A DNA stretch of 43,102 bases from an uncultured Desulfuromonadales bacterium (lineage in GTDB: Bacteria > Desulfobacterota > Desulfuromonadia > Geobacterales > CAIOGM01): assembly GCA_903929485.1 (NCBI GenBank), contig CAIYUY010000233.1, positions 1 to 43,102 on the forward strand, in the 5' to 3' direction. Below are positions 1 to 43,102 of this stretch, piece by piece. A program made the translations under genes and the position numbers. Every line of letters starts with the position of its first letter. Position 1 is the first letter of the stretch. A model generated the notes under the pieces. That model was not told the origin of the DNA. It saw only the letters and a program-made list of their open reading frames with translations, and searched no databases.

Positions 1-36
1 ATGTTTTATCTACGAACGGGGAAGCAGGTACCGATA

Positions 37-819
37 ATGGCGCGAAAAGAAAAGACCGAATATATCATTCAGGCGGTGTCGCACGCCCTTGACCTCCTGG
101 AGCAGTTTCACGACGAAGTGGACGAACTGGGAGTCACGGAGCTTTCCAAGCGGCTGAAGCTTCACAAAAACAATGTCTTCCGTCTCCTGGCGACGTTGGA
201 GTCACGAGGCTACATAGAGCAGAACCGGGTGACGGAGAACTATCGCCTGGGGCTCAAGACCCTGGAATTGGGGCAGACCTTCATCAGGCAGATGGGACTG
301 CTCCGTCAGTCCCGGCCGGTGCTGGAAGAGCTGGTCCGGCAGTGCAATGAGACTTCCTATGTGGCGATTCTGAAGGATTTCCACATCATCTATCTTGACG
401 TGGTGGAAACCGATCTGACGGTTCGGGTTGTTCCGCGGGTCGGTTCCCGGCTCCCGGCCTGCTGCACCGCGGCGGGGAAGGTGCAGATCGCCTACATGAC
501 TGATGAGGAACTGGAGCAGTATCTCCCCACCAAGGAGTTGAAGCAGTATACCCCCTCCACCGTCACCGACCGTGACCTGCTGAAGACGCAACTTAAGGTC
601 ATCGCGGAGCAGGGATATGCCATTGATAACGAGGAACTGGATATGGGTGTCCGCTGCGCCGGAGCGCCCATTCGTGACTACACCCGCCGGATCATCGGCG
701 CGGTGAGTGTTTCCGGTCCCTCCATGCGGTTCAGCGACGAGCGGTTGGAACAGGAGCTGATTCCCCTGGTGAAGAAGGCCGCGGAAGAGATCTCCGGAAA
801 ACTCGGGTATCACAAATAA
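37..819 (+). CDS. IclR-family transcriptional regulator
   Basis: This is a 260-residue protein of the IclR family: an N-terminal winged helix-turn-helix (about residues 12-75, with LGVTELSKRLKLHKNNVFRL as the recognition region) followed by a C-terminal GAF-like effector domain (about 85-255). The effector half carries the family-typical RVGSRLPACCTAAGKV and VRCAGAPIRDYTR stretches. Such proteins bind operator DNA as dimers or tetramers and respond to small organic acids or aromatics; the ligand here cannot be read from sequence. An ATG in the same frame at position 1 would add 12 residues that look unlike the family, so I prefer the ATG at 37 (MARKEKTEYI). The promoter lies outside the window. 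The gene converges on the M16 peptidase and the two coding ends overlap by 10 bases. Confidence 0.9.
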   Translation: MARKEKTEYIIQAVSHALDLLEQFHDEVDELGVTELSKRLKLHKNNVFRLLATLESRGYIEQNRVTENYRLGLKTLELGQTFIRQMGLLRQSRPVLEELVRQCNETSYVAILKDFHIIYLDVVETDLTVRVVPRVGSRLPACCTAAGKVQIAYMTDEELEQYLPTKELKQYTPSTVTDRDLLKTQLKVIAEQGYAIDNEELDMGVRCAGAPIRDYTRRIIGAVSVSGPSMRFSDERLEQELIPLVKKAAEEISGKLGYHK

Positions 820-2114
820 TTTTCTTTAAACCACCGCTCGTACTCCGCTACCAGTTCCTCGACCTCGGCCCGTAGCGGTTGCGAGACCGGTCCAACCGCC
901 ACCAGGTTGAGGTTTTGGGGGGCAAAGAGTGTGCGCGCCGTTTCTCGGAGAGTCTCGATCCCCACCGCCAGTAGTTCCCGTTGCTCGTCTTCGGGAGGCC
1001 AAACCAGCCCCACTATTTCCCCCCAACCGAACCGCACCTGCATGTCGTAACAGGAGTCGAACCCGAATTCCAGCTCGTAGAGATACCATCTCCTGGCACG
1101 CGCCAATTCGTCGGGAGAGATCGGTTCCGTCACGATCCGCTTGAGTTCGTCCAGGGTGGCGGTAATCGCGGGGACCAGATTGTCCGGAGCGGTGGAAAAA
1201 TCCAGGGAAAAACTGCCGGCCTCGGTATACACGGCGATGACGGCATCCACCGAATAGACCACCCCCATCTCCTCCCTGAGTTTCAGGTGCAGCCGCGAGC
1301 TTCCCCCCCCCGACAACAGCCGCCGGAGGAGACGGGTCGCCATGAGGCGACCATCACTGATGGGGAATCCCCGAAAGGCAAGCTGCAGATCCACCTGGCT
1401 GTCCTCATCGGCGACAAAGAGCGTCCGGGGGGTGCTCTGGATCCCCCGGAAAGGGATGGCGGCGGGTGGCGTCCCCTTCTCCCAACTCCCGAATGCCTTC
1501 CCTGCCGCCTGGAGCAGAAGGGTATGGTCTATGTTTCCCACGGCCACCAGTACGGCGTTGTTCGGGCGATAATAGCGGGAGAGATGCTCTCGAAGATCGT
1601 CGGTGGTAAAGGAACTTATACTCTTCAGGGTTCCGATGGTGGGCATCCCCAGTGGGTGCTCCGGCCAGAGGAGCCGGGAAGTCACCGTGTCGATGTCCAC
1701 CTCCTCCCCCCTTTCGTTCAGGTCATCCAGAGCCTCTTCGATGACGATCCGCTGTTCAGTCTCCAGGTCGGTGAGGAGGGGTGAGCGGAGCATGGAGGCA
1801 AAGAGTTCGATGGCTTCAGTCATATGGTCGGGATGTATCCGGGAATAGACACAGGTCGTCTCCGCATCGGTTGCCGCGTTGACTGCGCCGCCGATGGCTT
1901 CGAAAGCGGTTTCCAGCGCCAGTCCCGTGGGATACTCTTGAGAGCCTCGAAAAAGCATATGTTCCAGAAAGTGGGAGAGCCCCTCTTTTCCCGGCGGATC
2001 ATCCCGTCCCCCCACTTTCAGATAAAGCGCTACCTCCGCGGAATGCAGATGCGTCATGGCAACGGTTACAACCCGTAACCCGTTATCAAGGAGTGCCCTT
2101 TCCCATTGTATCAT
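810..2114 (-). CDS. M16-family zinc metallopeptidase (pitrilysin/insulinase type)
   Basis: The product is a 434-residue, M16B-size peptidase. The inverted zinc motif HFLEH is at residues 48-52, and the distal Glu ligand is expected near residue 127 in IVIEEALDDL, the family spacing of about 75 residues. The second half has the usual inactive M16C-like fold signals (LSGGGSSRLHLKLREEMGVVYSV). The family degrades peptides, including presequences and signal-peptide remnants; the cellular substrate is unknown. A longer frame starts at 2150, but the ATG at 2114 (MIQWERALLDNG) has AGAGG eight bases upstream and begins exactly where the domain begins. No signal peptide is visible, so a cytoplasmic location is likely. 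It is transcribed toward the IclR gene. Confidence 0.92.
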   Translation of the reverse strand: MIQWERALLDNGLRVVTVAMTHLHSAEVALYLKVGGRDDPPGKEGLSHFLEHMLFRGSQEYPTGLALETAFEAIGGAVNAATDAETTCVYSRIHPDHMTEAIELFASMLRSPLLTDLETEQRIVIEEALDDLNERGEEVDIDTVTSRLLWPEHPLGMPTIGTLKSISSFTTDDLREHLSRYYRPNNAVLVAVGNIDHTLLLQAAGKAFGSWEKGTPPAAIPFRGIQSTPRTLFVADEDSQVDLQLAFRGFPISDGRLMATRLLRRLLSGGGSSRLHLKLREEMGVVYSVDAVIAVYTEAGSFSLDFSTAPDNLVPAITATLDELKRIVTEPISPDELARARRWYLYELEFGFDSCYDMQVRFGWGEIVGLVWPPEDEQRELLAVGIETLRETARTLFAPQNLNLVAVGPVSQPLRAEVEELVAEYERWFKENYL

Positions 2115-2277
2115 GATAATAACCTCTTGCTTGCTGGTCACGCCATGCAAGCACCTTTAATGACACCGTAGCCGAAAGCCGCCCGGATGTCAAAGATTCC
2201 AGGAGTCTGGCGCCAGGCCCGAGGAGTCAGGCCCGCGCCCCGCTCCCTGCGTCACGCGCCCGGTTTTTAGTTTTATG

Positions 2278-2306
2278 TTGATTTTACCCCATCTCTTGGT
2301 TATGTT
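2278..2306 (+). promoter_or_regulatory. Candidate sigma-70 promoter for uppP-radC
   Basis: TTGATT (2278-2283), a 17-base spacer and TATGTT (2301-2306) lie upstream of uppP. The ribosome site AGGAG (2324-2328) and ATG at 2335 follow. The call rests on box match and spacing only. Confidence 0.45.
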
Positions 2307-2334
2307 CTTTCGACAATCCTTGTAGGAGTTTACC

Positions 2335-3150
2335 ATGACCATTACACACGCGGCGCTGTTGGGGATCATTCAGGGTTTATCCGAGGTTCTTCCCATCAGC
2401 AGTTCCGCCCACCTGATCCTGATCCCCCGCCTTCTGGGTTGGCCCGAGTCGGGGCTCACCTTTGACGTCGCCCTGCATTTGGGGACCTTCATCGCCCTGG
2501 CGTTCTATTTCCGCCGGGATATCGTCGATCTGGTGGTTAATTTTTCCAGCGGTCTCAAGCAGGGACGGTTCCGGACTCCGGCCGCCCGCCTTCCTCTCTA
2601 CCTCGTGGCCGGGACGATCCCGGCCGCCATCTTCGGCAAGAGTTTGGAGAAGCCCATCGAGGAACTCTTCCGGCATAGCCCGTCCCTCATCGCCGCTCTC
2701 CTCATCGGCTTCGGCCTCCTCCTCGCCTTTGCCGACAGGGTGGGTCCGAAAAAATGGAAACTGGACAGGCTTACCTTCAAGTCGACCATGATTGTCGGTT
2801 TTGCCCAGTGTCTGGCTCTCTTTCCAGGGGTCTCCCGCTCCGGGATCACCATCACGGCGGCCCTTCTTCTCGGTTTCAACCGGGAGAGCGCGACCCGTTT
2901 CTCCTTTCTCCTTTCCCTCCCCATAGTCGCCGGCGCCGCCCTGCTCAAGGTGGGACAGCTGGTCAAGAGCGGCATCCCGGCCGGCGAAGGGGGCGTTCTC
3001 CTCACCGGCATCGCCACCTCGGCGCTCTTCGGCTATCTCAGTGTCGCTTTTCTTCTGAAACTGGTCCAGCGGCGCTCTCTGTCTCCCTTTGTCTGGTACC
3101 GCGTCGTCGTGGGGATCGCCTTTCTTGGTTTTTTCATGCGGGGAAGATAG
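2335..3150 (+). CDS. uppP: Undecaprenyl-diphosphatase (BacA/UppP)
   Basis: This is a 271-residue polytopic inner-membrane protein that dephosphorylates undecaprenyl diphosphate to recycle the lipid carrier used for peptidoglycan and surface polysaccharides; overproduction is known to give bacitracin resistance. Both signature motifs are present: QGLSEVLPISSSAHL at residues 13-27 (with the conserved Glu17) and PGVSRSG at 164-170 (catalytic Arg168). About eight hydrophobic segments fit the family. The start is supported by AGGAG six bases before the ATG. radC begins 12 bases after the stop, so the two are probably cotranscribed. The carrier it recycles is also used by the exopolysaccharide genes further along, though linkage alone does not prove a shared role. 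Confidence 0.96.
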   Translation: MTITHAALLGIIQGLSEVLPISSSAHLILIPRLLGWPESGLTFDVALHLGTFIALAFYFRRDIVDLVVNFSSGLKQGRFRTPAARLPLYLVAGTIPAAIFGKSLEKPIEELFRHSPSLIAALLIGFGLLLAFADRVGPKKWKLDRLTFKSTMIVGFAQCLALFPGVSRSGITITAALLLGFNRESATRFSFLLSLPIVAGAALLKVGQLVKSGIPAGEGGVLLTGIATSALFGYLSVAFLLKLVQRRSLSPFVWYRVVVGIAFLGFFMRGR

Positions 3151-3161
3151 GGAGGAAGAGG

Positions 3162-3851
3162 ATGACCGGAGGGATCAAGGAGTGGCCCGAGAACGAACGG
3201 CCCCGGGAAAAACTGCTGAAATTCGGCGTTGAGAAACTCTCCGAGGCGGAACTCTTGGCCATCATTCTCAGAACCGGAGATTTCGCCAGCCACCAGAGCG
3301 CCCTTGACATGGGGCGGCTCCTCATGGTTCGTTTCGGCACCTTGCGAGGGATGGTCCAGGCCTCCGTGGCCGAGATCTGCGGCGTGTCGGGTATCGGTCC
3401 GGCCAAGGCGGCTTCCCTCAAGGCGGCTTTTCATCTCGCCACGAAGCTGAGCCAGGAAACCTTAAGGATCGGCGCCGACCGGTACACCGATCCTGCCCAG
3501 ATTTTCGAATACTACCGGTACCGTTACCGAGAACAGCAAAAAGAGTATTTTCTCGCCATGCTTCTGGACGGCAAGAACCGGATACTCAGGGAGGTCCAGA
3601 TCTCCCAGGGATCTCTCAACCAGAGTATCGTCCACCCTCGTGAGGTTTTCATGCCGGCGGTTCGTGAATCCGCCGCCGCCGTTATCCTCGTCCATAACCA
3701 CCCCACCGGCGACCCCACACCCAGTCGCGAGGATCTCGCCATTACCCGTCGTCTCCGCGAGGCCGGGGAGATCATGGGGATCAAGGTTTTGGATCATATC
3801 ATCATCGGTGATGAGCAGTTCACCAGTTTCGTCAGCCAGGGGCTGATGTAG
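3162..3851 (+). CDS. radC: RadC/YeeS-like JAB-domain protein
   Basis: The product is a 229-residue RadC-family protein. A helix-hairpin-helix (ICGVSGIGPAKA, residues 72-83) precedes a JAB1/MPN metalloprotease-like domain with the metal motif HNHPTGDPTPSRED (His178, His180, Asp191) and upstream Glu128 in KEYFLAML. Despite the name, a role in recombination repair is doubtful (established literature on RadC); the biochemical activity is unsettled. The reading frame stays open far upstream across uppP, but homology begins at MTGGIKEWPENERPREKL, and GGAGGAAG lies just before the ATG at 3162. It follows uppP by 12 bases. Confidence 0.93.
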   Translation: MTGGIKEWPENERPREKLLKFGVEKLSEAELLAIILRTGDFASHQSALDMGRLLMVRFGTLRGMVQASVAEICGVSGIGPAKAASLKAAFHLATKLSQETLRIGADRYTDPAQIFEYYRYRYREQQKEYFLAMLLDGKNRILREVQISQGSLNQSIVHPREVFMPAVRESAAAVILVHNHPTGDPTPSREDLAITRRLREAGEIMGIKVLDHIIIGDEQFTSFVSQGLM

Positions 3852-3897
3852 CTGGTGGGGGAATGAATAATGCTTTTTTATTAGTCAATATATCTTA

Positions 3898-3927
3898 TTG
3901 ATTTATTTTTATTTGTTGTGGTACTGT
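3898..3927 (+). promoter_or_regulatory. Candidate sigma-70 promoter for the ATPase operon
   Basis: TTGATT (3898-3903), an 18-base spacer and TACTGT (3922-3927) lie in the AT-rich gap after radC, about 50 bases before the next ATG. The local AT richness (3880-3930) contrasts with the surrounding GC-rich sequence. Confidence 0.4.
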
Positions 3928-3975
3928 AGTCTTCTGTAGGTAGTCGTTGAATTCACACAGAGGACCGTCAGTACC

Positions 3976-5172
3976 ATGAACAGTATTATCATGATCTGTG
4001 ATGACCCGCGTATCGGGTTGGTTAAGGAGTTCCTCCAGCCTCTCCTGAACGCCAAGGTCTGTATCGTTTCGGACTTTGACAGCGGTTTGGAGGAGGTCTT
4101 TGAAAAACGGCCCCAGGTCGTCTTTATTCAGGATGAAATCGCCGGGGTCAAAGGGAAGGTGGTCATTCGTCATATCACGTCCCTCCTTCAGGAAAATTCT
4201 CCCCAGTTCGTCCAACTGCATCATCCGGTTACCGGCCCCGGCATCCCGTCTTCCCTGGGCGACGGCATAAATCTGGATGTTACCGATGAGGAACTTGTCG
4301 CGCTGTTCAAGGAGAGGATGGAGCAGTTTCCTCAAATTTGCTGGAAGGAAGATGTCATGAAACCGGCGCGGATCGCTTTGGCTCTCCCCGCGCCGGACGA
4401 CTTTCCTCGTGACGAGCCATTCTCTTTTGTCTCCCCTTCCGTTGTCGAGCCGGTTTCGCGGCCGGTGGAGCAGGCTCCTCCCCTTGAGCCCTCCGTTCCT
4501 TCCCGGAGCAAGACGCCGGGCTCTTCGGAAATGAGCGTCGGGCCGGAGTTGCTCCTCGCCACTCAGCCGGCGCCGGAAGGCGCGGCGATGAAAGGCGGCG
4601 ATTCCCGGGAGTCGTCGTCCTTGGCGGGGTTCGATCCTCCCCCCCCCCGGCGCAGGGTATCGCTTGCCATCGGCGGGGGAGTCGCGGCGCTTGTCTGCGG
4701 TACGGCTCTCTCCCTGTTTTTTCCCACGGTTTTGCTCCCCCGGGGTGATAACGACTTGCCTCGACATCCGATTCCCGTTTCCGCGCCGGTGAAACAGCTT
4801 CCCGTGGCGTCGGCGTTCCCGCAAAAACTCCCCTCATTCATTCCCAGGGAAGGGTTTGATCCCGCCTACGGAGCGAACAAGCGCGGCTGGGAACGCTATG
4901 TCTCGCCACGGCTTGAGTATCTCATCTATCGGGAAAACGGATCGTTTCGGGCGCTTCAGGTGATCGCTCTCCAGCAGGAAGCCATCGACCCCCCTCTTGT
5001 CTCCTCACTGCTTCGAGAACTCTGCGGTGACACCACCTGTGTCATCGTCTCCAGCTCCAGTCACGACGATTATCTCATTGAACAGGGGAAGAGTCCCCGT
5101 GGGATGGAAGTTAGCTTCTACAAAAAGAAAGGTACCGGTGAAACCCGCGGGGTTGTTATTTCACTTCCCTGA
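3976..5172 (+). CDS. Membrane protein with degenerate receiver-like N-domain and periplasmic C-domain
   Basis: I do not recognise a named family for this 398-residue protein. Residues 1-115 resemble a response-regulator receiver: MNSIIMICDD supplies the first strand and acidic pair (Asp9, Asp10), and PQVVFIQDEIAGVKG aligns with the phospho-acceptor strand but has Gln52 where the phosphorylated Asp is expected, so phosphotransfer is unlikely. Residues 120-223 are low-complexity and rich in Pro, Glu and Ser. One transmembrane helix (about 228-252, after RRR) follows, then a periplasmic domain of about 140 residues with a possible disulfide in CGDTTC. The topology (cytoplasmic sensor-like domain, one helix, periplasmic domain) is reminiscent of secretion or pilus inner-membrane assembly proteins, and the gene is followed 23 bases later by a secreted protein and then a GspE-type ATPase. 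Function is inference only. Confidence 0.8.
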   Translation: MNSIIMICDDPRIGLVKEFLQPLLNAKVCIVSDFDSGLEEVFEKRPQVVFIQDEIAGVKGKVVIRHITSLLQENSPQFVQLHHPVTGPGIPSSLGDGINLDVTDEELVALFKERMEQFPQICWKEDVMKPARIALALPAPDDFPRDEPFSFVSPSVVEPVSRPVEQAPPLEPSVPSRSKTPGSSEMSVGPELLLATQPAPEGAAMKGGDSRESSSLAGFDPPPPRRRVSLAIGGGVAALVCGTALSLFFPTVLLPRGDNDLPRHPIPVSAPVKQLPVASAFPQKLPSFIPREGFDPAYGANKRGWERYVSPRLEYLIYRENGSFRALQVIALQQEAIDPPLVSSLLRELCGDTTCVIVSSSSHDDYLIEQGKSPRGMEVSFYKKKGTGETRGVVISLP

Positions 5173-5195
5173 CAGGGTGACGGTAGACCCCTCGT

Positions 5196-6545
5196 ATGGA
5201 CAGACCCATGAATTACGCTGTTACATCCCTGCTTGCTGTCTTGGCTCTCATTGGAGGGATCGTCGGTGAGGCTTATCCCCTTGACCGGCGCTTTGAACTG
5301 GATACCCAGCTCCTTGAGCAGAAAATTACCTCCGCGGCCAAGGTGAAACAGTCGCTCCCTGGGCAACGTCCTTCCCGTAAGTCGGAGGCGCGTCTCCGGC
5401 GCTCGCCGCCGGTGAAAGAATCGGTGACTCCCGACGTGGGGGTGACGCTCCTCAATATCGCACCCGCCCATGTTCCGGAGGAGTTGGCTGCGTTGCGCGC
5501 TCTCTGGGACAAGCTGATCCCCGAATCCCGGATCCAGGGGACGCTGGAATTGGGGTCGGACAACTTTTCCCTGGTGCTGGATCCCAGGTCATATCAGGTC
5601 ATGCCGGCAAGCGACGGCGGGCGGATCATTATCGACGCCAACCGGACCATTCCGCCCCTGGTGAAAAAACTCATTCAGGAGAAGGATCCCGCCTTGCGCA
5701 TCGTCTCCGGGAGCCCGCTTGCCGGGAACGGTTTTTTATGGCAACTGCTCCAGTCAGCTGGTTTCTATTCCGTTGAACCGGATTTTACCCTGGAATTCGG
5801 CGATGATCCCCGCTTGTCGGTTCGGGCGGAGTATCGCATAGAGCGGACAGCGGAAAGTCTTCTGCGCAACGAGACGGTTCTCCTGTATGCCGCCTCGGGC
5901 CGTTACGCCATGCCGCCATCACTTTGGAGCTTTCTCGGCGCGTCCGGTTTTCGCGTTATCGAACCCGACCTGCCGCGGCATGATGCACCGGTTCTCCGAA
6001 ATCGTTTCATTCAGCTTTCCGGGGGGAGTCCGCTGCAGGTTGCGGATACGGTGCTGGCGGCCCTGGGGATGGCGACGGAAGCCGGCAAGTCCATCGAATT
6101 TCCCGGATGGGTGCGGCAAGGGATTACTCTCAAAGTGCGGCCGGATCGATCCTTCTCCTCCATGGGGAAGCGTTTTGCCCTTACCGTTTATGACGGCAAT
6201 CCGGCCACCTACACCCTCACGCGACTTCTGGAGAGTGAAGGGGTCACCGTTGTTCTCCTGGCCCAGGGAGATGATTCTCATGCCGTGACGGAAAAGCTCT
6301 TCGCCGCGCTTAATCTTCCCGCCAGATTTGATTCCCATCCCCTTTGGCCTCTGGGGGATACACCCTATACGGTGCGGATGAGCGGATTTTTGTTGCGCGA
6401 TTCAGAGCACCGCACACTCTTTTTCACCGATCGGGAGGCTACTCCCCTCATGCTCGACCTCATCGCACGCAACGGTTATGCCGTGACCGGTGTTTTAGCC
6501 GCGGCAGTGAGCGAACATCATGACGAAGAAAAAAAAATTAGGTGA
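5196..6545 (+). CDS. Secreted protein with repeated Gly-Phe/Tyr motifs, partner of the GspE-like ATPase
   Basis: This is a 449-residue protein of unrecognised family. A signal peptide or N-terminal anchor is clear (SLLAVLALIGGIVGEAYP), so most of it is probably periplasmic. The body repeats a short pattern at the ends of alpha/beta units: LQSAGFYSVEPDF, LGASGFRVIEPDL, LESEGVTVVLLAQ and IARNGYAVTGVL, suggesting a multi-copy fold. Two starts are possible, ATG 5196 or ATG 5208 (MNYAVTSLL); neither has a strong ribosome site and the second gives a cleaner signal peptide. The 3' end overlaps the ATPase gene by 26 bases, which argues for coupled expression. With the upstream membrane protein it could form the envelope part of an ATPase-driven machine; that is inference from context. 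Confidence 0.8.
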   Translation: MDRPMNYAVTSLLAVLALIGGIVGEAYPLDRRFELDTQLLEQKITSAAKVKQSLPGQRPSRKSEARLRRSPPVKESVTPDVGVTLLNIAPAHVPEELAALRALWDKLIPESRIQGTLELGSDNFSLVLDPRSYQVMPASDGGRIIIDANRTIPPLVKKLIQEKDPALRIVSGSPLAGNGFLWQLLQSAGFYSVEPDFTLEFGDDPRLSVRAEYRIERTAESLLRNETVLLYAASGRYAMPPSLWSFLGASGFRVIEPDLPRHDAPVLRNRFIQLSGGSPLQVADTVLAALGMATEAGKSIEFPGWVRQGITLKVRPDRSFSSMGKRFALTVYDGNPATYTLTRLLESEGVTVVLLAQGDDSHAVTEKLFAALNLPARFDSHPLWPLGDTPYTVRMSGFLLRDSEHRTLFFTDREATPLMLDLIARNGYAVTGVLAAAVSEHHDEEKKIR

Positions 6546-8445
6546 AATCCTCGTCGCGGATCATCTCATCACCCTGGAGCAACTGAGCGAGGCGCTTGAG
6601 TTGCAGAAAATTTTTTCCGATCAGACTATCGGGCAGCTCCTCTGTCGACTGGATTTCATGAATGAGGCGGATCTGGGATATATCCTGGAGCAGAAGGGGC
6701 ATCGTGAGGAACTCTCCCAGATTCTCGTCCGGAAAAATTTTTTAGCCGAGGAAACCGTCCGGGGGGCCCTGGAGCTGAGTTGCCGGGAACAGCTCCCGCT
6801 TACCCGGGTCCTTCTCAAACTCCATCTCCTGAATGAAGAGGGGGTTGCCAGGGCGCTGGCCATGCAGTACGATCTTCCCTATGTTCATCTGGATAGCATC
6901 ACCATCGATCCGGAGATGAGCAGGTATATCAGCGCCGGCTATGCTCACAAACGCCGGATTATCCCGGTTTCCAAGATAGGCAATACTCTTACCCTGGCCA
7001 TGGCGTCCCCCTTGGATCTTCAGGAACTCAAGGATCTTTCTTCTTCCCTGAGACTCAAGGTCATTCCGGTGGTTGTCAGCGAGAACGAGATTATCTTTGC
7101 CCAGCAGCGACTCTACAAGGGAACCCCGCCGGCCCCCACCTCCCTGGAGTCGGAGATCGAGGATATTCCGGACAGTATCGTGGAGATTCTCACCGGCGCC
7201 GGAGACGAGCCGGAGGTTGATGAAGAGGTCACAAGGGTTACCGAACGGGACAGCATCCTCGTCAAGCTGGTGAACAAGATCATCTATGATGCCTATCAGC
7301 AGAATGCGTCGGACATCCATATCGAGCCTGCGCTGGGGCGAGAGGATGTGATCGTCCGGATCAGGATCGACGGTCATTGTAAAATCTATCAGAAAATTCC
7401 CTACAAATATAAATACGCCCTCCCTTCCCGCATCAAGATCATGGCGGAACTGGATATCGCCGAGCGGCGCAAGCCCCAGGATGGCAAGATCAATTTCCGG
7501 AACTTCGGACCGGTGGACCTGGAACTTCGGGTTGCGACCATGCCCACCGTGGGGCATCTGGAGGATGTGGTGATTCGACTCCTCCGGGCGGAGAAGGCGC
7601 GCCCCATGGAAAACCTGGGACTTGCCCCCCGGGATCGTCGTGAGTTTGAGGCGGCGCTGACTCAGCCCTACGGCATGATTCTCGTGGTGGGACCAACCGG
7701 GTCCGGGAAGACGACCACGCTTCACTCCGGAATCGCCCTCATCAACAGGACCGATATCAAGATCTGGACTGTGGAGGACCCGGTGGAGATCACCCAGAAG
7801 GGGCTGCGTCAGGTGCAGATCAACTCCAGGATCGGTTTGAACTTCGCCGTCGTGCTTCGCTCCCTCCTTCGCCTTGACCCGGATGTGATCATGGTGGGGG
7901 AGATGCGGGACCAGGAAACGGCGGATATCGCCGTGGAGGCGTCCCTCACCGGACACCTGGTCCTCTCCACCCTGCACACCAACTCGGCAACGGAAACGGT
8001 GACACGGCTCCTGGATATGGGGCTCGACCCCTACAGTTTTTCTGATTCTCTCCTCTGTATCCTGGCCCAGCGGTTGGCGCGGGCGCTCTGCGAGGGGTGC
8101 CGGGAGGAGTATCTTCCCACTGATCCGGAGCGAATGGAGATTATCGAGGCGTTCGGGGAGGAGAGTCTGAAAAAACTGGGTATCGCCCAGGGCGAACTCC
8201 GTCTCTTCCGAGCCGCGGGGTGTAACCTTTGTCTCAGCACCGGCTATCGGGGAAGGATCGGTCTCTATGAGATTCTTGTCTGCAGCGAAGAGATCAAATT
8301 GCTCATAAAAAAACGCTCCTCCAGTGACATCATCAGACTCCAGGCCCTGGCTGAAGGGATGCGTACCCTCAAGCAGGACGGCATCCTTAAAGTTTTTCAG
8401 GGAATCACCGACATGCACGAGGTTCGGCGAGTCTGCATCCGGTGA
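6520..8445 (+). CDS. GspE/PilB-type secretion or pilus assembly ATPase
   Basis: The product is a 641-residue type II/IV secretion ATPase. Residues 1-200 hold two N-terminal GspE_N/MshEN-like modules (KLGEILVADHLITLEQL at 6-22 and a second around 68-125). The core has Walker A GPTGSGKTT (391-399), the Asp box, Walker B RLDPDVIMVGEMRD (451-464) and His box HLVLSTLHTN (479-488). A tetracysteine zinc site is intact (Cys524, Cys527, Cys568, Cys571 in CEGC and CNLC). All catalytic motifs are present, so it should be an active hexameric cytoplasmic ATPase. The start overlaps the upstream gene by 26 bases. No platform protein, prepilin, peptidase or secretin is nearby, so it either serves a machine encoded elsewhere or works with its two unfamiliar neighbours. 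Confidence 0.93.
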   Translation: MTKKKKLGEILVADHLITLEQLSEALELQKIFSDQTIGQLLCRLDFMNEADLGYILEQKGHREELSQILVRKNFLAEETVRGALELSCREQLPLTRVLLKLHLLNEEGVARALAMQYDLPYVHLDSITIDPEMSRYISAGYAHKRRIIPVSKIGNTLTLAMASPLDLQELKDLSSSLRLKVIPVVVSENEIIFAQQRLYKGTPPAPTSLESEIEDIPDSIVEILTGAGDEPEVDEEVTRVTERDSILVKLVNKIIYDAYQQNASDIHIEPALGREDVIVRIRIDGHCKIYQKIPYKYKYALPSRIKIMAELDIAERRKPQDGKINFRNFGPVDLELRVATMPTVGHLEDVVIRLLRAEKARPMENLGLAPRDRREFEAALTQPYGMILVVGPTGSGKTTTLHSGIALINRTDIKIWTVEDPVEITQKGLRQVQINSRIGLNFAVVLRSLLRLDPDVIMVGEMRDQETADIAVEASLTGHLVLSTLHTNSATETVTRLLDMGLDPYSFSDSLLCILAQRLARALCEGCREEYLPTDPERMEIIEAFGEESLKKLGIAQGELRLFRAAGCNLCLSTGYRGRIGLYEILVCSEEIKLLIKKRSSSDIIRLQALAEGMRTLKQDGILKVFQGITDMHEVRRVCIR

Positions 8446-8452
8446 CGGAAAC

Positions 8453-8479
8453 TTGAAAAAAAGGTTTGCTTTTTTTCAA
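8453..8479 (+). terminator. Symmetric A/T-tract stem-loop after the ATPase gene
   Basis: An 11-bp perfect stem (8453-8463 with 8469-8479) encloses a 5-base loop. The arms consist mostly of seven A and seven T, so an A-tract precedes and a U-tract is built into the 3' arm. It sits just past the ATPase stop and could terminate in either direction; it also overlaps the -35 box proposed for pheA. Confidence 0.6.
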
Positions 8480-8494
8480 CAGTTAGGCTAGATT
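8466..8494 (+). promoter_or_regulatory. Candidate sigma-70 promoter for the pheA operon
   Basis: TTGCTT (8466-8471), a 17-base spacer and TAGATT (8489-8494) lie about 45 bases before the pheA start. The -35 box lies inside the stem-loop that ends the upstream operon. The call rests on box match and spacing. Confidence 0.45.
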
Positions 8495-8538
8495 TTCCAA
8501 TCTTTCAGACCTTCACAACCCCCGCCTTCGGTGATTGA

Positions 8539-9615
8539 TTGCAGAACGAACCTACGCTTGACCAGTTACGTGCCGAGATCGACAGTGTGGACGACACGAT
8601 TCTCGATCTCCTGAACCGCCGCGCGACCCTTGCCCAGGCCGTCGGCCGGATCAAAGCCGGTACTCAACGTGATTTCCATGTTCCGGGCCGGGAGCGGGAA
8701 ATCTACGAGCGGCTCACCGCGCGGAACAGGGGGCCATTCCCCACCGAGGCGGTTCGCAGCGTTTATCGGGAGATCATCTCAGCCTCGCTTTCCCTGGAGG
8801 CGCCCATGCGGGTGGCTTTTCTCGGCCCCCTGGCGACCTTCAGTCATCTGGCGGCGCTTCAGAAATTCGGGCTTTCGGCCGAACTGGTTCCCCAGAAATC
8901 GATTCCGGCGGTCTTCGAGGAAGTGGAAAAAGGGCGCGCCCTCTACGGGGTGGTGCCGGTGGAGAATTCCACCGAAGGGGTGGTCTCTCACACCCTGGAC
9001 ATGTTCATGGAGAGTGAGCTGAAGATCAACGCCGAGGTGCTGTTGGAGGTTTCCCATTTCCTCCTCTCCCGCACCGGTCGGCTGGAGGACATCCGGAAAG
9101 TCTACTCGCATCCGCAGCCTTTGGCCCAGTGCCGAGGATGGCTTGCCGACAACCTTCCCAACGTCCCCCAGGTGGATGTGGCCTCCACGACCCTGGCGGC
9201 GCAGATCGTCAGTGAGGATTATAATGCGGCGGCCATCGCCAGCGAATACGCCGCCACCATTTATAATCTCAAGGTGGTGAAGGAGCGGATAGAGGATCAG
9301 GTGAATAATGTCACCCGCTTCCTCGTTATCGGCAGGAAAGGGGTGGCGCGGGGGCCCAATAACAAAAGTTCGCTCATGTTTGCGGTGAAGGATGAGCCGG
9401 GTATCCTCTATCGGATGCTGGAACCTTTCGCCAAGCGAGGGCTCAATCTGAGCAAGATTGAATCACGCCCTTTCAAGAAAAAAGCCTGGGAGTATATTTT
9501 CTTTTTGGATCTCATGGGTCATATGGAGGATTCCGACGTGGCTGCGGCGGTTCTGGAGTTGCGGGAGTGCTGCCAGTTTGTCAAGATCCTGGGATCGTAC
9601 CCGAAAGCGGTGTAA
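8539..9615 (+). CDS. pheA: Bifunctional chorismate mutase / prephenate dehydratase (P-protein)
   Basis: This 358-residue enzyme converts chorismate to prephenate and then to phenylpyruvate for phenylalanine synthesis. An AroQ-type chorismate mutase domain (residues 7-85) is followed by the prephenate dehydratase domain (91-265; ENSTEG at 142-147, TRF at 259-261) and a C-terminal ACT domain (278-358) with the phenylalanine-binding ESRP motif at 308-311, so feedback inhibition by phenylalanine is expected. The start is a TTG: an in-frame TGA occupies the codon directly before it and the mutase domain begins seven residues in, so no ATG is available. tyrA follows one base after the stop. Confidence 0.96.
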   Translation: MQNEPTLDQLRAEIDSVDDTILDLLNRRATLAQAVGRIKAGTQRDFHVPGREREIYERLTARNRGPFPTEAVRSVYREIISASLSLEAPMRVAFLGPLATFSHLAALQKFGLSAELVPQKSIPAVFEEVEKGRALYGVVPVENSTEGVVSHTLDMFMESELKINAEVLLEVSHFLLSRTGRLEDIRKVYSHPQPLAQCRGWLADNLPNVPQVDVASTTLAAQIVSEDYNAAAIASEYAATIYNLKVVKERIEDQVNNVTRFLVIGRKGVARGPNNKSSLMFAVKDEPGILYRMLEPFAKRGLNLSKIESRPFKKKAWEYIFFLDLMGHMEDSDVAAAVLELRECCQFVKILGSYPKAV

Positions 9616-9616
9616 C

Positions 9617-10474
9617 TTGTTCATTAATCGTCTGGCAATCATCGGCGTCGGTCTCATCGGCGGCTCCCTGGCCCTGGCGCTGCGCAAGCAGGGGCTGGTT
9701 GGGGAGGTGGTGGGGATCGGTCGCGGCGAGGCGAATCTTTTGCGGGGTGTGGAGTTGGGGGTCATCGACCGCTACTCCCTTGATCCCCGGGAGGGGGTTA
9801 AAGGGGCGGATCTGGTTTTTATCGCCACCCCTGTCTGCACCATCGTCGGGATGGTGGCCACGATCGCCCCGTTTCTTCACCCCGGAGCGGTCGTTACCGA
9901 TGGCGGGAGCGTTAAGGAAGAGATTGTCGCCGCCTGCGAACTCCTCATGGAGTCGGGGACCTTTTTCGTGGGGGGGCATCCCATTGCGGGAACCGAGCAT
10001 TCGGGAGTTGAAGCCGCCTTCGCCACCCTCTATGAGAACAGGCGCTGTATCCTGACTCCCACCCCTCGTACCGATCCGTCGGCCCTGGCGGTAGTGACGA
10101 AGATGTGGGAGGGGGCAGGTTCCGAAATTGTGCTCATGGATGTTCACAAGCACGATCGGGTGCTGGCAGCCATCTCTCATCTCCCCCACATGGTGGCCTA
10201 CAGCCTTGTCAATGCCGTGGGAGGGTATGACCGGTTTGACGATAACATCCTCCGCTATTCAGCCGGCGGCTTTCGAGATTTTACCCGGATTGCCTCTTCA
10301 GACCCGGCCATGTGGCGTGACATCGCCCATATGAACCGGGACGCACTCCTGGAGATGATGGATTTTTTCGCCGGTTCCCTTGCCGATCTGCGGCGTCTGG
10401 TGGCCGCCGGTGACAGGGGGGGACTGGAGCAGTTCTTCGCCCGGTCCAAGGAGCAGCGGGACGGGATAAAGTAA
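9617..10474 (+). CDS. tyrA: Prephenate dehydrogenase
   Basis: The product is a 285-residue NAD(P)-dependent dehydrogenase making 4-hydroxyphenylpyruvate from prephenate in tyrosine synthesis. The Rossmann nucleotide-binding motif IGVGLIGGS is at residues 7-15, and the conserved GGHPIAGTEHSG and SHLPHMVAYSL stretches bind prephenate. The frame is open into pheA, but family length and position point to the TTG at 9617, one base after the pheA stop, which implies translational coupling. No C-terminal ACT domain is present. The gene lies between pheA and aroA in the aromatic operon. Confidence 0.94.
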   Translation: MFINRLAIIGVGLIGGSLALALRKQGLVGEVVGIGRGEANLLRGVELGVIDRYSLDPREGVKGADLVFIATPVCTIVGMVATIAPFLHPGAVVTDGGSVKEEIVAACELLMESGTFFVGGHPIAGTEHSGVEAAFATLYENRRCILTPTPRTDPSALAVVTKMWEGAGSEIVLMDVHKHDRVLAAISHLPHMVAYSLVNAVGGYDRFDDNILRYSAGGFRDFTRIASSDPAMWRDIAHMNRDALLEMMDFFAGSLADLRRLVAAGDRGGLEQFFARSKEQRDGIK

Positions 10475-10492
10475 AACAGGGGTTGGAGAGTC

Positions 10493-11779
10493 ATGGAGAG
10501 TTATACCGTACAACCAGCCAAGGCCATCATGGGCGAGATCAGCGTCCCGGGAGACAAGTCCATCTCCCACCGCTCCATCATGTTCGGCTCCCTGGCGCGG
10601 GGGACCACCATTGTCCGGGGTTTTCTTCGGGGGGAGGACAATATGGCTACCCTGGCGGCCTTTCGCTCCATGGGGGTGGAGATCGCCGATGACGGCGAGA
10701 CCCTGACCATTGCCGGCCGGGGGCTTCACGGGCTTCGAGAGCCGGAGGATGTCATTGATTGCGGCAACTCCGGGACTTCCATGAGACTCCTTACCGGGCT
10801 CCTGGCTGGGCAGCGGTTCTTCTCCGTCCTCACCGGCGACAAGTATCTCCGTAAGCGTCCCATGAAACGGGTAATCTCCCCTTTGAGGGAAATGGGTGCG
10901 GTTATCCATGGGCGTGACGGCGGAGAGAAGGCGCCGTTGGCCATCGTGGGGGGGAGGCTTGCCGGTATCAGCTACCTTTCGCCGGTGGCCAGCGCCCAGG
11001 TCAAATCGGCGATCCTCCTGGCCGGGATCTACAGCGATGGTGAAACCACGGTGACTGAACCCCATCGTTCCCGCGACCATTCGGAGCGGATGCTGGCCCA
11101 TTTCGGCGCCCACATTCGGGTGACCGACACCGGGGCGGTAATTTCCGGCGGTTGCGAGATGGAAGGGAGAGAGATTCTGGTGCCCGGTGACATCTCCTCC
11201 GCGGCTTTTTTTCTCGTGGCGGCGCTCATCGTTCCCGGTTCGGAACTTCTCATCAAGGGGGTAGGGGTCAACCCCACCCGCACCGGGATCATCGATATTC
11301 TCACCGCCATGGGGGGGGATATTCAGCTCTTGAACCAGCGCGCCTGCTCCGGAGAGCCGGTAGCCGACCTTTTGGTTCGCTCCTCGTCCCTGAAAGGGAT
11401 AGAGATCAGCGGCGATCTGGTCCCACGGGCCATCGATGAGTTTCCCGTAGTGGCTATCGCCGCCGCCCTGGCCGAGGGGGTGACGACGGTGCGGGACGCC
11501 GGAGAACTTCGGGTCAAGGAGACCGACCGGATTGCCGCTACGGCGGCCAATCTTCGCGCCGCCGGAGTCCGCGTGGAGGAAACCGGGGACGGAATGATCA
11601 TCACCGGTCGGGGAACTCTGGATGGCTGTGTCGTGGATAGTCGGGGTGACCATCGCATCGCCATGGCCATGCTGGTGGGGGGATTGGCTGCTTCATCCCC
11701 CACCACCGTATCCGACACCGGCTGTATCGCCACCTCGTTTCCCCGCTTTCTCCCGCTCCTGCAAGAGGTGGCCCGGTGA
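10493..11779 (+). CDS. aroA: 3-phosphoshikimate 1-carboxyvinyltransferase (EPSP synthase)
   Basis: This 428-residue enzyme joins shikimate 3-phosphate and phosphoenolpyruvate, the sixth step of the shikimate pathway. Substrate-binding motifs are intact: GDKSISHRS near the N-terminus, GNSGTSMRLL, and RVKETDRIAATA toward the C-terminus. Both globular halves are full length. GGAG four bases before the ATG supports the start. The stop codon overlaps the GTG start proposed for cmk (GTGA), so aroA and cmk are probably translationally coupled. An aroA-cmk pairing is common in Proteobacteria. Confidence 0.97.
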   Translation: MESYTVQPAKAIMGEISVPGDKSISHRSIMFGSLARGTTIVRGFLRGEDNMATLAAFRSMGVEIADDGETLTIAGRGLHGLREPEDVIDCGNSGTSMRLLTGLLAGQRFFSVLTGDKYLRKRPMKRVISPLREMGAVIHGRDGGEKAPLAIVGGRLAGISYLSPVASAQVKSAILLAGIYSDGETTVTEPHRSRDHSERMLAHFGAHIRVTDTGAVISGGCEMEGREILVPGDISSAAFFLVAALIVPGSELLIKGVGVNPTRTGIIDILTAMGGDIQLLNQRACSGEPVADLLVRSSSLKGIEISGDLVPRAIDEFPVVAIAAALAEGVTTVRDAGELRVKETDRIAATAANLRAAGVRVEETGDGMIITGRGTLDGCVVDSRGDHRIAMAMLVGGLAASSPTTVSDTGCIATSFPRFLPLLQEVAR

Positions 11780-12480
11780 CCGTCGCGGCTGCAAGTCCCG
11801 GCATGGTAATTGCCATTGACGGCCCTTCCGGGGCCGGCAAGAGTACCCTGACCCGCCTCCTGGCCCAGCGGCTCGGCTATCTCCATATCGACACCGGCGC
11901 CATGTACCGGACCCTGGCGCTGGCCGTCAGTCGCTCCGGAATCTCCGTGGATGACGAGGCGGCCGTGGCGGCGCTCTGCCAAGGGGTGGTAATCGAATTT
12001 CTCCGTGACGACGACGGCTATCGGGTGATTTCCGACGGCGAGGATGTTTCCCTGGCGATTCGGACCCCCGAGATCAGCATGCTGACGTCGCGTATTTCCG
12101 CCCAGGGAGCCGTTCGGGAGATTCTTCTGAAGCTCCAGCGGGAATTGGGAAAGGGAGGCGGGGTAATCCTGGAGGGGAGGGACATCGGAACGGTGGTCTT
12201 TCCTCATGCCCGGGTGAAGTTTTTCCTTTCCGCCTCCGCCCGGGAGCGTGGGGAACGGCGTTATCTGGAATTGCGGGAGAAAGGCGCTCAGGCAACCCTG
12301 GAGGAGACGCTGGCGGCGGTGGCGCGGCGTGACGAGCAGGATGCCGCCCGGGAGTTGGCGCCGCTGAAAAAGGCTTCCGATGCGGTGGAGATCGACTCCA
12401 CAGGGGTAAGCATAGAGAGTGTCTTGAGCCGGATGGAGCAGGTTGTCCGGGAGCGAATCGCCGAGCCATTGGGAGGCTAG
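11776..12480 (+). CDS. cmk: Cytidylate kinase
   Basis: The product is a 234-residue (d)CMP kinase that recycles CMP to CDP. The P-loop GPSGAGKST is followed by the nucleotide-specific DTGAMYR motif and by LEGRDIGTVVFP, all family signatures. The start could be the GTG at 11776, which overlaps the aroA stop and adds nine residues, or the ATG at 11803 (MVIAIDGPSG), which begins right at the domain; the overlap favours GTG but the choice is not certain. ispH begins two bases after the stop. Confidence 0.95.
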   Translation: MTVAAASPGMVIAIDGPSGAGKSTLTRLLAQRLGYLHIDTGAMYRTLALAVSRSGISVDDEAAVAALCQGVVIEFLRDDDGYRVISDGEDVSLAIRTPEISMLTSRISAQGAVREILLKLQRELGKGGGVILEGRDIGTVVFPHARVKFFLSASARERGERRYLELREKGAQATLEETLAAVARRDEQDAARELAPLKKASDAVEIDSTGVSIESVLSRMEQVVRERIAEPLGG

Positions 12481-12482
12481 GG

Positions 12483-13313
12483 ATGAAAATAACTCTTGCA
12501 AAACGGGCCGGTTTCTGCTTTGGTGTCAAGAGGGCCACCCAGATGGCTTTTGAGGCCGCCGAGCGCGGCGGCCGGACCTGCACGCTGGGACCGATCATCC
12601 ACTCTCCCCAGGTCGTGGCCAGGCTGGAGGAGTTGGGAGTACACGTCGTCAGCGACGCGGAGCACCTGGAGGGGGGGACGGTTATCATCCGCTCCCACGG
12701 GGTTGCCTCCGAGGAGCTTGAGACCGCTATCCGGAAGGAGATGGAGATCATTGACGCCACCTGTCCCTTCGTCAAGAAGGCTCAGGAGCATGTGAAGAGT
12801 CTCTCCCTTGCGGGATATGATGTGGTGGTGGTGGGGGACGCCGATCACCCCGAGGTTCAGGGGATAGTCTCCTACGCCCGGGGGGCGGTCTTCGTCATCG
12901 GTTCAGGGGAAGAGGCGAGCCGTCTCCCCAAGATGGGAAAGGTGGGAGTTGTGGCCCAGACGACCCAGTCATTCGAAAATCTCAAGCAGGTGGTCCTGGA
13001 ATGTCTTATGAAGGGGAACGAGACCAGGGTTTTTAACACGATCTGCGACGCCACGGCGGTCCGTCAGGAAGAGGCCAAGGAGCTTGCCAACCAGGCTGAC
13101 TGCATGATCGTCATCGGCGGGTACAATAGCGCCAATACCCGTCGTCTGGCCGAGGTCTGCACCGAGCTTCAGTCCCGCACCTATCATATCGAGACCGCCC
13201 AACAGCTCAACGCCGAGTGGTTTACGGGAGTGGACACGGTGGGGGTTACCGCGGGGGCATCCACCCCCAAATGGGTTATCGACGAGGTGCTGCGGCAGAT
13301 AGAACAGTTGTAG
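12483..13313 (+). CDS. ispH: 4-hydroxy-3-methylbut-2-enyl diphosphate reductase
   Basis: This 276-residue iron-sulfur enzyme makes the last step of the MEP isoprenoid pathway, producing IPP and DMAPP. The three cluster cysteines are present: Cys12 (AGFCFGVKRA), Cys94 (DATCPFVKKA) and Cys188 (NTICDATAVRQ). Substrate-contacting His40, His72, His122 and the catalytic Glu124 (DHPEV) are also visible. It starts two bases after cmk. The TAG stop codon lies inside a dispersed palindromic repeat (13310-13332). The link to S1 downstream is the ispH-rpsA order also seen in other bacteria, sometimes as a fusion in Firmicutes. Confidence 0.97.
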   Translation: MKITLAKRAGFCFGVKRATQMAFEAAERGGRTCTLGPIIHSPQVVARLEELGVHVVSDAEHLEGGTVIIRSHGVASEELETAIRKEMEIIDATCPFVKKAQEHVKSLSLAGYDVVVVGDADHPEVQGIVSYARGAVFVIGSGEEASRLPKMGKVGVVAQTTQSFENLKQVVLECLMKGNETRVFNTICDATAVRQEEAKELANQADCMIVIGGYNSANTRRLAEVCTELQSRTYHIETAQQLNAEWFTGVDTVGVTAGASTPKWVIDEVLRQIEQL

Positions 13314-13332
13314 GGGCGATGCTTGCATCGCC
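13310..13332. repeat. Short palindromic repeat overlapping the ispH stop codon
   Basis: The sequence GTAGGGGCGATGC opens an 8-bp perfect hairpin (13315-13322 with 13325-13332, 2-base loop). The first ten bases match the ends of the hairpin pair at 42415-42503. The ispH TAG is bases 2-4 of the element. Confidence 0.6.
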
Positions 13333-13403
13333 GGCACGAAGCAGTACAAAAAAAGAAAGCAGAATAATCGACAGGGGGTACGGTGGCAATGGAGGAGAAC
13401 AAC

Positions 13404-15134
13404 ATGGCTCTGCCTGATGACAACATCACGGCGCAACAGGTGGATGAAGAAGAGACGATGGGCGGTATCGGCGAGTTCGAGGAGCTTTTTAATGAAAGCC
13501 TTCGGCAGTTTCAGTCGGGCGAACTGATCAAAGGGGTCGTCGTCAAGGTCGATGCGGATACCGTTCTGGTGGACATCGGACATAAATCGGAGGGGAGGAT
13601 CAACGCCGCCGAGTTCATGGACGAGCAGGGAAACATGACGGTGAAGGTGGGAGACGAAGTCAGCGTCCTTTTGGAGCGGGGCGAGGATGAAAAAGGACAC
13701 CTGATTCTTTCCCGGCGCAAGGCAGAGCGTCAGGCGGTTTGGGACAGGATCGCCGCTTCCGGCGGTGAGGGTGGAACCATCGAAGGAAAGATTGTGGCCA
13801 AGGTCAAGGGGGGGATGACGGTGGATATCGGTCTGCCCGCCTTTCTGCCTGCCTCGCAGGTGGATCTGCGTCCCACGGCCAATCTCGATAAATATCTGGG
13901 TCAGACGGCGACGTTCAAGATCCTGAAGCTGAACAAGAAGCGTGGGAACGTGGTTCTTTCCCGCCGGGTCCTCATGGAAGAAGAGCGCGAGTCCATGCGT
14001 GATCAGACCCTGGAGGTTTTGGCCGAAGGGCAGATCGTTGAGGGGATCGTCAAGAACATCACCGACTACGGCGCATTCCTGGACCTGGGGGGGATCGACG
14101 GACTGCTTCACGTCACCGACATGTCCTGGGGACGTCTGGGGCATCCCTCCGAGGCGATCAAGGTTGGGGATCAGCTCAAGGTCATGGTTCTCAAGTATGA
14201 CCGGAACAAGGGGAAAATTTCCCTGGGGCTCAAGCAGGCTCTCCCCGATCCTTGGCTTAACGTGGAAGGGAAGTTCCCGGTGGGTTCCAAGATCAGCGGC
14301 AAGGTGGTGAGTCTCACCGAATACGGCGCTTTCGTGGCGCTGGAGGAAGGGGTGGAAGGGCTCATTCATGTCTCCGAAATGTCCTGGACCAAGCGGGTCC
14401 GCCATCCTTCCGATATCCTCACCGTGGGTGACGAAGTGGAGGTGCTGGTTCTCGGGATGGACCTGGGCAACCGGCGGATCTCCCTGGGACTCAAGCAGGT
14501 GACCGCCAATCCCTGGACGGAGATTCAGGAACGGTACCCGGTGGGGACCAAGATCGAGGGGCAGATCAAGAACGTTACCGACTTCGGCGTCTTCATCGGC
14601 GTGGAAGAGGGGATCGACGGCCTGGTTCATGTCTCCGATATCTCCTGGACCCGTCGGATCAAGCATCCGGGCGAACTCTTCAGCAAGGGGCAGACCGTTC
14701 TGGCGGTTGTTCTCAACATCGACCCGGAGAATGAGCGTCTCTCCCTGGGGATGAAGCAGCTTACTCCGGATCCCTGGAGCGAGATCCCCGTGAAATACCG
14801 GCCGGGGACCAAGGTGAAAGGGAAGGTTACTTCCGTCACCGAATTCGGCATCTTCCTGGAAATAGAAGAGGGGATCGAAGGGCTGATCCACGTTTCCGAA
14901 CTCTCCCGGGAAAAAGTGCCGACCCCCAAGGGTTTCGCCAATGTGGGCGATGAGCTTGAGGCGCTGGTTCTTACCATCGACACCATGGAGAAGAAAATTT
15001 CCCTCTCGGTAAAGGCCCTCCAGGCTGCTACGGAAAAGGCGGAGATGAATTCGTACATGGATACGACGCCGGGAGAAGGGCTGGGGAATTTCGGTTCGCT
15101 TCTTGAGGGGCTGAAGAAAAATTCTGAAGATTAG
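13404..15134 (+). CDS. rpsA: 30S ribosomal protein S1
   Basis: The product is 576 residues with six consecutive S1/OB-fold RNA-binding repeats, the architecture of full-length proteobacterial S1. The last four are clearest (for example FLDLGGIDGLLHVTDMSW, FVALEEGVEGLIHVSEMSW, FIGVEEGIDGLVHVSDISW). S1 binds mRNA leaders on the 30S subunit and is needed to initiate on weak ribosome sites. In-frame GTG 13383 and ATG 13389 lie upstream, but GGAGGAG (13391-13397) six bases before ATG 13404 decides for MALPDDNITAQQ. The C-terminus ends soon after the sixth repeat. A long hairpin separates it from ihfB. Confidence 0.97.
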   Translation: MALPDDNITAQQVDEEETMGGIGEFEELFNESLRQFQSGELIKGVVVKVDADTVLVDIGHKSEGRINAAEFMDEQGNMTVKVGDEVSVLLERGEDEKGHLILSRRKAERQAVWDRIAASGGEGGTIEGKIVAKVKGGMTVDIGLPAFLPASQVDLRPTANLDKYLGQTATFKILKLNKKRGNVVLSRRVLMEEERESMRDQTLEVLAEGQIVEGIVKNITDYGAFLDLGGIDGLLHVTDMSWGRLGHPSEAIKVGDQLKVMVLKYDRNKGKISLGLKQALPDPWLNVEGKFPVGSKISGKVVSLTEYGAFVALEEGVEGLIHVSEMSWTKRVRHPSDILTVGDEVEVLVLGMDLGNRRISLGLKQVTANPWTEIQERYPVGTKIEGQIKNVTDFGVFIGVEEGIDGLVHVSDISWTRRIKHPGELFSKGQTVLAVVLNIDPENERLSLGMKQLTPDPWSEIPVKYRPGTKVKGKVTSVTEFGIFLEIEEGIEGLIHVSELSREKVPTPKGFANVGDELEALVLTIDTMEKKISLSVKALQAATEKAEMNSYMDTTPGEGLGNFGSLLEGLKKNSED

Positions 15135-15141
15135 GATGGTC

Positions 15142-15185
15142 AGGGTCGCCCGGACCGGTTTCTGGCCGGGACCGGGCGATACCCT
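15142..15185 (+). promoter_or_regulatory. Imperfect hairpin between rpsA and ihfB
   Basis: A layered stem forms: 15142-15145 with 15182-15185, 15146-15153 with 15172-15179 (8 bp, TCGCCCGG with CCGGGCGA), and 15155-15158 with 15166-15169. No U-tract follows, and the ihfB ribosome site AAGGAG starts three bases later. It could be an mRNA processing or stability element that uncouples S1 and IHF levels. Confidence 0.45.
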
Positions 15186-15199
15186 GCAAGGAGATACGC

Positions 15200-15484
15200 A
15201 TGACAAAAAGTGAACTGGTGGAGAAACTTGCCGAGACCCACGGCATTCTATCCATGAAAGAGGCGGAATCGGTAATCAATATCGTCTTTGACGGCATTGC
15301 CGACGCCCTCAATTCCGGAGAAAAAGTCGAGATTCGCGGCTTCGGCAGTTTCACGGTCCGTGAACGGGACGGACGCGAGGCGCGCAATCCGAAGAGTGGC
15401 GAAGTCGTCAAGATTCCACCCAAGAAGACCCCCTTTTTCAAGACCGGTAAAGAGCTTCGTGAGCGGGTCAACGGCGGCGCGTGA
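15200..15484 (+). CDS. ihfB: Integration host factor beta-type subunit (HU/IHF family)
   Basis: This 94-residue DNA-bending protein begins MTKSELVEKLAE, as IhfB proteins do, and has the IHF/HU beta-arm signature GFGSFTVRERDGREARNPKSG with the minor-groove intercalating Pro in ARNP. IHF works as a heterodimer with IhfA, bending DNA at promoters, origins and recombination sites; no alpha subunit is in the window. AAGGAG seven bases before the ATG supports the start. The position after rpsA matches the classical rpsA-ihfB order. tRNA-Leu follows 26 bases downstream and may be cotranscribed. Confidence 0.93.
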   Translation: MTKSELVEKLAETHGILSMKEAESVINIVFDGIADALNSGEKVEIRGFGSFTVRERDGREARNPKSGEVVKIPPKKTPFFKTGKELRERVNGGA

Positions 15485-15510
15485 GATGGAACAGGTAACC
15501 CTGTATTTTA

Positions 15511-15597
15511 GCCCGGATGGCGGAATTGGTAGACGCAAGGGACTTAAAATCCCTCGTCCGCGAGGATGTGCCGGTTCGATCCCGGCTCCGGGCACCA
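15511..15597 (+). tRNA. tRNA-Leu (anticodon UAA)
   Basis: A full cloverleaf can be folded. The 7-bp acceptor GCCCGGA pairs with TCCGGGC (15587-15593), followed by A and an encoded CCA (15595-15597). The anticodon stem AGGGA/TCCCT (15538-15542, 15550-15554) holds loop CTTAAAA with anticodon TAA at 15545-15547. The T-loop GGTTCGATCCC and a long class II variable arm (CGTCCGCGAGGATGT) fit leucine tRNA. It reads UUA and UUG codons. Confidence 0.97.
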
Positions 15598-15611
15598 CCT
15601 AAACTGCAATA

Positions 15612-15652
15612 ACAACAAGCCCTTGAGAGCCTGCTTCTTAAGGGCTTGTTGT
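15612..15652 (+). terminator. Stem-loop after tRNA-Leu
   Basis: A 13-bp perfect stem (15612-15624 with 15640-15652) encloses a 15-base loop, 14 bases past the tRNA end. There is no strong U-tract, so it may be a processing barrier or a weak terminator. Confidence 0.6.
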
Positions 15653-15794
15653 CTGCTTGCTCATTACGTTCAGATGGAAAACTCCCGACAATGGAAAACT
15701 CCTCACTTGCCTTCCTCCGGAATTCGTGGTTAAATCCGCCGGTCTCCGATTTCTGCTGTTTGGCTGTTCCCTGGCGAGAGGAAAGGTTTCCCTG

Positions 15795-16778
15795 ATGAGT
15801 CATCGTTGGTCTATAATGAGCGGTACTCTCCTGGGTATCGCACTCTCTATTCATCCCCTGTCGATCGTTTCCCCGTCTTACGCCGCCGATCTCTCCATGG
15901 GCGAGCAACGTTACGGTATTGACCAGGACGGTAACGCCGTAAAACTGTCCCCCCCCCCGGGGAAGGGGGCGGATCTTCCGGCGCACGTTCCGCCGGAGTC
16001 CAGCCGTCTTGGTGGTAATCGTAAGGGGGGCTCTCCGCCCCTTCCCTCCCCGGCTTCGCCTGTCGTCCCTGTCGCCAGGGTCGCACCCCTTACGGTTGTC
16101 CGGAGTCCGGAGAAGAAAAAAGGGGGGGAAGGGATCCCCGCGGGTAAAGGTGATTCCCTATCCCCCATGGTGCATTCGCTCTCCCCCATGAAAATATCCA
16201 TCCCCCCGCGACCGGTGGTGGGTGGGGGGCTCCAGGGCGCTCTCCCCAAGCGTTCCGGAACCGTTGTCGTTGGCCGGAGCCCCGGTGTCACGCCACGGGA
16301 AGCAGTCCGTCAGGCGGCTCTTCCCCGCTATTTCCTGAAGATTGATTCTCTTAACCTTCTCACCGGGACACGCCCGGTGGAGGAACAGTTGAGGCGTAAC
16401 GGCATCGCCATCCTGGACGCGAAAACCGAGCGGACTATTCGGGTGGTCCACCGACTGGTGGTGGGAACCTTTGACTCCCGGGAAAAGGCGCAGGAGTGCC
16501 TCCGGACGGTTCAGCCCAAGCTGAAAAGCGCCTATGTCATGAGCAACAACGGGCGTCATGGCGTCTACTGCGGCTCCTTTTATAAACTGCAAAAGGCGCG
16601 GGATAAGGCGGCCCAGCTGAAACCATGCGGTGTCCATATGACGATCCAGCATGAAGATGTGGAGATCAGCCACACCATCACCAAGGCCGGTCCCTACGCC
16701 GGCCCGGATGCCGCCCGTGACGCCTCCCTCCGTCTCCTTCGGCTGGGAATACCTGCCGCCATAATTTCCGGCGTCTGA
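15795..16778 (+). CDS. Secreted Pro-rich protein with C-terminal SPOR-like domain
   Basis: The product is 327 residues. A signal peptide is visible (GTLLGIALSIHPLSIVSPSYAA), then a basic, Pro-rich linker to about residue 180, then a folded C-terminal half. Residues around 215-290 (HRLVVGTFDSREKAQECL and GRHGVYCGSFYKLQKA) have the spacing of a SPOR domain or a pair of half-repeats; SPOR domains bind denuded septal peptidoglycan. The start at 15795 is favoured by AGAGGAAAGG about ten bases upstream and by the signal peptide; the open frame runs 46 codons further upstream toward the tRNA. A role in cell envelope or division is inference; the SPOR assignment is moderate and needs a profile search. 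Confidence 0.75.
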   Translation: MSHRWSIMSGTLLGIALSIHPLSIVSPSYAADLSMGEQRYGIDQDGNAVKLSPPPGKGADLPAHVPPESSRLGGNRKGGSPPLPSPASPVVPVARVAPLTVVRSPEKKKGGEGIPAGKGDSLSPMVHSLSPMKISIPPRPVVGGGLQGALPKRSGTVVVGRSPGVTPREAVRQAALPRYFLKIDSLNLLTGTRPVEEQLRRNGIAILDAKTERTIRVVHRLVVGTFDSREKAQECLRTVQPKLKSAYVMSNNGRHGVYCGSFYKLQKARDKAAQLKPCGVHMTIQHEDVEISHTITKAGPYAGPDAARDASLRLLRLGIPAAIISGV

Positions 16779-16864
16779 CCCTCTCCCTCCTGCCTCCCGC
16801 ACTCACGTGCGGTCGTTTCTGAATTTCCAGCCTGGTTTACGCCTTCATCCCGACACTGTGGGTG

Positions 16865-16882
16865 CAACGGCGATTGCCGTTG
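16865..16882. repeat. Palindrome overlapping the exopolysaccharide promoter -35 box
   Basis: A 7-bp perfect inverted repeat CAACGGC/GCCGTTG has a 4-base centre. Its right arm shares three bases with the -35 hexamer at 16880-16885, a position that would suit an operator. Confidence 0.5.
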
Positions 16883-16909
16883 ACTTGCCCCCGGACCGGG
16901 TGATATAAA
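16880..16909 (+). promoter_or_regulatory. Strong sigma-70 promoter for the exopolysaccharide export genes
   Basis: TTGACT (16880-16885), an 18-base spacer and TATAAA (16904-16909) are each close to consensus. They lie 37 bases before the OPX lipoprotein ATG, which has AAGGTG as its ribosome site. Confidence 0.65.
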
Positions 16910-16946
16910 GTAGAACTATTTTACCCTGCTTATCGAAGGTGACACC

Positions 16947-17963
16947 ATGAACTTGCGTGCTTATATCTCCGTTCTTTGCGGCATGGCAGCCGTCGGGCTT
17001 CTGGGGGGATGCGTCAATTTTGCTGAGCTCCCGCCGGGGAGCGTCAAGGCCGTCGTCTCCCCCGTGGTGGAGCGCCGGGAGGATGTTATTCCCCTGCCGG
17101 AGCCCGAGCCCCCCCCATCCCAGGATTACGTCATCGGGATCAATGATTCCGTAACCGTCTCCACCATCGGTGGCGACGCCACGGGTGGCAGCCGGGTGGA
17201 CGGCAACGGAAACATTCAGCTCCCCATCCTGGGGCTGGTGAAGGCGGATGGCTGTACCACCTCTCAACTGTCCAGGAACATCGGCGAGCTGCTGAAGCTG
17301 AAAAAACTGTACGCCGAACCATGGGTGGTGGTGCAGGTTGTTACTTACCAGAGCCAGCCGCTTTATCTGATCAACGAGGGGGGGGGGAGTTCCACCACCT
17401 ATATGGACCGCCCTCTCACCCTGCTGGAAGGGGTGGCCAAGGTGGGAATCTCCGCCGGGAGCGGCAATATCAAGCGGGCCCAGCTGTTGCGCGACAAGCG
17501 GCTGGTTCCGGTTGACATCCATGCCCTGGTGGCCAAGGGGGATATCCGTCAGAATATCTGGCTCAAGGCGGGGGACACCATCTTTATCCCCGACAAGAGA
17601 ACCATGCAGATCATCGCCTTCGGCGCGGCTAACGGCACCTTCCCCACCAACAACGACGGGACGCTCCCCCTGGACCGTCTCATGGCCCAGTTGAACCCCA
17701 ATTTCGTTCACTCCGACCTGACACGGGTCAGGATTATCCGCTCCCTCTCCACCACCTCCGGCGAGCTGATCGTGGTGGATTTCGAGAAGTCCATGCGGGG
17801 CGAGGCGCTCCCCTTCATGCTCCAGGATGGTGATCTCGTCTACATCCCCCGGAGCAAGTTCACCACCTGGAACGACGCCTTTACCGAAGTTACCCCTGCC
17901 CTTGGGGCAATCAGCACGGTGCTGCAGCCTTACGTGACGCTGAAGTATCTGTTTAAAAATTAA
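16947..17963 (+). CDS. Polysaccharide export outer-membrane lipoprotein (OPX/Wza-like)
   Basis: The product is a 338-residue lipoprotein with a lipobox ending at Cys22 (GLLGGC), a Pro-rich linker, a Poly_export domain (from about residue 58, YVIGINDSVTVSTIGG to EPWVVVQVV) and two SLBB-type beta-grasp segments (around 150-230 and 235-310). OPX proteins form the outer-membrane or periplasmic channel through which capsule or exopolysaccharide leaves the cell, docking on the periplasmic part of the co-polymerase, here encoded 58 bases downstream. The gene is preceded by the strongest promoter match of the window. The C-terminal hydrophobic stretch may be the membrane-spanning amphipathic helix seen in Wza. 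Confidence 0.92.
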   Translation: MNLRAYISVLCGMAAVGLLGGCVNFAELPPGSVKAVVSPVVERREDVIPLPEPEPPPSQDYVIGINDSVTVSTIGGDATGGSRVDGNGNIQLPILGLVKADGCTTSQLSRNIGELLKLKKLYAEPWVVVQVVTYQSQPLYLINEGGGSSTTYMDRPLTLLEGVAKVGISAGSGNIKRAQLLRDKRLVPVDIHALVAKGDIRQNIWLKAGDTIFIPDKRTMQIIAFGAANGTFPTNNDGTLPLDRLMAQLNPNFVHSDLTRVRIIRSLSTTSGELIVVDFEKSMRGEALPFMLQDGDLVYIPRSKFTTWNDAFTEVTPALGAISTVLQPYVTLKYLFKN

Positions 17964-18021
17964 TTCGATTCTTTTTCGCTCACTATTGTAGTGGCCATGA
18001 TGCTTCACGAAGATCTCACTG

Positions 18022-20394
18022 ATGGGAAACCCTATGCACTCTAAAGAAAATACTCTCCCCGTCGCCCAGGAAAAGCAGCTTCAGGATTATTTCCGGATCA
18101 TTGTCCGTCGTCGCCGGATCTTTCTTTTGGCCTTTTGCCTCATTCTCGTGGGAACCATCGTCTACACGTACCAGTTGGTTCCCATCTACGAGGCGGCCAC
18201 GATCCTGAGGGTCAAGGATGACGCGTCCAAGGGGACACTGGCCCTGGGACGGGAGCTGAGCGGAACCCGCAACAACATGGAGACGGAGATCCAGATCTTG
18301 CGCTCCATGACCAACGCGGAGCAGGTGGCCCAGACCCTCCATCTTGCCTGGAACATCGGCGAGAGTTCCAAGGGGCTCACCTTCATGGTGGCCGAGTTCG
18401 ATACCCCCAAGACCGGGTTCCCCTATCTGGTGGAGTTGACCTCTCCCGACAGTTATGTCGTCAAGGAGTTGGGGGGGAACCGGATCGGCGCGGGGAAGAA
18501 CAATATCCCCCTGCAGGTGGATAAATTCCGGTTGCTCCTCACCAACATGAAGGGGAAGAGCGGAGACAGCTTTCAGTTGACCCTGCAATCTCTCGACGAG
18601 ATCGCCGGCGGCATCGTCGGTTCGGTATCCGCCGGTGAAGTCGGCACCGCCACCGGCATCATCAGGCTCTCCGTCCGGAATCCAAATCCCGCCCGCGCCC
18701 GGGACATCGCCAACACCCTGGCCCAGGTTTACGCCGAGCAGAATACCCTCTTCAAGGGGGAGGAAGCCCGCAAGAGTATCGAATTCATCGAAGAGCAGAT
18801 GAAGGTCACCCGCGCCGCCCTGGAAGACGCCGAACATCAGGTGCAGCAGTACAAATCATCCAGCCGGATCTTCGGTCTGGAGGCCGCCACAACGGCTATT
18901 GTGACGCAACTCACGGATCTGGATAAACAGAAGGCGACCCTTGCCCTGCAGAAAAAGCTGGCGGAGCAGTCCCGACTTTCCCTCAAGCAGACCATGGCCA
19001 GCGGCAAGGTTCTTCTCCCCTCGGTCATGCAGGATGATCCCCTTTCCGGCGTCCTGGTGGAGAGGATCAGCGAACTGGAGATCCAGAAGAAGATCCTCCG
19101 CCTGGAAAAATCCGAGCAGCACCCGGCGGTGCGGGCGATTCAGACCCAGATCGATGAGGTCATGCAGAAACTCCGGAGTTCCTATGATGCTTCCCTGAAG
19201 GGGATCGATCGGGATGGCCAGGAGCTTGAAAAACAGGTAGCCAAGCTGGAAGGGAAACTGGGGGGGCTCCCCGATGTGGAGCGGCAGTTGGCTAACCTTA
19301 CCCGGGTCGCCGCGGTGAATGTGAACATCTACACCTATCTCCTCCAGAAGCATGAAGAGTTCCGCATCGCCAAGGCGGCCATGGTGAGCAACATCCAGAT
19401 CATCGACGTGGCCAAGCTTCCCCGCTCCTCCGTCTTCCCCAACAGGAAGAAGAACATCCTCCTGGGGTTCCTCATGGGACTCATGGTGGGAGGGGGCCTT
19501 GCCTTCTTCGTGGACTTTCTGGATGATACCTTGAAGGACGCCGAGGAGGTCAGGTACGCCTTGGGGATGCCCATCCTGGCGACGATCCCCTACATCGCCC
19601 AGGATCCCGTGGAGGATGAAGATACCCCCTCCATCCTTACTTTTCGTTCCCCTAAGAACGCCATCTCCGAGGCTTTCCGAAGCTTGCGCACCAGCGTCCA
19701 TTTCTCCGCCATCAGCACCGACAAGAAGGTCATTCTTATCACCAGTAGTTTTCCCGGCGAAGGGAAGACGACCATCATCTCCAACCTGGCGGTTACCTTG
19801 GCTCAGGCAGGCTCCAGAGTTCTCATCGTGGACTGCGACATGCGCCGTCCCTCGCTGCACAAGATTTTCAAGAAGTTGAAGGTTCCGGGGCTTAGCGAGA
19901 TTCTTGCCGGCGACAGCAGCGTGGAAGAAGCCCTCATCGTTACCCCCATCAACGGTTTGGATTTCATCCCGGCGGGAACCTCGCCACCCAATCCATCCGA
20001 ACTCCTCAGCTCCCAGCAGTTTCAGGATCTGCTGAACCAGTTCAAACTCACGTATGATCATGTTCTCCTGGATGCCCCTCCCGTCCTGGCCGTCACCGAC
20101 GCCCCCCTCCTCACCACGGCGGCGGATCTCATGATCCTGGTCCTGGAGACGGAGCGGGTGCCGCTGAAGACGGCCCAGAGGACCATGGAGATGCTGGACA
20201 TGGTCAAGGCCCCCATCGCCGGCGTGGTTCTCAACGACAAGACAGGGCAGGCCCAGCGGTACGGTTACTACGGCAACAAATACTACAGCTACTCCTACGG
20301 ATACGGTTACAGTTACTACGGTGACAAGGATGATACGAAAAAAGTATCCAAGAAAAAGAAGAAGGGATGGTTGCGGTTTCTTTCCCGGGCTTAG
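18022..20394 (+). CDS. Polysaccharide co-polymerase / tyrosine autokinase (Wzc-like BY-kinase)
   Basis: This 790-residue inner-membrane protein regulates polysaccharide chain length and export. It has a Wzz domain with a first membrane helix (about 36-58), a long coiled-coil periplasmic region (about 230-420), a GNVR segment and second helix (about 470-495), then a cytoplasmic BY-kinase with Walker A TSSFPGEGKT (574-583), Walker A' LIVDCDMRRP (about 601-610) and Walker B VLLDAPPV (about 681-688). The tail is a tyrosine cluster with 11 Tyr in 20 residues before a Lys-rich end, the usual site of trans-autophosphorylation. Start could be ATG 18022 or ATG 18034; neither has a strong ribosome site. 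It pairs with the OPX lipoprotein upstream. Confidence 0.94.
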   Translation: MGNPMHSKENTLPVAQEKQLQDYFRIIVRRRRIFLLAFCLILVGTIVYTYQLVPIYEAATILRVKDDASKGTLALGRELSGTRNNMETEIQILRSMTNAEQVAQTLHLAWNIGESSKGLTFMVAEFDTPKTGFPYLVELTSPDSYVVKELGGNRIGAGKNNIPLQVDKFRLLLTNMKGKSGDSFQLTLQSLDEIAGGIVGSVSAGEVGTATGIIRLSVRNPNPARARDIANTLAQVYAEQNTLFKGEEARKSIEFIEEQMKVTRAALEDAEHQVQQYKSSSRIFGLEAATTAIVTQLTDLDKQKATLALQKKLAEQSRLSLKQTMASGKVLLPSVMQDDPLSGVLVERISELEIQKKILRLEKSEQHPAVRAIQTQIDEVMQKLRSSYDASLKGIDRDGQELEKQVAKLEGKLGGLPDVERQLANLTRVAAVNVNIYTYLLQKHEEFRIAKAAMVSNIQIIDVAKLPRSSVFPNRKKNILLGFLMGLMVGGGLAFFVDFLDDTLKDAEEVRYALGMPILATIPYIAQDPVEDEDTPSILTFRSPKNAISEAFRSLRTSVHFSAISTDKKVILITSSFPGEGKTTIISNLAVTLAQAGSRVLIVDCDMRRPSLHKIFKKLKVPGLSEILAGDSSVEEALIVTPINGLDFIPAGTSPPNPSELLSSQQFQDLLNQFKLTYDHVLLDAPPVLAVTDAPLLTTAADLMILVLETERVPLKTAQRTMEMLDMVKAPIAGVVLNDKTGQAQRYGYYGNKYYSYSYGYGYSYYGDKDDTKKVSKKKKKGWLRFLSRA

Positions 20395-20398
20395 AGGC

Positions 20399-20493
20399 GG
20401 TGAAGGTGAATGAAAAAGGTGAATGGTGAGGAGATCTTTTCACCTTTCACCTTTCACCTTTCACCTTTCACCTTTCACCTTTCACCTCTCACC
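20399..20493. repeat. Heptamer tandem array (TTTCACC) facing inverted GGTGAA copies
   Basis: Seven exact TTTCACC units (20438-20486) and one variant TCTCACC (20487-20493) repeat with strict 7-bp period. Upstream, GGTGAA occurs at 20399, 20405 and 20418 and GGTGAG at 20425, giving complementary arms that could fold into a long hairpin just past the autokinase stop. Confidence 0.85.
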
Positions 20494-20638
20494 TCTCGGA
20501 ATTTTCACGCTCTTGGGTGTTGTCATTAACGGTTGAATCTCTCGCTTCATTGGTGTCTTGATGACCAAAACGTCTGATTTGCTCTGATGCGGTCTAAATT
20601 GATACGTTACCCCCCTAACCCCTGAACCCGGACCTCCC

Positions 20639-21490
20639 ATGACTCCTCTTCCCGTAACAGTTTACTCCCCCGACTCTTCTCTGCACAGCCCTCTTCTCAT
20701 GCTGCGTGAGATGTTTCGTGACCTGCTGGCCAGCCGGGAGTTGGCGTGGCGTCTGGCGGTGCGTGACATTAATTCCCAGTACCGACAGTCTTTTTTCGGT
20801 ATCCTCTGGGCCTTTGTCGGCCCAGTTACCAGCACCGCCACCTGGATCTTTCTCAGCGGCACCGGTATCATCAACGTGGCCAAGACCGATCTTCCCTATC
20901 CCATCTACGTCCTGACGGGGACCATGATCTGGTCCATCTTCACCGAGGCTCTGAACTCCCCCCTGGGGCAGACCAACGGCGCCCGAGGGATGCTGGCCAA
21001 GCTCAACTTCCCCCGTGAAGCCGTTATCATCTCCGGTATTTATCAGATCCTCTTCAATACCGCCATCAAGATCGCTCTCTTGCTGGTCGCTTTACTCGTG
21101 GTGGGGATCAATCCAGGCTGGGGGCTCCTCCTCTTCCCCCTGGGGATATTTTCAATCATCCTGGTGGGAACCGCCATCGGACTCCTCATCACTCCGGTGG
21201 GGATGCTCTACACCGACGTGGGTCGGGGTGTCGGGATGATCATGCAGTTTCTCATGTACGTCACGCCGGTGATCTTTCCTATTCCCAAGAGCGGTTGGGC
21301 GCTCCCGCTGTTCAAGCTGAACCCGCTGACTCCGCTTATCGCTACAACCCGAGACTGGCTTACCGGCTTTACTCCTGTTTACCTGGGATCGTTTCTGATT
21401 GTCAACGCTGTAGCTCTGCTGGTACTTCTGATCGGTTGGCTCGCCTATCGGTTGGCCATGCCGATCATCATCGAGCGGATGAGTTCCTGA
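20639..21490 (+). CDS. ABC-2 type polysaccharide export permease (Wzm/TagG-like)
   Basis: The product is 283 residues with about six membrane helices. The N-terminal motif VRDINSQYRQSFFGILWAFV is the conserved amphipathic entry region of Wzm/KpsM/TagG permeases, which flip lipid-linked O-antigen, capsule or teichoic acid across the inner membrane together with an ATP-binding partner. That partner (Wzt/KpsT type) is not found next to the gene on either strand, so it must be elsewhere or lost. The start has no good ribosome site; ATG 20699 is an alternative that would remove 20 residues. The 244-base gap before it, with the heptamer array, suggests independent expression from the autokinase gene. 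Confidence 0.9.
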   Translation: MTPLPVTVYSPDSSLHSPLLMLREMFRDLLASRELAWRLAVRDINSQYRQSFFGILWAFVGPVTSTATWIFLSGTGIINVAKTDLPYPIYVLTGTMIWSIFTEALNSPLGQTNGARGMLAKLNFPREAVIISGIYQILFNTAIKIALLLVALLVVGINPGWGLLLFPLGIFSIILVGTAIGLLITPVGMLYTDVGRGVGMIMQFLMYVTPVIFPIPKSGWALPLFKLNPLTPLIATTRDWLTGFTPVYLGSFLIVNAVALLVLLIGWLAYRLAMPIIIERMSS

Positions 21491-21579
21491 ATGGTTTCAG
21501 GTGCAACGTTTCAGGTTTTTGTTTCGGGGGAATTTGACTTTGGTTAATATGCCTCATTGGCCATTCTTTTATCAACACC

Positions 21580-21720
21580 CTATCCCAATATCTTCTGCCC
21601 CATCAGCCGGATCTGATGTTTTCCGCCGTGGGAGACCACTCGAAAGAGCTCCAGTCCCCGGCTGTCCGGGTTCGTAATCTCCGGCGTATCAGCCCCCAGC
21701 CCCAGCCCGATTTTCTTCAT
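21580..21720 (-). CDS. Possible 46-residue ORF downstream of the radical SAM gene
   Basis: A small frame starts at ATG 21720 and ends at TAG 21580-21582. GGAG lies six bases before the ATG and the start is 22 bases after the radical SAM stop on the same strand. The product begins MKKIGLGLGADTPEI and ends HQIRLMGQKILG; I do not recognise it. Codons are GC-rich like real genes nearby. It could be a genuine small protein or the tail of a decayed gene left where the exopolysaccharide cluster is interrupted. Confidence 0.4.
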   Translation of the reverse strand: MKKIGLGLGADTPEITNPDSRGLELFRVVSHGGKHQIRLMGQKILG

Positions 21721-21742
21721 GCTCTGCTCCACGCATTCCTTC

Positions 21743-23161
21743 CTACCATTTCTGTTTGATCTGAAATCTCACGATCTCCGGCAGGTTTCGAAGGAACGTC
21801 AGAACGCTATGGGGCGATTTCCAGAGCATTTTCGTATACCCCCAATGGATGCGGCCGCGGCGGTAAAAGGCGCGGATGAACTCGTTGTAGAGTCCCTCCA
21901 GCTCCTCTTTTGTCATGCCATGGGGGATGAAAACGAAATTGAGGCAGTTCATCAGCTCCCATTTTTCATTGAACTCACCCTGTTCCCTGATGGTTTTGTA
22001 GACCGGGGCACCGGGAAAGGGGGTGAATTTGGTGACGTTGATCTCGTCCAGGGGGAGGGACAGGGCGTAGTTTATGGTTCGCCGGATGGCCGCCGCATCC
22101 TCACCCGGCAACCCCACCATGAAGAGCCCCTTGACCCGCATGCCGCTTGCGCGCACCATCCCCAGTTTCTTTCCCACCTCGTCCAGAGCGTAGAACTTCC
22201 GGTGCTGCTTGAGGATGGCCGGGTCTCCCGACTCGATGCCGAAGTTCACCTGCCAACAGCCCGATCGCTTCAGCAGGGTGACCAGTTCCGCATCCAGATG
22301 CTCCAGGCGGGCGATGCAGTTGTAGGTAACCGGCAACCGTGCCTGTTCCTTCAGCCGGCAGAAGCGGGCGATGCGGGAACGGTCGGCCGTAAAGAGATCG
22401 TCATAGAAAAAGACGTGACGGATGCCGTAATCCCGGTGGAGCATCTTCATATGCTCGATGATGTATTCCGGCGAGTTGAAACGGAATCCCCGGGCAAAGA
22501 CCGACCGGTCGCAGTAGGAGCAGCTATAGGGGCAGCCGCGACTGGAGATGATACTGGTGTTGGGGGTCGTGGGAAAGCTGAAGAGCGGCAAGGAGTAGCG
22601 CCGGGGAAAGTGAGGGAGCCGGTGATAGGCAGGGAAGGGGAGGGTGTCCAGGTCGGTGATCAGTTCACGAACCGCGGAAAGGGTCCCTTTGCCTTCCCGG
22701 CGGTAGCCGATGCCGGGGATAGCCGCAACGTTGCGGCAGTCGGATGCCACCAATTCGTGGAATGAAACCTCACCTTCACCGATAATCAGGTAGTCGATGG
22801 CCGGGAAATCGTCAAGGAGTCCGACCCCGACGGAGCAGGCATGGGCGCCGCCGAATACGGTGACGATCCGTGGCGCCCGCTCCTTGAGCAGGGCCGCGAA
22901 GCCGTACCCTTCCGTAAACGATGAGGTGGTGCAGGAAAAGCCGACCAGGTCTGGTGACCGACGGATGATCTCCGCAATAAGGTCATCCGCTGCCATGGGG
23001 GTGGCGTAGCAGTCAATGATCTCCGCCGTTATCCCCCGCTCCTCCAGAAAGGCGATAATGCTGAGCAGCCCCAGGGGGGGCATCAGGTTAAAGATGGTAG
23101 TGAGATCCTTGCCCCCCCCCATCCAGTTGCTGCCGTAGGGATGAATGAAGAGAACTTTCAT
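21743..23161 (-). CDS. Radical SAM protein with N-terminal B12-binding-like domain
   Basis: This 472-residue protein belongs to the B12-type radical SAM class (BchE/P-methylase-like). Residues 1-150 form the cobalamin-binding-like Rossmann domain (FIHPYGSN, PDLVGFSCTTSS, VFGGAHA, IGEGEVSF); no DxHxxG lower-axial His motif is seen, which is common in this class. The 4Fe-4S site is CPYSCSYC (Cys210, Cys214, Cys217), followed by the GIESGD and GLPGE motifs of the barrel. Substrate is unknown; related enzymes methylate or cyclise lipids, hopanoids, bacteriochlorophyll precursors or cofactors. GGAGG ten bases before the ATG supports the start. It lies 49 bases after the SNF2 helicase on the same strand. 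Confidence 0.92.
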   Translation of the reverse strand: MKVLFIHPYGSNWMGGGKDLTTIFNLMPPLGLLSIIAFLEERGITAEIIDCYATPMAADDLIAEIIRRSPDLVGFSCTTSSFTEGYGFAALLKERAPRIVTVFGGAHACSVGVGLLDDFPAIDYLIIGEGEVSFHELVASDCRNVAAIPGIGYRREGKGTLSAVRELITDLDTLPFPAYHRLPHFPRRYSLPLFSFPTTPNTSIISSRGCPYSCSYCDRSVFARGFRFNSPEYIIEHMKMLHRDYGIRHVFFYDDLFTADRSRIARFCRLKEQARLPVTYNCIARLEHLDAELVTLLKRSGCWQVNFGIESGDPAILKQHRKFYALDEVGKKLGMVRASGMRVKGLFMVGLPGEDAAAIRRTINYALSLPLDEINVTKFTPFPGAPVYKTIREQGEFNEKWELMNCLNFVFIPHGMTKEELEGLYNEFIRAFYRRGRIHWGYTKMLWKSPHSVLTFLRNLPEIVRFQIKQKW

Positions 23162-23210
23162 GATTGCTTTTCCTCCGGATTCTCGTTGCGGCTCGCCGCC
23201 GTCCCCGGTT

Positions 23211-26200
23211 TTACCCCCCCAGCAGGAAGTCGAAATCCGCTTTCGTCAGTGATCCGCCCGCCGCGCCGGTGGCGTCTTCCAGGAGTGCTTTGTAGAGTTT
23301 GAGCTTGCGCTCTTTCAGGGACATCATCTTTTCCTCCACCGTATGCCTCATGATGAGCCGGGTGACGGTGACCTGTCCGGTCTGGCCGATGCGATGAGCC
23401 CGGTCCGACGCCTGATTCTCCACCGCCGGGTTCCACCAGGGGTCAAGATGATAAACGTAGGTGGCCCGGGTCAAGTTGAGCCCCTTCCCCCCTGCCTTGA
23501 GGCTGATGAGAAAGACCCGCGGACCCTGGCTCTCCTGGAAACTCTTGACGAGATCTTTCCGCTTGGGGACCGGCGTGGAGCCGTCCAGCCGGAGGGTCTC
23601 CAGCCCCCGTTTCTTCAACCCTTCCTGAACGATGTCCAGAAAGCCGGTGAACTGGGAAAAGACCAGGGCGCTGTGCCCTTCATCACGCAGTTCCAGAAGC
23701 TGGTCTCCCAGCGCCTCCAGTTTGGGGGACTCCACCTTTCCCTTGATGAAGAGTGACGGGCAGAGGCAGATCTGCCGGAGCCTCAGGATGGCGGTGAGGG
23801 CGATCATGCGGGCCTGTCCGGCTGCCTTTGCTTGATATGCTTCGGCCACCGTCCCCCGGACCTCTTCCACGGTTTTCTGATAAAGCGCCCGTTGGCGGGT
23901 GGTCAGCTCCAGGTAGAGGTCGCTCTCCATGCGGGGGGGAAGTTCGTCGGCGATCATCTGTTTGGTGCGGCGCAGGACAAAGGGTCTGGTCCGGCGGATC
24001 AGGGTGTCGATCCCTCCGAATCCCCTGATGTCGATCTTGCGCCGGAATTCCTCGTAGGAGCCAAGCAGTCCCGGCAGGGAAAGGTCCATGATGGCGTAGT
24101 ATTCTCCCAGGTGATTTTCCATGGGGGTGCCGGTCAAGGCCAGGGTGAACTGTCCGTTCAGGCGACGGGCCGCGGTGGTGGTGGATGCCAGCAGGTTCTT
24201 CACTTGCTGGGCCTCGTCGAAGATGACCACATGGAAGGGGATTTCCGCAAGCTTATCGGCATCCCGCTGGAGGATGCCGTAGCTTGTGAGGACGATATCC
24301 GCATCTCCGAACTCCAGCGAACGCTTCGCACCGCTGTAGGTGACGACTCGAAGCCCGGGAGCAAAGCGCGCCAGCTCGTTTTCCCAGTTGAACAGGAGAG
24401 ATGGCGGCACTACGACCAAGTGCGGTGTCCCCGGGGCGGCGGCGGAGGGGATCACCCCCTCCGCCAGTCCGGCAAGGAGAGTTATGGCCTGGACCGTTTT
24501 CCCCAATCCCATGTCGTCGGCCAGACAAGCGCCAAAGCGATGTTCGTAGAGAAACGCAAGCCATTCGTACCCTTCCTGCTGATAAGGGCGCAGGGTGGCA
24601 TGCAAGCCGGCAGGGAGGGGGCGCTCCGGGAGCCGTTCCAGCCGGGTAAGATTGGTTATGAGCTGCTCCATGTCGGGGGGGAGGCGGAGTGTGACCCCGT
24701 GGGATCGGAGCTCCAGCCAGTCGAGAATCTGAAGCCGGGGAATCCGGACCGGTTCCACCGTTCGTTTTTTCTTCCCCGCGCCCCCACCGCCGGCCACGAG
24801 CAGTTCCAGTATCCGCCGTTGTTCGTCTCCCAGGAGGATGAGCGCCTCCCCCTGGGGGAGCATTCCTCCGCTGAGAAGGGCTTTCAGTGTTTCCTCACTG
24901 AGCAGCTCCCCGTTGCAGCGGATTTCCGGGCGGAGCTCGAACCAGTCGATGGCCCCCCCCACCGTTGCGGGGACCGCCTCCAGGGTGAACTCCCATTCCC
25001 CCTGCTGCAGGAGCGCCCCACCGAAACGGAGATCGAACCCCGCTTCTCTGAGGGCAGAGGCAAGTTCACCCAGCCGGGGAAGAAGTTCGCTCCGCGGGAG
25101 CGTCAGTTCGGCGGGGTACCGGAACTCCCCACCGAAGGGGTCGAGGCTGAAGAACCGGTAAAGTAGTTCCACCAGTCGGACCTGCCCCTTTCGGTCATCA
25201 ACCACAAAACGCCACCCATCGGCTGTTGCCAGAAGAACGAGCATCCGGTGGCCGGCGCTCTCCATAAACCCCTGGACGATCTCCTTGGCTTCCGCCTTGA
25301 TCTTCCTCTTGGCAAAGTCGGGAGGAGCCAAAGCGGATCTGATCGCCTGGGTGCGGCCCGTGGCAGTGGTTGCGGCAAAGAGGGCGAACCCCCCTTCCAG
25401 CATGGCCGTGACCCTTTTTTTTGCCTTCAGCGGCTGGCTGAGACGGGAGCGATGCGCCGGAGAGAGGAGCCAGAACAGTTCATGGGATAGCGGGAACGTA
25501 ACGCCCGACGCTTCCCCCTGGGGGATGAGGCTAACCGTCTCCTGAGTGAGGTCCGAGGCGATGGAGAGGAAAAAGGAGGGTGAGAGCGTCTGGGCAGTGT
25601 CAACTGGAGCGCCGTCAAAGGTGAAGCGGCAACTTTCCGTAAAGGAAGGAAACCCGCTCAGGTTTGCCCTGATAGCGGTATCGGAGAAGAAGGAGGCATC
25701 AACGGAAACTGCGTCGGAGAGCTCAAGAAAATGTCCGCCATGGGTGGACTCTTCGCGAATCCGGAGTTCGTCCAGCACCGAATCCATGAACCGCCATGCC
25801 TGGATGTTCCGGAAGGGATGGATGGCGCCGGAAACCAGATCAAAGAGGCACTCCCCGACGATCCTGATCTCCGTGGGGGGGTGAGCAGCACCGTCGAAGG
25901 TGCGGCGGATTGTAACCCTCCCGTGGGAAAGATCAAACAGGACTCCGGCCGATCGCGGGGAGGAGTCGTGATAGGTGAGGGTCCTCTCGGAACCGTCGGG
26001 TCGCTTCAGGACGATGGGGTACTTACCGGGGAGGGAGGTGAAGTCGTGGAAATACTGCTGCGAGGCGCGAAAGAAGTACTGTTGCGCCAGGAAGCGGGCC
26101 AAGTCACGGGAAGCCTGCATCCCGGGATAGAGCGGTGTCTCACCATGGCGCACCTGCCCGGTCAGTGACCCGGACTGTTCAAACAGGACCAGGCGGTAGG

Positions 26201-26705
26201 CACGGGGAGCATCTTGTCCCATGACTGTTGTCGGCGCGGTCGGCTCTGGGGAGAAGGGGGTGCGCAGGGCAAACCGTTGACGCGGCGAGTCATGGGGAGA
26301 TCGCGGGGAAGGGGGACTCTCCGGTGGGGCAAGTCCCAGCATCGTAGCCACCTCCGCCAAGTGCCCCCTGTCGAAACGGACATGGCCCAGGCATCCCGGC
26401 GTCACCAGTCGCTTGAGGATCGCCATGACGGAAACCGCGCCGGCTGAGCCGCGGAAACCTTCACCGGTGACTTCCAGTTCCCCTGCGTTGATGGAAATGG
26501 TTACCGTGGAGAGCCCGGCGACCTTCACCACCAGTTTTCTCCCCCCCTCCAGCAGGGAGATGGTGTCGATGACCGGGTGGGCGCAGCAGTTGAATCCTTC
26601 CGCCACGGCATCCTTATCCGCCAGCAGATAGATGTCACCCGACGGGGTTTGCCGCAGAAGTTCCAGGACGGTGGGCGCCGAAGCGTTTTCGGGTTCTTTA
26701 TTCAT
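23211..26705 (-). CDS. SNF2-family helicase/translocase (bacterial Rad54-like)
   Basis: The product is 1164 residues. The C-terminal ~480 residues are a SNF2 ATPase: Walker A DDMGLGKTVQ near residue 729, DEAQ Walker B near 825, SAT-equivalent LTGTPMENHLGEY, and motif VI SDRAHRIGQTGQV near 1100, all intact. The N-terminal ~640 residues form the long beta-rich accessory region typical of bacterial SNF2 proteins, without a recognisable SWIM zinc finger. Such proteins translocate on double-stranded DNA; bacterial functions range from transcription recycling to phage defence, and none is evident here. The ATG lies six bases from the rplI terminator and has only a weak ribosome site (AAGTGA), so the promoter must overlap the terminator or rplI. 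Confidence 0.93.
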   Translation of the reverse strand: MNKEPENASAPTVLELLRQTPSGDIYLLADKDAVAEGFNCCAHPVIDTISLLEGGRKLVVKVAGLSTVTISINAGELEVTGEGFRGSAGAVSVMAILKRLVTPGCLGHVRFDRGHLAEVATMLGLAPPESPPSPRSPHDSPRQRFALRTPFSPEPTAPTTVMGQDAPRAYRLVLFEQSGSLTGQVRHGETPLYPGMQASRDLARFLAQQYFFRASQQYFHDFTSLPGKYPIVLKRPDGSERTLTYHDSSPRSAGVLFDLSHGRVTIRRTFDGAAHPPTEIRIVGECLFDLVSGAIHPFRNIQAWRFMDSVLDELRIREESTHGGHFLELSDAVSVDASFFSDTAIRANLSGFPSFTESCRFTFDGAPVDTAQTLSPSFFLSIASDLTQETVSLIPQGEASGVTFPLSHELFWLLSPAHRSRLSQPLKAKKRVTAMLEGGFALFAATTATGRTQAIRSALAPPDFAKRKIKAEAKEIVQGFMESAGHRMLVLLATADGWRFVVDDRKGQVRLVELLYRFFSLDPFGGEFRYPAELTLPRSELLPRLGELASALREAGFDLRFGGALLQQGEWEFTLEAVPATVGGAIDWFELRPEIRCNGELLSEETLKALLSGGMLPQGEALILLGDEQRRILELLVAGGGGAGKKKRTVEPVRIPRLQILDWLELRSHGVTLRLPPDMEQLITNLTRLERLPERPLPAGLHATLRPYQQEGYEWLAFLYEHRFGACLADDMGLGKTVQAITLLAGLAEGVIPSAAAPGTPHLVVVPPSLLFNWENELARFAPGLRVVTYSGAKRSLEFGDADIVLTSYGILQRDADKLAEIPFHVVIFDEAQQVKNLLASTTTAARRLNGQFTLALTGTPMENHLGEYYAIMDLSLPGLLGSYEEFRRKIDIRGFGGIDTLIRRTRPFVLRRTKQMIADELPPRMESDLYLELTTRQRALYQKTVEEVRGTVAEAYQAKAAGQARMIALTAILRLRQICLCPSLFIKGKVESPKLEALGDQLLELRDEGHSALVFSQFTGFLDIVQEGLKKRGLETLRLDGSTPVPKRKDLVKSFQESQGPRVFLISLKAGGKGLNLTRATYVYHLDPWWNPAVENQASDRAHRIGQTGQVTVTRLIMRHTVEEKMMSLKERKLKLYKALLEDATGAAGGSLTKADFDFLLGG

Positions 26706-26712
26706 GGTTCAC

Positions 26713-26752
26713 TTGAAAAAGCCCCACACAACTTTCATTGCGAGGGGCTTTT
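26713..26752 (-). terminator. Intrinsic terminator after rplI
   Basis: On the minus strand the stem AAAAGCCCC/GGGGCTTTT (26744-26752 with 26717-26725, 9 bp, 18-base loop) runs into a U-rich end. It lies 23 bases past the rplI stop and directly before the SNF2 start. Confidence 0.8.
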
Positions 26753-26775
26753 GTGTCATGCACCTTCGTAGTGAA

Positions 26776-27219
26776 CTACACTGCTGCTACGATGGAAACC
26801 TTGAGGGTCGCCGTGATTTCAGGGTGGATCTTCACCGGAATGGCATATTCGCCGGTGTGCTTGATGGGATCGGACACAATCTTCTTCCGGTCAACCTCTA
26901 TTCCTGCCTCGGAGAGCTTTTCGGCCAGTTCCTTGGTGGTAACGGCGCCGAAGAGTTTCCCTTCTTCACCTGCCTGATGGGATATGGAGAGGGCAAGCGC
27001 CTCGATTCTTGCGGCGAGACCGCGAGCAGATTCAAGAACCTTGTTTTTCTTATATTCCAGGTGCTTCTTGGTGTGTTCCAGCGCCTTGGCGTTTCTGTCG
27101 GTGGCTTCGACAACCAGCCCTTTGGGAAGGAGGTAGTTGCGGGCGTAACCGGGTGCTACCTTGACGATGTCGCCGATATGTCCAAGATGTTCGACGTTTT
27201 CCTTGAGAATGACTTGCAT
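26776..27219 (-). CDS. rplI: 50S ribosomal protein L9
   Basis: This 147-residue protein has the classical L9 layout: an N-terminal rRNA-binding domain (MQVILKENVEHLGHIGDIVKV, GYARNYLLPKGLVVEAT), a long connecting helix and a C-terminal domain ending SIVAAV. L9 sits at the L1 stalk base of the 50S subunit and limits frameshifting and misreading. The frame is open for 93 codons upstream, but homology and GGGAGGA eight bases before the ATG fix the start at 27219. It closes the rpsF-rpsR-DUF2232-rplI block; dnaB, a frequent next gene, is absent here and a terminator follows. Confidence 0.97.
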   Translation of the reverse strand: MQVILKENVEHLGHIGDIVKVAPGYARNYLLPKGLVVEATDRNAKALEHTKKHLEYKKNKVLESARGLAARIEALALSISHQAGEEGKLFGAVTTKELAEKLSEAGIEVDRKKIVSDPIKHTGEYAIPVKIHPEITATLKVSIVAAV

Positions 27220-27242
27220 GTGTAGTTCCTCCCAGCCTGAAG

Positions 27243-28184
27243 TTACAGGTTTTCCCCTGTTTTGGGGGTGCGAAAGTTGAGCCAGAGATCGAAGAGTCCC
27301 AAGAGGGTCACCCCGATGGCCAGATAGGGTTGTATCGCCAGCAGTACGTAGAAAATTCCCCGCATGAGGGAAGAAACGGCGAAGCGGTTGAAAAACGTGA
27401 TAATGATCGCTATTCCTTGGATGAAGTAGAGCCCCAGGGTGATGATGAGGATGTTGAGCGCTCCCTGGGAGAGGAGCGGATGGTCCGGCAGAAGGCAAAA
27501 CCCCGGTATGATGACCAGCCAGATCAGATGATCACTGTTCCGGTAGGCGTGGAACTCTCCCAGTTTCGGCGGTTGCAGCAGTCGTCCGGCGCTCTTGCGC
27601 AGCAGTGACAGGTTCAGTCCCGCAAAAGCCACCATGAGGAGGAGTAGTAGCGCGGGATACACCTGCCCCATGAGGAGGCCACTCTGCTTGAGCGCTTCCT
27701 GGATGGCCGACATCTCCTCCGGGGAAAAGCCCCCCTTCCGGTAGATGGCGGAGCTCTGGGCGATGCCGGCGGCAATCCCCCCACGGATCATTTTGTCCGG
27801 ATCGAAGCCGCTCACGAAGGCATAGGCTGCCATCGTAGCGATGGCAAGTAGTGCAATCAGCGAAACGGCGCCGGCGATACTCCGTACCCCCCCTTTTCCA
27901 CGTCGGAGAAACTCTCCCAGGAGTAGAGAAAGGAGGCCTGCTTGAAACAGGTAGAGGAGAGCCACCGTCGGTTCGGCGAAGGCCAGCACCGCCAGCGTGA
28001 CCAGCACAATGGCCAGACCCGCCGCCCGTCCCTGTTTCAGAAAATAAAACAGAGCCGGAAAGGGAGCAATGATCCCGGCCGGCGTGCCGATCAGGGGGAA
28101 GACGGCGTACGCCAGAAACAGCAGCAGTGTCGCCGCGCTCCCCTTGAAGACGTCACGGAGGGACTCCCTGTTTTCAGGAGTCAT
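27243..28184 (-). CDS. DUF2232 (YybS-like) membrane protein
   Basis: The product is a 313-residue polytopic membrane protein with about eight helices. The family (DUF2232, YybS-like) is repeatedly found between rpsR and rplI in deltaproteobacteria and near the same block in Firmicutes, but its function is not established; a distant relation to S-component-like transporters has been suggested. Sequence features are the N-terminal FLAYAVFPLIGTPAGIIAPFPALFY stretch split over the first helices, a soluble loop around 145-165, and a final helix LGLFDLWLNFR. It lies 11 bases after rpsR and 23 bases before rplI, so one mRNA is likely. The ribosome site is weak, which would lower its output relative to the ribosomal proteins. 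Confidence 0.88.
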   Translation of the reverse strand: MTPENRESLRDVFKGSAATLLLFLAYAVFPLIGTPAGIIAPFPALFYFLKQGRAAGLAIVLVTLAVLAFAEPTVALLYLFQAGLLSLLLGEFLRRGKGGVRSIAGAVSLIALLAIATMAAYAFVSGFDPDKMIRGGIAAGIAQSSAIYRKGGFSPEEMSAIQEALKQSGLLMGQVYPALLLLLMVAFAGLNLSLLRKSAGRLLQPPKLGEFHAYRNSDHLIWLVIIPGFCLLPDHPLLSQGALNILIITLGLYFIQGIAIIITFFNRFAVSSLMRGIFYVLLAIQPYLAIGVTLLGLFDLWLNFRTPKTGENL

Positions 28185-28195
28185 GTCGGTAACCG

Positions 28196-28474
28196 TTATT
28201 GAGCTACGTGCGCGGAGGCAATGGGGAGCAGGGCGATGTTTCTGGCCCGCTTGATTGCTTCGGAGATCTCACGCTGGTGAGCCGAGCAGTTCCCGGAAAT
28301 TCTCCGGGGTACGATCTTGCCCCGCTCACTGATGAAGTAGCGAAGGGTGCGCGGTTCCTTGTAGTCTACGCTCAGGGTCTTGTCGGCGCAGAAGCGGCAG
28401 ACTTTACGGCGCTGAAAAGTCCGCTTCTTCCGGGGGCCACTGGGGCGGGGTGATCTTTCTCTGTCGTCAGCCAT
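28196..28474 (-). CDS. rpsR: 30S ribosomal protein S18
   Basis: This 92-residue protein binds S6 and 16S rRNA in the 30S platform. The core [23 protein letters not shown] and [17 protein letters not shown] is fully typical. It is a Cys-containing (C+) S18: Cys26, Cys29, Cys63 and His66 (CRFC and CSAH) form a probable zinc site, the variant lost in C- paralogues. GAGAGGA precedes the ATG by eight bases. It lies between rpsF (41 bases upstream) and the DUF2232 gene. Confidence 0.97.
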
Positions 28475-28515
28475 GATATGTATCCTCTCTTTCGTTGGCA
28501 GTCGGTTGTCGATGT

Positions 28516-28887
28516 TTACGCTTCTTCTTCGGTCGTTTCGGGTTCCGTTGCGGATTCCTCCTCTTCGGAGACCTCGGCGACTACCGGCGCTATCGTCTCT
28601 TTTTCGATCTTGACGGTAAGATAACGAAGTATCCGATCGTCAAGCCGCAGACGGCGTTCCAGTTCCGCGACCAGCGTTTCGACGCCGTCGTACCGGAGGT
28701 ACACATACCGTCCCCTGGGGGACTTTTTGATGACATAGGCCAGTTTCCTGATGCCCCAATCTTCCAGGCGTTTCAGTTCGCCGCCGTTGCCGGAGATGAC
28801 ATCTTGAACCTTGTCCGTAAGGGCCTTCAGTTCATCCTCGGCCAGGTCCGGCTTGACGATATAGATCGTCTCGTACTTCCGTATCAT
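28516..28887 (-). CDS. rpsF: 30S ribosomal protein S6
   Basis: The product is 123 residues: an S6 core ([46 protein letters not shown]) with a C-terminal extension ending in about 20 mostly acidic residues ([13 protein letters not shown]), comparable to the region of E. coli S6 that receives glutamates. GAGGAG nine bases before the ATG gives a strong start. It opens the rpsF-rpsR-DUF2232-rplI unit. About 80 bases of leader with two hairpins precede it, which could be an S6:S18 autoregulatory element. Confidence 0.97.
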
Positions 28888-29126
28888 ACTTTTATTCTCC
28901 TCTTGGGTTTTGTAGCCCCGGTCCCGCCCGGAGCAAGGAGCGACGGCCGATGTGACCGTCTCGTGGGAACTGAAACTAATAACACGATGGGGGGGATTGA
29001 TTCAAGGTTTTTTTTGAGGAAACGAGATCGTTCCGCTCTTTTCCTCATTTCCCGCGGGAATCTTTCACGATCCGGATCTTCGTGGCACTTGCCGGAAACC
29101 GGCTTGCCGCCGACATCCAACGTCAT
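28884..29126 (-). CDS. Doubtful 80-residue ORF overlapping rpsF leader
   Basis: A frame starts at ATG 29126, overlapping the stop of the preceding small gene (ATGA), and its own TGA overlaps the rpsF ATG. AAGGAG lies 11 bases upstream. The first 40 residues (MTLDVGGKPVSGKCHEDPD onward, basic) could be a real protein, but the second half runs through the proposed rpsF promoter and leader and reads like chance translation. No family recognised. Confidence 0.25.
   Translation of the reverse strand: MTLDVGGKPVSGKCHEDPDRERFPREMRKRAERSRFLKKNLESIPPIVLLVSVPTRRSHRPSLLAPGGTGATKPKRRIKV
28888..28968 (-). promoter_or_regulatory. Candidate structured rpsF leader (possible S6:S18 site)
   Basis: Two hairpins fold on the minus strand: GACGG/CCGTC at 28942-28960, and a 7-bp stem GCTCCGG/CCGGGGC at 28915-28934 with a 6-base loop, followed by ACAAAACCC and the ribosome site. 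Known rpsF leaders bind the S6:S18 complex; match to that consensus was not tested here. Confidence 0.35.
28976..29005 (-). promoter_or_regulatory. Candidate sigma-70 promoter for the rpsF operon
   Basis: On the minus strand TTGAAT (29000-29005) and TATTAG (28976-28981) are separated by 18 bases, placing the start of transcription about 80 bases before the rpsF ATG. Confidence 0.4.
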
Positions 29127-29311
29127 CTTTTCGTCAACTCCTTGAGGGCGGTAACAAATTCCCGTGCCGACTCTACTGCACCCCTTGAATCTTCTTCTGA
29201 AACTTCGGCAAAGTCCCGGTAGTCCAGTTCCATCCGTTCATCGAACAGATCATAGAGCATTCGCGCAAATGTTGCCGCTACTCTGTTTTTCAATTTACTA
29301 CTCCCTTGCAT
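29123..29311 (-). CDS. Small conserved-looking protein upstream of rpsF
   Basis: This is a 62-residue, mostly helical, charged protein (FARMLYDLFDERMELDYRDF, then an acidic stretch and EFVTALKELTKR). I do not recognise a family. Two starts are possible: ATG 29311, with no ribosome site, or TTG 29293, which has AAGGGAG seven bases before it and would give 56 residues (LKNRVAATFARML). The second is better supported by the ribosome site. It lies 36 bases after the NlpC/P60 gene on the same strand. Codon use looks more like a real gene than the overlapping ORF downstream. Confidence 0.5.
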   Translation of the reverse strand: MQGSSKLKNRVAATFARMLYDLFDERMELDYRDFAEVSEEDSRGAVESAREFVTALKELTKR

Positions 29312-29347
29312 GGTTGGTTTTGTTTAACACCGACAGTTCGCTTCATG

Positions 29348-30733
29348 CTAGCGGAGTTCGCAGCTGTCAGTCACAATCCGGATACTGCTGACCCTTTCCA
29401 GGAGCGGTCCGGCGGCCAGCGCCAGTTCACTCCCCGGAGCGAGGGTGGTGACAACAGCCTTCCCCACGATCTGCTTCCTCTCCTTTCCTGCCTGATCCCT
29501 GACGGTGACCCCCCAGAGGTCGTGAAACACCAGTGGTTTTCCCTCCTTCTTCCCCACGTAGAGCAGGATATGCCCCTTCAGGTAAAGCAGCGTCAGGAAA
29601 GGAACCCCCTTCTCCATGATAATCTCAGCCTTCTCGTCAATGCTCTTTCCCGCAAGGGAAACCACCGTTCCCCCATGGGTCTGGTCGTAGGAGCCCCGCC
29701 CAAGCCAGATACCGAAGGGGAGGAAAAAATCGCGGGTGAGGGCCGAGCAGTCTCGATCGTCGAACAGCTCACCCCAGCCATAGGGGGTGCCGATCATCTG
29801 GTTGCCGATACGGGCGATTGTCGCTCCGGTGAATTCCAGCGGGTGCCGCCCGGCGATCTCCTTGGGTATCCTGGCCCGTAACTCCTCCACCGATCCGCCG
29901 GGCTCTTTCCGCGCAGCCAGATACACCTCGAAAAACTCCTCCGTTTCCAGGGCCAAGGGGAGAATGGTTCCGATCTTGGCCATCCGGACATAGGCTCCGG
30001 AGCTGTCACGCAGCGGAGAGAAATCCTTGACAATGACTACTTGTTCCGCGTTTCGCCACCAGTGGCTGGTCGGTTCATCGGGAAAGGCCAGATCCCGCGT
30101 CTCGATCCAGCCGCTGGCGTAGGAAGTTTCCACGAACAGCCAGAGGCCATCGCGGGAGGTGTGAAGAATCCGGAGCGGCTCGCCCAACTTAACGCCACTC
30201 TGCTGAAGCATGTCGAAGGGAAAGCTGTCGGGACCTTGGAAGAACGGTTTGTCAGTGGGGAGGACCCGCATGTTGGTGGCGACGGTGGTGATGCCGCGGC
30301 GGTTCAGGGTGGGGAGGCGCCCCAGGTCACAGTTTTCCCGGAGTGAGGCGAGGAGGGGGCGGGGAATCAGCCGCCGGTTCTCGCCGTACCACTCCTTGCC
30401 CAGCTCTTCGTTCATGGCGCGGATCATGTCGGAAGGATCGAAGAGGGGTGGTCCGCTGTTCCAGGGGGAGAAGTAACGTTTCCGGAATTGGGCGGAGAGG
30501 CTCTCTCGGCAGAGCGGAGCGATAGCGTCCCTGGCCAGGGAGGAGCTGTAGGCGCTCATCTCCTGGGGAAGGGTCCGGACGTCAAAAAGCTCATAGTCGG
30601 GAGGGAGAGGAGGATGTTCCTCCACTTGGGGGAGAACCTCCCGGACCGCTATTTTTTCCGGCGAAGGAGCAGCGGGGGAACCGGCGGCTGTCGTCATAAC
30701 GGCCAGGAGGAGCAGGGGGATAAGTGTCGTCAT
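29348..30733 (-). CDS. Secreted SH3/NlpC-P60 peptidoglycan endopeptidase
   Basis: The product is 461 residues with a signal peptide (LIPLLLLAVMTTAAGSPAA). The layout matches the N-terminal helical clip, SH3b1, SH3b2 and NlpC/P60 architecture known from a Desulfovibrio homologue. The helical domain spans about 45-145, two SH3-like domains 150-290, and the papain-like catalytic domain 295-425 with Cys329 (DDRDCSALTRDF), His388 (KGHILLYVG) and a polar third residue at His404. The enzyme should cleave a gamma-D-Glu-diaminopimelate type bond in stem peptides, in the periplasm. The frame is open much further upstream, but the signal peptide and the overlap of ATG 30733 with the TGA of the preceding gene fix the start. 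Confidence 0.9.
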   Translation of the reverse strand: MTTLIPLLLLAVMTTAAGSPAAPSPEKIAVREVLPQVEEHPPLPPDYELFDVRTLPQEMSAYSSSLARDAIAPLCRESLSAQFRKRYFSPWNSGPPLFDPSDMIRAMNEELGKEWYGENRRLIPRPLLASLRENCDLGRLPTLNRRGITTVATNMRVLPTDKPFFQGPDSFPFDMLQQSGVKLGEPLRILHTSRDGLWLFVETSYASGWIETRDLAFPDEPTSHWWRNAEQVVIVKDFSPLRDSSGAYVRMAKIGTILPLALETEEFFEVYLAARKEPGGSVEELRARIPKEIAGRHPLEFTGATIARIGNQMIGTPYGWGELFDDRDCSALTRDFFLPFGIWLGRGSYDQTHGGTVVSLAGKSIDEKAEIIMEKGVPFLTLLYLKGHILLYVGKKEGKPLVFHDLWGVTVRDQAGKERKQIVGKAVVTTLAPGSELALAAGPLLERVSSIRIVTDSCELR

Positions 30734-31050
30734 TTTCGTTTGTCCGCGCAGATATGGAGCCGGCAATGGAGGCAGTTTCGCAGGTAGAGAGGGGTGATTC
30801 CATGCATGTGGAACAGGTTGCCGCAGCGGGGGCATTTGGCGGTGGTGACGAAAAAGACTCCGATGATGAGCAGGATAAGCCAGATTCCGAAGAAGAGTCC
30901 CGTGGCCCGGTCCGATCCGGTGAGGGTGAGGCAGCTCCAGATACCGGGGAGATAGATGAGGATGAGCGACCAGAGGAGCCAGCGGCGTTTCCGAACCTTG
31001 CGCAATCCCGCTGCCATGATTGCCGGGTCGACACTGCTCTGTTCGTCCAT
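30730..31050 (-). CDS. Small membrane protein with C-terminal zinc ribbon
   Basis: The product is 106 residues with two membrane helices (about 24-44 and 50-70) followed by a cytoplasmic zinc ribbon with CPRC (73-76) and CLHC (93-96). I recognise no named family; such proteins are usually unannotated. GAGAGGA lies shortly before the ATG. Its TGA overlaps the ATG of the NlpC/P60 gene, so the two are translationally coupled, suggesting a linked envelope role. Confidence 0.8.
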   Translation of the reverse strand: MDEQSSVDPAIMAAGLRKVRKRRWLLWSLILIYLPGIWSCLTLTGSDRATGLFFGIWLILLIIGVFFVTTAKCPRCGNLFHMHGITPLYLRNCLHCRLHICADKRK

Positions 31051-31114
31051 GTTTCTCTCCTCTCTGTTGTTCCTCTACGTTTCTACCACAGGAGCGTGGG
31101 GATGTGTAAGGCAA

Positions 31115-31142
31115 TTGATAATTGACAGTTGATAGTTGACGG
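31115..31142. repeat. Four-copy heptamer repeat TTGAYAR upstream of the Dnmt2-like gene
   Basis: TTGATAA, TTGACAG, TTGATAG and TTGACGG follow each other without gaps (31115-31142). Each copy resembles a -35 hexamer. Confidence 0.8.
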
Positions 31143-31150
31143 TTTACTCT
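31122..31150 (+). promoter_or_regulatory. Candidate sigma-70 promoter for the Dnmt2-like gene
   Basis: The second heptamer gives a perfect TTGACA (31122-31127), followed after 17 bases by TACTCT (31145-31150). The coding start is 61 bases downstream. Confidence 0.45.
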
Positions 31151-31210
31151 CCCGGAAAGCGGTGACTGGGGAGTGAGAACCAGTGAATAGAACTTAGAAC
31201 AGGTTTTTGT

Positions 31211-32137
31211 GTGATTTTGCGGGCAGTGGAATTATTCAGCGGAATCGGCGGGTTTGCCGCGGCGGTGGCGGAGCGGGCTGTGCGGGTGACGGCGGCCCTG
31301 GAGCAGGACCCGGCGGCCCTGGCGAGCTATCGTCTTAACTTCCCGGAGCACCCGACCCGGCAGGTGGATCTGGCGCGGATCAGCGCCTGGGAACTGACCG
31401 CCCCGGCCGTGGATCTCTGGTGGCTCTCCCCCCCCTGCCAGCCCTACTGCGAGCGTGGCGCCCGGCGTGACCTGGATGACGGTCGGGCAGGGAGCCTCGG
31501 CCACCTCATGGCGATCCTGGGACGGATTTCCGGAGAGCATCTCCCCCGCTGTTTGGCGTTGGAAAACGTCGCCGGCTTTGTGGGGTCCCAGGCCCATGGC
31601 CGCCTGGTGGACCTTCTGGCCGGACGGGGGTATGCTCTCCGGGAGCGACTCCTTTGTCCCACGGAACTGGGGATCCCATCCCGCCGCCCCCGCTATTACC
31701 TCACCGCATCTCTTCTGCCGCTGGCGGTGGAAAAACCGCTTTCCCCTCTCCCTCTGCGCCCACTTGCTCCATATCTTGACTTGGCGCCTGTTGAGACGCT
31801 CCCCCATGAACTCTTCCTCTCCCCTGAGATTGTGACCCGGTACGGCGGCGCTCTCCGTATCCTGGAGCCCACCGATCTTCATGCCTGCACCACCTGTTTC
31901 ACCTCCGGCTACGGTCGGTCACTGGTCAATGCCGGTTCGTATCTGAGCTGCGGTTCCCGGGTTCGCCGTTTCATGCCGGAGGAGATCGTCCGGCTGCTTC
32001 ATTTTCCGGCAACCTTCACTTTTCCCCAAGGGATGACGCTCCGGAGGAGATGGGGCTTGGCCGGGAACAGCCTCTCCGTCGTTGCCGTGAGGGAGGTTCT
32101 CACGGCGTTTCCGGAACTGGCGGGAATTCACGGATAA
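31211..32137 (+). CDS. Dnmt2-type cytosine-5 methyltransferase (probable tRNA methyltransferase)
   Basis: This 308-residue protein has the C5-methyltransferase order: motif I ELFSGIGGF (7-15), motif IV SPPCQPY with catalytic Cys76, motif VI ENV (118-120), motif VIII RPRYYL (159-164) and motif X GNSLSV. What sets it apart from DNA methyltransferases is the short target domain with TCFTSGYGRSLVNAGSYL (228-245), equivalent to the CFTxxYG...GTGS signature of Dnmt2/TRDMT1. Dnmt2 enzymes methylate C38 of tRNA; the G. sulfurreducens homologue is reported to act on tRNA-Glu. The start is GTG 31211; TTG 31217 and GTG 31226 are alternatives. There is no restriction partner nearby, and an EF-G paralogue lies downstream. 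Confidence 0.88.
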   Translation: MILRAVELFSGIGGFAAAVAERAVRVTAALEQDPAALASYRLNFPEHPTRQVDLARISAWELTAPAVDLWWLSPPCQPYCERGARRDLDDGRAGSLGHLMAILGRISGEHLPRCLALENVAGFVGSQAHGRLVDLLAGRGYALRERLLCPTELGIPSRRPRYYLTASLLPLAVEKPLSPLPLRPLAPYLDLAPVETLPHELFLSPEIVTRYGGALRILEPTDLHACTTCFTSGYGRSLVNAGSYLSCGSRVRRFMPEEIVRLLHFPATFTFPQGMTLRRRWGLAGNSLSVVAVREVLTAFPELAGIHG

Positions 32138-32154
32138 CTGTCGCCGATAACAGC

Positions 32155-32184
32155 TTGCCTTGCGGATCGCAAAAATGGTACTAT
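32155..32184 (+). promoter_or_regulatory. Candidate promoter for the EF-G paralogue
   Basis: TTGCCT (32155-32160), an 18-base spacer and TACTAT (32179-32184) lie 44 bases before the ATG. A short palindrome TTGCG/CGCAA sits inside the spacer. Confidence 0.35.
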
Positions 32185-32227
32185 TGGAAAAATTTATCTA
32201 ACTTGTTAGTGTTGGGACGTGATCACT

Positions 32228-34303
32228 ATGTCCACTACCCCCCTGGAAACTATCCGGAATATCGGCATCATCTCCCACATCGACGCAGGGAAGACCACCG
32301 TGTCGGAACGGATTCTTTTTTACTGCGGCGAGACTCACAAGCTGGGTGAGGTCCATGAAGGGGCCGCGGTCATGGACTGGATGCCCCAGGAGCAGGAACG
32401 GGGGATTACCATCACCGCCAGCGCCACCACCTGCCGGTGGCGGGATACGACCATCAACCTCATCGATACTCCCGGCCATATCGATTTCACCATTGAAGTG
32501 GAGCGGAGCATGCGGGTGCTGGACGGCGCCATCGCCATCTTCAGCGCCGTGGAGGGGGTTCAGCCCCAGAGTGAGTCGGTCTGGCTGCAGGCGGAACGGT
32601 ACCGGGTTCCCCGGATCTGTTTCGTCAACAAGATGGACCGGGTGGGGGCTGATCTGGAGAGCGTTCTGGAGCGGATGCGGCAACGGCTCAAGGCGCGGCC
32701 GATTCTCCTGCAGCTTCCCCTGGGGAGCGAGAGCCGTTTTACCGGGATTATCGACCTTCTTGAACAAGAGGCGCTCTCCTTTGAGGAGCCCGATCAGGGG
32801 CGCACGGTCCGGAGGGGCCCCCTGCCGGAGGAGCAGCGGGAGGAGGCGCTCCGTGGCCGGGATCTTCTGGTGGAGGCGGCGGCCGATTTTGACGACGGGA
32901 TCATGGCCGATTACCTGGCGGGGAGCGCCGTTTCCACCCCAAGGTTGGTGGCTGCTCTCCGGCGGGGAACCCTGGAGTGCCGCCTCTTCCCCGTCTTTTT
33001 GGGGGCCGCCCTGCGTAACAAGGGGATTCAACCGTTGCTGGACGGAGTGGCGGCCTTTCTCCCCTCACCCCTGGAAAGCGCTCATCCCCGGGGGAATAAT
33101 CCGGCCACCGGGGGTGAAGAGGAGGTCATCTGCACCCCGCGAGGGCCGCTGCGGGCCCTGGCGTTCAAGGTTCAGGCGGATGAGGGGCGGAAGTTGACCT
33201 ATCTCCGGATCTATGCCGGGACGCTCCGGAGTGGGGATACGATACTCAACAGCAGCAGGAACAGAAGCGAGAAGATCGGGCGACTCTTCCGGATGCATGC
33301 CCATAAGCGGGAACAGATCGAGAGCGCCTCCGCCGGCGACATCGTGGCGGCGGGTGGACTCAAGGAGTCCCTCACCGGGGATACCCTTTGTCAGCCGGGT
33401 CACCCCCTCGTCCTGGAGGGGGTGACGGCTCCCGAGCCGGTGGTGTCGCTTGCCGTGGAGGCCAAGGGGGGAGGCGATCGGGAGCGGCTTCCCGGGGCGC
33501 TGGAAAAACTCCTCTGGGAAGATCCCACCTTTCGGGTGCATGAGGATCCGGATACCGGCCAGACCATTATTACGGGGATGGGTGAACTGCACCTTGAAAT
33601 TATCACCGATCGGTTGGTCCGTGAGTTTGGAGTTCACGTCAAGAGTGGAGCGCCACGGGTGGTTTATCGAGAGTCCATCCAGCGGAGGGTGGAACACCGG
33701 GAGTTTTTTCAGCGAGAGGTGGAGGGAAGGATTCAGAAGGGGGAGGCCTTGCTACGGCTTACGCCTCTTCAACGCGGGACAGGAGTCAGGATTGTGCTCC
33801 CGCCGCCGGAACTGCTTTTCCTGACGCTGGAGCAGCGCCGGAATTTGGAGCAGTTCCTGCTTCAGAGTTGCGCAGCCGGTTGCTGCTCCGGGTATCCCCT
33901 GGTCGATCTTGAGGTCCGAATTCTTGAGACCCCTTTTGAGCAGGGGATGACTACCGAGCTGGGGCTGCGGATTGCGGTCGGGAAGGGGCTGGTGGTGGCG
34001 GTAAAGTCGGCTGATCCTACTCTTTTGGAGCCGGTCATGGCTCTTGAGTTGACGGTGCCGACCGAAACCGCGGGGAAAGTACTGGGGGGGCTTCAGCAGA
34101 AAGGGGGGCGGGTGGAAGGTATCGAGAGCCGGGACGATCTGGAGGTCATCCGGGCGTTGGCCCCCTTGAGCGGCATGTTTGGCTACATGACCGAACTTCG
34201 CAGCGCCACCAAGGGGCGGGGAAGCTATACCATGGAATTCTCCCATTACCATCGGGCGCCCCTGGAGATACAGCGGCAGTTCGGGCTCGTTCCTGGGGAG
34301 TGA
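32228..34303 (+). CDS. fusA: Elongation factor G, second-type paralogue
   Basis: This is a 691-residue translational GTPase with all EF-G domains. G1 is SHIDAGKTT (16-24), the G2 threonine lies in ERGITI, G3 is DTPGH (80-84) and G4 NKMD (134-137), so GTPase function is expected. Domains II-V end with [20 protein letters not shown]. It lies outside a str operon (no rpsL, rpsG or tuf nearby), so it is probably an extra copy; EF-G2 paralogues in other bacteria may specialise in ribosome recycling or slow growth. GTG 32219 is in frame upstream, but the ATG at 32228 leaves a better ribosome-site distance. Confidence 0.92.
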
Positions 34304-34322
34304 TTTAAGGAGGAGATGTTTC

Positions 34323-35306
34323 ATGAACAGGAAAATTGTCCCCTTCATCGTTCTTCTCCTCGTCCTGATGGGGGGAGGGGCGTATTATCGGCAGAAAAAC
34401 TCCGGTGGTTCGGGCAAGGAGGTCACCATCTACGGCAACGTGGAGATACGCCAGGTAACCTTGGCCTTCCGGGTGGGGGGGCGAGTCGCCCAGGTGAAGG
34501 TGGATGAGGGGGCGATCATTCGCCAGGGGGATCTGCTGGCAAGCCTGGATACCCAGCCGCTGGAAAACGCCCTGCGCGGCGCCCAGGGAGCGGTTGCCTC
34601 TCTCCTGGCGCGAAACAGCCTGCTGCACAACGGTTACCGGACGGAAGAGATCCGGCAAGCGAAAAACAGGGTGGAGGCCACCCGGGCGGCAGTGACCGAG
34701 ACCCAGCGGCAGTGGATCCGTCAAAGGGATCTGGCCGGCGAGGGGGCGGTAACCCAGCGCGCCCTGGAGGGAGCCGAATCCCAACGGGATCAGGCCCAGG
34801 CCCAGGCTGATTCGGCGGGTGAACAGCTGCGGCTGGTGGCCGGCGGTTTCAGGAAGGAAGAGCTGGCCGAGTCCGACGCACAGCTATCTCAGGCGCGGGC
34901 CGGTCTGGATGCTGCAAAGCTCGCCCTGGCCGACGCCTCCTTGACCGCACCCGCCTCGGGGGTGATCATCACCCGCGCCGTGGAGCAGGGATCCATGGTG
35001 CAATCGGGAACTCCTGCCTTCTCCCTTTCCCTCACCAAGCCGGTCTGGGCCCGCGCCTACGTGGGGGAGGCCCAGATGGGGCGTTTCCCCTCCGGCGCCA
35101 AGGTCAACCTCACTACCGACAGTCAGCCGGGGAAAAACTATCGCGGGGTGGTGGGCTTTGTCTCTCCCACCGCGGAATTTACCCCCAAGAGTGTGGAAAC
35201 CACCGACCTCCGGACATCCCTGGTCTATCGGCTCCGGATCGTGGTGGAAAATCCCGACGAACAGCTCCGTCAGGGGATGCCGGTCACCGTGAGGTTGGGA
35301 AGATGA
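34323..35306 (+). CDS. Membrane fusion (HlyD-family) subunit of an ABC exporter
   Basis: The product is 327 residues, anchored by one N-terminal helix (FIVLLLVLMGGGAYY). A lipoyl-like half-motif VGGRVAQVKVDEGAIIRQGD, a long alpha-helical hairpin (about 75-190) and the returning half with TAPASGVIITRAVEQGSMV follow, then a beta-barrel domain. This layout is that of YbhG/HlyD adaptors, which bridge inner-membrane transporters to a TolC-like channel. AAGGAGGAG seven bases before the ATG is one of the best ribosome sites of the window. It is the first gene of a five-gene exporter operon and its stop overlaps the next ATG (ATGA). Confidence 0.93.
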   Translation: MNRKIVPFIVLLLVLMGGGAYYRQKNSGGSGKEVTIYGNVEIRQVTLAFRVGGRVAQVKVDEGAIIRQGDLLASLDTQPLENALRGAQGAVASLLARNSLLHNGYRTEEIRQAKNRVEATRAAVTETQRQWIRQRDLAGEGAVTQRALEGAESQRDQAQAQADSAGEQLRLVAGGFRKEELAESDAQLSQARAGLDAAKLALADASLTAPASGVIITRAVEQGSMVQSGTPAFSLSLTKPVWARAYVGEAQMGRFPSGAKVNLTTDSQPGKNYRGVVGFVSPTAEFTPKSVETTDLRTSLVYRLRIVVENPDEQLRQGMPVTVRLGR

Positions 35307-37051
35307 CCGGGAGCAGTCAGCTTCCCCCGGTGACCATACGGATCCGGGGGTTGGTGAAGCGGTTCGCACCCCAGGGCGCCGAGGCGATAAAAAACGTCAC
35401 CACCGAAATGAGATGGGGGCAGATCACCGGGTTGGTCGGTCCCGACGGCGCCGGGAAGAGTACGCTGATCCGGATGATGGCGGGGCTTTTGCACCCCACC
35501 CAGGGGGAGATCCGGGTGAACGGCCTTGATCCGCGGGCTCAAAGCGGCGCACTGCGGGAGATCATCGGCTACATGCCGCAGAAGTTCGGACTCTATGAAG
35601 AGTTGAGCGTCATGGAGAACCTTAGTCTTTACGCTGATTTGAGGAATGTGACGGGAGTGGAGCGCGACCAAGGCATTGAGAGTCTGCTTCACTTCACCGA
35701 CTTGGCGCGTTTCACCGGCCGCCCGGCGGGGAAACTCTCCGGGGGGATGAAGCAGAAGCTGGGGCTTGCCTGCTCCCTCCTGGGATCTCCCAAGGTGCTG
35801 CTGCTGGACGAGCCCGGGGTGGGGATCGACCCCATCTCCCGCAGGGAACTCTGGAAAATGGTGCGGAAACTCTCAAGCACCGGCATGACGGTGGTCTGGA
35901 GCACGGCATACCTGGACGAGGCGGAGTTGTGCGACGAGGTTCGTCTCATGGCTCACGGGGAGATCAAAGCCGGCGGTCCCCCCCGGGTGCTGATGGATCG
36001 GATGCGGGGACGCTCTCTCCGGATCACCGGGATATGGGGGAATCGCCGGGCGCTCCTCGGGAGGGCGCTGGCTTCACCCCAGGTCATGGACGGCGTCATC
36101 CAGGGGAGCAGCGTGCGGATACTGCTCCGTCAGGCGGGGGAACTCCCCTGTCTGGAAGCGCTGCAGGCGGGAGCGGGGGCGAGCCTGGTGGAGGCGCCCC
36201 CCAGGCTGGAGGACGCCTTCATCAGCATCCTGGGAGGGGGACCCGGAGGTGAGTCGGCGCTGGCGGCGCAGCTCCCCCTGGTGGAACTCCCCCCGGAGGT
36301 GGACCCTCACGCGGTAATCCGGGCGCACCGGTTGACCAAGCGGTTCGGTGATTTCACGGCCACCCGTGACGTGAGCTTCACCGTGGCCCGCGGCGAGATC
36401 TTCGGCCTGCTGGGACCCAACGGCGCGGGGAAATCCACCATCTTCAAGATGAAATGCGGCCTTTTGAAGCCCACATCCGGTCAGGCTACCGTCATGGGGA
36501 TAGACCTCACCTCCTCCCCTTCCAAGGCCCGCCAGCGCCTGGGGTACATGGCCCAGAAGTTCTCATTGTACAAACAGTTGAGCGTCGGACAGAATCTGGA
36601 GTTCTTTTCGGGGATCTACGGCCTCGCCGGCGAGGTTCAGCGTGAAAAGATCGCCCGGATGGTGGAGCTGTTCAACCTGCGCCATTATCTGGATTCCCCC
36701 GCCGACGAGCTGCCGCTGGGGTTCAAGCAGCGCCTGGCCCTGGCCTGCGCGGTCATGCATGAACCTCAGATCCTCTTCCTGGACGAGCCGACGTCCGGGG
36801 TCGATCCCGTGACGCGTCGTGAATTCTGGAACCACATCAATGGAGTGGCGGAAAAAGGGGTGACCGTCATGGTGACCACCCACTTCATGGACGAGGCGGA
36901 GTACTGCGACCGGATCGGCATCGTGTACCGGGGGGAGCTGATCGCCCTGGGAACTCCGGACCAGCTGAAGGAGCGCGTGGCGTCTCCCGGTAATCCCGAC
37001 CCCACCATGGAAGACGCCTTTATCCGGCTGGTGCGGGAGGCCGACCGGTGA
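35303..37051 (+). CDS. Double ABC ATPase of the exporter (YbhF-like)
   Basis: The product is 582 residues with two fused ABC cassettes. The first has Walker A GPDGAGKST (46-54), signature LSGGMKQ and Walker B VLLLDEPGVGIDP; the second Walker A GPNGAGKST, a degenerate signature LPLGFKQRL instead of LSGGQ, and Walker B ILFLDEPTSGVDP. A ~75-residue linker joins them. The order MFP, double ATPase, two permeases matches the ybhGFSR system of E. coli, which exports cations and some drugs; substrate here is unknown. Overlaps of four bases at both ends indicate tight coupling. Confidence 0.94.
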   Translation: MTGSSQLPPVTIRIRGLVKRFAPQGAEAIKNVTTEMRWGQITGLVGPDGAGKSTLIRMMAGLLHPTQGEIRVNGLDPRAQSGALREIIGYMPQKFGLYEELSVMENLSLYADLRNVTGVERDQGIESLLHFTDLARFTGRPAGKLSGGMKQKLGLACSLLGSPKVLLLDEPGVGIDPISRRELWKMVRKLSSTGMTVVWSTAYLDEAELCDEVRLMAHGEIKAGGPPRVLMDRMRGRSLRITGIWGNRRALLGRALASPQVMDGVIQGSSVRILLRQAGELPCLEALQAGAGASLVEAPPRLEDAFISILGGGPGGESALAAQLPLVELPPEVDPHAVIRAHRLTKRFGDFTATRDVSFTVARGEIFGLLGPNGAGKSTIFKMKCGLLKPTSGQATVMGIDLTSSPSKARQRLGYMAQKFSLYKQLSVGQNLEFFSGIYGLAGEVQREKIARMVELFNLRHYLDSPADELPLGFKQRLALACAVMHEPQILFLDEPTSGVDPVTRREFWNHINGVAEKGVTVMVTTHFMDEAEYCDRIGIVYRGELIALGTPDQLKERVASPGNPDPTMEDAFIRLVREADR

Positions 37052-38175
37052 ATCCCCTTTTCCGGCGCAGGCTCCGGGCGCTCTGCCGGAAGGAGTTTTT
37101 CCTCATCGTTCGCGATCCCGGCAGCGTGCTGGTCGCCTTCATCCTGCCGGTGCTCCTGCTGTTCATCTTCGGCTATGCCATTAATCTGGATACCGGCAAC
37201 GTTCGCCTGGGGGTGCTGGTGGAGGACGCCGGACCCGCGGGGGAGAGCCTGCTCCAGGCCTTGAAGGGATCGTCCGCCTTCCAGCTGCGTCACTGCGGGT
37301 CGCGGCAGGAGGTGATGGCTCTCCTTGCTTCCGGTGAAGTGCGGGGCGCGGTGATCGTCGCCAACGATTTTTCGGCGAAATGGCTTCAGGGGGAGGGGAC
37401 GGCAGCCCTGCAGCTGCTCACCGACGGCTCGGAACCCAATACAGCCCAGTTCATCGGCTCCTATGCCCAGGGGGTCTACGAAAAATGGGATCAGGGGGAG
37501 GCCTACGATCGGGGGCTTGTTTGGGCGCCGGTGGTGGAATTGCGTCCCCGCTCCTGGTTCAACCCCGGCATGGTCAGTCGAAACTTCCTGGCGCCGGGCT
37601 CCATTTCGGTGGTCATGACCATCATCGGCGCCCTCCTCACCTCGCTGGTGGTGGCCCGGGAGTGGGAGCGGGGGACCATGGAGGCGCTGCTGGCAACCCC
37701 GGTCACCCGGATGGAACTCCTCCTTTCCAAGATCATCCCCTACTACCTGCTGGGGATACTTGCCATGATCCTCTGTCTGGTGGTGGCGGTGCAGGTGATG
37801 GGGGTGCCGTTTCGCGGCTCCTTTCCGGCCCTGTTCGTCATCTCCAGCCTGTTTCTGGGGAGCTCCCTGGGGCTGGGACTCTTCCTCTCCACCCTGTTGA
37901 AAAACCAGTTCAACGCGGCCCAGGCGGCCCTCACCGCGGGATTTCTGCCGTCCCTCATGCTTTCCGGTTTCGTCTTTCAGATCGAGAGCATGCCCAGGCC
38001 GCTGCAATGGTTGACCCGTCTGGTGCCTGCCCGTTATTTCGCCCATTCATTGCAGACCCTTTTTCTGGCGGGAACCATACCTTCCCTGCTGATCCCCGAT
38101 GGGCTGTTTTTGGCGCTGCTTGCCGGCTTCTGGCTGGGGCTCACCGCCTGGAGAAGCAAGCGGACGGTGGAGTGA
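37048..38175 (+). CDS. ABC-2 permease 1 of the exporter (YbhS-like)
   Basis: This 375-residue permease has one N-terminal helix (VLVAFILPVLLLFIFGYAI), a large periplasmic domain of about 145 residues, then five C-terminal helices with the family stretch AREWERGTMEALLATPVTRMEL. The GTG start overlaps the ATPase stop. Together with the next gene it should form a heterodimeric transmembrane pore. Confidence 0.93.
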   Translation: MNPLFRRRLRALCRKEFFLIVRDPGSVLVAFILPVLLLFIFGYAINLDTGNVRLGVLVEDAGPAGESLLQALKGSSAFQLRHCGSRQEVMALLASGEVRGAVIVANDFSAKWLQGEGTAALQLLTDGSEPNTAQFIGSYAQGVYEKWDQGEAYDRGLVWAPVVELRPRSWFNPGMVSRNFLAPGSISVVMTIIGALLTSLVVAREWERGTMEALLATPVTRMELLLSKIIPYYLLGILAMILCLVVAVQVMGVPFRGSFPALFVISSLFLGSSLGLGLFLSTLLKNQFNAAQAALTAGFLPSLMLSGFVFQIESMPRPLQWLTRLVPARYFAHSLQTLFLAGTIPSLLIPDGLFLALLAGFWLGLTAWRSKRTVE

Positions 38176-38178
38176 TTC

Positions 38179-39273
38179 ATGCTGGAGCGACTGGTACAGC
38201 TTATCAGGAAGGAACTCCGGACGATCCTGGGCAACAAGCAGGGGCGGCTGCTCCTCATCATGCCGATCATTCTGCAGACGGCCCTGTTCCCCTTCGCCGC
38301 GACGCTGGAGGTGAAGAATTGCACGCTCATGATCTACAACGAGGATGGGGGAGCCGCTTCCCTGGAACTGCTCCAGCGTCTGGCGCGGACGGCGGCCTTC
38401 ACCAGGATAGTCATGGCCCATGGCGACGGGGAAATGCGGGAGGCCCTGGACGGACAGAAGGTTATGCTGACCCTCCGGATCCCTCCGGAGTTCTCCCGTC
38501 GACTCCTTTCCAGGGAGCCGGCGCCGCTGCAGATCATCATGGACGGTCGCAGCTCCAACAGCGCCCAGATCGCAAGCGGTTACGTTACCCAGGTGGCCAA
38601 CGGCTACGCCCGGGAGCGAGGGGGAGTTCCCCGGGCAACCATCAGTCAACGAAACCTTTACAACCCCAACCTGGATTTCAAATGGCATGTGCTTCCCAGC
38701 TTGGTGGCCATCATCACGACCATCGGCTGCCTCATCGTCACGGCCCTCTCCGTCGCCCGGGAGCGTGAGGAGGGAACCTTCGACCAGCTGCTGGTTTCTC
38801 CCCTGACCCCCGCCTACATCATGGCGGGAAAGGGGGTTCCGGGAGTTTTGGTGGCGGTGGCGCAGGGGAGCTTCATCGCCCTGGTGGCCAGGTGGATCTA
38901 TGGGGTCCCTTTTTCCGGATCGATCCTCCTCCTGATCATCGGCATGGTCTGTTATGGGCTGGCCCTGGCCGGGATCGGCCTGTTCATCTCCTCTCTCTGC
39001 CAAACCCAGCAGCAGGCGTTCCTCGGAGTCTTCTCTTTCATGGTTCCCGCCGTGATGCTCTCGGGGTACGTGGCTCCCCTGGAAAACATGCCCATGGCTC
39101 TCCAGTGGGTGGCGCGGCTGAACCCGCTGAGTTACTTCATCCCCCTGCTCAAGGGACTGTTTCTCAAGGGATACGGCTTCGCTCAAGCCTGGCCCGATCT
39201 CTGGCCCCTGGTGGCCATAGCCTGCTGCACCCTGACCGTGGCGTTGGGGATGTTTCGTCGTCACATCGCCTGA
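38179..39273 (+). CDS. ABC-2 permease 2 of the exporter (YbhR-like)
   Basis: This 364-residue permease has the same topology as its upstream neighbour, with AREREEGTFDQLLVSPLTP as the conserved cytoplasmic loop after the periplasmic domain, and ends in a helix pair around GMFRRHIA. It begins three bases after the first permease. The two permeases share overall layout and probably arose by duplication. Partner for the double ATPase and the HlyD-type subunit. Confidence 0.93.
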   Translation: MLERLVQLIRKELRTILGNKQGRLLLIMPIILQTALFPFAATLEVKNCTLMIYNEDGGAASLELLQRLARTAAFTRIVMAHGDGEMREALDGQKVMLTLRIPPEFSRRLLSREPAPLQIIMDGRSSNSAQIASGYVTQVANGYARERGGVPRATISQRNLYNPNLDFKWHVLPSLVAIITTIGCLIVTALSVAREREEGTFDQLLVSPLTPAYIMAGKGVPGVLVAVAQGSFIALVARWIYGVPFSGSILLLIIGMVCYGLALAGIGLFISSLCQTQQQAFLGVFSFMVPAVMLSGYVAPLENMPMALQWVARLNPLSYFIPLLKGLFLKGYGFAQAWPDLWPLVAIACCTLTVALGMFRRHIA

Positions 39274-39286
39274 CCCGAGGAAACCG

Positions 39287-40687
39287 ATGAAAAAAATTCC
39301 GTACCTTGTTCTTGCCGTCATTATTTCCGCTTGCGGCGCCGTCGGTCCCGACTACCTGCGTCCTGACAGTAAGGCGCCACGGAATTATACCGACAAGGGG
39401 GGGAGCGCCATCCTGAGTTCCCGTTGGTGGGAGTCGTTCAACGATCCCGACCTGGATGCAGTGGTGGCTGACGCCCTGAGGAACAGCCCTGACCTTCTGT
39501 TCGCCCAAGCCAGGCTCCGCCAGGCGCGGGGGATGCAGGGAATCCAGGACGCCGTCGGCGGTCCCGCGGTAACTCTCGGAAGCGGTCTCTCCCAGGACAA
39601 GATAAGTAGAAACAGTGAGATGTTGGCCAACCTCCCCCTGAAAGATGTCGCCACCGAGTTTACCAACTATCAGGCCGGCTTTGACGCTTCCTGGGAGCTG
39701 GATCTCTTTGGTCACCAAAAGCGTCTCTCCCAGGGGGCCCAGGCCCGGGTGGAGGCTAGCGCCCGGCGGGTGGAGGACGCCCGGCTGGTTCTGGTCGCCG
39801 AGGTGGCGCGAAACTACATCCAACTGAGGATATGGCAGCGGCGGCTCCTTCTGGGAAAAGAGAACCTGGATAATTATCTGGAGTTGGTCCGCCTTGCCGG
39901 GCTACGTGCGGCGGCGGGAGAGGGGACCAGGCTCGATCTGCGGCGGGCCGAAGTTAATCGTGACAACTTTGCCGCCACCCTTCCGGGGTTGGAGCTGGGG
40001 GTTCGCCAGAGTCTGGCGGCGCTTTCGGTGTTAACCGACAGGGGGATTGATGACTTGGGGGTAAAACTTTCGTCCCCCGGGCCGCTCTTTCTTGTCCCCT
40101 CGGTTCCCGCTCTGGGGCTTCCTTCCCAGTTGCTCCGGCGTCGTCCCGACCTGCGGGTTGCGGAACGGGAGCTTGCGGCCGCCAGCGCCGACATCGGAGT
40201 TTCTGTGGCGGAACTCTATCCCCGTTTTTCCCTGGTGGGGAACGCCGGCTGGCTCTCCATTCATCCGGGAACTCTGGTGAACAGCGCCAGCCTCGCCTGG
40301 AGTGCCGGCCCGCAACTCTCTCTCCCTCTCTTCAACAGGGGGCGGCTGAAAAACCAGGTGAAGGCCAGCGAAGCCGCCTTTGATGCGGCATTGGCCGGCT
40401 ACCGGAAATCCTGGTTGACGGCTGTGGCCGATCTGGAGGTCGCGCTGTCCCGAGTGGCGGAGAGCGAGGAAAAGCGCGAACGCTTGCGGAAGGCGGAGCA
40501 CGCGGAGCGGGAGGTAGTGGTTCTTACGGAAAAACGGCTGAAGGGGGGTGAGGTGTCCAAGGTTGCCCTGTTTGAAGCCCGGCGGAATCTGGCGACTCAG
40601 GAAGATCAGACGCTCCAGGGGGAGGCGCGGAGCCTGACGGCCATGGTCTCCCTGTACAAGGCGTTGGGTGGCGGCCTGGAGGAGTAG
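39287..40687 (+). CDS. TolC-like outer-membrane efflux lipoprotein (NodT/OprM family)
   Basis: The product is a 466-residue lipoprotein with a lipobox ending at Cys16 (VIISAC). Two outer-membrane efflux (OEP) repeats follow, with typical WWESFNDPDLDAVVADAL near the N-terminus and RRRPDLRVAERELAAASADI at the middle. It should trimerise to form the outer-membrane duct for the exporter encoded just upstream (13-base gap; GAGGAAA ribosome site). With it, all components of a tripartite pump are present in one operon. It converges on the TPR gene, with only 11 bases between stops and no obvious terminator. Confidence 0.94.
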   Translation: MKKIPYLVLAVIISACGAVGPDYLRPDSKAPRNYTDKGGSAILSSRWWESFNDPDLDAVVADALRNSPDLLFAQARLRQARGMQGIQDAVGGPAVTLGSGLSQDKISRNSEMLANLPLKDVATEFTNYQAGFDASWELDLFGHQKRLSQGAQARVEASARRVEDARLVLVAEVARNYIQLRIWQRRLLLGKENLDNYLELVRLAGLRAAAGEGTRLDLRRAEVNRDNFAATLPGLELGVRQSLAALSVLTDRGIDDLGVKLSSPGPLFLVPSVPALGLPSQLLRRRPDLRVAERELAAASADIGVSVAELYPRFSLVGNAGWLSIHPGTLVNSASLAWSAGPQLSLPLFNRGRLKNQVKASEAAFDAALAGYRKSWLTAVADLEVALSRVAESEEKRERLRKAEHAEREVVVLTEKRLKGGEVSKVALFEARRNLATQEDQTLQGEARSLTAMVSLYKALGGGLEE

Positions 40688-40698
40688 TCCATGCCTGT

Positions 40699-42276
40699 TT
40701 ATCTCCTGTTGCCGCTGAGCAGGTTCCGCGCCTCGGCAAAACCGTCGAAGTCGGAGGAGATCTTCAGCGCCGTCTCCACCTCCTTGCGCCCCGCCACGCT
40801 CTTCCCGGCCTTGAGAAGCGCCGCGCCGTAGTGGTACCGATGGGCCGGATTGTTGGGTGCGCCGCCGGCGGCGAACTGCAGGATCGGCAGGGCCTGGTCC
40901 AGTTTTCCCTGCTTGAAGAGGACCCACCCCATGGTGTCCGCCACCGCCGGTTCCCGGGGGTAGCGGGCATAGATCCGGTAGGCCAGTTCGGCGGCCCGTT
41001 TCAGGTCGTAGCCGTACTCCGCATGAAGCAGAGCGATGTTATTAATGATCGTCTTATCGTTGGGGGAGCGTTTCAGCGCTTCTTCATAGAACTGCAAGGC
41101 GGGGATGTATTCACGGTGGCGGACGTACAGTTCCCCCAGGGCGACCAGCGGCAGCGGCGAACCGCTGTCTTGGGTTGCCGCGTCCTTGAGGAGCAGTTCG
41201 GCCTCTTTCCGTTGCCCCTGGCCATCACGGGCGACGGCCAATGCCGCCTTCAGTTTCGTATCCTGGGGATTGAGTTTCAGGCCGGCCTGGGCTTCCCGAT
41301 CGGCTTCGGCAAAGGAGCGGCGGCTGAGGAACAGACCGATGAGGAGATTTCTGACTTCATTGTCGGCGGGGTTGGTCGCCAGAATGGCCCGGTACTGTTC
41401 CGCCGCCCGCTCTCCCTTTCCCGTGATCAGGCCGATCCTGGCCAGCAACATGCGCGGTTCAGCCGCCTGAGGCTCCAGGAGGAGCGCCTGATTCGCCGCA
41501 ACGGCGGCTTTTTCCGGAAAACCCATGGCCAGGGAGAGACGGCCAAGCTCCAGGAATGCCGCGTAGAGTTTCGGTTCCAACCGCACCGCCTTCTCATAGG
41601 CATCGCGGGCTTCCGGCAGGTTGCCCAGTCGCCATTGGCAGCGGGCCAGCCAGAGGTGGGCGTCATAATCGTCAGGGTTTACCTTGATGGCGTTACGCAG
41701 TTCCAGTGTCGCCTCCCGGAATTTCTGCTGCCGGTAGTACCGGTCGGCGCTGGCCATGTAGCGCGCCGACTGGGATTGCTGATGCAGGAGGTCGTAGCGC
41801 AGAGTCACCCAGGTTCCCCCCAGGGCGATAACGGCTATCCCCCCCACGATGCAGATTCTTTTGGCGCTGCTCTTGAACCACCAGCGATAAAAGCTCGGAC
41901 CGGTGGCGCGTTGTCCCTTCTTGTTGGTCCGGTAGACCCGCCAGGCCTTGAAGAGGTCAACGGTGACGAAGAGGGTTACGGCCAGGAGCGCGTAGAGTCC
42001 CCATCTCACCATTTTGGGGATTCTTACCCGCCCCAGGAAGTCCGGGAGCGCCAGGGTATAATCTTGCAGGAAAAGCGCCAGGGCGAAAACGATGATCACT
42101 GCCGCCATGATGGCGAGCTTGGCTTTGTTCTTTCGGGCCCATCTTCGGAGAAAGGGGAGAAAGTGTGTTCTGCTTCCCCGTTTGCTTCGGTTGATATACC
42201 ATTCCTGGGTCAGTTCAATAGTAAGGAAGAGGGTGATCGCTCCGATGAGTAGCGACCAGATCAGCAGTGTGGACAT
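40699..42276 (-). CDS. Membrane-anchored TPR protein with duplicated two-helix module
   Basis: The product is 525 residues. Residues 1-160 hold four membrane helices (about 4-21, 54-71, 92-110, 141-157). The stretch from LFLTIELTQEWYINRSKRG matches LFVTVDLFKAWRVYRTNKKG 87 residues later, so the membrane part is an internal duplication. Residues 175-520 carry about ten TPR repeats (for example QKFREATLELRNAIKVNPDD and FYEEALKRSPNDKTIINNIA), facing the periplasm or cytoplasm. TPR proteins of this kind often scaffold exopolysaccharide or PEP-CTERM machinery, but no such gene is adjacent. No standard family name is assigned. Upstream lies the repeat cluster at the window end. Confidence 0.85.
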   Translation of the reverse strand: MSTLLIWSLLIGAITLFLTIELTQEWYINRSKRGSRTHFLPFLRRWARKNKAKLAIMAAVIIVFALALFLQDYTLALPDFLGRVRIPKMVRWGLYALLAVTLFVTVDLFKAWRVYRTNKKGQRATGPSFYRWWFKSSAKRICIVGGIAVIALGGTWVTLRYDLLHQQSQSARYMASADRYYRQQKFREATLELRNAIKVNPDDYDAHLWLARCQWRLGNLPEARDAYEKAVRLEPKLYAAFLELGRLSLAMGFPEKAAVAANQALLLEPQAAEPRMLLARIGLITGKGERAAEQYRAILATNPADNEVRNLLIGLFLSRRSFAEADREAQAGLKLNPQDTKLKAALAVARDGQGQRKEAELLLKDAATQDSGSPLPLVALGELYVRHREYIPALQFYEEALKRSPNDKTIINNIALLHAEYGYDLKRAAELAYRIYARYPREPAVADTMGWVLFKQGKLDQALPILQFAAGGAPNNPAHRYHYGAALLKAGKSVAGRKEVETALKISSDFDGFAEARNLLSGNRR

Positions 42277-42414
42277 TGCGGGTACCTCGTTGGTTCAATC
42301 CGTTCAGGTGACGCCGTTATCGCCATCCCGACAAAGCTTCTTCATATCATAAGAGGGGGATATCTGTGTAGTAAATTGTGCATCAAAGTCTTGTTGAGAT
42401 ATCCGTTTGTCAGC

Positions 42415-42503
42415 GTAGGGGCGAAGCAAAAGCGGACTGCTTCGCCCTTATTGCCGCGATGATCAAAGGAGGGCGAAGCAGATTAAGCTTGCTTCGCCCC
42501 TAC
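42415..42503. repeat. Tandem hairpin element with 13-bp terminal inverted repeats
   Basis: GTAGGGGCGAAGC (42415-42427) and its perfect inverse (42491-42503) bound an 89-bp element. Inside are two 9-bp hairpins, 42419-42427 with 42439-42447, and 42471-42479 with 42491-42499. Confidence 0.85.
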
Positions 42504-42529
42504 ATCGGAAACGACAATTTCGGTTTGCT

Positions 42530-42550
42530 CCCCTCCTGTTTTAGGAGGGG
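42530..42550. repeat. CCCCTCCT/AGGAGGGG hairpin
   Basis: An 8-bp perfect stem with loop GTTTT is followed by TTGGGGGTGG. It is similar to a GC-rich repeat found between genes in many bacteria. Confidence 0.65.
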
Positions 42551-42627
42551 TTGGGGGTGGTAAGGTTCTCTTCTGTGAAAAGGCGACTTCCCGCGAAGGT
42601 GACTTGCGACAAAAAGCATACCAACCG

Positions 42628-42703
42628 TCTGTCATCCTGAGCAACGCGAAGGATCTGCTTTTCAAACGGAAGCAGATTCTTCGCTGACGCTCAGAATGAC
42701 AGA
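42628..42703. repeat. 76-base imperfect palindrome (GTCATCCTGAGC family)
   Basis: Arms TCTGTCAT/ATGACAGA, CTGAGC/GCTCAG, GCGAAG/CTTCGC and ATCTGCTT/AAGCAGAT pair around a small loop, with symmetric single mismatches between blocks. The family is familiar as a dispersed intergenic repeat in many bacteria. Confidence 0.9.
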
Positions 42704-42805
42704 CTTTGGGTGATTCGCGGCAAAGTACATACCCGGCAAAATTCCGTTCACCCTTCGACAAGCTCAGGGCGAACGGATTCAGGTTTAATAATCGTCTCTT
42801 TTCCG
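42631..42805. repeat. 175-bp direct repeat, copy 1
   Basis: This copy matches 42928-43102 at a constant offset of 297 bases, with five differences, all in the first 60 bases. It includes most of the TCTGTCAT palindrome and one 33-bp CCGTTC palindrome (42744-42776). Confidence 0.95.
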
Positions 42806-42845
42806 TTCGTGGTGAGCCTGTCGAACCATGAACGGAAAAGAGACG
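42793..42845. repeat. 16-bp hairpin enclosing the inverted 33-bp palindrome
   Basis: CGTCTCTTTTCCGTTC (42793-42808) pairs perfectly with 42830-42845. The interior 42803-42835 is the opposite-orientation version of the palindrome at 42744-42776. Confidence 0.9.
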
Positions 42846-42927
42846 CCGTCCATGTTACGGTACATTTTTTGTCGCGAATCACCTTGGGTGTCGTTTTGTC
42901 CTTTGCTTGTCATCCTCTCTTTTGCTT

Positions 42928-43102
42928 GTCATCCTGAGCAACGCGAAGGATATGCTTATAAAACGGAAGCAGATTCTTCGCTATCGCTCAGAATGACAGA
43001 CTTTGGGTGATTCGCGGCAAAGTACATACCCGGCAAAATTCCGTTCACCCTTCGACAAGCTCAGGGCGAACGGATTCAGGTTTAATAATCGTCTCTTTTC
43101 CG
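42928..43102. repeat. 175-bp direct repeat, copy 2 (cut by window end)
   Basis: Second copy of 42631-42805; it runs to the last base, so its true end is unknown. Its palindrome (42928-42997) has lost one stem pair relative to copy 1 (42952). A 15-base piece TTTGCTTGTCATCCT just before it is repeated at 42902 and 42921. Confidence 0.95.

Follow-up and report, generated by a model that had tools for sequence, protein, structure and literature searches.

In Escherichia coli, BIMEs contain Y and Z REPs, which are inverted partners of two stem types, and GTAG REPs occur with a cognate TnpA-REP. Families of REPs, BIMEs and REPINs carrying GTAG or CGTC tags have been described in the literature (PMC3733652, PMC2817692, PMC3116915). 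For REPs, the literature records tags, dimers, stem variants with complementary changes and a preference for heterodimers, as well as REP dimers lying within longer palindromes; the heterodimer preference, which holds in most REP families, was reported to have "no obvious explanation" (PMC3733652). Complementary mutations are also known from Stenotrophomonas BIMEs, and the sequence nearest to the hairpins described here is a RAYT-flanking REP of Coxiella burnetii, GTAGGTTGGGCTGAGCTTGCGAAGCCCAAC (PMC2817692). The same organism harbors QMITE2, a MITE of 150-190 bp with a GTAG REP inside it (PMC5896051).

The window analyzed here is the whole stretch of 43,102 nucleotides from the draft genome of an uncultured Desulfuromonadales bacterium. 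A sequence-only reading had pointed to a pair of inverted palindromes near its right end that differ by compensated base pairs. The explanation favored here, to which a probability of about three in four is assigned as a whole, is that of a MITE that spread in trans and carries a REP-like inverted dimer, in which the hairpins serve as a structural module and the two partners follow a heterodimer logic.

The hairpin pair and the element that holds it

The reverse complement of 42744-42776, CCGTTCGCCCTGAGCTTGTCGAAGGGTGAACGG, and the sequence at 42803-42835, CCGTTCGTGGTGAGCCTGTCGAACCATGAACGG, are 33-mers with seven mismatched positions (8, 9, 10, 16, 24, 25 and 26). Direct comparison confirmed the reported coordinates and letters: pairs 8-26, 9-25 and 10-24 change from C-G, C-G, C-G to T-A, G-C, G-C, and position 16 is a loop base. 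Hairpin A (42744-42776, minus strand) has the tag CCGTTCG, the inner stem CCC/GGG, the loop CTTGT and the 3' arm GAACGG; hairpin B (42803-42835, plus strand) has the same tag and 3' arm with the inner stem TGG/CCA and the loop CCTGT. The palindrome around hairpin B reaches 42793-42845, and the spacer separating the hairpins (42777-42802, beginning GGTTTAATAATCG) is a signature of the family of elements to which this copy belongs, hereafter family I.

When copies were aligned with their flanks, conservation extended past the hairpins to the ends GGTGATTCGC and GCGAATCACC and stopped there. In the window these ends are terminal inverted repeats (TIRs) at 42709-42733 (plus strand) and 42859-42883 (minus strand), delimiting an element of 175 bp (42709-42883) that contains both hairpins and no gene; other family I copies in the genome measure 174-178 bp. 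Comparison of the flanks showed a 3-bp target site duplication, TTG, on the left (42706-42708) and on the right (42884-42886). By our own count, an exact 3-bp duplication was present in 15 of the 21 complete elements whose two flanks could be read, where about 0.3 would be expected, and the duplications seen were TTA, TAA, TTG, CAA, TGG and CTA. The TIR GGTGATTCGC had 72 exact matches in the source genome (control, 0), with 7 and 12 matches in two other species of the genus and 0 in a third. It was thus present in three of four genomes of the genus and occurred once among 113 other genomes of the order, which makes this MITE end almost exclusive to one genus. TIRs on a short element, a target site duplication and many dispersed near-identical copies are the marks of a MITE, and the element holding 42744-42835 is most probably a MITE carrying a REP-like heterodimer.

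Elements of this kind are stacked at the end of the window, and the contig breaks off within the last of them, a second family I copy (43006-43102, plus strand); 43001-43102 is identical to 42704-42805. To the left, the left end of a further MITE with the same TIR type lies at 42598-42622 (plus strand), its right end missing; its cargo is the TGTCATCC...GAATGACA palindrome (42630-42703), which consists of two fused hairpins of the TGAGC-AAC-GCGAA type and is also carried as cargo by sister MITEs. A 93% copy of this palindrome occupies 42927-43000. Two additional palindromic sequences were observed nearby: a repeat at 42415-42503 (GTAGGGGCGAAGC ... GCTTCGCCCCTAC), with a similar GTAGGGGC palindrome forming the MITE cargo in L199, and a CCCCTCCTGTTTTAGGAGGGG palindrome at 42530-42550, a related CCCTTTCAAGGGGAGGG palindrome pair being the cargo of a TIR-II MITE in L215. 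Many contig ends in G000 (for example those of C9, C21, C30, C73, C74, C76 and C80) fall inside MITEs. The true copy number of the MITEs and their flanks are under-read because many draft contigs start or end within them.

The same TIR encloses other centers in the same genome, either the TGTCATCC...GAATGACA palindrome or the GTAGGGGC palindrome. Other cargos also lie behind it in two sister species, and the dominant cargo there is different again. A second MITE family (II), about 141 bp long with the unrelated TIR CCTGATTGCTACT (30 matches; control, 0), bears the same hairpin pair with a different stem combination, TCC and TGG. Its duplication appears to be of 8 bp, from few examples: TAACATAT in L045, one contig-end pair, and a 7 of 8 match in L215. 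As far as was checked, an interchangeable palindromic cargo of one MITE shell is new. A chimera of families I and II, joined at the shared hairpin, was observed in L073 (G000:C44:4200-4700) and suggests recombination between MITE families at palindromes.

Searches with PF01609, PF13586 and PF13359 found no autonomous parent with GGTGATTCGC ends. A PF01609 match on contig C343 was considered and rejected when its flanking TIR-like decamers turned out to be chance, PF13586 gave no match, and PF13359 gave a single sub-threshold match that lacked the TIR.

A covarying hairpin family across phyla

Common to the hairpins are the tag CCGTTCG on the 5' side, a stem with three variable pairs and the invariant core TGAGCNTGTCGAA. 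This core occurs exactly 209 times in the 5.36-Mb draft genome, compared with 3 occurrences of the reversed pattern, and so is not due to chance; most of the 209 cores form inverted pairs with a start-to-start spacing of about 60 nt. A scan of 84,980 species genomes with CCGTTCGNNNTGAGCNTGTCGAA, in which the stem letters and the entire 3' side were left free, returned at least 118 stretches in many phyla. The matches listed include Sphingomonadales, Burkholderiales, Nitrosomonadales, Methylococcales, Moraxella and Desulfuromonadales, together with Chloroflexi, cyanobacteria, Dadabacteria, Methylomirabilis and Fibrobacteres, and the family spans the Alpha-, Beta- and Gammaproteobacteria. No match to the hairpin was found in the phage isolate collection, no similar sequence in 20,395 E. 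coli records, and Rfam covariance models run against the window matched only a tRNA and neither hairpin.

Among the 167 distinct sequences in the matches listed, Watson-Crick pairs form at 8-26, 9-25 and 10-24 in 92, 95 and 98%, respectively, where independent columns would give standard pairs in 49, 48 and 77%. The set from viral contigs repeats this excess. When each contig contributed a single hairpin, the three pairs were all formed in 91%, against a permuted mean of 23% and a maximum of 36% over 5000 permutations, and slid partners pair in 0-4%. For 64 distinct hairpins, 98.2% of cells are paired and the covariation score is 0.542, compared with 0.170 +/- 0.018 when shuffled (0 of 500 shuffles). 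The proposal that the hairpin structure is under selection is therefore borne out, in many phyla and in collections of genomes beyond the source, with the signal in exactly the three pairs that differ at this locus.

Pairing of the outer arm (28-33) outside the genus is at chance level, and few hairpins (9/179) extend to the full 33-bp palindrome. The inner stem covaries worldwide around an invariant core that can be written TGAGC-N-TGT-CGAA. Tandem GA/GA is retained in 126 of 133 stem-paired hairpins, compared with 10 of 34 unpaired ones, and the loop reads CYTGT in 122 of 140 stem-paired hairpins. The T-GA-G/C-GA-A sequence provides the pyrimidine-GA-purine context that favors sheared tandem G.A pairs in DNA generally. 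The 5' flank of CCCTGAGCNTGTCGAAGGG was CCG(T/C)TC(G/A), which emerged even though it was not in the query, and the 3' flank was unconstrained save for a pyrimidine. The general form of the family is thus a tag plus a short hairpin. The core also occurs in head-to-tail tandem arrays, an arrangement different from the inverted dimers, in L490 (G002:C248:1000-2100), L492, L494, L617 and L625, where it repeats about every 23-24 nt.

Such pairing could have been kept because the hairpins act in RNA, as 3'-end stabilizers or bidirectional terminators between genes. Their siting is compatible with this: all 40 plasmid matches among those listed lie outside annotated genes (in a plasmid gene table that is incomplete), both core sites of one Sphingobium stretch lie between convergent genes, and G-U pairs are tolerated at 7-27. 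A terminator, however, requires no invariant loop, invariant G.A pairs, tag or unlike stems, and no T-run follows the generic form. A role in RNA is for these reasons an unlikely explanation.

Unlike partners in inverted dimers

The compensated change had been read as having occurred within one locus, and this part of the sequence-only reading did not hold. Worldwide, the CCC and TGG stems hold the first and third places in frequency among the types, and 19 of the 24 distinct inverted dimers in the source genome combine them. Because the combination recurs in this way, the pair at 42744-42835 represents one inherited element and no independent event. The two stem versions are common pre-existing types, and the compensation did not arise at this locus. 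Under the favored explanation, the "compensated" difference is probably the usual heterodimer make-up of the CCGTTCG hairpin family.

Unlike stems in inverted pairs are a habit of this family. In 92 inverted dimers, taken one per contig with partners no more than 120 bp apart, the middle stem pair (position 9) was unlike in 75, compared with 50.1 expected under random pairing. Taken apart, the genome set gave 43 of 52 (28.5 expected) and the viral set 33 of 41 (22.2 expected). Hairpins on the same contig more than 300 bp apart showed no excess (41/95 unlike; 48.9 expected), and only 2 of 23 direct dimers were unlike at the middle pair. The rule was formulated after inspection and then tested on 40 further dimers from three held-out genomes, where 30 were unlike at position 9 (19.8 expected, P 0.00025) and 37 were unlike over the whole stem (29.4 expected, P 0.00035). 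By single genome, position 9 was significant only in G059 (13/13), the other two giving 13/20 and 4/7; the whole-stem difference was significant in G042 (19/20). The rule is strongest at position 9 (C versus G), weaker at position 8 and absent at position 10, and is new as far as was checked.

As part of the favored explanation, the proposed cause is avoidance of long palindromes. Partners may carry unlike stems because two identical hairpins would together make up one long perfect palindrome, liable to SbcCD cleavage or to loss by deletion during replication. A flip of the middle pair from C-G to G-C would break the cross-pairing at the least cost to each hairpin. When like stems were substituted, pairing between partners was predicted to be about 10 kcal/mol (DNA) more favorable on average, and the cross-duplex of the window copy was predicted at -26.9, compared with about -48 for a homodimer. 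Actual stems differed little from random ones (1.3 kcal/mol, P 0.017 for DNA; P 0.098 for RNA). The predicted single-strand fold of 42741-42840 joins the two palindromes to each other in preference to two separate hairpins, its 3x3 internal loops falling precisely on the altered triplets; the energy model gives no credit to tandem sheared G.A pairs. This cross-pairing weakens the idea that both hairpins fold apart under all conditions. Palindrome avoidance would be partial at best because heterodimers, too, are predicted to favor long-range pairing.

The heterodimer rule could instead reflect an enzyme that requires two unlike ends, in the manner of IS200/IS605 elements, whose left and right hairpins are not the same. 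The concentration of the rule at position 9, C versus G, would look like two end types, but both orders are about equally common (31 G..C and 26 C..G), the C-to-G flips are also those most disruptive to cross-pairing, and we know of no enzyme that needs two unlike ends of CCGTTCG hairpin dimers. This reading is judged to be distinctly unlikely.

Transposition of the element and comparison with known systems

The sequence-only reading had proposed REP-like logic, and the corresponding anatomy is present: a 5' tag with an irregular hairpin, intergenic siting and inverted dimers. The same anatomy would fit a hairpin pair that is itself mobile as a REPIN, transposed by a RAYT/TnpA-REP through binding of its tag and hairpin in single-stranded DNA, with the MITE ends secondary; the nearly identical core of the RAYT-flanking Coxiella REP would also fit. 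The proposed REP-associated transposase, however, was not supported. The source genome has five Y1_Tnp genes, one of which (contig C30) has a hairpin pair upstream, and those hairpins belong to a family II MITE about 200 bp upstream of the gene. No Y1_Tnp was found in 8 of 23 named hairpin-bearing genomes, these 8 having from 5 cores to the 185 of Sphingomonas sp. Leaf33, and at 30 Y1_Tnp loci (94 kb) from hairpin-bearing genomes no core lay within about 1.5 kb. A small HMM built from the five source-genome Y1 genes and run on 325 loci matched only L293 (Crenothrix sp. D3), in two fragments, which is the other case in which Y1 sequence occurs among the hairpins. There, at 4386-5224, the Y1 transposase fragments lie apart and are flanked by inverted hairpin dimers. 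A cognate Y1 gene flanked by the same repeat, the defining arrangement of a RAYT-associated REP or REPIN, was not found in these sets, and the foot of the hairpin carries CCG(T/C)TC(G/A) in place of a GTAG/GTGG or CGTC tag. The unit that moved in the source genome bears TIRs and target duplications, and 42744-42835 was dropped as a stand-alone REPIN once the alignment of copies placed these outside the hairpin pair. Movement of the hairpin pair by a RAYT is accordingly very improbable. Separately, a RAYT-like Y1_Tnp gene in L002 (G000:C54:1-2361) adjoins an apparent CRISPR array with repeats reading ...ARPFGRAL in frame.

A coincidence or an assembly artifact at the contig end, suggested by a window that ends inside a repeat like many draft contigs, is refuted by the complete, internal 42709-42883 copy with its duplication and by the agreement of many independent copies and genomes.

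Under the favored explanation of a MITE with a REP-like heterodimer as cargo, the GGTGATTCGC ends would have been acted on in trans by a DDE transposase, and the hairpins would have been carried along as passengers as the element spread; DDE is preferred to HUH (TnpA-REP) transposition because HUH enzymes make no 3-bp target duplications. The hairpin itself may be an old module of REP type whose structure has been maintained, comprising the tag, a swappable 3-bp stem, tandem G.A pairs and the CYTGT loop. Its abundance in genomes without any Y1 transposase implies another recognizing factor, most likely a DNA- or RNA-binding one that would read the loop, the G.A pairs and the tag, and not the letters of the stem. 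A further proposal is more tentative, and the balance is somewhat against it: the two types, with C-G or G-C as the middle pair, would be set by a non-RAYT factor that processes unlike pairs or removes like ones, and in this genus two or more unrelated MITE shells would have taken up the pairs as interchangeable cargo.

These observations turn the REP heterodimer puzzle (PMC3733652) into a testable number, since opposed middle pairs prevail among the inverted dimers of different phyla but not among direct or distant neighbors. They also describe a hairpin, invariant in its tandem-G.A core and its loop, that is plentiful in genomes without a Y1 transposase, and, within one genus, a MITE shell with several unrelated palindromes as its cargo. 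A literature search by repeat sequence gave nothing relevant; as far as the texts of the REP literature show, one family of tag and core across phyla with no link to a transposase is new, though an earlier mention may exist.

Among described MITEs, Chunjie of Geobacter uraniireducens, compared by its description (PMC10969869), is also intergenic and 178-235 bp long, with TIRs and direct repeats. The Coxiella burnetii GTAG REP and QMITE2 share with the present element a related core, TGAGCTTGCGAA, and the placement of a REP inside a MITE; they differ in a loop one base shorter, a GTAG tag, direct repeats of 7-11 nt and the presence of a RAYT gene, and the text consulted describes no swappable cargo (PMC5896051, PMC2817692). 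Like REPs, BIMEs and REPINs in general, the hairpins described here combine a short 5' tag with an irregular hairpin, high copy number, intergenic siting, inverted dimers and complementary stem subfamilies. Unlike them, they carry the tag CCGYTCR, compared with GTAG/GTGG or CGTC+AT, have no transposase association, retain one core over many phyla and are enclosed in MITEs.
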